Positions 1 through 64,000 of a stretch of 64,000 bases of DNA are shown piece by piece. The notes under the pieces are model-generated. The model saw nothing but the letters and a program-made list of their open reading frames with translations. It did not search any database and was not told the origin of the DNA. The stretch's first letter is position 1. Every line of letters starts with the position of its first letter. The position numbers and the translations under genes were made by a program. The stretch spans positions 124,001-188,000 of the forward strand of contig JBBPTG010000018.1 of NCBI GenBank assembly GCA_038093975.1. The letters run 5' to 3'. The stretch is from Chalciporus piperatus. Taxonomy: Eukaryota; Basidiomycota; Agaricomycetes; Boletales; Boletaceae.

Positions 1-1230
1 AAGGCGTTAGCATTGAATCCACAAAATACCAGATCAATAAGAGGGATCAGAAGGGGTGCCCGAATATTTGAGCTGTGGCGGGCCTTTTCGGCATAGCGAT
101 ACGAAGACCGTCGTGAAAAAACATCATGTACGATAGAGACAAAGGACGTCGATCTTTACCTCATAGACAAAGGGACGGTATCAAAATGTCGACTGACTGA
201 AATTCAGTGGCGAAGCTAGAAAGCAAGGATATTAGCAATCAAATACTCGACTCATAATATGGTAGTCAGAAAGAAAATATAATAACAGCCAGGAACTTGT
301 CGTCAAAAACCCCCATAAAAGGGTGTCAGGCGGTAACTCCATAATACATCATAGAGATATCACAAAAGCAATCAGTAAACTCACCTCGATACGACAGTCG
401 TCGAACAAGCAGGAGGGGAATGATCCCATCATACCTGAAGAAAAGGTAATTAGTTCAAAGCTCAATGATAAAACCAAACTCAGGATGGATCAGTGGAAAT
501 AAAAGGTAAAAGCATCGTGCAACAGGGCACTCAGATACTCTAGTTTGAATGACAAGAAATCATCCCGCAAAGCGGACATGCGACAAACGAACGATGACTT
601 ACACGTCGGACGCGCTTCATATGATGGCGTAAGGAAAACCGAACCAGATATCTGTGAGAGACCAGTTAGTTGCGTTGGATGTGGGGAAAAATATGAAGCA
701 TCAGGGTAACCATGACATAGAAAACACATCGGGTCACAAAGTATGGACACTCGCCATGATAGAAAGGAAATTTTCATCGCGCGAAACAGAGAGACGTGAA
801 GACGGCCGAGAACTCACCGGGAAACACCTAATCGTCCTCTCCGATGAACAAGAGTGAGACGAGAAAGCTGCACATCATGCTGGTGCAGGGCTAAGAGGAA
901 ACATGAAAAAATCCGCGTCCTACAGATCAAGAGTTTAGGGCAGGTACGTCACGTGGCCACTGAGTACTACATTTGGATGTCACCCCTGTGTTTATTGCTG
1001 AGCCGGGATTGGCATGAGCATCACAACACTGTCAATATCTACCTCACAATGTTGAGAGATACCGTGTATCCAAGGTAGCAGCTCAAACACTCGAAGAAAA
1101 TCACAAGCAAGTGTTTTTCTGCACTTCACGCGAAAAAGACCCCTTATTCAGCGACAACACGCAAGCCGAGTCCGAGATATGATAAGTCACGAAAAGTACA
1201 ACAGCGAAAGAGAACATGTTGCTACATCAC
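1..1230. other. No supported gene; scattered splice-like signals on the minus strand
   Basis: I see no recognisable protein or RNA here. On the minus strand several donor-like sites (near 160, 384, 602 and 815) follow short open stretches with acceptor-like ends, so an intron-rich gene could lie here. Joining the pieces gave no family I recognise. One 95-codon ATG frame (777 down to 490) is rich in Cys and aromatic residues but has no other support. Confidence 0.3.
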
Positions 1231-1260
1231 GATATCGATATCGACATCATTATGATACTA

Positions 1261-3472
1261 CTACGAAGACGGCACTGGGCCAACAACGACTTGCTTGGTC
1301 TTGTTGAAGTTGGCGATGGTCTCGGGAGAGACACCAAGGTGAGCTGCCACGATAGCAGGCGGGGTCAAAGCGAGCCACTGTAAAGCCAAGTGAGTGAGCC
1401 CATAACGAGTAAAGATTTTCGCAGTGTTCCTCACCTGTTGCAAGCTGATGTCTTGGTACACGGCTAGAAGGAACGATGAGAGGACGATCTGCCGCTAGCG
1501 TAGGAAACACTTACCGGTTTTGAAGATTTCTAGGAACTTCAAGGTCGTATTTCCAATGTTCTCGACGTAGTGTCCTGTCGAATGTCAGGCGAAGGCACAC
1601 GGAGACAGCGAACGGGACATACCAAAGTTGGAGGGAACATAGCCGACATCTCCGGCCTGCATGGAGTTAGAAATTTAGAAATTTAAACAATCTAAACTAT
1701 ACTGACCTCGTAGTCGAATGTGCGAGCGTTAGCACCCGAAGCGAACAAGGTCACCCGGGCGGTTCCTTGCCTGTGAAAACATAAGGTCCCGTCCGTCCTC
1801 AGCCCGAGGCGAACTTACAAGAAGAAGGACCATTCGTCTTCGGTAGGGTGCCACTGTTGGAGGAAATGAGTCATTGTCACGACGAGGTGTTAGTTGCGTA
1901 CGTGGAGTTCCCTGCAGGAGAAACTGTTAGTGGGCATACTATCATACGTGCATGATTGCGCACCTCATCGCACCAGGTTCCACAGTAACCTCAGCTGCGG
2001 AAATTGTCACTGAGGCCGGGAACGTGGTCGTGTCGACAATCTTCACAGTTCCACCACTAAGAGGAGTTTCGGGCACTTGGGAGAGTGGGAACACAAATGA
2101 ATTCGGCACAGTACCCTGTGGACTGGTAGGCACATCCATGCCAGTAGGAGGCACTGGGTGACATGAGATAAGCGCATTTCACGGATTGATATTTCCTTGA
2201 CGCACGAGCGGGGAAGATGTACAGATTGCCTTTTGTCAGGGTATCCCAGGTGGCAATGTCCGTTTGGAAGTTTTTGGCGATAACTTCCTTGGGGGTGTGT
2301 GCCAGCCAGTCTAAATCAAAGTAAGCTCACAGCATGACCGAAGCGATTTGGAAAATTTGCCGGTAAGCTGCGCAAATGATCTTGTTAGCATATATCAAGT
2401 TTTCCATGCCGTAGCAACTCACCAAGAAGGTTGCATCTTCGCTAAAGCTACCCGAGTCGAAAACCTTGGGCGAGGGTTAACAAGCGCTTTCTTAAGCACC
2501 AATTCAGAACATACGAGCAAGAATTCTGCCCCATCAGGATTGTCGCTGGTAGCTTGCAAGCTGTGTGGAGTACCAGCGGGGAAGTACCACAGGTCACCAG
2601 GTCCCTATGATTATGAGAGTGAAAAAAAGAACGCCAACATTTAAGCCGAGTGAAAACTGACGGCGTTTCCGATGAAGTTGCGACCCTGAGGGTCCACAGC
2701 AGCGACTTGAACGGTTCCGTTCAACACATATGCCCACTGAAGACGGCTTAATATGTGCTGAAAGGTAGACGTTATGAAGAAGTTACCTCCGCATCCTTGT
2801 GCCAGTGCAATTCACTGTGAATAGAACGGTCAAGTCTAGATTACCATCACAGCAACACTCTGCCTACCGAAGAGAACCAACTTCAAGCCGCATGTTGACA
2901 CCGGCCATCTCTGCAAGGAAATTAGATCACTGATTGGCCGAGATCAAATGCAGCCGGCTCACGAGTTGCAATGGGCATGACACCAACTACAAGGGTGCGA
3001 TGTCAGTGCTAAGCATATTTGTTACGAGGAGGAAGACACGGGCCATTTTGTTGTCTGGCCCAACCACTGGTCTGCATCCGGTTGTGGCTGAGAGCCATGG
3101 GCCACTTCGCATTCATTCTATTGGACTATCAGCATCAAAGTCCCCGCCGAAACATGATGAATTAGGAACTTACACGGTACCAGCGTCAGTGGATGGAGGA
3201 GCTAATAGGTCCGCATTTTGGAGTTCCACTGGTACGTTGTGAGGACCCATCATAGGCGCCCCCAGGCTTCCTCGCACAGGTTGGGGCTCGACATTGCTCC
3301 CAGGGAGCCAGAGGATGGCGTTTGGGTCGTTGCTTGCGATGCCAGCGGTGGAGCTGGGAAGCGCGGCCGACGAACTGGACGTAGCACTCGTCGATGTCGC
3401 GTTCTTGGTGTCTGACGTGCAAATTGCGATGGCTGCAAACAAGAGAGATACAAGAGCAGGTTTGAGCACCAT
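1261..3472 (-). CDS. Oxalate decarboxylase (secreted bicupin)
   Basis: It probably converts oxalate to formate and CO2 with Mn, outside the cell or in the wall. The ATG at 3472 opens a hydrophobic signal peptide (MVLKPALVSLLFAAIAICTS), followed by a Ser/Thr-rich linker. Cupin 1 is read across exons: KWPMALSHNRMQTSGWARQQN, then [31 protein letters not shown], then DLWYFPAGTPHSLQ. Cupin 2 has ELH joined to WHPTEDEWSFF, then [39 protein letters not shown]. The HxH metal ligands with later Glu and His are visible in both domains. There are many introns; the one between GAACTCCAC and TGGCACCC splits a metal motif. The stop is TAG at 1261. The product is about 450 residues, usual for fungal oxalate decarboxylases. 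Exon ends in the middle were not all fixed. Confidence 0.93.
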
Positions 3473-3556
3473 TTTCGTCGTTGTGAGAGAAGATGTGTCG
3501 ACTACTTGTGGGTTGACGAGACTCTGTCTGGATTGTTCAGTGGGAAGAAGGGCCCC

Positions 3557-3564
3557 TTTTTATA
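3557..3564 (-). promoter_or_regulatory. TATA box of the oxalate decarboxylase gene
   Basis: On the minus strand the sequence GGTATAAAAAGGGG lies about 85 nt upstream of the oxalate decarboxylase ATG. This is a usual distance for a TATA element plus a short leader in a regulated fungal gene. Confidence 0.5.
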
Positions 3565-5442
3565 CCATAAACTCTGCCTCGCCTGGGTCATACATCTCGC
3601 GCACGCTCTTGGCATTAAGAATACATGGCCCCGTTCTGCAGTGTCATGACCCCGGTTTTTGCCCCCGACATCAGGTGAATCCCAAAGGAGACAGTAAACT
3701 TGCAAAAAAAACAGACCTACAATCAGGGCACGAACCTAAAAGAGTATTGTCTAGAACATGCAAACCCAACAAGGCCGACCGATCAACTCGTGACGGTAGG
3801 GTGTTGACATGAATCCATGTTCTGTCGTACCTCTACATATCCCATGTCAGTTTCACTCCACGACGGCGAACATGGGAGGCGACTAATTCAGGAAACAAGT
3901 TCACTATTTCGTGATCAATTAGACTGCCTGTTAAGAACTCGCCGTATGTGACCGACATGATGCCAAGAGTAGGCCAAGGAGGGGGGGACGGATTCTTCGC
4001 AACATCGCAGCATGGTAGCTTGATCTATACCACGGAGCTGCGACGGAAGTGATCATCACGATGGGGTGTGGAGACGACCATGTGTCAGAAGGTCGGTGTC
4101 TATTTGGCTTAGCAAGCATTTCAGTGTCAATGATCGAGTTACAGTTTCTCAGTTGAGTTTCTGGGTGCGCTCACCTACACTTAACCGGTTCCCATGGTTT
4201 GGACGGGGGTATGTAAGGAATCACAGGACGGCATCGTCTTGAGGTACAGGTACCAACTGTCACAAGACATCTGGAAGGGAAACAAAGCGCTCTGATCAAA
4301 GCGAGACGCGCGGGCAATTGTGCAGCACTCGGTGCTCTCCGCATGTGAATTGACAAATCAACAGATTGTACCAATACATCTGCTCACCGCAGCTGGTCCG
4401 CCGACAACTAACAACGGGGTTTGCCATTACTCAATTGCACGGGACCGCACCACCATCTTCTGGAAACTCTCTTGTATTTTCCGGTGGGTAAATGAGCCTA
4501 AATTGATTGGAAATGGGTGACGACGAGCGTGAGTGAACCAAGTAAGCCGCCTCATGGTGGTCGGGCGAGTATACGTACACAACTTCCGAATGTTCCGCAT
4601 AGAAAAGGAAAGTGGACGAATTGCCAGGAAACGGTCCCGTGCCAGTTGTTGAGGCGAATAAGCGATGCGGGGCCCCAGCCTGTCAGGTGTTGATACGCTC
4701 GGCTCTCCTGCGCACGAGGAGGCCAGTTGTGCTCTCCGCTACTGTGTCACATGAGCATGAATTACCCCACAAGCTGGTGATACAACGCCGTGTGTGTAAC
4801 AACCTCAATCCGCTGAGCTCAAAGAGCCTCCAGAGATGGCTAAGTATAGATTGGTCAGTAGACTGGCTGTCAACCTTGAGCTTGAACGCTTGAATGCCAA
4901 TAATAGCGCACCTTTGACAAAAAGCGCCCCACGCCAACCCCACGCGGACAAAAAATCGTGTAGGAAACGGTTGGTTACATATGCTTTTCATGTTCCGTAG
5001 AGGGTAACGCAAGGCACGATATCGATGATGCGAGTATCGTTTGTCAGTGACACGGAACCATATTTCGGACCGGCTCCAATGTCGTGGAACAACACCACTA
5101 TGACCGCCTCGAATTGGCTACATACAAGCCATGTAGAACGGTCTCTGCGTTACGCCACGAGATCAGGGACAAAGACGAGCGGCCTCGCGAGAGGCAACAA
5201 AGTGGAGTGTGACGATGGGAGACGGGCGCGAACAAAGATTTGTACCAGTCTCTCCGCGCCACATGCTTGTCACGGGAGAAAGAGGGGCCATAAGGGGTCA
5301 GAGGGTGGAGCAGCTGATGTTTGAGACGGAGACGATTGCATCGCATGTAGTTCAAGGGCTATTATCCGACACCGTCCGACATGGGAGAGGACCGGAAGAA
5401 AACGAGGGTGGTTTGATTGAGTTTGGAAGGAGGGTATTACAG
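3565..5442. other. Intergenic, nothing supported
   Basis: I looked on both strands for exons with splice signals and for RNA genes. The open frames here are short, start mostly with non-ATG codons and match no family I know. Confidence 0.4.
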
Positions 5443-6219
5443 TCAACAAGGAAGGGTTCCAACGGTTGAACCCTTCTCTAAGATGCGGATAGTTTGGCCA
5501 ACTTCAGCAAACCAGCTGAAGCCTTTGTCGAAGCTCGCGAAACCTCCAGCAATTGGGTATTTCATCCGTCTTGTGAGCGAGACATACGGGAGTGCTTGTA
5601 CATGCAGATGCAGATGTTGCACGCTATTGAACGGAGGAATGTGGAATCCCATCCTGTGAGAAATCGTTTGAACTGATGTCCTGATGAGGAACTAGGAACG
5701 ATTATTTACTTGCGATGGCTAGGGAATATGTCGAGCGTGTCAAGGATTTCGTTTCCTATCCTCTCCATTTGTCGAACTTGGCACCACAACCGGCATCAGT
5801 TGATTGATGGAGTATAGATTGACTGAACTTACCTGTCTCGGTATCTCTTTCTGTTAACTCCTTAACGCTGCCTATGGATTCAAAGATCATGACAAAATGG
5901 AAACTGGGGTGTGCCTGCACGCGATGCAGCACGCGGAGCGAGAACCTACCGATATGGACTTTTGTGATCACCTGGATGTGATGAAGGCTAGCAGGGCGAC
6001 GGTCACGGAACGCCAGAAAGTCTGCATCCTGGACGGTATTTGTATTCATCGTCAGCGGTCTAGAGAAAGTCGCACCTCCCAGACAATGTCAAATGCATGG
6101 CGATTGCTTGAGGATGCCTCACAGAAAACGCATTGTTCAATGGCCGTTCCGCGAGGTTTCTGTGCCAGCAAGTCCGCTTTTTGGCTGCTTCCGCAGAGCC
6201 ATGCAAGGAGAGCAGACAT
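5443..6219 (-). CDS. HIT-domain protein, HINT3-type nucleotide hydrolase
   Basis: Likely adenosine 5'-monophosphoramidase of the histidine triad superfamily. Five exons fit exactly: 6219-6076, 6028-5950, 5871-5833, 5776-5710 and 5653-5443, giving 540 nt and 179 residues. The N-terminal half has EQCVFCEASSSN, a CxxC start typical of HINT3/aprataxin-like HIT domains, then DADFLAFRDRRPASLHHIQ and VITKVHIGSVKELTERD. Exon 5 carries KMGFHIPPFNSVQHLHLHVQ, containing the His-x-His-x-His triad; the 'GFHxPPF' lead-in is the HINT3 signature. The last residues include KYPIAGG and FSWFAEVGQTIRILEKG. The gene is invisible as one frame because exons are 39-211 nt. The exon 4 acceptor (CCAAG) is the weakest splice call. 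It is divergent from the deubiquitinase at 6522. Confidence 0.9.
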
Positions 6220-6521
6220 TTGCCAACTCTGCCAATTCTTAGCTACGAGCTTGTTGTCGACTGAACGGAACTTGCTGTCAACTTGAAGTTGCTGTAAATG
6301 GTAATCGCAGTTGTTGACCTCACCGGACCGTCTCTGCCATTTCTTTCAAACGTCCATACATGAGGTCCTGACCCACCCGGGCCAACTCTGACGGAGATAC
6401 GCCCGCGTTCCCGTTCATAATCTCTCAATTTGCGTCCAAATTTCTCGCAAACTTGACCTCCGCTGGTGTCCGAAACGACACGCCGGTCCAGGTCTAGTGA
6501 TCCCTTTCCAATCTCGGTGCC
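6220..6521. promoter_or_regulatory. Shared divergent promoter region (HIT gene / Ubp8-type gene)
   Basis: 302 nt separate the two opposed start codons, so both promoters and 5' leaders must lie here. I see no clear TATA box. The assignment rests on position alone. Confidence 0.4.
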
Positions 6522-8969
6522 ATGTCCACCTCTTCCGACACCACCCAACCAACCTTGTTTGGTGATGAGTCTGCCCCAGCAACGGATATCACTCTCGATG
6601 TCCCTCTTCCCCCACCTTCCGATCCCAATGCACAACCAGAGACAACGGGGTGTACACATCTCGCTGCATTGCTTGCAGTCAAGTCCACCAGAGAGAGTTT
6701 GCTGACCAAGTACAAGACTGTGGTCGCATGGCATGCGCGTAGACTGCAAGACACGACTCCTCCTGCCAAACGTAGAAGGGTGAGTCCTACATTCGCTTAC
6801 CGTTCTCGAATTTGCGTACTATTCACCCTCTCTCGTGCTATTTACTGAGTGTTGACGCGTCTCTATGATATATCCACTTAGGTCTCCATCCCGACGTGTG
6901 ATACCTGTGATGCAACCCTATCACGTCCTTTCGTCTGCCTATCCTGCTCATTCGCAGGCTGTTGGACCGATAGACATATTACCAGCCACCTCAATGAGGC
7001 AAGACACTCTTTTTGTGCGTCTCACTTAATCTCTCCTTCCCAATCTCGCCATCTCTTTGACAACCCTCATTCCCATACGATTCGGCAACCTGCCGTACTA
7101 CCACCCAGGCGTCGACACCAAATCGGGTACCGTATTTTGCGCAGATTGCGATGATTTCGTACATGACCCAACCATCAACGAGCTTTATCTCTCGACCACG
7201 ATCTTGATCGAGGAAGACATGTCCCATTTTCAAAGTGAGTGCGCGTCTGTTTGGTATCCATATCGGTGATTCAGCTCCCTATAGTTGCCAAAAGGGCGAG
7301 AGAGTCTTATCAACCTTGGACCCCGAGCGCGAGCGAATCTGCCGCTCTCGATGAGGCTACCGTCATTCCTTGCCAAGGTAACTATCTCCGCACCCGTCAC
7401 TTCCTTCCTCGGTCCGAGCTTACGAAACGAAACGACAAGGTCGCCGTGGCCTCCTCAACCTTGGCCAAACCTGTTTCCTCAACGTCATCCTCCAATCCTT
7501 TATCCACAATCCGTTGTTACGAAACTATTTCCTCAGCGACAGGCACAATACGAAGCTGTGTAAGCACACCGACTGTACCTGCTGCGAGATGGACAATCTC
7601 TTTTCAGAAGTAAGTAACCTTGTTTCTTTATCGAATCTAAATAGATTCGATCTTAGATTGGACTTGTTAACTAACGACTATCATTTCCGTACCTAGATAT
7701 ATTCCGCGAATCACGCGCCATTTGGACCGACTTCCTTCCTCGCGACGACTTGGAAAGTTTCTGCGGAAATGTCCGGTTATTCTCAGCAAGATGCACACGA
7801 GTTCTTCATCACTGTGCTCAATCAGATTCATGGCACGTGTCGAGGCTCGACGAATATCTCGTGCAATTGCGTCATCCATCAAACGTTTGCTGGACAGCTG
7901 CAGAGCGATGTGACGTGTGAGAGGTGTGGAAATACGACGAGCACGGTCGATCCGATGTTGGACATCAGTTTGGAGCTGAGAGGGAAAGGAGGGGAGGTCG
8001 GTGGAACGGAGAATACGTTGGCAGCGTGTTTGAGGAGGTAAGTTGGTTCTCCTTTGCGCGCTCTTGTTGTTTTCGGCCAAAGTGTGTCGACCGGATATGC
8101 TTTTCCCCCAGGTTCACGAAGCCTGAGAAGCTCGGAGCGAAAGAGTACAGCTGTAGCAAATGCACGAAAGCGCACGAAGCTGTCAAGCGTCTGAGTATAC
8201 TCAAGCTTCCTCCGGTTCTCAGCTTTCAATTCAAGGTTCGTGTTCCCGAGCGAGGCATAAAATAAATAGATAAGATGAACGTACGATTCGCTGACGTTGT
8301 TGCACAGCGATTCGAGCACAAGACGACCACCAAGGCGGTTTCTCAAAAGATCGACACGCCCATTCGGTTCCCTGCTTCGATCAATATGGCGCCTTATACG
8401 ACGTTCGCGGTGAACAACTGTGGAAAGGACGGTGATCTCACGTAGGTCTTTTTTCCCGTGTCGTTTCTTTTTATCGATCTGAGAAACGACGCGCTGACGC
8501 GCATACAAGGTACCCTGGACCGGAGGCGATGTACGAGTATGATTTGTTCGCGGTGATCAATCACGAAGGACAGATGGATAACGGTCATTATACCAATTTC
8601 GCGAGGGTGAGAGACGAGGTGGGTTGTTTCTTCGTTGCGTTTTCATCGCTTCGTGACTGTTTTTTTTTTTTTTGGAACGCTAGTGGTATCGGTTCGATGA
8701 TGACAAGTGAGTCTCGTTCGAATCGGGAGTGAGGAGACGAGTTTTAAGGCTTACTCTGCAGGGTGACGCTATCAAACCTCAGCGTCTGTCTCAATTCGAA
8801 CGCATACATGTGCTTCTACGTCAAGCGTCGCCTTGACTACAAGCCTTTCATGAAACCGACATACCGCGTCACGAGAGACAACGATATCGTCCGCGAACAA
8901 GAGCAGGAGAAACTCAAAGAGATGGCTCGGATGAAAGAGGTCGACGAGGCGCTTATGGCGACCATCTGA
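6522..8969 (+). CDS. Ubiquitin C-terminal hydrolase, Ubp8/USP22 type (SAGA deubiquitinase)
   Basis: Probably removes ubiquitin from histone H2B as the SAGA catalytic subunit. After MSTSSDTTQPTLFGDES the N-terminal part has CTHLAALLA and then, across introns, CDTCDATLSRPFVCLSCSFAGCW and a GTVFCADCDDFVHD piece, the zinc-finger ubiquitin-binding domain. The catalytic Cys box reads GLLNLGQTCFLNVILQS near 7443-7500. The zinc ribbon follows (VTCERCGN and YSCSKC). The His box is NHEGQMDNGHYTNFAR near 8560-8610, followed by WYRFDDDKVTLS and CFYVKRRLDY. Several short introns interrupt it, one with a poly-T tract near 8660. The stop TGA ends at 8969. The protein is about 560 residues, in line with Ubp8 homologues. 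Confidence 0.93.
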
Positions 8970-9542
8970 AAACGATGGGACTAACAAGTCACGTCTATAC
9001 GATTACGGTACATTTGAGTCTCGAAGAGAAAGAGACATTCTTCAGTATACATTCGGGTTGTTTATCTAATAAATTGGGAAAGAATTCGGAATAGGTACTC
9101 TTTCGTGTGTAGGCTGGAGCTCCGAAGTTGTATATATGTGTATGTGACACCGAAAGGAATTCGTTAAATAGAGGGGGGGTGGATAATGAAAAGGGGACAG
9201 TGGGAAAGCGGGAGTGTGACGATATAGAACAAGGGGGAGAAACGGGCCTGTGTATGCATGTTCCAAACGAGGTCCGCATTTGGATGATTAGTGAGGTTTG
9301 TATGATGAGTTCAGTTACGGACAGGGGTGATTCAGGGGATGATGTCGTAGAGTTCACCGTCCCGTATTCGGATTTCTACTACCTCTACTTCGTAGTCAGT
9401 CATGGAGGAAGTTGTGGAGGACCAGGAGTTGGAGATGAAGCCCTTGGAACCAGGAGGTGAGGTGGAAGCGACGTCTGTGATAAATGATAATCATTCCACG
9501 GAATAATTAGCAGATAATAAGCCAAAGTCAACAAAGCATGTC
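8970..9542. other. 3' flanks of two convergent genes
   Basis: Short stretch between the ends of the deubiquitinase (+) and the acidic protein (-). It holds no frame with coding character and no recognised RNA; presumably 3' untranslated sequence of both. Confidence 0.4.
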
Positions 9543-10162
9543 TCAGACGGGAATGAAAATGGACGAACAGCGATCCTTGATGTAGGGAGGTACGAAAAGG
9601 TCCTGACAATTGATTTAGCCCCTACTCGTCAGAAGAGCAAACGATCGCAAGCACAAACCTGATTCCACACAAAACCCTGACTCTTCTGGATGGTCAAGAT
9701 AGGGCGAAGTGTATGAGTTGTGCGACGTTCGCGCTTACGATGGCGCATCTTTGTCGCCTCTGGTTCAGGGTCAACCGCGCGCTGTTTACCCTTGATGTCT
9801 TTCGTGAACTGAGCAGGGTTCTTCTCGTCGTTGGAAGGGGAGGATGCATCACGTTTGTGGCGATCGGCTTCATCGATCTCCATATTTTGAGTGTCGTCCT
9901 GTGACTCGGTTGTCACGGCCTGAGTACCGTCGAGGGTGTGGTCGTGGTCATGGGTGGGGTGGTAGTCATCCTGGTCCTCTGAGCAGTCGTCATCCTCTGA
10001 CTGACTATCTGAGTAGTCGTCTTCGTCGTCGTCGTCGTCGTCGTATGGGATCTGCTCGTAGCAAGCCCATGTGGGAGGGGAGGCAGCACGGCCGATGGTG
10101 CGCCTTCTAAAGTAGGAGGAATACGGCGAGTTTGTTGTGGAAATGTTTGTTGGACTGGTCAT
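9543..10162 (-). CDS. Acidic hypothetical protein with conserved C-terminal 'GFVWNQDLFVPPYIKDR' block
   Basis: Function unknown. ATG at 10162 (MTSPTNISTTNSPYSSYF), exon 1 down to 9659, exon 2 9602-9543; both phase 0, 187 residues. A poly-Asp run (coded by a CGT-type repeat on the plus strand near 10024-10042) is followed by a long Asp/Glu/Ser-rich stretch, then a basic part (MRHRKRERR). The C-terminus QGFVWNQ joins across the intron to DLFVPPYIKDRCSS. The well-formed C-terminal block suggests a short conserved motif on an otherwise disordered protein. Upstream in-frame codons lack an ATG, so I chose 10162. It is divergent from the tRNA-His guanylyltransferase, 234 nt away. Confidence 0.7.
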
Positions 10163-10396
10163 CTGTTCTCTCTGTCTTTTGTCGTCTTTGTCGTCTATGT
10201 TCACCTTTTTCTTTTCTTTTCCGTGCGCAGAGACGTGCGGATGCGGTGCGGTGCAAGTCACTGACTCACTGTGATCAATGTGAAGCAGAAGCAAGTCTCT
10301 TGCCAGATTTGGTCACCCCCACGGACGCTTAGCAAATGACTCACTTGACTACGTTTGGAAACACACTTGCGCCCAATTTATCCCTCCTCTCTCTCG
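10163..10396. promoter_or_regulatory. Shared divergent promoter region (acidic protein / THG1)
   Basis: 234 nt between opposed ATG codons. Both promoters must lie here; the side before the plus-strand gene is CT-rich (tccctcctctctctcg), as often seen near fungal transcription starts. Confidence 0.4.
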
Positions 10397-11531
10397 ATGG
10401 CCAACTCAAAGTATGCATATGTGCGCAACTTTGAACTGCCAGATCCATTGCTACCCGGCTGTTTCTTGATGTGTAGACTAGACGGACATTCGTTCCATCG
10501 GTCAGTCAAAACATCGAAGGGGGAAAATCCGTGTAAATCTCATCTCATGGCCAACGATCTAGATTCTCAGACGAACATGCATTCTCGAAACCAAACGACG
10601 AGCGTGCACTCAAACTCATGGATCACGCTGCCAAAGATCTCATGACAGAATACAAAGACATCGTTCTCGCATTTGGTGAATCAGACGAATTCAGGTAAAC
10701 ACACACTCGCGTGTACCCCCCACAATCAGATAACCAACTCGCGCCAGTTTTCTCCTCCGCAAATCGACCAATCTCTATAACCGTCGTCATGCGAAAATAG
10801 TGACCACGCTCACCTCTTACTTTACATCGTGCTACGTATTCCATTGGCCAGCGTATTTTCCAGACACGCCGCTCAAGTATCCTCCGTCATTTGATGGTCG
10901 GATAGTATTGTATCCCGATGAGCGTGCTATCCGTGATTACTTTGCATGGAGACAAGCCGATAGTACGTCCCAAACTTGTCTCCGTCCTCGTCGGAACTGA
11001 GCTGAGCTGCTCGTCAGCGTAACAGCGCATATCAATAACCTGTACAACACCGTATTTTGGGCGCTCGTTCAGAGTGGACAGACCACTACCGAAGCACACG
11101 CCACGCTGAGGGTGAGACATACCGTGTATCTTCCAATGGAGAGCTGAACTGAACCTGAAACAAGGGAACCGTCTCTTCGCAGAAACATGATATACTCTTC
11201 CAGCGATTCAAAATCAATTATAATGATATCTCTGCGAGATTCCGGAAGGGAAGTGTTATAGTACGTGAGAAGGTCAGCAAATACCTCTATGGTGTTTCAC
11301 CCCGCATTGATCTAGATCCATCCTCAGCGAAAAGAACCCACTGGTTCTGAAGATACCCTGGGCGATAATAATGTACAACCCGAACCTACTACAGCGCAAG
11401 CGCAAGCCAGCGAGACCGTGAAGTCTCCGCAAAAAGAAGGTAAAAAGGCGAAGACGACGATAGAAGTGTTGCATTGTGATATAATTGGCGACGATTTTTG
11501 GAACGCGCGTCCGGACCTCCTTGCCACCTAA
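10397..11531 (+). CDS. THG1: tRNA-His guanylyltransferase
   Basis: Adds the extra G at position -1 of tRNA-His, needed for histidyl-tRNA synthetase. The protein opens MANSKYAYVRNFELPD. The first metal motif is CRLDGHSFHR, continuing after an intron as FSDEHAFSKPNDERAL; the second is FGESDEFS. Then come YNRRHAKIVTTLTSYFTSCYV, the ERAIRDYFAWRQAD stretch, HINNLYNTVFWALVQSG, and INYNDISARFRKGSVIV. An acidic/Lys-rich insert precedes the C-terminal CDIIGDDFWNARPDLLAT. About six introns. I chose ATG 10397 because it matches the family start; an in-frame ATG 42 nt upstream adds 14 atypical residues. About 290 residues, normal for the family. Confidence 0.95.
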
Positions 11532-11617
11532 TACAGGCATAAATTTATTCGTCGCATATCGCTCGACAGACAGGATGAGAGTACTGAAAGAAATCAAACG
11601 GAGGTTAATTCGGCTAC

Positions 11618-12464
11618 TGTTTTCAACGCCTATTCAACCGCGACCTCGGGGAAGTCATAATGTAACCAATGCCCAGCTCCGGGAACAACCACGGGGCCGA
11701 ATGTGAGGAAAAGAGGCTTGACGTCGTCCAGCGGGCAAACCTGAAAAACCGCGGGGTTCGCAATCAGGACCGTCCGTCACCTTCCACTGTTGTGATATTC
11801 CGTTCACATGATGGATGAAGTACCATGGACCGGCTCCTCAGCTCAAGTGAACGCACAAATCTAAAGTCTTATCCTCAAAATCCCCTGAATGACCTCGACA
11901 ACACACAGACGAGTTCCCAGTACCCTCATGATGCAGTCCTCGCGCGACCACAATGCATAGGCGGTCGAATGATCCTCCACTAATTTAACCCTCTTGAAAG
12001 TATCGCCGAACACGGCATCCAAGTGCCTGACTTCCTCCGGTGTATGTTTCAACAGAGGATCGACGACGACGACGACGATCGCTGTTGGGTGCGATCGGGA
12101 CAAGTGTTGGAAGAGTCCCCGAACCTGTGATGCCGCCAAAGGAACGACCGATGATTAGGTCATAGTTCTTTTCGATGAAATATGGTCAACTTAAGATCTT
12201 CGACGATCGAGGTTAGGTTAGGTAGTAGTCCGTGGATACTCTGGGCGCATGGCCGATGAAGTTTGGCGCAGTAACGAAGTAGCCTGGCAAGGATAAACCC
12301 CTTGGACGGTCGGCGGCCACTCATGAATTGTCGTTTGCTTACCTTGAGAAGCCATCACTCTGTGCCATGTATGCGAAAACGAGCCTGAGGCTAACCCGTG
12401 AAGTAAGAGAGCGTGCTTCGTCTGGCGAGACCCACATCGAAGCAGAGGAAACGGCCGTCACGAT
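11618..12464 (-). pseudogene. Degenerate copy of the alpha/beta hydrolase at 14735-15622
   Basis: It aligns along its whole length with the intact hydrolase. It keeps ALLLHGLASGSFSHTWHRVMASQ, APNFIGHAPRVSTDYYL, NYDLIIGRSFGG and the WSREDCI block. It is broken in several ways. The paired ATG codons of the intact gene are replaced (GTG, 12459-12461). About 5 nt are lost after the Ser/Trp block. A small insertion shifts the frame after DYYL, and another shifts it in the region matching 'KVTVLIADP'. An in-frame TAG lies at 11630-11632, 12 codons before the normal end. The intron donor after the 'HRV' exon and a TATA-like ACTATATAAG upstream (near 12524) are kept, so this is a DNA-level duplication, not a retrocopy. 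Confidence 0.8.
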
Positions 12465-12811
12465 ACGAGCGACTCCGAGGAAAGGGGTCGTTGAATTCAA
12501 CAAGATAGTAGACCATCGCAATACTATATAAGATTGGCATCATCCTTTTACGGCCTAACGCGTGGGGGTCAGGGGATCGCTGGCATGAATTACCTCCTGA
12601 GGAGAAGGTAAGAAGCCGTCACGGTGTTGGTTATCCATTGGATGTACCCGAGATCATGATGGACTTTGCATACTTAGTACTCACCAAGGACATTGCCGCT
12701 TCGAAATACTACCAGAGATCGATCACGGTGAACCCGACACAATCATGATCCACAGTGAACTCCATTATTCTGCGTTGTGATGTGTACATAGTTGGAGAGG
12801 AATGATTGTCT

Positions 12812-14435
12812 TCACTTGATTGACCAAGCCGGTTCGAAAGCCTCTCCGCAATATGCCTGATTAACGCGCCCAAACCTCTCAAGTCTTTCGCAGAACCACA
12901 CCCTCTCCTCGTCTATATCTTCTTCCGAGGAGACGTATAACGATTTGAGGGGAACTCCAGCATCAATACGCTGTTGTACGACATTGCGAATGTGAGGCAT
13001 GTTCCATCTACTGGGACAAAGGAAGAGGGATTCGAGCAGTGGGAGTCTGTGGATGACTTTGTTGGGCAACGCATGCGGGAGAAGCAGGTCGAGCATAAGC
13101 GGAATCAGGGGAGGGTCCTCGTCATCCTCGTCTAGCTTGTTTTTCAACGCCACTTGCAGCGTTTTGAGATTCTCGAGGAGATCAAGCAGGTGGATTATCT
13201 CATCTATATCTTCACACGGAAGGTTGATGATCGCGAGCCGTTCAAGTCGGCTGGCCAAAGTGCTCGGTGGGTCTTCAGCCGAAGGAGGCGCGAGGGAGGT
13301 GGCCGGATTTGTGAGCTCCGCCACGAAGTAACTATAGTCACCCTCTCGGAAGTCTAGGATGAGGGTCTTGAGAGCGGGCATGTAGAATTTGCGCAGTAAA
13401 CCAATGGCCACATCTTCCGGCAGTGAGCCAAGGACGAGATCCGTCAGCAAGAGAAGCTGAATTGGCGCGTTGAGATACGCGCTGGTATTCCACTCTGTGG
13501 GCTCGATAAACCATTCTTCTGGTGGTTTAACTGGCCCTGAAGCACACAAAGTAAGTTTTTTGAGAGCAGGAGCACCACGCAAGATGGTCGCGAACTCGGT
13601 CCAAGATGGGCGAGTGTGCAGGAGGTGGCAGGAGAATTCGAGAGTGGTAAGATTGGAAGCGGCGGAGATCCACGTTGAAGTCCACTCGACGTGGACGGCA
13701 AGAAGAACCAAGTGTGTGAGCCGCGGCGCTGAGCTGTTGAAAATGGTGGGGAACTCCGACCAGAATTGGGGGTCACGATGATAATCTTCGTCCTGGAAGA
13801 AGTGGTGCAAACGGAACGTCGTGAGCTGTGAAGCAGAGGGAATGGACGGGTCAGAGACTGCATCGAGGAACGCAGACATGTGTTGAGATCCTGCTTGTAG
13901 TTCAAAAGAGCGCCAACGATGGACGTGTGGGATGAGCAGAGCAAGCAAGAATTTGGCATCGAAGGGAGAGGTAATCATTCACAGTGATGTCAATTGAGAG
14001 ATGTTTGCTCCATTTCAGATGGTGTGAAACGAGCCTGAAAGGTGGTCGCATGGTATTCACTTGGACCCTGATGTCCGTCCAGAGAGATGCGGCTGAAGTC
14101 GCGACATTTCTCCAGTGACGACATACGCGGGAGACCACTGGCATGAACTGGAACGGTGGAGAACGCAACGCGTCAACCTTTGGTGCTCGTTCTTTGCCTG
14201 CAGCCTCCTCGAGGAGCTGATACGTGTAAGCAGTCTTCATCTCGTCCAAACGACTGTCGTTGTGTGCAGCACCGAACTCGAACAAGCGCGAAAGGATCTC
14301 GAACTTAGGGAGCTTGTGGACGGGACGCGCGTTGCCTGCTGGACGGATGAATGGGTTATTTCGGGGACGAGAGTATCCATTGCATGTTGACCCGTTGACC
14401 TCTGGCCCAGGACGCAGCTCACTGAGCTCGGTCAT
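12812..14435 (-). CDS. F-box-like/leucine-rich protein, frameshifted near 13975
   Basis: Likely substrate-recognition type protein of the large basidiomycete F-box family; target unknown. The N-terminal frame (ATG 14435) has VHKLPKFEILSRLFEFG, an F-box-like helix, then FQFMPVVSRVCRHWRNVATSAASLWTDIRV, the usual 'CRxWRxVA...LWxxI' motif. At VNDYLS the frame fails. The frame one nt over continues with SPFDAKFLLALLIPHVHRWRSFELQ and runs about 380 residues to the stop at 12812 with leucine-rich repeats. A one-base insertion near 13970-13980 explains this. A splice across the site would delete the conserved HRWRSFEL block. Either a real pseudogene mutation or a sequence error. Confidence 0.75.
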
Positions 14436-14734
14436 AAATCCTGTAGCAACTCTACGACGTGCTAGGAGCCTTCCAAAGTCAGGCCAAGACGAGAGGAAGA
14501 TGGGAAGGTTTATCTCTTACAAATCGTTCCTGGAGGATCCTCTCAGAGTCTGTCAGAGCTGAGAGCGCCCGCTAAAAAATGATGAATAAATACGTTTGGA
14601 CTCACGATCGACGCATATCTATTGCTAGCGGCCGGCACTGCTGCCAGTTACTATGAGACACGCGTCAACTTACGATAAACATCAACCGATTCGATGCACT
14701 CTTTCTCTAGAAACGAGCCAAAGTATCAAACATA

Positions 14735-15622
14735 TCAAACATATTTCAACGCCGTCACAGTGTTCAACGCCTCTTCAACCACAACTTCAGGAAATTCGGA
14801 CTGTATCCAATGGCTAGCCCCAGGCACAACCACTGCCCGAAGCTGAGGGAAAGGTTTAACGGCGTCGACCATACCCAGATCGCTTAAAACAGGGTCCGCA
14901 ATCAAGACTGTGACCTTCCAGTGCGTCGATATCGCGTTGAAGTTGTCGAAGAAGGACCATGGGTCATTTTGCTGTATCCGCAATGAAGCTTGTCAACTCG
15001 TGTCAAAGCTTGGAAATCAATCATATGTACTTACCCTCAAAATACCACGAATGGCCTCGGCAGGACATAAACGAGTCGCTAACTCTCTCGAGATACAATC
15101 CTCGCGCGACCACAAAGGGTTTTCGGTCGCATATACCTCCGGTCCTTTAACCCTCTCAACACTGTCAATGAATATCTTTTCAAAGAAATCGATCTGCTCC
15201 CGTGTGAGTTGCAAAGGAGGATCGACGAGGACAAAGGCGGTCGGATGCAATTGGGGCAAGTGTTGGAAAAGCCCCAAGGTGGTGAGGGCACCCAAGGAAT
15301 GACCTATGATCAGGTCATAATTCTTTGAGGCGAAGTATGGACGCAGGTCTTCCACGATGGAATTAAGGTGGTAGTCTGCGAAGACTCTGGACGAGTGACC
15401 GATGAGGTTCGGCGCGGTGACCATGTATCCTAGTTACGCAAGTTCAGCCCCTCAGGCATGCTCAAAGTCCACCACTGAACGGTGAAGTATACCTTGTGCA
15501 GCTAAGGAAGAAGCCACCCTGTGCCACGTGTGCGAGGAGGAGGTCAGTCCATGGATTAAGAGAGCGTGTTTTGTAGCAGCTGGTGAACCCCATGTCGAAG
15601 CGGAGGGGACAGGGGTCATCAT
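14735..15622 (-). CDS. Alpha/beta hydrolase
   Basis: Serine hydrolase of unknown substrate. Start ATG 15622 (MMTPVPSASTWGSPAATKHA). The oxyanion loop is LLIHGLTSSSHTWHRV. An intron splits AQ and GYMVTAPNLIGHSS. The nucleophile elbow is IIGHSLGAL; the presumed acid Asp lies in VTVLIADPVLSD; the His lies in VVPGASHWIQSEFPE. The last exon after an intron near 14985-15030 ends ALNTVTALKYV. About 265 residues, normal for small esterase or hydrolase members. No signal peptide, so probably cytosolic. A TATA-like element (CTTATATAGAG) sits about 45 nt upstream of the ATG. A broken copy lies at 11618-12464 on the other side of the F-box gene. Confidence 0.88.
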
Positions 15623-15763
15623 AACGACGAAGATGGTCGAACGCCGAGAAAGCGCAGAATCGCCTCTCTATATAAGCGCGGAGAAAGCAAGTTTTCTCCC
15701 ATCGCGCCCGGGGTAGAACGTTGACCAGCACGGTCACATGTACTTGGACAAACAAGATACCTA

Positions 15764-15813
15764 GTCTGGTGACCAGCCCTGGGTCTATGAGGCAGACGGG
15801 CTGGTCACCAGAC
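15764..15813. repeat. Perfect 16-bp inverted repeat with 18-nt loop
   Basis: Arm 15764-15779 reads GTCTGGTGACCAGCCC and arm 15798-15813 is its exact reverse complement. Each arm itself contains a near-palindromic CTGGTGACCAG. It lies about 140 nt upstream of the alpha/beta hydrolase start. It could be a protein-binding dyad, a hairpin or the remains of a small mobile element. Confidence 0.75.
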
Positions 15814-16639
15814 CTCCACACGCACGCACTATGGTGCGGGGAAACCTCAAACCGCTAAAAAGGCAGGTAGAGACTCGGAATGGTATCCAACTGCTCTGCA
15901 GGAACATAAGGAGCGCAAGGAAGGTAAGTAGGTCTGAACGACGGACTCATCAGACTGACACCGTTGATGGCACTTTGTGGATTTCAAGGGAACGAATATC
16001 CGGCAAACGCCGTTCTGTGTGAATAGGTTCTTCAAGTTGCAGACCAACCACAGGGACAATTTTTGCGAGCACCCACGCTTGCCACACTCCCCGGTTTATT
16101 CCCCAACACGACGGTGCCTACGTGTTGACACCGATGGTCCGCTGAGACTCCGCTCTGGATTATCGGAAAGCCCGCGGTGTGATCATGATGTCTGACATCC
16201 CGAGTTTTGGAGCGGCCGCCAAAACGGGAACCCCGACACACCATATGCAGCAATTTTTGAAACGTTCGTCCGACGCAATCATGCTAAATTCCTTGATATG
16301 GCACAAGGAGCCTCCCAGAGAGCATCGCCACTCAAAGTTACCCAGGTAGGCATCTTTTCGACGTCCCCAGATTCCCAGGAGCGAGACGCCCTAGCTTGAG
16401 GGGGCTGACATACGCAATTCACACAAGGGTCCATGTTCAGACGCAATCATGGCTGTGTTCGCCATCGAAAGCTCTACAGCATCTCTATCTTTTTAGCTTT
16501 CTATGGTAATTTTGCGGAGTATCAAGAAGCAGCATGTCACAGATGCCAGCCGTGGTTAAAAGGCGATCCGCCCACCTGAAGAAACCAGCCAGAAAAGCCC
16601 AACTGAGCACCCGCAATCCATCCTACTCACTCCCAAACA

Positions 16640-16780
16640 CTTGAACAAGTTTTCTCTTTCTCTTGTCGCTCTACTATTCTTCTATCTCCTCCCCCTCCCC
16701 CTCTGCGTCGCTTATCACTATTTTGTGACGCCATTATTGTCTCCATCACCCACGCCCGAATTCAGGTAAGTTGGTTGCGC
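16640..16780 (+). promoter_or_regulatory. CT-rich promoter/leader and probable 5' UTR intron donor of the forkhead gene
   Basis: A pyrimidine-rich tract (16650-16720, runs of ctctttctc and cctccccctcccc) precedes a good intron donor (CAG/GTAAGT at about 16769). This suggests transcription starts here and a leader intron is removed before the ATG at 16994. 15814-16639 holds nothing else I can support. Confidence 0.4.
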
Positions 16781-16993
16781 CCGAACTGTGCGGTAATTGC
16801 CGAATGCTGATGTGCCTTATCTCGCATATTTATCTTATCATTTAACCTTCCTTTCATATGTCAATATCACGGGACCTAAAATTGGACGCGTCGCGTTTCT
16901 GACCACTCCGGGACCTTGGTGTGATGTTGTCTGCCTATTTGGTTATGTGGGTCCAACATTATATTTTCAAAACAATGAATCTAGCGGTTTGCA

Positions 16994-19060
<2,067 letters not shown>

Positions 19061-19993
19061 TGAAAATATGTGCTCTTATCCAAATTTCAAGAAGTTTGAA
19101 CCCACAGAATGCTCTGCACCGAGGTCAATGGCGATCGGGAATCGATTGCAAGGTGTTGTGAAGGCAGACGCTTCCGGAAGCGTTCGCTTCATTAGGATTC
19201 CTCGTGGAACACTCTACAATGTACATGATACGCAAACGTCATCTAACGAAAAACCTTTCCGACCATTTTTTTCTCTTCAATTTCCATCCATTTTTTTTCG
19301 TCTCCTCCTCGACATCGCAACCTCCAAGGACGACTAGTACCACTAGATCTCTCCCAGCCCCAGCCCCATTTTTGTTTTTCTTCTTCCCACTTTTCGCTCT
19401 CAAAATCATGCTCTGTCTCGCATGTCTCGCTCTCCATCGTAGTGTGTCATTTTTGCCTTCAAGTCGTGTTTCCATATGTCTCTATACCCTCGTTCTCTGT
19501 TGGCCTGTATGAAGTGGACCGGGAAGGATTGGGCGTGGTTAGACGGTATCGTGCTTGTATATTCTAATGGTACCTCAATGATTCGGATCAATGTACCTTA
19601 CCCCTAGCTGACTTGTTGATATTATTTTGCGTGCTTAACTCGTTGTGATCAGGTTTGCTGTCGAGCAAGTGCCAAGATGGTTTGAAGGATGATCTGGAGT
19701 GACATCAATGAGTCTCCCGTAGGCAGCCCCTTAGTACGTAGGAAGACAGTCGTTCCTACTTTTCTGAGGGGTTTGAACGAATGCAGTCAGAAGTATGCCT
19801 TCGACGCGCTAACCACCTTCATCGAATCTCTGCGAGTTCGCTGTACTGATATATGCATGGGGGATAACCAGACACCTGATAGAAGGAGCCGCGATGAATG
19901 GTTCAAGCGATCCCATCAAGACATACTACACGACGTCTACATAGAATAGTCCCTCGACCGTACCACGGTCGCAACGCATCATTCGACTCCAGC
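19061..19993. other. 3' flanks of forkhead (+) and amidase (-) genes
   Basis: Convergent intergenic region. T-rich tracts near 19260-19400 look like plus-strand 3' UTR sequence. No coding frame with family support and no RNA gene seen. Confidence 0.4.
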
Positions 19994-22436
19994 CTACAGC
20001 TCCTTCCAACTCCCAGGACCGAACGCCCTCGTCCCACTGAGCGCATCATCCACGACCTTCATCATCCCCAACACCTTTTCGTCCTCCCATTTCTTCCCCA
20101 CGATCTGCACGCCCACAGGGATTCCTGACATCGCCTTGGGATCATACACTGGCGTCGCGCCAGCATACATTCGCTTCTCGAAGATCGGAGATCCGCCTGT
20201 TGCGCCAGGAACGAAATCGGACGGGACGGTGTCTAGAGTTGGGTCGACGCGCGTGACGGGGACGACGCCGACGGGCGAATCGACGACGTTGTAAAGGATC
20301 GTGCATGCTGCAAGAGGTGAGAGCATTGCGCAACCACTACAGGAGCGAACAGGGTCAGTCGGTATTCAAGCCAAGAAAAATGTGCGATGGTATTTACCCG
20401 TGCGGAATGGTTGGGAGGGCTTGAACGGGCGCGATGATACCGTCAAATTCGTACTTGTCCCAGACCTTCCGTGGAGGTGATTCAGACTCGACGAGGTGCA
20501 TGGCGGCGGGATGCTGCTCACCTCTCTATACCATGATGTGGCGACTTTGTTCCGTTTGTCGGTGAAACCAACGAACTCAGCGACCGATTTCGAACGCGCT
20601 ATCGAGAAGATATCATGGAGCATTGTGTCCCCTTGGAATACTTGTGCTGCCCAAGTAATAAACTTGCGCACAAACCCTTGGGAAGGGAGTAACAGTAAGC
20701 TACAAAGTACCTCGGGATCGACTGGTCATGACTCACCTGGGAGTTTGGGGCCGAGAGTCGAGAGGAACAAGCTTGACTCCTGAGAAGAACATTAAAACGG
20801 ACATTGATGATCGTCAAAGCCAATCTCACCTGGGGATCAGACCCAAGGTGAGACAACATTGTCTCATACCCATCAGCAGTGGCAAGTCCGACGAAAGCGA
20901 GCATCGCATCTTTGCCTACCCAGGAAAGTCCTTCAGTAACTCCCCAGGTAGACCGAATGAAGTGAACTTGCTCAAAGTAGGTGAAAACTCTATACATTCA
21001 TGACCTTGTGCCCTCAGGGCATCAATCGTCTCCTGGACAGCTCGGACATTCGCAGGCGAAGATCGCACCAGTGCGTCTACACGAGGTACCATCATAAATG
21101 TTGGGAACAGCTTCGCACACGAAATGCTCACCCGAGTGGTAGTATCCGAACTTGAGTTTCTTGGGTAAATCAACAGGGCGGAATGGGATCGGAACGGTTT
21201 GGTGGTCGCCGTCAGTTTCACCGAACACAATGCGACAGAAGAGTTCACAGTCTTTGACTGACCTTGGTTCAAGGTGAGCAAAGCAAAGACCAATTCAGAA
21301 GCAGAACACCTTACCGCCCCATCGGTCCATAGGCTGTTCGGATTGCCTCGTAACCAGGGTTGCAGCCTAAGGGGGCCGCGTGTTAGACAGTGATAATGCA
21401 AGCAAAACATAAGGTAAACACTTTCCTCTAGTTCCATCACTGCTCACTCGACCGCTCGAAGGCTTGAAAGCATAGATACCGCAATACGAGGTCGGAATTC
21501 GTAGACTACCTCCAATGTCAGAGCCTACTCCAAGGGCGGACCCATCCATTGCTAGCAGCGCAGCCTCTGCATATATGCGTCGAATTAGTTGGTATATGAG
21601 GACGAACGAACTGCAGACAACGAACCTCCACCAGAACTGCCACCGGAAGTGAATTTGTCGCCCCACGGGTTCGTGGTTGTACCCCATAGTGCATTGGAAC
21701 ATTCAAAGGCAAACATGGTCTGAGGCACATTGGTTTTGACAATAATGATGGCCCCTGCGTTCCTGCATTGCGAAACGAGCTTTCGTCCTGGCTCAATTGA
21801 ATGAAGCAGTGCGCTTAACAGATCACTCACGAATGCATCCCTTGTGCACGGGTTATTGGCCCAATGCGTGAAACCGATGGTAACGTCGTAACCAGTAATC
21901 TCGTCTGCACGTCATTGAGAACGACAATGCAGTCAGACTTCGCGAAAGCGCATACATTGATCTTTGAAGCTCATGGGAACACCATGCAGAGGACCTCGCA
22001 GCTTTCCGGTGCGAGCAAACTCTTCGTCGAGTTCCTTTGCTTGTTTGATCGCGTGTTCGAAGAGGACTGGATAGATAGATAGGCAAACAATTGATACAAT
22101 ACGCATAGGAGCACGCAAACATCGAAACCGACCTTCGGTGATACAGTTTGTTTTTCCCTGTGACAAGACTGCGCGGGCCATGTATGCCTCGAGAACCTGC
22201 GACGCCGTCCATTCACCAGCACCGATGCGTTCGACGATCTCCGTAGCTAAGAAGGTTGTACACCAAATTACTCGACCAAGAATGAAAGTACAACTGGTCG
22301 ACTGCTTACCTGTCGCGTGGAGGTATTGGTCGTGTGCATTGCTGTCATAGGGAGACGCTAGGGACAGAGCCTTGGCCCGAATGGTCTGCTTCGACAAAAT
22401 CCTTTCTTCGCGTTGTGCACTTGCAGAGCTTCCCAT
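19994..22436 (-). CDS. Amidase (amidase-signature family, acetamidase/fatty-acid amide hydrolase-like)
   Basis: Hydrolyses a small or fatty amide to acid and ammonia or amine; substrate not predictable. Start ATG 22436 (MGSSASAQREERILSKQ). The Ser-cis-Ser-Lys triad is visible. Lys lies in LHGVPMSFKDQ. The Gly/Ser loop is KFTSGGSSGG joined across an intron to EAALLAMDGSALGVGSDIGGSLRIPTSYCGIYAFKPSSGR. Next come YGPMGRSVKDCELFCRIVFGE and C-terminal MSGIPVGVQIVGKKWEDEKVLGMM. The N-terminal part has ATEIVERIGAGEWTASQVLEAYMARA. Around ten introns. The frame upstream of 22436 is hydrophobic (VLLITVFASVLCIEAY) but lacks an ATG, so a membrane-anchored form would need another exon. About 560 residues, as usual. 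Confidence 0.9.
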
Positions 22437-22747
22437 GACTGTGAAAGTGTAAGCTTCGATGCACAGAACAGATGCGAAGACGGTGATCAAGAGAACGCGA
22501 GAACGCGCAGTTGCCAGTAGCACTGCAGTAGCCCTCTACATACGGGAATATCGGCAACGCAATCTCCACGCCATACGGCAACGTCACACCGAAACACGGA
22601 CGAGCTCCACGGGCTTTTGACAGCTAACATTATCATTCACATGTCAATTGTACCTCGTCAGCCAGATAACGCACACGACCTTCACAAGCACATGTTCGAA
22701 TCTGCAAACTGGCTATACCTTTTACTTCTTCTGAGTCGCGTCCATCT

Positions 22748-24419
22748 CTAGAGTCTACATAGCATGTCTCGGACGACCAAGTCGAGTTTCCTCATCTCCA
22801 AAAGCCTCGTGAGCCGTTCCTCTAGCTCTTTGCGTGGTCCGGTCGAAACTATTGTCGGATTGATGACCGAGTGAGCTGCAAGATTACCCGAGAGAGCGAC
22901 TCTGGATAGCATAGGACAAACGCTGGGATCCGAAATGAGCGGAGGAGCAGGCTGCAGTAAGTAGTGTGTATGAATATCTTCGAATCCGCAGATGCCCGGC
23001 AAATATCAGGGAGAGAGAAGGTGAGACATCGTTAATGAGCCTACCGTCCATGTACTTCTTGCACGCGCTAGGGATCTGAACGTCAAAAACACGCTCGCCT
23101 TCCTTCATGGAAGCTGCCAGCTTGCGAAGTCCGGGCATCATTATACCTGTCCCGACGATGGAAAGGTACCGCAGGTTTTCGAGGATGATGAGCGCCGGCA
23201 TCACGTCGTCATTGATCGAAGGATTTCCGGACAAGTCAAGGTGTCGTAAGTTGTGTTTCATGCCAACGATGTGGAACACCCTGAAGAAAAAGTATGTTTC
23301 CGAGCCAAGCGTGCTAGAAAGGAGTTGAGCGCAAACCCTTCGTTTCCTATGCCAGTGCTTGCCAGCACAAGCTTCTCTAGCTGTCGCAACGGTTGGATAT
23401 AAACGAGGTCGAAGTCGTCCTGGAAGCGCCCACCCGTAAAGGAGAGCGTATCAAGATGCTTGAACCAACCTGAATTGCTTAATACTGCGGCAAATTGGGA
23501 GATTGCGATATCCTCGAATGAAAGGTCGTACCATGCATCACATTCCCCCGAGGAAAGCTTAACTCGTTTATGCCGCACATTGTGGGACCAAGGTTAAGTT
23601 GCCGGAATTCTGCACCACGAAGCGCAGTCAACGCCTTCTCGTTCAGGACGCCTAAGAGAAACGTCAATATCCTCGTAAAGTAGAAATGTTCGCGCATATA
23701 CCCCCGTTTCCAAGCAAATCTACGATATCTTGGTGATGTACAGGGAAGTCCTGGACGGTTTCCTCAGCAAACGCGGGCGATTCGATGGCCTCTCGGAAAC
23801 CTTTCCCAGGAAAGATTTCCTCCAGGCGCAGGAGAAACGTCCGGGTGTATAACCTCCCATCCGCTGAGGCCAGTGCTAGCGTGAGTAGAAACAGAGAGAG
23901 CCAATATGTCGGACTCTAGCCTAGAGGAAAAACAACGATATTACCTTGCAATGGTTGATCACAATCTAACTCAAAGACTTCACGAGTCCGCTCATCCTGG
24001 ACATCGCGTGGAGGCGAGCTTTGCTGCATTACCTTGCAGAGTCTCTCCCACTCGCTATCGGGGATTTCGAGCGAGATCTGTTCCTTTGGAGATTCCGTAT
24101 GCCTCGCACGCTTCCTAGCCGGACCGCTTCCTTCCAGAGAAGAGGGGAACCGTCCACAGGGACTTGAGGCCAGGTTTGCTAGGACGTCGTCTGATGTTTG
24201 GTCCCGACCGTGAACGACCGTCCGTGCTATCGCGTTGGAGTTTCTCGTTTCCATCTTCTGGTGCTCTTGTTCGCGAGTGGGATCTGCTCCTCCTGTTAAT
24301 TTTCTCAAAAACGCAGATATGGAGAGGTTGGCGTCGGAAAAGTCTGTTGCGTAGGATGAGACAAAGACGTTCGAGCAGTAAAGAGGATTCTCTTCGTCGA
24401 CAAGAGGGATGGATGTCAT
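22748..24419 (-). CDS. Leucine-rich repeat protein, unknown function
   Basis: Start ATG 24419 (MTSIPLVDEENPLYCSN). The N-terminal 160 residues are hydrophilic with a basic GPARKRARH cluster, a possible NLS, and an amphipathic LEIPDSEWERLCKVM. After an intron comes a region with FPGKGFREAIESPAFAEETVQDFPVHHQDIVDLLGN. Then leucine-rich repeats: LNEKALTALRGAEFRQLNLGP, WFKHLDTLSFTGG, LRQLEKLVLASTGIGNEG, HNLRHLDLSGNPSINDDVMPAL, LENLRYLSIVGTGI. The C-terminus (ERLTRLLEMRKLDLVVRDMLCRL) is helical, with the stop TAG at 22748. Introns are about 50-60 nt. This is an RNI-type repeat ladder seen in many uncharacterised basidiomycete proteins; I do not recognise a specific family. Confidence 0.78.
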
Positions 24420-26023
24420 GCGAAAGAAAGTAGGTACACCGTAAAACGGCCGAGACCGCGCACTGGGGTTGTGCGAAACATATTTTCGTGAGATCCCACG
24501 GACATTCACGGAATATCTGCCATAGGTCGTAATGACAATTTACGAAAATATCAGGACCTTCTCAGGGCAGATCTCAGCTGAAGCTCTAGTGTCGATATCG
24601 CATCAATATCGTACAGACATACAACGGACATCGTGAATTGGTACCGCGAAGCCGAAATGTGATTTTTTCTAAGTCTCAAATTACTAAACAAAGTAAAGCT
24701 AAGTACTAAGTATGTACTCGTGTTTGTTTATACCTTGTCAAGTCTCTTCTTCGTTCCACTTCGACATCCCGCCCCAACACTCCTCAACGAACACTGAAGG
24801 AATTGCAAGAGATTCGAGCTTCCAAGCAGCAGATCCCGTGGTATGTTTATTCGTTTACCATTTCCATACTGACAGATTTTTTTCGTTCGACATTTCAGGT
24901 GCCTCCACCCACGACCATGACCAACCAGCGCTGTCTCTTGGACTCTCGTCCTCCATCACTTCCTCGTATACCTGGCTCATGTGCAGCTGCATCCCACACC
25001 ACCCCCACTCCGTTCCCGCAACCACAAACCCAATAATCCCGCATCCTCGTCCCTCTGGACCCTAGTGGTATGCCGTGGATAGCTACCAGTACTTAGAACC
25101 CTTGTACATACCTTGGATTGGCATGCAATTCAACTATCTTTTACTACATCTCATTCCGAGTCCCAATTGCCTTGCTCGAGAGAATGTGTAACCTCGTCGC
25201 CCGAGGTATGAGATAGTAGTCGAACAAAATTTCAACAATATCATGCTGATGCTTTGCTGGAGAGCTCATTACAATATCAGTGACAGATATCTGTATGATA
25301 TATGCACTCGATGACCGAGTGCTATCACGCAGAAGTTGTCAGTGCCATAAGCTCACGATATCGGGGTTATATCATTCAAAAAAAATATCGTAATGATATC
25401 GCGGTCGTCACACCGTGTAGACAGCTTGAAGAGCGTTCAAGTCGGCCTTTTGTAGATCCGTTATTGTTGCGAGACCTCGGACCTCCAAATAGGCGGTGCT
25501 CCGAGGTGGCCCCTGATCAGTTTGCCTCGCTATTTGGCGGGACTCCCAACTTGAAATACGAAGTCAAACCGGGACAGTGAACTCAGGCCTCAGGTACTTA
25601 GCCAACAAGATCTCTCACATCAAGAGCGGTCGCTTTGTAATGATCCGGACATATGACAGATCGAGCTCTCACAGACTAGTCGTGTTTTAGCTTTGCTGAT
25701 CATCAAGTTCAAGTTTACATCCTCAAGGCAAGTTCCACCACATCCCCAACCCCAGCTTATGATAGCAATCCCTGGAGGCGCTGATGTGTTGCGTTATGCA
25801 GTTCCATCTTCAATAAACCACTGATGTCCTGCCGGGGCAACATCACAGGTATACCCATCACCTGGGCGGTCACGTATGTTCGGAAAGAGACTTGTATATC
25901 GCCCGTCTACGGAAGAGTGCCTACGTAGGCTTACTGTATCGAAGAAATTGGACGATAGCTGCAAGACTACCTAGATCGGATCCCTTGCATATGTATGAGT
26001 TCAAGGGACAATATGCCAGAAAT
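24420..26023. other. Intergenic; spliced leader-like signals but no supported gene
   Basis: A plus-strand stretch at 24700-25060 has a good intron (donor GTATGT near 24840, acceptor TTTCAG near 24899) and open flanks (TLKELQEIRASKQQIPW before it), but no ATG and an early stop. It may be a non-coding transcript or a gene fragment. Near 25360-25410 there are several GATATC-type palindromes. Nothing else seen. Confidence 0.3.
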
Positions 26024-27868
26024 TCACCCCATGCAGGCTCCATAGATATCCTCTGGAATGATGGCATTCAGCAGCTCGATGAAATCGTCAAATGGAACCC
26101 ATGCAAGGCTAGGCACGGGTGTGCCCTCATGCATAACGCGGACGAATCTTCGGCCATTGACATCACGCCAGACCTGTAAACCAATTACACGAGAGTCACT
26201 AGCACGTCAATCTTCACATACCTCCATGACTATCTCGCTACCCATAGCGGGCCACCGCAAACTACCTCCAATCTCCGTACTTCCAAGTCCCAGGCCAGCT
26301 GCGAGTCGAATCATGGACCCATCGTGTCCAACGTAAAACCTGAGTTTGTGAGTCTCCTCGCCCGCCTGGAAGCGTTGGAAGTTGTGTAACAGCTCGGCAA
26401 AGAACACTCCTAGTGAGACAGAGGAATGAGCATTTCTGTCAGGAATAACGTTCAGAAAATGCGGCTTACCAAATGTGAGCGAGGTATAGGTCGAAGTGTT
26501 CTGTGCCGAGTTGAATATGTAACTTGATAGATTGTCAGATTTAAGACGACCGCTCGTCAAGTACTCACTTATATTCCCAATCTCCGAGTGCGAACACAGT
26601 ACTGGCATCCTCCTGGGAGACACATGCGCCCGTGGAATTGCAGGGAAGCGGATGACCATGACAAGTGCGCGACGTGAACGTGTCGAAGAAATGGTCATCT
26701 GTGCGCTCATAAGATGCTTCGATTCATGACACTAGCAAGGAGGATGCAGGTACGCACACCAGGAATTCCAATCGCTCAATCCCGCGGTGCCGAGCATATC
26801 GTCCAGTCTATTTTGGAGATTCTGGTACTGCACGAGGTGATCTGTCCAAGCTGGCACGGATTGGTACGCTGCACGGATAGCATTGGCATTTGGGCATGCA
26901 TAATTTGGGACCAGTGAATCGATCTAAGAAGAGTACCGGGGTAGTGAACAGTTAGGCACAATAAGAACGAAATAAAGGGAAGGAACATACATTTTGAGGC
27001 TGAGTATGTATTGGCCATCGCTGTGAGATCGTACTCGGGTCCATGCCATACAAGATCGCACCCGCGACCTGATGCGTACGGACCTCCGTAGACGTTCGAA
27101 TGTATATGTCCTCAGTGTTCACGGTATCTAAGAACCCAAGCTTGTGATGATAGACGGACCAAAAGTCCTGCAAACACGAAACCTCGAATTCAGAGAATAG
27201 AACAAGCGACTAGCCGAACCAACCTGCCCGTGCTTGATGGAATCTTCCAGACCCTCTTTAGTGAGCTGGCCAGCATCACAGGTGCCCTGCCAGATTTGAT
27301 TGGCGAAAGGATGCCACTCCGAGATGACAGTCTCATGGTAAACTTGCGTGGTTCCTGCTGCGTAGTCCTGTTGGAGAATGCCGTCGCAATTCCAGCCAGA
27401 ACTGGGGTTGAGTTCCCGTTCGTTGGGGTATAAATTATCAGGAGTTCGCTAGTATGGAAAGAATTGTAAGTAGTCGGCAACCCGAACAGACGCCCAACTT
27501 GAACCTCAAGGTTGAACAGCTCTTTCAAGCCTCTGTCACTTACTTTGTGGTGACGGATGACAACATTCATATAATCAAGTGTAGCCTCGGGGTCATAAGG
27601 TCCTGCATAGTGTTGGGCATTGACATGAGGTGCATTGCAGTAATTGTACGTGTTCCATGGAAGGTTAGCTGGGGTGACCGAAGAATTGTAAACGCCTGTG
27701 TAGTCGAGGGTGAGTTGCTGTCGATCACGCTCGCTTCAGTCAACCCAGAAATGACCCAGACCGCTCGGTGAGACGCACCATGCTAAATTGCGTCGTGTTT
27801 ACCGTGACCTGATGGTTCCAAGGAGTCCAGAACATCGGCATAGAGGCCGTGGGTGCATACAAGCTCAT
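26024..27868 (-). CDS. Histidine acid phosphatase (histidine phosphatase branch 2), N-terminal exon not resolved
   Basis: Phosphomonoesterase, probably secreted. The phosphate-binding motif is VVIRHHKRTPDNLYPNE, where the usual RHGxRxP reads RHHKRTP. The proton-donor His-Asp is in RFYVGHDGSMIRLAAGLGLG. Between them are STEVRTHQVAGAILYGMDP, NYACPNANAIRAAY and CHGHPLPCNSTGACVSQEDAST. Before the active site is LYAPTASMPMFWTPWNHQVT, joined by an intron to QLTLDYTGVYNSSVTPANLPWN. These are typical of fungal acid phosphatase-like proteins. The stop TGA is at 26024 after EDIYGACMG. The ATG at 27868 is in frame (MSLYAPTA), but relatives have a signal peptide before this point, so a 5' exon probably lies in 27900-28320. 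Six or more introns. Confidence 0.85.
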
Positions 27869-28448
27869 CAGCTGGTCCAGTCAATCAATGGTGTGCATCT
27901 CCTGGACCTCTCGCGCCGGTGTAGTAAGTCAGTGATCGAAGGAAGTGACTGTGACAGTCAGGATGCAATTGTCAGATTTTGCGGCTAGAAAGTAGTCTGC
28001 CTCCAACTTCCGGGTCGTTCAACGGATCAAAGTCAACTTCACGGTACGAGTCTATTGGATATCCTATTCTGCACGATGCAATCTAACTTCGACCTCACTA
28101 ACCACTGATCCCTTTTCGTTGCACCCAAACCTAAGGCGTACCCTCGCGGCGAGTTGACGCCTGGGAAGCACGTCCAGATATGTATGGAAAAAGATAAAGA
28201 TAAGGACTTCCGACGAGAGGGCCTTGATGCGCAACTCTGAGAGTACAGCATGGCGACCTAGTAATGCAAGCGTTGCAGCAGCCTGGTGTTCCAAAGGAAA
28301 TGAAGGCGGCGCCCAATCTTGATCTTCGGAGCTAGGGAACCAGACTTCGAATGCTTAGGTCAACCTTGGAAGCGTAAGATACAAAGAAAGCCCCTGGCTT
28401 GCAAAAGACTGACCTACGTGATAAGCATGGAATGAGGATAGATCTTCC

Positions 28449-29118
28449 TCAAACATCCTCTCCGAACGAAAGTAAACTCTTGCCCTCTCGCTTCGACTTC
28501 TTTTTCGGAGCTTTCTTGACCTTATCATTCTCATCACCACTGTCGTCTGCATCTGCAACGATCCGTCGCTTGAGTTTGCTCGACTTTGTATTAGATTTTG
28601 CGCTCGAAGACGAAAATGAAAGACTGGATGCAGCCTGCTTTGACTTGGCACTCTCCTTTGGAGGTTGCCTTTTATCTCCCTCCTGTTTTGGTGACTCGTC
28701 ATCAGACACAGGGAGAGGGGGAAGTCCCTTCTCTGTTCCAGAAGTATGAGTGCGGGCATAACACAAACAGACCCAACCACAAACGTTTCCTCCTTTCGTT
28801 CTCTGCATCCCGCTCTGTCAGGTGTTTCCCGGCCTTCAATACGACCACCTGTGGCTTCTCGTCGTCGTCATCTTCATCAGCGCTTCCGGGATCATCACTT
28901 GGACGCTCCGGAATTGATGGGCGAACGGGAATCGACGGGCGAACGGGAATGGGAGGTCGGCCTGACCCATCATCGTAGTACTGTGGTTCGTCCTCGTCTT
29001 CGTCTTCGTTGGATATTCCCTTGACTTTGTTCTGGAACTTTTGAAGGAATGCGGGAACCTGCGATTGATACTGAAGTCGTGAAGAAAGTTGGTGTCTAGT
29101 TGGCTCCCTTGAACCCAT
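28449..29118 (-). CDS. DUF4604 family protein (KIAA1143-like)
   Basis: Small, highly charged, presumably nuclear protein of unknown role, conserved from fungi to animals. Start ATG 29118: MGSREPTRHQLSSRLQYQSQ, then VPAFLQKFQNKVKG, the N-terminal conserved block of the family. An acidic stretch and a small internal repeat (RPSIPVRPSIPERPS) follow. The second hallmark is DDDDEKPQVVVLKAGKHLTERDAENERRK. One intron (donor AAAC/GTTTGT, acceptor GGAACAG) joins to QKGLPPLPVSDDESPKQ. The tail is Ser/Lys-rich with KLKRR and ends KSLLSFGEDV, matching the family's 'SLLSF' end. About 200 residues. Confidence 0.85.
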
Positions 29119-29271
29119 TGTAATTACTTGTGGTGATGGAGTATAGTTGTGGGGCAACTTGAACACTTGTGGGAGACTACGATTGAATTACGCTTGCCTT
29201 TTCCAGCATCATCCTCTTGTCTCCGTACGATCATCTGCACCGATAGTTCAACAGTGCACCGCCGCAGGCCA
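29119..29271. promoter_or_regulatory. Compact divergent promoter (DUF4604 / F-box gene)
   Basis: Only 153 nt lie between the opposed ATG codons. Both genes must share this segment or have starts within it. No named element seen. Confidence 0.4.
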
Positions 29272-30879
29272 ATGAAGCTGTCCTTGAACGAATTGAACGA
29301 CGATATCCTCATCTACATCTTCACTGCGCTCTCCATCCCGGACATCCTTCGTCTAAGGCAGGTGAGAATGAACTTTACGCGTAAGATCATAACGGTCGTA
29401 TTCACATCTTCCTCGACAGGCATCTCGACGACTATATCTCGTCTCAGAGCAACACTCCGTTTGGGTGAATGCCTGCACGAATGAAATCGCCCGCAACGGC
29501 ATTCCCTTCCCTCGGCGTCCGCTGACATCGCTATCTCCCCAAAACCTAAAGCGACAAACACTCCGTGCATATAAGCTTGGTCTCAATTGGAGATCTCCAA
29601 ATACAAAGCTTTACACCCACGCATTGACGACCAGCAAAGGTGGAACCATAGAAGAGATCAAATTTCTGTCCCATCGCGGGCGGAATTGGATTGTCACCAC
29701 CTCACTCACAATCTGGTGGGACCTGTACATTAGGGATTGCGATACCCTTCGGATGGTCTCCAATTGGAGCCCTGGAAAAGCTATTTTTCATGGAATGGTC
29801 GTGAACTCGGAGGATGATTCGGACGCTGCGATCGCGATCTCCGTACACAGAGATGGGTTTGTATCGGAGTGTATCCTGAACGCAATGTCTGTACTTAACT
29901 GCTTTCAGTTACACGGCTGTCGACATCCTCGCGGTATCTGTTGACCAATCGCGAGGCGTAACTGTCCAGTCATTGACCACCCTAGACACACACCTCAGGC
30001 CAGTGGCTCTGAAAGGCGATCTCGTTGTCTTGTGCGATCATGATTCCGAAACCTTGATATTGAACTGGAAGACTCGAGAGCAGGGTCTATTAAAGAGTCC
30101 TGAAACATTTCAGGTGACGAGACTGGTCCCAAGAATCTTGTTCTGATGGACTCAGTTATGAGCAGGACAAACCACTGCAAGTCGATTTTGCTCAAGAGAG
30201 CATCTTCGTAGTGCGGGCTCGTTCCATCTGTATATTCGACGAGCCCCGAATGGTCGTTCCAGGCGACGATCTCCCTGTAACCCTACCTCGCGTGACCCAT
30301 TCCTTTGGTTGGGTCGAGGGTGTGTCCTTGGCGTTGAGGCTTTGCTCCCAACTTTGCATCCTCAACACTCCTCAATCAGCTTTATCGTTGCTCGTTCGCA
30401 ACAAGGGAGAAGATCCGTGGAGGCTAACTGAACGATTTCAACTAATGACCCTGAACACAGAGTTTAATCATACTCCTCCGGATACCTCCGCTGACGATCC
30501 AACGACCGGAAACGATGCTATTCCCTTTCCCTTCCAGCTCGTCTCTAGCCTCTCCTCTCGCCACCGGGGCCCGCTGCGCTGTAGGGACATGGTCCTTGGA
30601 TCATACGGGACAGCAGTCTGGGTTCGACCTTCCGACTGGGCTCCCGCCGGTTTGATCGCTGATAGCCACTACTCGGCGGATGTTCCCTCGACAGCATCTC
30701 GAGAGACACTCGTCGTGGCCATGTTTCCGGGTTTGCTGAATCGCTGGTCGTCGGAGGCGTGTGTCAAGGTCACGCTCGAAAACGATGGGACTGGGTGGTC
30801 TTGCTTGGACTATGACGAGGATAGGGGACTTATCGCGTTGGGATCGAATGATGGAAAGGTGACGGTGTTCCGATTATGA
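29272..30879 (+). CDS. F-box protein with propeller-like C-terminal region
   Basis: Probably a cullin-ligase adaptor; target unknown. ATG 29272 opens MKLSLNELNDDILIYIFTAL, then SIPDILRLRQ, a clear F-box (residues 1-30). It continues after an intron with ASRRLYLVSEQHSVWVNACTNEIARNGIPFPRRPL, the usual 'RxLY..S..HxVW' F-box end. The rest has repeated beta-strand-like segments (GRNWIVTTSLTIWWDLYI, DILAVSVDQSRGVTVQSL, GDLVVLCDHDSETLILNWK, SIFVVRARSICIFDEP, DYDEDRGLIALGSNDGKVTVFRL) that resemble blades of a beta-propeller. Introns near 29361-29420, 29856-29908 and 30114-30170. Stop TGA at 30877-30879. Confidence 0.82.
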
Positions 30880-31742
30880 CATGCCTCATGTGATAGAGGC
30901 GAGTCGTTTTATCATTTCTTGTTGGTCATGTTATTAATCCTAGGAATAGGCATCGGAGTCAGATGAAAAGAAGTTCTTTCAGTTGACTCCATTGGTAGTT
31001 CGAGCTAGTACGTCATTGACAACTGTTTGAAACCTTTATGAACCCAGAAGCCCTGCAATGAAGGGTATTGTCCCTAAAGTGTTGTTCAGGTAATCACTTT
31101 CTGGCGCGGACGTGACCTGGTCTCCCCAAACGAGACTCTCAATGAGCAGAAGACAGTCGTCGTGCTCTATTGAGAGAGAGACGCGACCGATGTCTCGTTT
31201 CGATGATCGTGAGCCTGTACTGCTCGTACTGATGATCTTTCGTGTACCAAATACCTCCTCTAACGATTATCGCATGAAAAACGAGCCAACCGCGCAACAT
31301 CCAAGCGAGCGACGCGTCGATCGTCGCGATCCCGATTCATGACGAATGGGAGTGAGTCCCAGGGCATACTTTATGTAATACACCATCCTCCCTCTGATCT
31401 CTCCGACTCGCTGAGCAGTCCCTCGATACTCCCTCGATTGACGTTTGGATTTAGATCTGAACGCTTGGCGTAGGGTCAGATCCGCGTGCATAGATCGTTT
31501 TGATTGTCAAGGTACGGGAACCTGTACCCGCCCATGACACATGCAAGTACCCGCGAGAGAGTGATGCAGTCGGTCAGGGGGGCGAATGTTGGAGCATACT
31601 ATTCAATTGAGATCGGCAGTTGAATAGCGACGCGTCATTCCGCGTCACAGAGACGCCTTGTGTATCATACTGTGAGTAGTACCGACCGCAGTTCTGACTC
31701 CGTTCTGTCTCAACTTGAAGCCGAAGGAATCACATTGATGGC

Positions 31743-31750
31743 CCTCGTAC
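31743..31750. repeat. Target-site duplication, left copy (CCTCGTAC)
   Basis: Eight bases directly before the left terminal repeat, repeated exactly at 32880-32887 after the right terminal repeat. Confidence 0.9.
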
Positions 31751-32005
31751 AGGCCCCCGGATAATCCCTATGTAACCTGGGTCCAAAAAGTTCGCTCCAT
31801 GTCCGGACAAAACCCATCAAAAATTGGCTGATTATGTCCGGATTGGACCTGGGTCCCCCCTCCGGGGTGCGTAGTTTTGTCCGGACTGGGATCTGGGTCT
31901 ATTTTTTTTCTTCTGAGGGGCTCGTTTTTGTCTGGACAAGGCTCTGGGTCTATTTTTCCCCAGAGGTCATATCTACCTGCGAGCTTTGTATTCGACATAT
32001 CCTAA

Positions 32006-32615
32006 TCAATCCTCGTCCTCCGAACGACCCATTTTCGCTCGTTTTCGGAAAAGCTGTCCGGCCTTCATGATTTTGAGCTCTGCAGCTTGTAAGGTCCGAA
32101 ATGACTCATAGGCAGACTCTGAAAGCCCAATCATACCCGATTTGTTTGCTCTGGGATGGTCGTGGCCAGGTAAGACACAGAGGAATGCTGTCGAGGGAAG
32201 AATTGCGAACTTGTGACAATGAAACTGGGCCGTGGCATCGGTATATGGCGTGAACTGGTTGCGGAAATGCTGTTGGAAGACTTCCACACCGACAAATGAA
32301 ATTGCGGCTACTTGATCCACAGTCTCGACAGCGGCATGCATTCCGTTTCGACCCCCTCCCCTCGAATATATCGCACACTGTCGCCGGATAATTAGTATGA
32401 TAGACACTTCATGTGCGCGCCTCTGGTAGTTTGGGGTCGGTGAGATCACCTGTAGTGTCCATAGGGATATGTGAGAGGTATGAAATTGTGTAATTTGAAA
32501 GCGAAGCAACAAGATCGAGCTCAGCGTGTCTCAACATGGGATCGATGAGCCAACAAATTAGTGAGTGTGTCTCTGTAATGAGGCAAAATAATGTCACTAA
32601 CCTGGATCGAACCAT
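32006..32615 (-). CDS. Possible captured gene inside the transposon, unknown function
   Basis: Two minus-strand frames have coding-like composition. From an ATG at 32615 one reads LICWLIDPMLRHAELDLVAS, then LSNYTISYLSHIPMDTTGDL, to TDPKLPEAR. The next (to stop at 32006) reads SRGGGRNGMHAAVETVDQ, VAAISFVGVEVFQQHFRNQF, FAILPSTAFLCVLPGHDHPRANKSG and ends KAGQLFRKRAKMGRSEDED. An intron near 32380-32420 could join them. I recognise no family. It is not a transposase by any motif I can see. Either a host gene fragment carried by the element or an element-specific protein. Confidence 0.4.
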
Positions 32616-32663
32616 AATCTACATGTACACTATCATCGGCCTCTTCCGCTAAGCTATCAGGTT
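32599..32663 (-). other. tRNA-like fragment inside the transposon
   Basis: On the minus strand a 65-nt segment has an A-box-like TAGCTTAGCGGAAGAGG and a B-box-like GGTTCGATCC. Its ends AACCTG and CAGGTT can pair as an acceptor stem, and a D stem GCTT/AGGC forms. The T stem is incomplete and no 5-bp anticodon stem is clear, so it is not a functional tRNA. Confidence 0.45.
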
Positions 32664-32879
32664 GGTGAAAATATTTCACCTCATACCCCCATGTCCGGAC
32701 TTGGATCAGGGTAACACACGAACTCCACGCCCGCGTCCGGACACTTGCACCTGGCCCACTCCCGTTTTTGGCCTCAATCTGTCCGGACTTTGGGCCTCCT
32801 GGACCTGGGTGAACAGCCTCAAAAGGCCAAAATCTGTCCGGATCCGGACCCAGGTTACATAGGGATTATCCGGGGGCCT

Positions 32880-32887
32880 CCTCGTAC
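32880..32887. repeat. Target-site duplication, right copy (CCTCGTAC)
   Basis: Exact match to 31743-31750; flanks the right end of the element. Confidence 0.9.
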
Positions 32888-35800
32888 TCACTCTTACCAA
32901 GGACATGACATGGCGTTAATCCCTCAATGTCTCGGACAAATATAAGTATGAACCAGATACGCCGCAACTGACATGAACAATGGAAGCGAGATTTGAAACA
33001 CCGGCTATATGCGCCGAGTGAAACACGCCTACGAGAAGACACATGTATGCATTGGAGTAGTAGACGATCTCAGACGATGGGTGTGGAAGTCGTTATCAAG
33101 CTCGAGGGTCGTCAACGGTATCTATTAACCGCCAACCATCGAGGCCGCAAGTCCAACGCCATGGCCCATGTCCCTGAGTGACATACAAAATGAAACCTGA
33201 AGGCCTGACCGTGCAGGTCCACACTATACATACATTGAGCACTTACCCATAAGAGTCTCATTCTCATCTGGTCTTCATTCATCCAGTGACTCATAACTCA
33301 TGATCATACACGGGTCATAACCGGCCATATCAAAAATTCGAACTACATACTCGAACGCCCTTATCGGGATTAGATTGACTGATCTGATATCGATTAGCAA
33401 TTACCTTTGCATTGCTTGATTTCACGGACGGGACGGATCTCGAGTTCGTCGCGTTGGATAGAATATTGAATGAGAGGACGTGAATGGGAATGCATTATCG
33501 ACTTGCAAGTTGGTAAGTTCTGCTACCATGGATATTACTTTGTAGGAAGAGCCTCGATGTCGAACCCGTGGCGTACGGGGCGTGGCGTCTGGTATCTGGT
33601 GTCTGGGGTCTCAAAGTTGATCAGTTGGGGGACGCGCCGACGGGGCGAGGATAGTACGTGGCGTATCGCACAATGTGGTCGGCAAACTTTAAACCTGGCC
33701 TCAAGATCAGACAAAGGGCCTATTGTCGCCTTTTGTCTAACCTTTTTGTCCGATCAAGGGCCAGTTCAAAGATTGCTGACTGCGTTGTGATATATGCCAG
33801 TGTAGTTTCGGCTGTTTGGCGATCGATAAGTGCTACTAGACTAAATAGAGCTGCTGATTCAGAATCAAAATGAATGTCAACTCTAATCACGGTGGTCCTG
33901 TCGGTCGTGTTTTCGTGTTTTGAATGACCGGCAGGTTTCCCCTCCGGTTGGTAAGTTTCACAGAAGCAGCAGCAGCAGGGTGAGTGCAAGGGGTGGAAGA
34001 ATGGAAGAATGACGGGGATAGCATTGGCCGGTGACCGGTGACCGGAATCGTGTATCAGTGACATTACAATGTGACGCTTCAAGTTATGAGCGCGTGTACT
34101 GGTATGCCGCGTGGTTTAAATGTCGTTTCTCGCGCTTGTGTTATTGGGCGTGTGTGGTGTGGAACCTGTGTTGTGTTATGATATATTATTGTGGCCTCCG
34201 AGCCGTCCATTCTCCATCTCCGTGCTCGCATGTAGTATGTAGCTGCGAGTGAAGAGACGAAGGTGTGTTTTGGAGAATTATAGGTTTGTCAGGTAAATAG
34301 TATGTGGGCAAGAGCGCTTCGCGGACTGGTTGAAACGTGGTTCATGGAGGCGAGAAGCGAACATGAGGTTGGTGGTCGTTGGTGCGTTACGAGACTGGGG
34401 ATTGGAAAACCTGTGTATAGGACACGTGTTAGACAAGCAACTTCGTGTGGGGAGATACGAGCTGACTGTCGCTGAGAGACCGAGGAGCGATAATGGTTGG
34501 AACGTTGCGCTTGGTCACCTGCAGCGTTTTGCGAATGGATGATCGAGAAACCCTCCTTGTGGGTCCAGGTCCACAGGCTCTGCGGTGACCGGTCGGTTGA
34601 GCGATATCCTCGTTTATAGTCGAGTCTGCGTTTAGAAGTTAATCTTCAATCAATATACGTGCCGTAATGCTGGTCGTCGTTCATTGACTGACATGTGTAG
34701 CATTATGTTGCTTCCCGTCGAGTGATGCCCCACGAGCAATAAATGAATGATCTGAGAGTCTGGGTGTTCTATGACTGATCCGACTTCAAGGTCTGAGCAG
34801 GTCGACCAAGACAGCCGTTTCGAGCTTGACAGCGGAATTAAGCCACGTCCGGTTAGTTTTCGCCCCACCGGCAGGTACATATATTTCCACGCTCAAACGC
34901 GATAATTCCTTCGGAAAAGGGTTAGCGGAAAGAAGACTAACCAACTTGTGTCTTGGTACGAACCATAAACGGCGAACCTCATCCTGCAATGCTAAACGTC
35001 AGTAGACACGCCCCTGATAGAAGGGAAATAGCCCCATGAAAAAGGTAAGATAGAGAGGTCCCCGCTCCGATATCCACCCGCCGAAGACTCGAATCAACCG
35101 CTGAACGTCAACGAGGTCCAATAGGTCCTCAGAAATGAACAGCCCAGACCCATAAACATGTGAAAATCATAGGGGGTGAGCAACCGACGACCAAATCTAC
35201 GGCTCCGACACGTCTTCAGTACGTCAAATTATGGTGGGCAAATGACCCGATCTGAGTGGCAAATCAAAAGGCAAGTTAATGGTCGCAATCTAATTTCCGT
35301 ACGTGGCCCATGATGGTTGGAACTTGGTGGTAGGTACGACCGAGCCTCGGATACGTTAGTGAGGCTGGACAACTTGAATGATTCACGCACACGATTCGGA
35401 TCGCGATGGGATGCGCACGGATTGCGCTCAGCCAGTGGAATAGCGGACAAGCTGAGTCGAGACTTGTTGTCGCCGCGAGTAGTAACCTAAACGATCCACT
35501 GCACTCACGGAACCCGACTCGTGCGGGGATCGGGGTGGGATCAACGTTCGATGCTCGGTGCATCAGGGCTTCGAATGCGATGAGCGCGTGATCTGTGTCG
35601 AGATTGGGATTAGGTTGGATGACGGGAGAGAGGTCTTCGATTGTGTTTCACGGTCATAAAGCGTGTTCGACTTGATGGAGAGCACGTGTGTTTGCAATGC
35701 TCAGTCATCTAAGTAGCAGGAGGTACCAGGGGCCGTAGGGAAAGAACTGCGGAGTGGAGTTTTCATGTGAACAAAGTTGTGATAGGTAGTGCGGGCTGGA

Positions 35801-36718
35801 AGACACGTGTTAGAGACTCTTCGCCGTGTGTCCCGTGGAAGCCACGGCTGTCCAAGACCAAAGTGGGAATGCTAGGTTTGAAAGTAAGTCGGCGCAATGA
35901 ACGAGCTGATGATTACCGTATCGTATTCGTATCCTCCGCCTCGAGTTTCGATCGACAGCCAAGTTCACGTTGGCCGCAGTCCAAGTGTGCTGGGCAACCC
36001 GTATCGAGATCCGAATGCGGTGCAAAAGGGTGCGTGGGCACGGCGGTACTCATCGGTGATGAATCTGAGGAAAGAACTTCCCTTTACGGTAATCTGGGGG
36101 TGCCTCACCAAATCCTTATTTGGGAATACAAAAGGATCCGTAAATGGACAGATGGATCAGTGATGGATCGCATTGGATCGCAAGACGGCGAGGTATATGG
36201 AGGGTACAGGAAGAGAGTAGCATGCAATGCCATGCTTTGAAGGGCGTGGGGGTAGTGATGGAGGGAATGATTTGGGGTGAGCTGGTGTCAGGTGGACTGG
36301 TCTGGGTGCTGTGGGTAAAGGGGAAGTGTGTTTGCTTAATCGGATACGTACAGCACAGAAGTGGTTCTTATAGACGTATGGAGTAACAGACCCCAACTAC
36401 TGCATACACGAGAAATCGAAAGGGTCGTTAGCCACCAGCGCGGAAGGAGGAGTCGCTCGAGGTACGTCGTCTTCCACGTTTGACCAAGTCGGTGGACGTG
36501 CTGGATCGGTGAATCGGGAAATCTGAGGGTGGGGGCGTGGGAAGATATTCCTTGCAGATTTGCATCGTGTCAGTGCGTGCCAGTGAGATCCGTCGCCATC
36601 GGGAGATACGGCACGGTCAACTCATTCCATTCAAAGTTGATAGCTTCCCTCCACCGTACGACTCGGTCTCTGGCCAGTCGAAAATACGTCCAAAGGCCAG
36701 AAAGGCCAATACAGCGAT
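32888..36718. other. Long gene-poor stretch; a coding-like fragment on the minus strand at 34786-35150
   Basis: Almost 4 kb without a recognised gene upstream of the GATA factor. On the minus strand, about 35150 to 35000 reads VYGSGLFISEDLLDLVDVQ, then RLIRVFGGWISERGPLYLTFF and MGLFPFYQ. After a likely intron (acceptor GCATTGCAG), 34980 to 34786 reads DEVRRLWFVPRHKLVSLLSA, then NPFPKELSRLSVEIYVPAGG and a stop. This looks like two exons of a gene or gene relic whose upstream part is lost or shifted. I recognise no family. Confidence 0.3.
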
Positions 36719-36800
36719 CTTCTCTTTTCTAGCCTCTTTCTCTCTCTCTCTTCATATCTCCATTTTTCTCATTTTTTTTTCTCGCTTTCTGACAGTTTCT
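36719..36800 (+). promoter_or_regulatory. CT-rich core promoter of the GATA factor gene
   Basis: A long pyrimidine tract (cctctttctctctctctctt and following T-rich runs) lies about 230-300 nt before the ATG at 37023, typical of transcription start regions of strongly regulated fungal genes. The leader between holds short upstream ATGs. Confidence 0.4.
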
Positions 36801-37022
36801 CGTCCTTGAGATCAACTTCCATTTCGCTTCGAGTGCGCTCAGAATCTCACCTTGTTTTGTTTGCTGTCCAGAGATCTGCATCGTACTCTTTTTGCTGTGT
36901 GAGCCATCATCATCATCGCCGATATCTCATTCAGTTCAACGTTATTCGCTCTATAGTCAATACTAACCCGACTTCCTTGTCAAGAAGTACTCGGACACTA
37001 ACACCGACTCATCCGTCCTCGA

Positions 37023-40000
37023 ATGGCGTCTTCGCATGCTCACCACGCTCATCCTCACCGCTATCCAACTCACCCAAACAATCTCTCAAATCCAAATCCC
37101 CACCCCCCGCCCCACGTGCCATCCAGCGATTTTCGCCTCCCTCCGCTCAAGAGCCTCAATTTCTCGTTCAGACCCCCTCAACACGACCCTCAGCCTCAGC
37201 CTCCCGCAGCCGAACAGCCTGGGTATTCCCAGTTTGACGTCGCCCAGGATGTGAATGGACACGCCCCAGCCCAGAGTGGAGCAGCATCCGCAACAACCAC
37301 GAACGGCACATCGTTTTCGGCGTTTGGATATCCAACTCCAACACCCACATCGGCACCCGCCTATCTTCACCGCCAACCATTTTCACTTCAAGGACAGGCA
37401 ACGGCCCAGAACCAACAGCAGCACGAGAACGATAGCTCAACATGGCAGCAACAACATCCACACGGCGCGAGCGCGCCTGCTCCACCCCACTCACAAACGT
37501 CCTCGCAAGTACACGCCCAAGTGCACCAGAACCAGACACCGTCTTTCGCTCGCACGACACCGCTTGTTCCCACCACAGTCGATACACCAAATGCTGCCCC
37601 GTCCCGTTCTTCCTCTGCCTTTCCTCACCCTCCCCATCCAAAACATCGGGCAACATATCCCCCTCCATCCCAATACACACCAAATACTTCTCACCCGTAC
37701 TCCTCTTCTTATCCCCCGTCCTCCGCATCGGCGTCGGCATCATATACACCTTACAGCGCTTCCCCGGCCTATACCGCCGCCTCAACTTCTCCTACATTCA
37801 GCCCTTCAACTTCCCCGACATACGGCTCTGCTTCAGCTAATGGTGCTTCTTCACATCCTTCTCACCATCCATATCCAACCCCCACCTCTGCATACCCTCA
37901 TCCTCCTCCATCGCCCACTCCAACGCCGACCCAACCAGCACATCCACATCCACACGCCCACACCCATGCTTCACCACATTACGGACATCCTCCAAGTTCT
38001 GCTTCAACGTATGCCTTCGATGATACCAGGCCCAGCACAGGTTACGACAATCAGGGTTCAGCGCCCGCCGTCAGGGGACATCCACAAACCCAGGAAACCA
38101 GGTACGTATTCCATGGGGCTGCGCCAATTCGCTTAAATTTATCCAAATCACAGGGACACTCGCGCGTCTCACCAAGATCGCGTGAGGTATCCACCTGCGC
38201 AACCTAAGACTGCGGATACGCGCATAGATACGCGTCAGGATATGTATACTCACCCCCCTTCTGTTTCCGCAATCGAGGCAAGACACTCCCAGTCTTACCC
38301 TCAGCACGATACACGCTCGATGTATTCCCATCAGGGGCAGCCATCGCGACCTGGAACATCTTTTGCGCAAGGGCAACCACAGGGACCTGTTCCACAACCA
38401 ACACCATCCGAGACATCTCGGTCATATCCTTCCGAGTCCCGTACAGGCGCATATACTCAGGATGCGAAGTTTCCCTACACTCAATCACATGTTCCCGAGC
38501 CCACAGCACGTGCAACGACCGGCTTTGCTCAGGATCATCACCACCGGGTTGGATATCCCTCGGAAGGTACTACGCGTCCTCCATATTCCCAGGATACGCG
38601 GGCTAGTTACTCTCACCCCCAAGAATCACACAATCGAGCAGGAACTGCTCCATATCCGCCGGAGACAAGGGCATCGTCTGGATATGTCCCTCCTCAGGAT
38701 ACGAGGCATGGGTATGCCAATTCTGACGCACCCGCCGTATCTTCTTCCTACGTAGCAGCTGAACAACGGCATGCTCCAGGTCCGCCTCCCCAGTATGTCC
38801 CTAGCAATACTGATCAGCGCTCCTCGTATGGGGATCCCCGTTCAGCAGGTGGATATCCCGTCGGCGGAAATGAGTCTTCCCGAGGTGGTTACGCTGCCTC
38901 TGATTCGGTTCAAGTTCCCGCAGTGGTACCATCGCAGCGCGCCGCCCCAGCCGCACCATCGCAACACCAGCCGCCGCACCCGAACGGACAACCACACTAC
39001 CCATCAGCCATGTCGCATACAGCCCAAGCATTTAGTGGATCTCCAGCGTCGAATGCCCAACACCCATCCAGTGCTGTTCAATCTCAGTCCTACATACCGC
39101 CCTCGCAATCGGCAGCGCATACATCCCACTCTTCTCATCCATCTCATTTGCCTCAGCCTTCTCATCATCATCCGCCACCGAGTGCACACGCTGCGCATGC
39201 GCATGCGCCTCAGTCCGTGCATTCTGGACATCCAGCTCAGACGCAGACGCCATCGCAACCGGCGCATTCGCTTTCTCATCCACCGTCGCAACAAGCTATG
39301 CATCATGCTGAGGCGCCACGTCCTGCGTTTGTTTCTCCTGCAGATACTATGCATCCGAGGGAGCCGCGGTTTTCTATGGGTAGCATTGGTGAAGATGAAC
39401 GTGAGCGAGAGCGAGAGAGGGAAAGAGAACGCGAACGTGAGCGGGAAAGGGAGCGGGAGAGGGAACGAGAAAGGGAGAGGGAAAGTCAGCGGGAACGGGA
39501 GCGGGAGAGGGAGAAAGAACGGGAGCGGTTGGCCGAGCTGAGGGAGAAAGAGCTGAGGGAGAGAGAGAAAGATAGGGAGCGAGAGGGGGTTATGCATGAG
39601 GTGTTGAAACATTGCACGGTGTTGTACAACTTTGCGACGCGGTATGGTGAGTGGTGTTTTTTCTTGTTTCCATCTACTGTCCTGGTTGTCGGACCGACCG
39701 TCTGACGATGACATTTTGTGGTTCGTCCACCGCATGTAGCCCAGTTACAGTCTTCGACGCCTCTCGCCCAACCCACGCCAGAAGAACTCGTAGAGATGAC
39801 TCATCATGCTCAAGAGGTGGTCCGTCTCCTTGAATCGCTTCGGCCAGGCAAATCAGCAGCGTCGTCGTCCTCCCTCGTCCCCAATCCTGCGTTCCATGGA
39901 TCTTCCACTTCACCTACATTTGGTGAGAGATCCTCTTCGCATACCCTTGCAAGTCCCGCTGTGAACGCTGGGGGTCCTTCAACTGATCTCGATACGCGTG

Positions 40001-41171
40001 CTCCCAAACGTCCCTGGGAAGAAACTCAATCCCCACCCTCCACCGTCCTACCACACGTCTCCCAGCTTCATCTTAATTCGTCTACGAACGCTGGTCAAGG
40101 AAGTACACAAACGGCAGCTGAACGAAGTGCGGCTGAGAAAGATATGGAGATCATTCGAACGAAGCGCGCGCTCACGACGAGTTTGGCTGCTGCGGCTGCT
40201 GCTGCGGGTGGTTCGGGATCTGTAGCAGGAGCTGTTGGGGGTGCGATGGGGGGTGGTAAGAACAAGTATCGGAAGAGGAGTGTAAGTCATCCAGTTCGTC
40301 TTCTCCTTTTGTCCTGGAAGCCTGACTGAGTGGGTGTTTTGCCGTGTAGCGCGCGACACCGCCTGGCAAGTGTCATTCGTGTAATATTAGGGAGACGCCA
40401 GAGTGGAGGCGAGGTCCGGATGGTGCTCGGACGTTGTGTAATGCATGCGGTCTTCGTGAGTATCTGGCCACCTTGCCACTTGATATGCGATACTAAACGC
40501 CGATCTGTTTTATTCCAGACTATGCCAAGCTGGTGCGTAAACGCGACAAGGCGCTCGCTGCTGAGGGTGGGTCTGGCACGGTGATGCGGATCGATATGGA
40601 GATGCTCCGTGCTTCTGCACGAGCCGCAGAAAGCGAGAAAGCTACCCGAGCAGCTGCGGGTGCGTCTGGCCCTGGTGTTGGCTCGGCGAGTGGGCCAGGC
40701 GGGAGTGGGGAGGTTGAAAAGATGAGCGTGCATACGGGCTCGTTTCAAATCGTGTCCATGAATGTGAGCATGGACCATGAGCCCAGCTCAGCACAAGGGC
40801 AGGGGCAGGGGCAGGGGCAGGGGCAGGGGCAGGGTCAAGCACAAGGACCGGCACAGACACAACAGCAACAATCGCAACCACCCCCGAATCAGATTCCTCC
40901 CCCCCCGCCTGTCGGTGCGAGTACGCCCCACCTCCACCACCCCCATGCAGTCAGCTCTGGACAGGGTCACGTACTTGCCCCTCCTCACGCTCATCAACCA
41001 TCGGCGCACCCACCTTCCCAGGGAAACTCTCGTTATTCGCAAACTCGCGGGCATCCTGGTCCGCCACCGCCTCCGTGGGTGGGGAAGGGATACGGCCAGG
41101 AGATGCAGCATCAACAACAGTCGTTCATGCGTACGTCTCACTCTGTCTCGAGTGGGGCATCACCCCCATGA
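37023..41171 (+). CDS. GATA-type zinc-finger transcription factor, NsdD-like
   Basis: Nuclear regulator; NsdD-type factors control sexual development and sporulation in other fungi. The finger is split by introns: [19 protein letters not shown], then [10 protein letters not shown], then [13 protein letters not shown]. Spacing is C-x2-C-x18-C-x2-C, the loop size and 'HYAKLxRK' tail of NsdD rather than AreA. About 870 residues of Pro/Ser/His/Gln-rich disordered sequence precede it, ending in a Glu-Arg repeat helix (39396-39530), then [18 protein letters not shown] joined to [34 protein letters not shown], a conserved helical block. Introns at about 38102-38153, 39647-39738, 40280-40349 and 40457-40518. 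The tail has a QG minisatellite (40793-40840). ATG 37023 is the first in frame. Confidence 0.92.
39396..39530 (+). repeat. Coding repeat: long alternating Glu-Arg (ERERER) tract
   Basis: A purine-rich repeat of gag/cgn-type codons encodes more than 40 alternating Glu and Arg residues within the GATA factor. It should form a single charged alpha-helix. The matching purine strand bias runs for about 200 nt. Confidence 0.85.
40793..40840 (+). repeat. Coding minisatellite (caggg g unit, Gln-Gly repeats)
   Basis: Tandem 6-nt units (GGGCAG) encode Q-G-Q-G repeats in the C-terminal tail of the GATA factor; probably length-variable between strains. Confidence 0.8.
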
Positions 41172-43557
41172 AAGGGAAAGAATACCCGCTAGTACCCCTA
41201 CCCCTAATTTTGTCGCAAATTTTGGTTTATAGCTTGGTATCGTATCCGTTCTCGCTAGCTTGTCGATCATGCGACACACGATGCATGCGCCTGCTTCCCC
41301 CCCAACCCCAACCCAACCCATCTTTTGGATTCGAGCTTTGAAATTTGATCTTTGGTTTTTTTTCTCAATCTCAGATTGTACAGTTTTCCTTGCACGCGAT
41401 CCCACCGTTTAATACATTGTACGATATAGATCACACCAATGCTCGTCACCCATAATCGTCGAATCATTTCATGGAAACGTCTACTCATTGTCACCGTCAC
41501 CGTCACCCCACTTTTTTTTTTTTTACACTAGGTAGCCATATTCTACATACGCTTTGAAATATGTTTTGTATCTCTGCTTGTTTTCTGAAATGTTGGTACG
41601 CTCTTTTAGTCATGGTCAAGGACGTTGGTTTCGGTTTCTTGTGGTTTGCACGCGATTTTGTTGAGGAGATTGTTTGCTATCTGCATAGATGATTCTCTGG
41701 TAAAACAGTGACATTCGCATTCCTCGCAACCTAACTTGTGTAAGGATTGAATCTCTTGTCCACGAGGGAGACGAAGCTTAGAGCCTTGAGGCTGAAGACA
41801 TGAAAAGGATACTGTGAGTACACCACGCGATGGAGGTGAGCACACAGCCGATGGATCAGCAATCAGGGTCTGGATGCCTCATCAAGACACCCCCGATGGA
41901 CATCCTGACCGTGATCCTGATCTCTTTGCGGCGATCGAGGGTAGACAAGCGATCGACAAGTCATGGAGAAAGGGCTGCCCGTAGTCTCCCCTAGACAACC
42001 CAAAGAGTCGGGATGAAGACAGTCGTTCACCCTCCACCATGGGCTGCCCGTGACCATGGGTCGTCTGAGAGTTGAGAAGAACACACGCACGGTTAAAGGC
42101 AGGGTGATTAAAAATATATAATTTATATATTTGGGCTCGGGTTCGATCGTGCGAAATCGATGGTGGCTTCGTTCGTGGAGTTTCAATATATCGATACCGT
42201 GTATCGCTCGAACGGGGTCGTGTTTGGGAGGAGAGGGAGAGACACGTACGTACGTTGTAACAGTGTTTAGTAACACCGATACAGACTCAGAGATCTGGGG
42301 TAGCTCCACGATCTCGCGGTGTAGGCTGATTTGGATTCTGAATCGCGGTTCTAGTGCCAGGGTCAGGGGGGGGAGGATAGGTTTGCATCCTTTTTTGAAT
42401 GGCGAGCAGTGGCAGATCGCTAATACCGTTGATGCTGCCTTTGGGGTACAGCCGGAGGGGATGCGTGAATAGGACTCGTGGAGGGCCTGATGGATGAGAC
42501 ACATTACTCTTTAATGACAGGCGAGCCCCAAAGTCGTGCGGCACCGGCGACTGGAAACCGGGGCCCCGGGAGAGATCGAGATCGAAAATGGGGGATGGAG
42601 CAGAACCTGGCAGGAGGGAGGTACATATGTAGATTGAGTTCGGTCCTCGATGAGCACGTGTGATGCGCGCAGGGTACAACTTGAAGCTGGGATGTGTCAA
42701 TTCTGCAGATTCACAGAACGGAGATCATACCTGAGCTGGTGAGTCTTGCCGGAGAGGCGTGCGACGTTGGGCAGAAGGCACCGTGAGTCACCGATTGTGG
42801 ATCATTTGAGCTCCGGTGCGGTTCAGCGAAAAAAGGCAAACGTCGTCGGCTGAGCCTTGGCATCTCTGAAACGCAGTGAATAAATGATGTAGAGTGTATT
42901 CATCCGACTCCTCGGTCCGTGTGTGAGGGGGCATCGCGCGCCGCCACACGATGGTGGTTCCAGACTCCAGAGTATGCACAGAATGCTACCATGACACAAT
43001 CATCAAAGTTTGATCAGGCGGAGACTCGAGTAATCCACGTTACTTATTTGTAGTTTGCCCATTGCCCACAGGTTTCTCCTTTCGGTCAATACCTGGAAGG
43101 CTGGAACCAGGTTGACGAGAGGTGCGTGTTGGCCACGGACAAGAGCCTAGTAGCCAAGAGACAACCTCCTGGATTCTTCCAACAATGACCGGCTGCCCCA
43201 TTCTTACGGTTCATAGTACGGACGCGATAAACTGCCGAGCCGAGTCTGCGATTGGAAAGCGAGAGAACAAGCTTCAAGTTGCTGCTCTCAAATGTCCGGC
43301 CCGGAAACGGAACCACAGGGAACGAACCACTCTCATTCTGCAACCACATTCGGAACTCGTTCTGCCATCCTTTTTCTGCAACTCAAACCCACTCGTACTT
43401 ACGAGTGAGCTTGTTGTTCCCTCCCGCTGCTTGCCAGAAGCCGCCGCTCGTTCTGGTTTCCTCGAGGTGGACATTTGATCCCCAAGCGCAGAGCACCGAA
43501 TCCATTTTCGCAGACTCGTAGAGTAGGCTAAATTACAACTACTGGACTATACATTAC
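41172..43557. other. Intergenic, no supported gene
   Basis: T-rich 3' sequence of the GATA gene, then 2 kb with no recognised product. The longest frame is on the minus strand from ATG 42504 to 41863 (213 codons); its composition is unremarkable and it matches no family I know. Confidence 0.35.
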
Positions 43558-46419
43558 TTACGCTCCTATGTGTATGAATAAAATACGCTGATCAAACGGT
43601 ATCTTGACAGTTTTCAACGTGTTGTGCAACGCGAACGATGCACGGGTATGATCCAGGCATCCCGACTCGCTCACCATATTCTCATAAAATCTCGATGTGA
43701 TCTGGTTCGTGTACGCATCGTCGACAGCCCACATAGTCCCGATTACTGACCGGAACCCAGCAAACTGCATCACAGCAGCGAGATGAATAACTTCGTCCGG
43801 ACTCTCCTCATCTCCAACAGTGGTGTGACAAGCAGAGAGATACGCAAACCGCGGGTTTTGCATGTGATAACGCATGATATCTTCGATCTTCAAAGGCCCA
43901 TCGCCGAGCGCGAAAGCGGACTCGAATGGTTTCTTACGGTCCGGGATCCCATGACAGGCCAGGTGAACGAACTCGCTCTTTTTCAGTTCCTCGGAGACTT
44001 TGCCGATTTTGGCATCATCGCCTTCGAGGTGTTTGAACGTGGTGAGCGGCGAGACGATTCTTTGTATGTTATCCAGCTCGGCAGTAACGCAAGCAAGCAC
44101 ATTCTCTCCTGGAGCCTGCGCTTGGCCTACAGCAAGGAAATGTGGCCGACTTTGCTCCAAGTCTGATGGATGTGGCTGCCGAGCACGAATGAGGGCGGTC
44201 AGAGTTGGAGTGTAGGATGATATATACAGATCGGACAGGTTTTTCGGTTTCATCTTCCCATACGATCCAGCGGCATGTAGAGGCAAGAGAGAGAATTCGG
44301 CTGTCGGACACCACCATATGCGTGATGGAGGAGGTTGTACCTCCTTGAGGACTTCGACGATCGGCGACACGACCCCCGTCCAAAGCTCTCGTAGGATCAT
44401 GACCAGTTCCCGTGTTACGTCTTTCCATCTGGCATTCGCTGTGGCAGCGGAAAGCTGCGATGATAATCGTTGAACGTCATCTTTGCTGATCGAGAGTGGA
44501 ACGTGAATGGGGTCCTGGTAGGATAACACGACCAAAGCATCACAGCCATACTGGCTAGCATTGACGATGATGACGGGTCCCCTGTCTGCCGCCTTCCGGA
44601 GATCCGACAAAAGTGGGGGTAGCAAGAAACGTGACTGGCCAGGTAATCTTCGAATCTCGGACAAGACATCCTGCAATTGCACGTTCAGATGCCATGCCCA
44701 ATCGTGCTGAGAGGTTGGCCCGGATGATTGATTGTGCCTAGGGTTTGATGTTGAATCGAGGACATGGCGAAGGAGGCTGGTCAGCCACTTGAACTTTTCC
44801 GCTAGCTCTTTGTTCGTGTCACCAGCTGCGATAACTTCGTCGATAGGGGAGCGGATGCGAGCGAGCTGGTTCCAAAAAACACCGCGACCTTGTTCGAGGA
44901 GTTCAATGGACTCTGTGAGAGCACCATGACGAAGACACGCCGAAAACGCGTCTACAGCCAGCGAGGAAGTTAGGTTCTTGAGGACTGTAAGATGCTGGGG
45001 CAACGCGGGTAATGTAGCAAGGTAACTGGCGAGTGATCCGAGTGACGTTTGATAAGCCAGGACTGTCGTGCTGTGTCCATGCTGTTCAGCTGCACGAACC
45101 CATCCTTTCGTGGCATGCACGTCGCGGAATGAGACTGTTCGTGGCATGTCAGAGAGTGTGTTGTACAGAGTGAATATCTCTTCGAGGTCAGATATCTCCC
45201 CGAACTGGCTGAAGCGGAGGGAGAGGGAACTCGCAAGCTCGTCTAATGAGCTAGGTCGAAGAGGATGTCCTTGCGGGCAAAGTCCCAATGCCTCGCGACG
45301 GAATGCAATAGTATCTTCGAGGTCGGAGACCGCGCCCAGCTGGCTAAAGCGGACGATAAGGCAACTCGCAAGGTTGTTCAAGGACATGGGACGAAGAGGA
45401 TGTCCTGTCAGGCGAAGTTGTAAGGCTTCTCGGTGGAACGTGATCGCCTCCTCAAGGTCCGAGATCTCCCCCAGTCGCTCGAACCGCTCGGAGAAGCAAT
45501 TCGCGAGGTTGTGCAGTGACTCGGATCGAAGAGGATGACCTTGAGAGCGAAGCTGCAATGCCTCGCGGTTGAACGCGATCGCTTCGTCTAGGTCGGAAAT
45601 GACCTTGAGCTGCTTGAACCGGCGAGAGAGGCAACCCGCAAGGTTGTTCAGGGAGCTTGACCGAAGATAGTGTCCTGGCGGGCAAACTTGCAATGCCTCT
45701 CGGTTGAGTGTGATCGCCTCTTCGAGGTCAGCCATCACCCCAAGTTGGTCAAACCGATGAAAAAGGCCATCCGCAACGTTTATTAGGGAAACAAGCCGGA
45801 GGAGATGGCCCTGTGGGTGAAGCTGCAATGCCTCGCGGTGGACCATGATCGCCTCTTCGAGGTCAGATATCGCCCCCAGTTGCCCAAACCGGGTGGAAAC
45901 GGAGATGGAGAGGGAGGTGAGCGACCTGTGTCTCTTGACGGGATCTTGTGGACAAAGCTTCAACGCCTCACGGTGGAATGCGATTGCCTCCTCGAGATCA
46001 GCCATCACGCCCGTCTGGTTGAACCGCGTGAAGAGACAACTCGCAATGTTGTTCAGGGACGTGTGACGAACTCGATGGCCTGGCGAATGAAGTCGCAATG
46101 CCTCACGGTGGAGTGTGATCGCCTCCTCGAGGTCAGAAATAAACCCCAGCTCGTCGAACCGGATCTCGAGGCAAAGTGCAAGGTCGTTCAATGATGCGGC
46201 TCGGAGGATATGACCCCGTGGGCAGAGAACCAATGCACTTCGTACGATAGTGATTGCATTCTGAACGCAGCTGATCCCGCCATTGGCCCAGAACATGTTA
46301 CGGAGACGCCCTGCGATGAGTAGCAACAATCCAGCTGGTACTAGGGTCGGAATGCTCCAAAGTAAGGAAGAGACGACTCCCAATGCTGAGAGCTCTTGGT
46401 AACGAGGGACCAGGTCCAT
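43558..46419 (-). CDS. TPR-CHAT protein (caspase-like CHAT peptidase domain)
   Basis: Probable cysteine peptidase of clan CD regulated by tetratricopeptide repeats. ATG 46419 begins MDLVPRYQELSALGVV, with a hydrophobic stretch (SLLWSIPTLVPAGLLLLIAG) near residues 17-37. About eight tandem TPR-like units of about 45 residues follow, each with 'DLEEAI..HREAL.L...GH....SLNNLA..L..RF'. A linker contains ELLEQGRGVFWNQLARIRSPID. The CHAT domain has RIWWCPTAEFSLLPLHAAG, SSYTPTLTALIRAR, the catalytic-His box FVHLACHGIPD and the catalytic-Cys box FAYLSACHTTVGDEESPDE, then GFRSVIGTMWAVDD and a FIHIGA end. The coding part is one open exon. A splice acceptor (CAAATCAG) touches the ATG, so an upstream coding exon is possible. 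Paralogue at 58609. Confidence 0.9.
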   Translation of the reverse strand: MDLVPRYQELSALGVVSSLLWSIPTLVPAGLLLLIAGRLRNMFWANGGISCVQNAITIVRSALVLCPRGHILRAASLNDLALCLEIRFDELGFISDLEEAITLHREALRLHSPGHRVRHTSLNNIASCLFTRFNQTGVMADLEEAIAFHREALKLCPQDPVKRHRSLTSLSISVSTRFGQLGAISDLEEAIMVHREALQLHPQGHLLRLVSLINVADGLFHRFDQLGVMADLEEAITLNREALQVCPPGHYLRSSSLNNLAGCLSRRFKQLKVISDLDEAIAFNREALQLRSQGHPLRSESLHNLANCFSERFERLGEISDLEEAITFHREALQLRLTGHPLRPMSLNNLASCLIVRFSQLGAVSDLEDTIAFRREALGLCPQGHPLRPSSLDELASSLSLRFSQFGEISDLEEIFTLYNTLSDMPRTVSFRDVHATKGWVRAAEQHGHSTTVLAYQTSLGSLASYLATLPALPQHLTVLKNLTSSLAVDAFSACLRHGALTESIELLEQGRGVFWNQLARIRSPIDEVIAAGDTNKELAEKFKWLTSLLRHVLDSTSNPRHNQSSGPTSQHDWAWHLNVQLQDVLSEIRRLPGQSRFLLPPLLSDLRKAADRGPVIIVNASQYGCDALVVLSYQDPIHVPLSISKDDVQRLSSQLSAATANARWKDVTRELVMILRELWTGVVSPIVEVLKEVQPPPSRIWWCPTAEFSLLPLHAAGSYGKMKPKNLSDLYISSYTPTLTALIRARQPHPSDLEQSRPHFLAVGQAQAPGENVLACVTAELDNIQRIVSPLTTFKHLEGDDAKIGKVSEELKKSEFVHLACHGIPDRKKPFESAFALGDGPLKIEDIMRYHMQNPRFAYLSACHTTVGDEESPDEVIHLAAVMQFAGFRSVIGTMWAVDDAYTNQITSRFYENMVSESGCLDHTRASFALHNTLKTVKIPFDQRILFIHIGA

Positions 46420-46927
46420 CTGATTTGAACAGAGCAATCAGCGGAACATGTCAAGTTCAACAAAGAGGAAGTCACGTTGAAGTTCGTAACACTGGCTCGG
46501 GTGAGTTTATTACTACGGTCTATCTGCTGCGAGCAGGTGGTAGCTACTAGGGCAGAACGTGAGGAGGATACCTGGTATTTACAGGACTGTTGCGTACAGA
46601 CTTACAGTGCTGTTTGGTGACGACTCCAGGCCGCGTACGTAATCAGCAGTGTAGCTGCATTATGCATAGCATCAGACACCAAGACTTCAAAACCCCGAGT
46701 TTAGGCACACCGCCTCAGAGAAGCGCATGCTACGAGAGGAATAGTTCAGTTTGGCAACGATGTATTTCCATCATGATAAAGATGAGTGTCTCGCAGTTCC
46801 GAACTGCCAGGGAATCAGGATACAATCGACCGGAACGAAGGATAACAAGAAGTACTGTTCAACAATGAAGAAGAAAAAATGATTCTCGATGATCGCCTCT
46901 CGCGGCTTAGAGGTTGAACCCACGCCT

Positions 46928-49035
46928 TCACAGCCTGGCTGCTTGAAGCACATATTGCGACGAGTGCTTCGATTTAACCTTGTCCACATCCGCCAGAGTG
47001 ACCGACCTGCATTCGCACCCATGATTGTATCCCAGCCTACATCCATCCGTGACCGTAAGTGACCACGAACCTCGACCAGACGAGGCGATGCCCACGTACC
47101 TAGTTCGTCCGTCGACTCCGCCGGGCTTAAAGAACTCGGGGCGGCGCAAGAGACTGACAACAACCGCGCCTCCGATACCGATGTTCTGGATAAGACCATA
47201 TTTACCCCGCTCGTCAGGGGTGTTGAACATGTTTGTTGATTGCATTGAACCAGCCCCTACATTAATGTGCCAGCGATGTGATGTGATGTGCGTCACGGTC
47301 AGTTACCCCCGACGACAAGGTATTATGGGCTTACATTCGCGCAATTGCACTTTTGAGACCACAACTTCGGTCAGAGAGAACGAGGCGGGGTAGGGGTGAT
47401 ACGTACTGGTGATATAGAAATGCATCCCTAAGCCGGTGGCACCAAGTGGGTGTCCCTTGGCTTCGAGCCCGCCGCTCGGATTGACGACATATTTACCACC
47501 ATACTGTAAAGCAACGGATTCGTTCTGAGATGCTTGCGACAATCGTGGTCTCACTCACCGTGTTATCGCCTCTCTCGACCATCTTGTGAGCCGCGTCAGG
47601 AGCGCACAGGCCCAGAGCAGCGTATGTGATGAGCTGAAAATTCGTTCGGTCGACACCAAGATGAGCATCAAGATTCAAGAAAGCACCCCGACCTCGTTTG
47701 CAGCAAAACAATCATGGAGCTCCACCACGCCGACTTCATCCCGTCCCTGACCAGGTGCGAAACCAGCCTGCGCAAATACCTTATCGGCACATCGTTTCGT
47801 CATCCCATATCCCACCACCTCCATCGCGCTTCCTGACTCGAAGGCGACAGGGGTATCCGTCTCGAGTGCCTGAGCGACGATCTCGATAGCCTGGTTTTCC
47901 AGCCCGTGCTCGTGCACAAAGTCTTCTGAGGCGACTATACAACAAGCGGCACCATCCTGTGACGCTCTGAGTGATAGTCGGGAAGAAAGAAAGAAAGGAC
48001 GTTACGGATGTCGGACTGCACATGAACCTGGTGAGTTGGTTATTCACCTTTGGCGCACTCAACACTTGTTCTTCCGTCCACCCGTTCCGGAACTGAGAGT
48101 ACGGATTGTTGACAGAATGTTTATGATTCTTCGCAGCTGTCGTATTGTCATCGTTTTTTTTTTTTTTTAGGCGGCACCATCACAATCGAGCACGAGACGA
48201 GACTCACCGATCTTGGCAAAGTGCGTGATGTCAGCACCATACCTCTCACAGTATTCCTGACCAGCATTCGCAAACATCCTCGGAGCACCCGGTCCAAAGT
48301 TCTTTCCCGTCTCCATCCCAGCCTCCAACGCCTGCGACTTTACATTGAACAACATCGTCGGCGGTGCGCGATCTGGGAAATTGGTGCCCAGACTTCCGGG
48401 CGCCATGCGTTCGAACCCGAGCGCGAGCGCACTCTCGACGAGGGAGGACTTGACGGCGTTGTTGGCGTTGAAAAGAGCTGTGCTGCCGGTCGAACAGTTG
48501 TTGTTGACGTTTGTGATGGGGATACCGGTCATGCCGAGGTTGTAGAGTGCGCGCTGGGAGACGTGTCAGAGAGTGCAGTGAGCGAGGGGTGGGGGGGGAG
48601 GGGAGAAATCTTCATGAGAGATGATACAGTAACTTGAACTTACCTGCCCGCTCGTCGAGTCGCCATAACAAAATCCAACAAAAGCAGTCTCCACTTCATC
48701 GTAGGTGATACCTCAAAGAATGGCGTCGTGCTGCATTCAACTCGCAAAGGAGGTGAAGCGAGACCTACCTGCATCGAGGAGCGCCTTCGTGGCTGCTTCC
48801 AAGCCCATCTATGTAACGACGAAACACGCATTCGTCGTCTGTTTAGATCAACAAAAGTGGAGGACAGCGAAACTCACGTCTTCAGTCGTTCTCAAGCCCC
48901 TGGGCTACATTGGAGTGGACGTTAGATCATGAGTGTGGACCGTTCGCTTCGGAACAGAGGAATTACCTTGATGAAAGCGGTACATCCGCATCCGATGATA
49001 AAGGTCCGTCTGAACTTGCTGGGTCCGGGAGCCAT
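46928..49035 (-). CDS. SCPx-type thiolase (sterol carrier protein X thiolase domain), peroxisomal
   Basis: Thiolytic cleavage of 3-ketoacyl-CoA, probably of branched or sterol side chains, in peroxisomes. ATG 49035 opens [23 protein letters not shown]. The acylated Cys lies in [19 protein letters not shown], the second motif is [16 protein letters not shown], and the Gly/His motif is [19 protein letters not shown]. The end is [20 protein letters not shown] and, after an intron, a tail ending AARL, a type 1 peroxisome signal. The stop TGA is at 46928. Length about 460 residues; there is no C-terminal SCP2 lipid-binding domain, unlike animal SCPx. Eight or more introns, one with a long T tract near 48165. 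Confidence 0.9.
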
Positions 49036-49365
49036 TATTCACGAATCACGAACGAGCGCCAAGAGTGGGGAAAGAGTAAAACAGTGAATCTACCGTTCAT
49101 GATTTCTCAAGCTTCCTTGTCGTGTGATTTGACGCAGATGAACACGATGAGGTAACTCTCGGGATTCGGCCAACCTTGCATTCCGAGCCGGAAGCAAATT
49201 GGCCCTCATGATCGTGATCGGTGATCAGATCAATTCCCCACTTGTACATGCATGCGACTCACATCTCCAACGCCATGGCTAGGAATCAATTGATCAGTTA
49301 TATACATAACGCGGTGGAATCGATGGTGTTATATAAATGGGGTATCGGGGTAATATGTTCCAGAT

Positions 49366-51025
49366 CTACATGATCACGCAATTCTTAAGCTTCTTACTCC
49401 CACCCGACTCTTTCTTCTCCTTCTTCGCCTTCTTCTTCTCCTCCTCCAATCGTCGTCCTTCGTGTATGAGTTGTCGTCGCAAATACGTCTGGTGAGCTTT
49501 TTCGTCTTCCTCGGCTTGCAATTGTTGTGCAAGCGCTTGACTATGAACGAGGATAAGTACACGAGGACGTTAATCTTTTCGATACAGAGCAAAAAAAAAA
49601 AAAAAAAAAAAACGATGGTCGGACGTACTCGGCAGGATCCACGAGCGAGAATTGACTCGTCTCGATCTCGAAACGACGCAACGCACTCTCCGCAGTCTGA
49701 CCCGCGAAATCTCCCCCAACAGGCGCCGACTTCTTAAACCCAGAATCCACAAACGTCGACCAACCCCCATCGACGTCTTCCAATCGTTCCCAAACGACAC
49801 AAGGCTCATTCTGGAACACGTAATCCGTCACGAGCGAATACAGCGCCGGATCGTCGTCCTCCGATTTATGCAACACCGATAGATGCGAGTTCCGGAAGAG
49901 CGCGACCAACGAACCGGGTTCCATCGTCGACGCCAACTGAAAGAGACCATGGTACGTTAGTTGGGATTTCGTAGAATCTAAAAACTGTTGGGCGACGATG
50001 GCTAGTGCGTGTGTGTGCGTTTGAGAAGGTTTTCAAGGAACAGCGAGTGTTTGTTTGAACTGACCGTGCTCGATCTTCTGCCTGTCTTCTTCGGAATACT
50101 TGACGGTGCTGATATGACGCACGTGGGAAGGACCACCATTGCTTGACTGGGGGGCGCGACTTGAACTTCCTCCGGGTTGACTAGGCCCAGCTTCACTCGG
50201 ACCGACCGCCCCCGATTCGTCCAACGCGTCGGAATACGTCAACAATTTCCCTTTGGTGACATAGTCTGCCTCAGCGATGAGCGTCACCGCGGTATCGTAG
50301 TCGCGCAATTGAGAGATCACGTTCGCTTCGGGACTACGAGGATCGACGAGCCATCCGTGAACGAGCGTGATGCCTGCTTGATCGAAAAGCCCGAGTTCAC
50401 CACCGTTGCCTTCTGGGTCGAAAGAAGTCACGCCCGTGAATTGTGGATTAAGGTCAAGGCCCTCTGAAAAAAAAAAGTTGCGTGGTTCGAGAGAACTGGA
50501 TGTTAGCAACGTGGCGAATGGAAACGCGACGCAAGGGGACGCGACGCACTCGTTGTCGTCGGCATTATCGACAGTGCAGCCGAGATGTCGATGTCGGGAC
50601 AGTTCATGAGCAGGTATTCTCCGACGAGCTGAGACAAGAACTCGTACGACACCGTCGTACGGTCATGTGGCAGAACCTCGATGTTGCCACGCAGAATGAG
50701 AATGTTGCCTAACCAAACCAACCGAGACTATCAGCGACGCCACTCATAGTCACAGTACATAGGAGGAACGAACTTACATATGGCAATAAACGAACATGGT
50801 CTACGCGACCCATCCTACGCGTCAAAAACTCTCCACCACGACTGCGCACAATGTACTTGCTCACCCGTTAAAGTTCTGTGTGATGATCTTGACGCTACGT
50901 CTGGCGTCACCAGCCCCGAATACGATGTCTTTGAGATACCAGACTTCGGCCTGGGAGGAGTGTATACTCGCTGCTTCGGATTGTTGGGGCGTTGGGGTCA
51001 GGTGGGTGGTGGATGAGGCTGCCAT
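49366..51025 (-). CDS. MINDY-type deubiquitinase (FAM63/DUF544) with C-terminal CaaX box
   Basis: Trims K48-linked polyubiquitin. ATG 51025 (MAASSTTHLTPTPQQ). Then WYLKDIVFGAGDARRSVKII, and TQNFNGPCSFIAICNILILR with the catalytic Cys in NGPC, made of three exons. VSYEFLSQLVGEYLL and LNPQFTGVTSFD follow. The His box is LGLFDQAGITLVHGWLVDPRSPE. Near the end MEPGSLVALFRNSHLSVLHK and YSLVTDYVFQNEPCVVWERL match the MINDY ubiquitin-binding core. The last exon, QALAQQLQAEEDEKAHQTYL, is a charged helix and ends KKLKNCVIM, a CaaX box predicting farnesylation. Stop TAG at 49366. A 22-nt T tract lies in an intron at 49590-49611. Confidence 0.92.
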
Positions 51026-51735
51026 CGGGGAATGGTTCAAACCGACGTGGATGATCGAGCGCAGCTCATGTTATGCCGTGGCTGTGTAAGTGGGATCTTA
51101 GATAATACCCGGTGAAGTCTAGCAGTAGCCTTACCGTAAGTACCGGTCACGGTATGCACCCACCATGAGCACGAAATAGCATGTTTTTAACTTTTATGAA
51201 TGATAGTTATGATCTTCGTACACACCAAACTTTATCACGCTCTAACCAGAGTTATTCTCTGCTGAATTGAATTCAATAAATTAAGTTATAGACGAGTGTG
51301 ATCCCAATACACGCTGCTAGTAACCCCAACGAACAACTTCAACCACAGTATAACTTAATGCACATTGCAAGCCCAGTGCACACTAACTAGGAGCCAAAAG
51401 AGAACTGAGAGAGATGAGAAAGGTAGCCTAAACGAAGGAACGTATTGCACGTCTGAATTAAACAGAACGAAGAGAACTGTCACACGAAATAGGTACGGGG
51501 GAAATGGGAAAACGAGCGTGTGGAGTTGGTCATTTCCTAGTCAACCACGGACGAAAGTCGAGTCGAGTCGAGAGCCATCCATCCATCTACAAAAAAAAAG
51601 AATTGGGAGCGCCTGATTAAACACCAAGTGGCCCACTGTTCCGTCAAAAATCGTTTCAATGTCATCGCGTTTGGTTGTCGATGTGACGTTTTTAAACACG
51701 GTGGACTTCTAAGACCGATCGTCGATGTGTGCCCG

Positions 51736-52260
51736 TTAAAAGGCAATAAGAGAATCGACGATACCTTTGATATAATCAGGAGGACCGCTGGGGTTGCCAC
51801 TTGAGCGTCCCTGGATATTCTGCATTACAAGTCAATGTTATGGTCAACATGGCGATCAGATAGAGCATACATCGGGAGGACCCTGTGGAGGGTTACCACT
51901 TGACCTTTCCTGGATATTCTACGGCACAGTCAATCTCATGGCCAACATAGCATCAAACGATGCCTACATCAGGAGGACCGTGTGGGCTACCACTTGACCG
52001 TCCATGGATATTCTGCGATACAGTCAAGTTAATCTCATGGCCAGCGTGGCCAATCAGATGAAGCCTACATCAGGAGGGCCTTGTGGGGGGTATCCGCTAG
52101 ACCTCAGTGCGAAGACCTGTTCATGTAATCAGATTTTTCCATCTGGGGGAGAAAACGGACGAATCAGGAAACTTACATCACGTCTCGACTCGGGTACAGG
52201 CGCCGCAAAGACGCTGGAAGCAACTGAGAGTAAGACAAAGAACGCAACTGAGAGACGCAT
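51736..52260 (-). CDS. Small secreted repeat protein; one R-S-S-G...G-P-P-D peptide per mini-exon
   Basis: Function unknown. Five exons, all joined in phase 0: 52260-52177, 52116-52069, 52012-51968, 51918-51871 and 51819-51736, giving 102 residues. Exon 1 encodes a signal peptide and short pro-part, MRLSVAFFVLLSVASSVFAA then PVPESRRD, with a dibasic RR. Exons 2-5 encode VFALRSSGYPPQGPPD, NIHGRSSGSPHGPPD, NIQERSSGNPPQGPPD and NIQGRSSGNPSGPPD; exon 5 adds the tail YIKGIVDSLIAF and TAA. Introns are 60, 56, 49 and 51 nt, with GTAAGT/GTAGGC/GTAGGC/GTATGC donors and AG acceptors. The exon-intron unit (about 95 bp) is tandemly repeated at DNA level, so exon duplication made the protein. It could be a processed peptide precursor or a secreted effector-like protein. 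Confidence 0.82.
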
Positions 52261-54271
52261 TGTGGGGAGGTGGTATGGGTATAGGTTAGGTTAGCGGGCC
52301 AGTGGGAATTGAAACGTTGACGGGTGGAATGGAGTGGCTGTTAGTAGGCACGCAAGTGTGGTAAGGACTCGAACAAACTTCAGAACGGAAACAGTTGAAT
52401 TTACTTTATGTATGTATGTTAAGGGGAGCAGGTTCGCTTGGCGAACTCGCCTGACCAAGGATGTCGTCACCCATAACATCACTATCCGAAGGAAGCGAAC
52501 AACTGAACCAAGACCGAACGAACAGGTAACAAAACGTACGAAATGACTACACAGCGCTGATAACAGAGTTGCCAGGTGCGAGCGATATGCGTCTGACAGG
52601 CATTTCCAAGCCGAGTCGGTTCCAACTCGCACGTCACACGTGCTGGGATGAGATGAGGCCATCAAATAAGCAGTTGTTCCGGCGAAATTAGCCAACATTC
52701 CGCGGTCCGTTTGCGGATTCTTGAATCACGTACGATCACCGTAGCGCTGTCTTGAGGCTGTCAGTTGCAGGAAACATCCCTGTCATGGTGCCCGGTACAT
52801 GTGGAGTCCAGCATGTGTTTGTTGTGAGGGATGGACGAATTGGACGGTACTCTTGCAAAGGGCAGATAAAGATTTAATGCATACGTACTTACCTTTTGCT
52901 TAGGGCACTGATGAGGCACAAACTCAAGTCTTGATCTGTATGGCTGGTACCGGTAAGTATTTGATGTTATTTGTCTGATATATCATACCGACCCACCTTG
53001 CACAGATCAATATTTGCTCACTCCACAACCAACCATTAAAGAGTGCCCCGAGCTAGCCATCCCGGCCGCCGACCGACTCGTCTTCATAGGTCAATGTCTG
53101 GCCTGCTTGCAACACTGCCCCTCGGAGATCCTTGATGGGTTTTTTTCCGGCTCGTACATGCGGTCGTGGCGCCGAGAAATCTAGGCCTTGTGGTTATCGA
53201 AAGCATACTAGTCCAAGATACGTTCTCTACCACGTTCATGACTGCTTTCTATGGGTGTGATTGGCCGCACTTGTCCCGGAACCAAGTTTGGTATGTTCCA
53301 TACTTGAACAGAGTCGCGCCCGCTTACGAGATCACAGGAACAGATGACGAGTCTCGTTGATGGGAATGTAGCCGACACACACGGAGACCGGTGATTTATT
53401 CTGCCAAGGCTGGGTGCAGCGATAACTGTGTCAGATCTCGCCTTCTCTGGCTTTCCTCTGCTTCAGCAGGCTCTCCAGCGAGTCAAGGCCGAGTTGGCCG
53501 ATCCCCATGCCACGCCGAGCCTCAGTCTCTTCTAATCCCTCAGGAACAGAATCGCTCCTATTCCTGTTGTTTGCTCTAGTGTCGACGGGACTGTTTGGTG
53601 GTACTCGACCGTCGGAATTAGGGCTGAGAGAGCGCTCTATGGTGGGTTCTTGCCCACTTTCAGCGCCAGAGGTAGTGTCTGAAGCGCGTCCATCGGTGTG
53701 GGTGGAACAGGGAGATGTGACTCACTGTGGTCTGTGGCAGGTGTGTCGAGTGCTGGGACACAAGGTTAGATATGATCTAGTGGATGGATGTGATACACAC
53801 ATGTGTTTACGAGTGTACCTCGATGAAAGTTGTCGCCGTATTCGTCGCTCATGGCTGTTTGAATGACGTCGATGATGGCGCGTGATGTCATCTATGGGCG
53901 CGTGAGTCACGTGGGTGGTCCGTGCGTGCTTATGCGATGGCAGTGTGTGATAATAATTTTTTGATTTATTTTGTTTATCGGCCAGGGAGCGAGTCTGTCG
54001 CCTGTCATTGACAACAAGTTGACGAGTCTTGTCAGCGAGGCAAGTCTGTTACATAGTCTTGAATTGGTCTGCTACGGCGTCGATCTGGTATTGCCAACTG
54101 TTGCCAACTGTGAATTGTGCTGTGAATGCTAATTTTTTTTATCGTTAGTTCTGATCAACGGCCCAACTCCCACCCGATCGCGGAAAGCCTATTCAAGCTT
54201 CCACTTGATCAGCCTAAACGAAGCAAAGACTTGTCCTAGCATTGCCTCGCATAGTGCTCATCCGCAGTGTC
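52261..54271. other. Intergenic, no supported gene
   Basis: About 2 kb. Several short frames but none with a good start, splice pattern or family match. The stretch before 54272 is CT/AC-rich and should contain the promoter of the next gene. Confidence 0.35.
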
Positions 54272-56751
54272 ATGGCTGCAGCCGCGTTCTCCCTCCCATG
54301 TCCACTCCGCCGCTCGACAAGACTTGCCCACGCACATCCCGCCACACAACAAAGACAGGCCCGCAAGCTCAGACCACATCAGCAACGACATCATCCGAGA
54401 CCCACATCGGACCCTGAGCCTGACCAGGACTCTTCCTCTTCAGACCCAGAAAACGAACTCACTCCCCGTGCCCTCCGTGCCCTCAAGCGACAACGACCCA
54501 CACCCGACGTCGATGGTCTTCCTTTCCCACCCCGTACCCGCCCAAAGAAGAGACGGAAGGAGAATATCGTTCGCACAGACCTCGATGACTCCAGACTCCC
54601 TCGCAAGGACACCGACGTGAGTCATCTCTCCCTGCCCGCCACCCATCCTCATACGTTCCCTCAGTGTCCTAAGCGCCCGTCCTCCCCTACACTCTCCCCC
54701 CTAGCACCTCAGCGTACCCTTGCCGTTGAAAAGTGAGCATCTCACCAACATACTCTCCTTCCCACTGACTCTTTGCATAGTACCGCCACATCCGATACTG
54801 CTACCCAGCTATCGGCTCTATCACCACCCATACCCGAGTCATGTAGGGACTCTTCCAATGGCACTGCCTTGTTGATATCTATATCCACACCTCAATCGGA
54901 CGCGAAAATATTGGCCACATTGCACGAGCTGTCCCTCACTGCTACTTTCCCCAACAAGGAGAACGATCCTCAGGAGCCAGCAACGAAACCGGACCTTTCG
55001 ATACCCATCTCGCAAATATCCACGGAATCACACCCTTTCCCGGCAATCACTGCATCGACGTCACCGGAACCACTAACACCTCTCACTCCCCTTACACCCT
55101 CGCCAGAGCCTTCGCCATCTTTGCCAGGTCACGACCGACCATCTTCACCTCCCCACGATCTTCTACCCCCTCCTGTATCCCTAGAAAACCTGCCACTCTT
55201 ACATTCTTCTGATTCTATACAACGGACATCAACTGCGCTCCAACATTTACCCGCAGAGTCATTGTCCACTCCGTCACTTAACCCCGTTCTCGACACGATG
55301 ATTCCTTTCGAGGGCCTTCCCTCGCAGTTCGAACCCGAGTTAGGCGTGCAGATGACCTCATCACCCTCCCAACCCCCGCAACTACCAGTCTTGGACTTTC
55401 CGGAACAATTTCCTTCATTTTCACAGCCTCAGATATATGTACACCCATACCCGGATCCTCGTCGGGAAGCCAATATATGGAAAGTAGCGTGTCGAGAAAG
55501 GGTCGACTATATGTGCGTCATTTCATCAACTCTATCTTACGCGGCCATCTGATCCGCTCCACTCTCTGTGACATCATATACTTATCCAGATTGAAATGCA
55601 CGAGGAAAACCATAAAGGAACTCCTTGCTCCGGAAGCTCATCCTAATTCCCAGGACACTCCATCTTTAGATCCCACAGGCACAGACTTCAATGCCACACT
55701 CTCGTCACAGACGAAATTTAGGCTGTACACGCCAGCCAGCTATACCTACTCCTCGACCTCCTGGGGCTCTACTTTGGGCGCTCGGAATGCACTATCGATG
55801 GACGAGGAGATGGACGATGGCGATGCTGGTTGGGTCATGGACGATGGTGATTGGGTCGATGGCGATATCGACATGGAAGACGAAGATGACGACGATTATG
55901 AAGACGACGACGACGTTGGGGCGGGGGACGCAGAGGGAGGAGGAGAGGGCACCGCTCTTGGAGCTGTGGAGGGACTGACGGTCGGAGACTCTTCGTCTCT
56001 TGGTACATCGGCGACTCCTGCCTCGGATCCGCCATTGGAAGCCGACAGCTCTCAGACGATGCATGTGGATGCAAGTGAGCGCTCGAGCTCTGGTGGGGGG
56101 TCACCGACGAAAGAAGTCATGGTTTCGGACCCACCGATACCACCGGGCCCCGTCGCTGTTGTTGATCCGCTACCACGTCCTGTGACACCACCTCTCCAAC
56201 CCTACCCTCCATCTCCGCCAGTGACTCCTGAACGACTTCCTCCGCTCTCATCATTGCAGGTCCCTATATTGTCAGAGCCTTCCCGCTCGTTTATGGGCCG
56301 TGGGACACCTCCTGACCGACGACGCTTAATTGAATGGAGTGGCGCTGGGCAGTTTGCAACGAACGGAATGGGGCCCCCTCTCTATCTCTCGCCAGTCCCT
56401 CAGCACCATGCAAGCACTGACGTTGGGATAGTCCCCATGTCCGTCGACGAGCCGATGCATCCCCCGGACCCACAACCTCAACATACGCATGGCGAATGGA
56501 CATCCTTTTTGTATTCTATGCTCGAAGGTGACGGCGTGGGCGTGGGCGTTGGCACGAGCGTCAATGATGCCTCGCACGGCTCGGAATCCGCCTGGTACGA
56601 GCTTGGATTGGGATCCGTTCCTGCGGCTGTTCCGACCAGCGATCTCGATGTTCCACTCTCCCACTCCCATCCACACTCTCGCACGCCGCCGGTGGAACAG
56701 GTCGTGGATGATGGTAACAGTTCGAGCACGCTGCGATTCGCACTGGGTTGA
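54272..56751 (+). CDS. Large disordered hypothetical protein, probably nuclear
   Basis: I do not recognise the family. ATG 54272: MAAAAFSLPCPLRRSTRLAH. A basic block PPRTRPKKRRKEN (about residue 90) is a likely NLS. The middle is extremely Pro/Ser/Thr-rich (EPLTPLTPLTPSPEPSPSLP). A more ordered spot is REANIWKVACRERVDYM, followed after an intron (about 55510-55590) by LKCTRKTIKELLAPEAHPN. An acidic tract (MEDEDDDDYEDDDD) follows, then Pro/Ser-rich sequence to the TGA at 56749. Other introns at about 54617-54664 and 54734-54780 restore the frame exactly. About 770 residues. It could be a regulatory or scaffold protein. Confidence 0.7.
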
Positions 56752-58608
56752 TTCCCGATCCCTCGGTCCTCGGTCCTTGAAGCTTGATGTTGTGTCGGTT
56801 GCGATATTTATGACGCTATGTATCACTTTCCTTGGCCCACGTCGCGCTTTCGCTTCCTCGTTTGTCCCCGCGTCTCCTGGTGAGCCTCCATCTCGCGGAG
56901 AGTAACGTAACTCCTCGTCACCCATCACCCATCACCGTCCCCCCCCCCCCCGCCCCGTCTTCCCACCTCCAATCACCCATCACCAAACCACCAAACGACT
57001 CCCCCGCAATCATTGTCTGGATTATTGAACGATCGATTTAATCAACATAGCCAATCAAACCCTATGTAGCGATAGGATTCAAACCACCCCCCGTCTTGTG
57101 TGTGCGTTTGTGTTCCACGGGGCCCCCCACATACCTCTCTACATGACACCGTTGACACGTGTTCCTCGACGCCGAGTTTTTAAATGGTGTTTGTTTGGTG
57201 CGCACCCCGAACGGTCGATTGGCATGGATCGATGGATCTTTTGTGGGTACGATCTTTCGAATTGGATGAAACGACTTTTTGGGATGAAACGCGTTTTAGA
57301 TGCTGTCGCCTTTCCAGGCTCCCTGTCGTCCATGTCCATGTCCCGCACCACCCCCACCCGTGCCCTGCTCTGCCCTGCCCTATATACATCTACATGTCTT
57401 ATATCCCCTGGAATTCCTCCTGCTATCGATATCTTTCTTGTTCCATTTTTTTACGTACATTTTCATGATTCACGAATCACTTTGTTTGTTTGTTTGTTTG
57501 TTTTTTTCAGTTCTCTTTTATCTGAATCTCTGCTGGTCTGTATACCTTCCTCTCCTCTCTTGTTTCTTACGCTATATCACATCGGATCGAAATGGGAGTT
57601 TTTGAATAGTATCATCGCTATAGCGTGAAAAACGTTGGAGTCCTCGACTGCCTTGTGGAGGTGGGTTTGAACTTTTCGTCGCAGCTGTTTAGCTACGAGC
57701 TAATATTAATTGGGCTGGTCGACGAAGCTTAAGAATAGCCAGCATTGAATTTCGAGCTCCCATTCGTGCTCGTCTGCGTATCGCGGAATTCAATACGCGA
57801 CTACATATACTGAAAGACGACCAGATCGTCAAAGTAGAATTGTAACTGACGGTGCCCGTGGAACTGCAAATTATTACTAACGAGATATAGCTGGGCACTG
57901 CATTCTAGTCTCCCAGCGAACCCAGACTCTCGATGAGCAGACTCGGAAGACAGAGTCGTTAGGCCACAATTCCAAAGCGAGTTGTTCTCGCCGAGACCCT
58001 TGCAAAAGGGATCCAGAATGATATGGGCCGTATGCACCAACTATGCACTGAGAGGGTCATACCTCAAGACTACCCTCAGCCTCGGCTTGAAGCTGCTGTT
58101 ACCCCTTTTGTGGTCACTGCAGTGTGCTTACTCCCTTTGCTTGTTACAGCTGGAAGTTGCATTAAACAGCCTTTGGAAGGGGGGCCGGTGGTCAGGGTAG
58201 TAGCAGTTAACTTGAAGCCCCCCTGACGAGAGCTTTCGCAGGCTCGAAACCGCTGCCTACCCTTACCTGTCACTGCACGTACTGTGCTGAATACAGCCTC
58301 CCTGGACTCGGACTCTATCACGCGGTCCAAATCTTTGGAGATTGGTGTCCGACGGACGTTGCAAACAGGATCGACAGCCCTCGATGCTCTCTCTCTCGTA
58401 CACTGGACTAATCGTGAATTGGGAAGTTCGCCGATTCCGCCATCGGTGTTTTGGTCAAAATGGCCGGAAAGACACCTTCGTTACAAGAACAGATGCTGCT
58501 AGTATCGGGAGTACATGAGCGAACAAAAATACAGTACAGTACGTATGCAGTATTGTCATCGAGCGCGCGGCATATCCGCGCAACTCGGTGATACATCTGT
58601 GCCATCTA
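56752..58608. other. Intergenic: low-complexity 3' flank, then unassigned sequence
   Basis: Contains a poly-C run near 56940, a tttg-repeat at 57480-57500 and T-rich sequence. A minus-strand hairpin segment at about 57895-57970 resembles a tRNA in part but fails folding. No gene supported. Confidence 0.35.
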
Positions 58609-61600
58609 CTAGGCCCCGATATGAATGAACACAATCCTCTGATCAAACGACACAGCACCCTGATCCACCGTCTTCGCCGCCCTATTCAGCGCCCTGGCCG
58701 CATTCATACAATCCACCTCCTCCGAGCCGTTCCCTCCAAACATATTCTTATAAAACTCCCTCACCATCCTCTGCGCCATCTCGTCGTCCACAGCCCACAT
58801 CGTTCCAATCACGCTCCTAAACCCCGAGAACTGCATCCCCGCCGCCAGATGAATGATTTCGTCCGGCGTCTGACTGTCCCCCACCGCCGTATGACACGCA
58901 GATAGGAATGCGAATTCGGGATGGGCAAGGTCTGCGCGGACGATGTCCGAGAGCGTCAATGGACGATCTCCCAAAGCGAACGAAGAATCGAATGGTTGGG
59001 AGAGGTCTTGATAGCCGTGACAAGCGAAATGGACCCAGGAATGAGTACGGAGAGCGTCAAGCGCTGCGGAGGCTGTGCTGGTGGGTCCCGAGAGATGGTC
59101 GAATGGTATGGAGGGGGGAAGGAGAGAGCCGACGAGGGCGAGTTCGGAGTCCACGGCTTTGAGTTCGGGTTCGAAGGTTGATTCGGAGGGTTTGGATTGG
59201 CCGATGGCGATGAGAGCAGGTGGTGGCTTGGTGGACTTTTCACTCCGAGAACGGTTAAGTGCGGTGAGGGTGGGTGTATAGGAAGAGATATAAATGTTGG
59301 CAAGGTTATGGGCACCTTTGCGATACGGACCCGCTGCGTGGAGTGGGAGGGACGTCAGCTTTGACGTTGGACACCACCAGATGCGCGAGCCTCGGGGAAG
59401 GAATTTGGAGAGTTCGTCGACGATGGGACTGACGACGATGTCCCAGAGGTTCCTCAGAATAGGTATGATCTGTCTCTCTCGTAATTTCTCCTCGCCCACA
59501 CGGGATGTGGATTTCAACGACTGATAGAAATCGGTGGACATGGCTGTGATGTCCTCGATCGTGGCATTTGGAAGGGGAACGAGACGAGGTGCTTCGTCGT
59601 GGAGGATGATAACGGCGTCACAGCGTTTGCGGCTGATGTTGACGAGGATCACAGGTCCTTTTGCAGCTGCAGTTTGCAAGGTCTGGAAGGACATACGTCG
59701 CAGAAACGATTGGAAACCCTCCTTGGCCTGGATCCGCGTGATGACCGCATCCAAGTTACTGGTCAGTTGTCGGTACCGTCGAGCGGCCTCTTCAGTCAAT
59801 AGACGCGTCCATATAACGCTTGTCTCCCGCTGCGGGACAGCGTTGCTAGCGAGTTCCGAACTAACTCGTTCAAACTCGTCCGCCAATTTTTTTCCTTCTT
59901 CATCCGCTGAACGAAGGGAATCAATAGGGGTACGAACGCGTGACAGCTGAGACCACAACAGCCCGCGACCTTGCTCCGAGAGTTCGACGGCAAGTTCTAC
60001 ATGACCCTGATCGAGTGCGCAGGAGGTAGCATCGGTTGCAAGAGAACCTGCGTGGTTCAATGACAACAGATGATCAAGGAGGATGGCACGTCGGCTTTTG
60101 ACAGACGCTGTGGTAAGTAGGAGATGGCCAAGAGAGTTGAGCGATGTTTGGTAGGCTCTCAATGCAACCAGTGGGTGATCATTGTTCTCCGCCAAGGCGA
60201 CCCATTCCAAGCCGGCGGCGACACACCCATAACTGGAACTGTGGTTATAGCGAGCGGCTTTTTCGTAGGCTGCGAAGGCATCTTGCAGGTATGCTGGGTC
60301 TCTTGGACTTGATTTTTCGTACATTTTCACGAGCATTGACGCTAAGTGTCGCTGGGAGTGGTGCATGAGATGATGGTGATAGGCTGGGACCTTCCCTATG
60401 GCTTCTCGCAGAATATTCATCGCCCCGGGAAGCAGTTGATCTTCATTAAGGAGTGAGGAGCCTCTATAGTAAGCATCAGCAAGTGCCATGAGAGTCAATG
60501 GCTGATCGGGGTGCGACGATGGGAGATGGGAGATGGACTCCTTGAAGAGGGCGATTGCGGAATTGATATGATAGAGGGCCTCTCGATGTTCTGCTAAATC
60601 GACCAAAGCACGGCCATAGTTTCGGCATAACGCCGCCCGGGAAAGATGCTTAGGCGGCATTTGCTGCGAGGCAACTTCGAACAGCTTGATGCTTCGTTCC
60701 AAGTCGCCAAGATCGTTGTCCAGCCTGGAACGGGTATTGAGCATAGCGGCGAGGTCGGATTGGACAATAAAGTCTTCGGAGGAAGCAGACAGCGTCAGCG
60801 CATGAGAGACGCTGTCAATCGCCCGATCAAGGTCATTCCTGTTCTGTTGCACCTGGAATCGACTGAAGAGGAAGGCGCCCAAGTTGACCAGGCATGGCTT
60901 GTAACGTGAGTTCCCTGGGGTAGACGCAAGAGCGCCTTCTGCGTAAGACAAGAGCACGATCGCCTCATCAAGCGCATCGACAGCATGATTGAAATACTCG
61001 AAGTGCGCACCCAGAGCGCTCCCGAGATTTATACGCAGCTGCACGAAAGTGAAACTGCCCCGTTTGCAGGCCCGGTCAGCAACGTAAAAGAGCGCAATGG
61101 ATTCCTTCAGATCTTCCAATTGTGCAGTGAGTTTGAAGCGAGTTTCGAGGGCCATGGCTAAATTGATGTGGGCAGGGACGTGCTCCGTATGCTCTTCGGA
61201 TAGCAAAGGCATGACCTCACGGAACGAATCCACGGCGATATCTATATCCTTCTTCTCCCGTCCGTACTCGAACCTCTCGATGAAGGCTCTCGCGCGGTTA
61301 GCCTTCAAAGTGATGAGCTCTGACGCCGATAATGATTGTGGGGTGGCGAGTGCATGGTCACAGAAATCTATGATGTTTTGGAATTCATCGACATCTCCAG
61401 ATATCCGAAGGGAGGTTATCATAGTAGAGGTGAGGTTCGCAACGGTTGCTCGGTATGTCGAGGATATCGGGGATGCTAAGGTCAACGCTTCTCTGCAGAC
61501 GGAGGCTGCGAGACTGAGATCTTTGTCATCTCCTCTCTCATCGAACCGTGCGGAAAGAGCACGGCCATAGGACCCGAGCACGGTGTGACGCTGCTGGTGA

Positions 61601-62838
61601 CCAGGGGGGCATGATTGGACCGCGAAGCCAAGATTTTCAATGGCCGCGTCTAGATCAGCAATATTGCCGACTGCATTGAAGCGAGCGAAGAGACCTGTGC
61701 CGAGATGGAGAAGGGTGACGTGTCGACCCGAGAATGTCGAGGGTTGAATGTTAAGAGATGTGGTCAGATATTCAATGGCTTGGTTAAGGTCATCTGTGTT
61801 TCCGGATTTGGTGTGACGAGCAAGAAGGGCTGCACCATAATTGTCGAGGATGCGGACACGGTCCATGTTAGCCACAGTGGACTGCGCTAGGGCTGTTGAA
61901 TAACAACCAATAGCCATGTCCAGCATCTGGTCGTCGCCTCCATTCATGAAAGCATACCAGAATGTGGCACCAAGGCTCGAGAGATACAACAGATAGCCCT
62001 CCTGACCTGGAGAGCACAGCTGCAACGCAGACGAGTAATGGCGCGATGCGCTCTCCAGGGCTTGAGTGTCGCTGTCAGATTCGAACTTGACGAGCATGGC
62101 ATCTCCCAGATTACCCAAGATGGTGCATCTTAAAGGATGTCCGGGAGGGCGGAGATCAAGACAATCCTGGTAACGCTCTAAAGCCATGTCTAGATCTGCC
62201 CTATCTCCCTGTCGTTGGTACCGTTCCTTCAGCGCATTTGCATAGTTATTAAGCAGCGAGTCGCGGTTGCGATTGTCAGAGCTCGCTGATAGAGCAGCGG
62301 AACAGGTTTGAACGACGCGATCCAGGGCTGGTGTATCTCCATAGCTCCGATAACGGCCGAGAAGACCGCTAGCAAGGTTTCCTACGAACCCGAGGTAAAA
62401 CGGGTGTTCTGGAGTGCTCGAGTCAACTGTGGCCTGGAAGCATTCGATGGCCTCTGTTAGGTCTTTGGCGTCCCCTCGAAGCCCAAAACGCGTGCGAAGC
62501 GCCATTCCCACATTGCTCAGTGCTGCAAGATGGCCAGGATCTCCAGGTTTTGTTAGATCGAGGAGTTCCCTCGAACGCGTGAGCCCTTCATCTAGGTCGC
62601 TCAGGTTTCCTGACGTTCGGAAACGGGTCATAAGCTTGTTCGCGAAGTCGCTGAGGGCATTGAAATATCCATCGGAGTCACCAGGATTTAGCGACTGCAA
62701 GGTTTGTCTGGCGATTTCGACATGATCGCGAACCTGAGCAACGGATTGAAGCGGCTGACTAGATTCCGCGTTAGCCTAAGGATCAGCCATCCAACCAGTA
62801 AGTATCGCATGGACGACGTACTTCGTTATTTCTACCAT
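58609..62838 (-). CDS. TPR-CHAT protein, second copy, about 1390 residues
   Basis: Same architecture as the gene at 43558 but with about 20 more degenerate TPR units (unit pattern 'GDxxDLDxAIExxxxAL.L.....R...L.NLG.AL..RF'). A junction region has ELSEQGRGLLWSQLSRVRTP. CHAT domain: SRIWWCPTSKLTSLPLHAAG, ISSYTPTLTALNRSRSEKST, catalytic His in WVHFACHGYQDLSQPFDSSF, catalytic Cys in FAFLSACHTAVGDSQTPDEI, then GFRSVIGTMWAVDDE and a terminal FIHIGA. The main exon is open from a TAG at about 62775 with no usable ATG. A short intron (donor ATG/GTAGAA at 62835, acceptor CCTTAG) would give MANAESSQPLQSVAQVRD; this start is a guess. Stop TAG at 58609. Confidence 0.88.
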
Positions 62839-63116
62839 TGCTTAGAGAATCGTTGAGTTATGGGAAGTAACTTCTGCCATGAGGAAAGAGTCTGGGGGCA
62901 GTGGCGTGACCCCACCGTGGGCGCTAAATTCTAACCCTTAGGCCCGCCAGTACTTAGTGGCTAGAGTTGATCAGAGCAGGATGATTATCTGGATTCAATT
63001 CAAAGCCAGTCAGCCGACGTCCACAAGCACTACAGATATTTTCCCCCGAAGATTGAAGGAAGACGGTCGTTCCTTCTACTACGCATGTACTCCGGATATC
63101 ATAATTTACACCCCGC

Positions 63117-64000
63117 TCAGGCTGGCCGCCCAGCATCTTTCACAACCACCACCGCGTATTTTCGAAGTCGATCGAGACCTCTTCTAAACGCCCTCACGGT
63201 GCGATCATCAACATCCCACTGCTGCAGACAACAATCCCGAATCTCCACACACACCGAACCCGGCACACGTCCCCTCGCAGCCAACCACTTACACAACCCT
63301 CTCACCCATCCTTTCCAACACATCATATCCGGTTCCTTCAAAACGACCCGACCGAGCGACCGCCATCCACCTTCTTCCGCCAGCATCCCGGGATCGGAAT
63401 CAGATGCAGGGAGTGCAGGAAGTACGAACCCCCGAAGGGTCGCTACGAATTTCAGGACATCCATCCCTCCGAGCACGACCTCCTCCACGTTCGGGAACGC
63501 CTTCACGAGTGACCTCGTGGGCATCATCCGCCTAACAGCGCTGTCATGTAAATACAGCCTCTTCACGCCAGCAAACCTAGGTACCCCATATCCATCGAAA
63601 AGATAATCCGCCGTACGATCCTGGTTGGGGAACTCCACGGAAAGATCGTCATGCCAGGGGATTTCAAGGTGTTTGAGCGCAGGCATTGTGAGAACGTTCA
63701 AGAGTTCACAGTGGTACCGCACGCCCGGTAGACGGCGATGGATGATGAGTGTCTCCAACAAGGGCAGAGTCGCGCCTGGGGGACGGATCGGGAAGTCTTC
63801 GTCTGGTTCAATGACGGGGCCGTATAAAGCGAGTGAGTTCAGACGCGGAGTCGAGCGTAAGAGCGCGCAAAGCGCTGGGAACTCGATGAGGTACGGCGGG
63901 AGGCGGAATTCTTGAATTGGTGACTCCTTGGTTCGTAGAGTGAGAGAAGTGAGATTATGGACGTTGAACCGCCAGTCGGATCTCGTTCTAAAGGTTTCAA
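63117..64000 (-). CDS. Leucine-rich/F-box-type protein, 5' part outside the window
   Basis: One open frame from the window edge to TGA at 63117, about 294 residues of the C-terminal part. It reads NVHNLTSLTLRTKESPIQEF, then RLPPYLIEFPALCALLRSTP, LNSLALYGPVIEPDEDFP, LPLLETLIIHRRLPG, VLTMPALKHLEIPWHDDL, GVKRLYLHDSAVR and FPNVEEVVLGGMDVLKFVATL. This ladder of 'LxxLxL' strands is typical of the C-terminal half of basidiomycete F-box proteins. The F-box itself would be upstream of 64000. The last 60 residues (WVRGLCKWLAARG to the end) are less repeat-like. Confidence 0.75.
   Translation of the reverse strand, partial: ETFRTRSDWRFNVHNLTSLTLRTKESPIQEFRLPPYLIEFPALCALLRSTPRLNSLALYGPVIEPDEDFPIRPPGATLPLLETLIIHRRLPGVRYHCELLNVLTMPALKHLEIPWHDDLSVEFPNQDRTADYLFDGYGVPRFAGVKRLYLHDSAVRRMMPTRSLVKAFPNVEEVVLGGMDVLKFVATLRGFVLPALPASDSDPGMLAEEGGWRSLGRVVLKEPDMMCWKGWVRGLCKWLAARGRVPGSVCVEIRDCCLQQWDVDDRTVRAFRRGLDRLRKYAVVVVKDAGRPA

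Follow-up and report, generated by a model that had tools for sequence, protein, structure and literature searches.

The minus strand of the Chalciporus piperatus DNA analysed here (a window of 64,000 nucleotides, whose numbering is used throughout) carries at 52260-51736 a gene for a secreted precursor-like protein of 102 amino acids, in which every copy of a short repeated unit occupies a mini-exon of its own. That such a repeat-exon gene is real is confirmed; its five-exon reading is well supported, and its expression is presumed. Together with five homologues, the protein appears to define a well-supported sequence family that is so far confined to Boletales. We propose, giving the model an even chance, that these proteins are secreted, disordered precursors that are trimmed at KR/RR-D and perhaps cut a second time at I/V-x-x-R to yield peptides of 15-16 residues, with mini-exon duplication setting the copy number.

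In gene order the exons measure 84, 48, 45, 48 and 84 nt and are separated by introns of 60, 56, 49 and 51 nt, all four of which are GT...AG and in phase 0, for a coding sequence of 309 nt including the stop codon. Exon 1 (52260-52177, translated as MRLSVAFFVLLSVASSVFAAPVPESRRD) is conserved in the five relatives and comprises a signal peptide, assigned by eye to about residues 1-20, and a short pro-segment with RRD at its end; the codons of the sole dibasic site, RR at residues 26-27 (KR in the relatives), lie at 52180..52185. Intron 1 (52117..52176) is followed by exon 2 (52069..52116; unit 1, VFALRSSGYPPQGPPD), intron 2 (52013..52068), exon 3 (51968..52012; unit 2, NIHGRSSGSPHGPPD), intron 3 (51919..51967), exon 4 (51871..51918; unit 3, NIQERSSGNPPQGPPD) and intron 4 (51820..51870). 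Exon 5 (51819-51736) encodes unit 4, NIQGRSSGNPSGPPD, and then YIKGIVDSLIAF and the stop codon, its full translation being NIQGRSSGNPSGPPDYIKGIVDSLIAF; a putative alternative intron 5 of 56 nt in phase 1 (51709..51764, minus strand), proposed from the sequence alone, would change the C-terminus to DYIKEVHRV. The first-pass annotation had described a signal-peptide exon followed by four repeat exons of 45-84 nt, four phase-0 introns of 49-60 nt and a dibasic RR ahead of the first repeat, and on all of these points, as well as on the RSSG...GPPD unit itself, it was correct, though it named no strand; the N-I-x-x that it placed at the start of each unit does not hold for unit 1, which has VFAL. 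Retention of any of the four introns brings an in-frame TGA into the message. Translation through a retained intron 1 gives RRD-VSFLIRPFSPPDGKI before stopping, which resembles a one-unit protein, and a PPD ahead of the first stop occurs in a fraction of 0.0008 of shuffled introns, in a test that was picked post hoc.

Exon and intron together constitute a tandem DNA unit, as originally claimed. TRF reports an array at 51775..52087 with a period of 99, 3.2 copies and 76% matches, and the starts of successive repeat exons are spaced 104, 94 and 99 nt, so that the period of about 95 bp first given was roughly right. None of 200 shuffles reached the score of any of the six repeat-exon pairs, and none of 500 did so for any pairing of introns 2-4 (three pairs), while intron 1 is related more weakly to introns 2, 3 and 4 (0, 30 and 9 of 500 shuffles reaching the score, respectively). 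Units 2-4 share 39-40 identical bases of 44-45 aligned, and unit 1 agrees with these three at 31-33 of 43-46; the simplest history would be one in which an intron and a terminal-type unit were duplicated twice beside an older first unit. Selection on the protein sequence of the units is also modestly indicated: pS exceeds pN in each of the six (non-independent) unit pairs (pS 0.28-0.83, pN 0.12-0.35), and variable columns amount to 7/15 at the first, 5/15 at the second and 11/15 at the third codon position (Fisher p 0.036; p 0.014-0.15 when single unit pairs are taken). These observations bear on the view that the gene is decaying or untranscribed, its exon pattern a relic and the reading unexpressed. 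A C-terminus unlike that of all five relatives is compatible with such decay, but the exons are all open and in frame, the introns keep GT...AG, pS exceeds pN and homologues have been predicted independently in five species, and we regard a relic as very improbable.

The homologues emerged from three rounds of searching. The spliced protein, compared with a database 5.8 billion in size, gave two matches (E 8.3e-17 and 2.2e-14); a second search with an alignment of those matches added three more relatives, and a third, with six sequences and 1604 candidates, returned the same five. All are hypothetical proteins, from Gyrodon lividus, Hydnomerulius pinastri, Melanogaster broomeanus, Paxillus involutus and P. 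rubicundulus (four of these species belong to the Boletales by taxonomy look-up, and P. rubicundulus was placed with its genus), and their identity to the 102-residue protein is 47-56%. At residues 26-28 the five have KRD in place of the RRD of the Chalciporus protein, and their signal peptides are similar to its own; taken as a definition of the family, a signal peptide, [K/R]RD at 26-28 and [I/V/F]xxR units are found in all six proteins. The last unit continues into YI in every one of them, and in Melanogaster broomeanus the units end in PPR and APD instead of PPD. The gene reading and the five homologues support the first-pass description of a secreted precursor-like protein with one unit per exon. 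The expectation that copy number would vary was likewise borne out between species, with four units here versus 2, 2, 2, 1 and 1 in the relatives, as counted in deposited gene models that may have missed mini-exons. Pfam gave no match to any of the six proteins at E values up to 1, the locus tags of the five relatives were not found in open-licence papers, and none of the open-licence papers listed appears, judged mostly by titles and the beginnings of abstracts, to describe the family. The earlier statement that no such family had been described stands for names and for Pfam, and gives way where homologues are concerned, since these exist in five Boletales.

The arginines suggest how the protein might be processed. 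Each of the six proteins has one dibasic site, at residues 26-27, and none between units. After that site, 16 of the 18 arginines across the six proteins stand in [I/V/F]-x-x-R, with Ile at P4 in ten cases, Val in five and Phe in one (unit 1 of the Chalciporus protein); both exceptions, R44 and R73, occur in Melanogaster. Of the 16, one falls outside any unit, in the tail of the Hydnomerulius protein. Variation is lowest at P4 (1.20 bits, versus 2.15 at P5, 2.18 at P3 and 2.48 at P2). According to an excerpt of PMC8528282, the extended Kex2 motif has Arg at P1 and Leu or another aliphatic residue at P4, tolerates variable P2 residues including Glu, and disfavours Asp at P3. An aliphatic P4 with Arg at P1 is present here at 15 of the 18 arginines (Ile or Val), with Phe at one more; P3 is never Asp and P2 is Glu at 5 of the 16 motif sites, the remaining 11 having a P2 outside the better residues listed (Gly 4, Gln 3, and Ser, Asp, Val and Leu once each). 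The sites thus resemble the extended motif, which every unit approaches, although motif-sharing among the units is non-independent evidence because the units are homologous, and the conserved Arg may serve a role other than cleavage. In excerpted text, PMC9769878 describes three Coprinopsis KEPs whose products, on expression in yeast, were apparently cut after a single Arg. The doubt first voiced about Kex2 cutting between units was fair with respect to dibasic sites, of which there is one per protein, and loses force against the extended motif; judged on sequence, internal cutting at single arginines appears about evenly balanced.

Cuts at the motif arginines of this gene would give DVFALR, SSGYPPQGPPDNIHGR, SSGSPHGPPDNIQER, SSGNPPQGPPDNIQGR and SSGNPSGPPDYIKGIVDSLIAF, and in the relatives the predicted inner pieces have 15-18 residues. 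Downstream of the last YI, an Arg occupies the cut position in three proteins (YIKGR, YIAGR and YIEDR, with 25, 22 and 8 residues beyond) and is absent from the other three (YIQGA, YIKEE and YIKGI, with 3, 3 and 7 residues beyond). This order would fit retention of the cut where more sequence lies beyond it, a borderline link, with no gap between 8 and 7 and with the C-terminus of the Chalciporus protein itself uncertain. A kexin-type P-domain gene was located at one place in the genome, as two pieces 44 bases apart (a profile search, whose count is a lower bound).

In the sequence of events that we propose, the signal peptide would be removed in the ER and Kex2 would cut after KR/RR, leaving a product whose first residue is Asp28. 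Further cuts, made by Kex2 or by a different secretory protease specific for Arg, would fall directly after each unit's single Arg, with its aliphatic (once Phe) P4, so that the internal products would be linear peptides of 15-16 residues, SSG...GPPDNI-x-x-R, from which a Kex1-type carboxypeptidase might trim the terminal Arg. More mini-exons would mean more peptide per transcript, and the released peptides might act extracellularly, on other hyphae or on other organisms. Both Paxillus models have only 24-25 residues from Asp28 on, with one unit, and a single unit can therefore be nearly the whole product.

The same proteins could instead be secreted, lose the pro-segment at KR/RR-D and then remain intact, as hydrophilic, disordered polypeptides that are extracellular or wall-associated and whose unit number affects only their length. 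The one dibasic site in all six proteins would agree with this, as would the wide range of lengths from Asp28 to the end (24-75 residues) and a low-confidence structural model of the Gyrodon protein (five-sequence alignment, mean pLDDT 59, pTM 0.21) in which the units are unstructured and a helix is placed in the tail at residues 66-83. A pure spacer would not, however, need to hold P4 and Arg while the neighbouring residues vary, and we consider an intact polypeptide doubtful. A host-directed role is less probable still. Small secreted effectors of plant-associated Boletales, acting in the manner of SP7 or MiSSP proteins and with binding tuned by the repeat number, would suit P. involutus and P. 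rubicundulus, which are given as ectomycorrhizal in the excerpt of PMC4649063, and repeat-containing secreted effectors are known from mycorrhizal fungi (PMC11333574, in part). Yet H. pinastri, given as brown rot in the same excerpt of PMC4649063, retains the gene with two units, and open-licence papers yielded neither a mention of the relatives' locus tags nor reports of expression in symbiosis; we think an effector of this kind unlikely. By description, the SP7-like effectors share with this family a signal peptide, hydrophilic imperfect repeats and an intron that is conserved ahead of the repeats, and differ in being reported, in the excerpt of PMC11333574, from Glomeromycotina only; a conserved island closing each repeat is a further mark of that group, and SP7 itself has five transcript versions (PMC4617103, in part).

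The precursor model has its closest counterparts among secreted repeat precursors such as the KEPs, including Rep1 and Rsp1 of U. maydis, which likewise combine a signal peptide with short repeated units and predicted Kex2 action; some KEPs show the apparent single-Arg cutting described in the excerpt of PMC9769878, much like the reading proposed here. The repeats of Rsp1 are hydrophilic and 18 or 21 residues long (excerpt of PMC4617103). Against the precursor model counts that knock-outs of KEP genes in Coprinopsis had no detectable phenotype (PMC9769878). The signal peptide (by eye) and the internal repeats of a KEP are both present in this family, but the published dibasic criteria leave it outside because each protein has only one dibasic site. 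As far as the excerpts go, one screen cut at KR/RR and then KK and required at least four fragments (PMC6339444), and another kept only proteins having two or more KR, RR, KK or RK sites, its second method choosing repeat proteins by eye (PMC9769878). By definition, then, the protein is no KEP, though it may well work like one. Extended-motif Kex2 substrates (PMC8528282, in part), for which an expanded LxxR motif served as the search pattern, have in common with it a pro-segment ending in a canonical KR/RR; there, a pro-domain is cut off one mature protein, whereas in this family every unit repeats the motif, with Ile or Val rather than Leu. In exon layout the gene recalls the micro-exon genes of schistosomes, which encode secreted proteins from short exons that are mostly multiples of three (excerpt of PMC10526429). 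The likeness ends there: those worm genes have 10-20 very short exons and introns of 100 to almost 5000 bp, against five exons and introns of 49-60 nt in this fungus. The repeat proteins in the excerpt of PMC8786786 have one or two introns and not one exon per repeat.

What is known already is thus the kind, namely secreted repeat precursors and Kex2 pro-segments, with micro-exon genes as a precedent for the layout only; what seems new is the family, the absence of dibasic sites from between its units and the allotment of one unit to each mini-exon. Tentatively, and as a possibility rather than a probability, these features could mark a precursor class that dibasic screens do not see, with release at single-Arg I/V-x-x-R sites, one unit per phase-0 mini-exon and dose set by exon duplication (one to four units in Boletales), which exon skipping could tune. 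If this were true, catalogues of fungal repeat precursors would be incomplete, because single-Arg-site precursors fall outside dibasic criteria and genes with tiny exons are easily missed by gene callers. As a compact test case within one order, the family would also allow genera to be compared in unit number, exon number and splicing, and the model makes a plain chemical prediction, that of named peptides within reach of mass spectrometry.

The first-pass annotation had further drawn an analogy with dikaritin-type RiPP precursors, whose units would be cyclised by UstYa-type oxidases, and this gained no support. The protein is indeed a repeat precursor with a signal peptide, and UstYa genes are present in the genome, where an exon-by-exon profile scan gave at least five matches, on contigs C42, C78 and C71. 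However, none of these five best candidates is listed on the contig of the repeat-exon gene (C18), where an adjoining UstYa-type gene would be expected of a dikaritin precursor, and dibasic sites between the units are lacking. A Pfam scan of the window, covering 38 ORFs of at least 150 amino acids with little overlap and limited by introns and by that size cut, found among them no UstYa and no protease. We attach next to no credence to a dikaritin origin. On C78 (37.9 and 43.5 kb) and C71 (83.2 and 84.4 kb) the UstYa matches are paired on opposite strands, possibly marking RiPP or related clusters elsewhere in the genome.

Searching the species' own genome with the DNA of the locus, its protein and two of the relatives (P0001 and P0005) returned, among the best candidates, this locus only; a further, weak hit on contig C1 (E 0.1, 33% identity) was set aside as a product of Ser/Gly/Pro composition. 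Rfam at gathering scores and ARAGORN gave no match in the window. Among its ORFs, Pfam named a MINDY deubiquitinase (49.5-50.7 kb), a forkhead gene (17.4-19.1 kb), an amidase piece and a DUF4604 protein, with F-box-like, LRR_6 and His_Phos_2 matches below the cut-off. The repeat-exon gene is flanked on either side by one minus-strand ORF that combines TPR repeats with a CHAT domain at the C-terminus, of 959 (43561-46437) and 1388 (58612-62775) amino acids. TRF also reported a 135-base tandem repeat of 2.5 copies at 45553-45891, within the 959-residue TPR/CHAT ORF, and 6.3 mismatch-free copies of GGGCAG at 40797-40834, which encode a GQ run in a low-complexity ORF.
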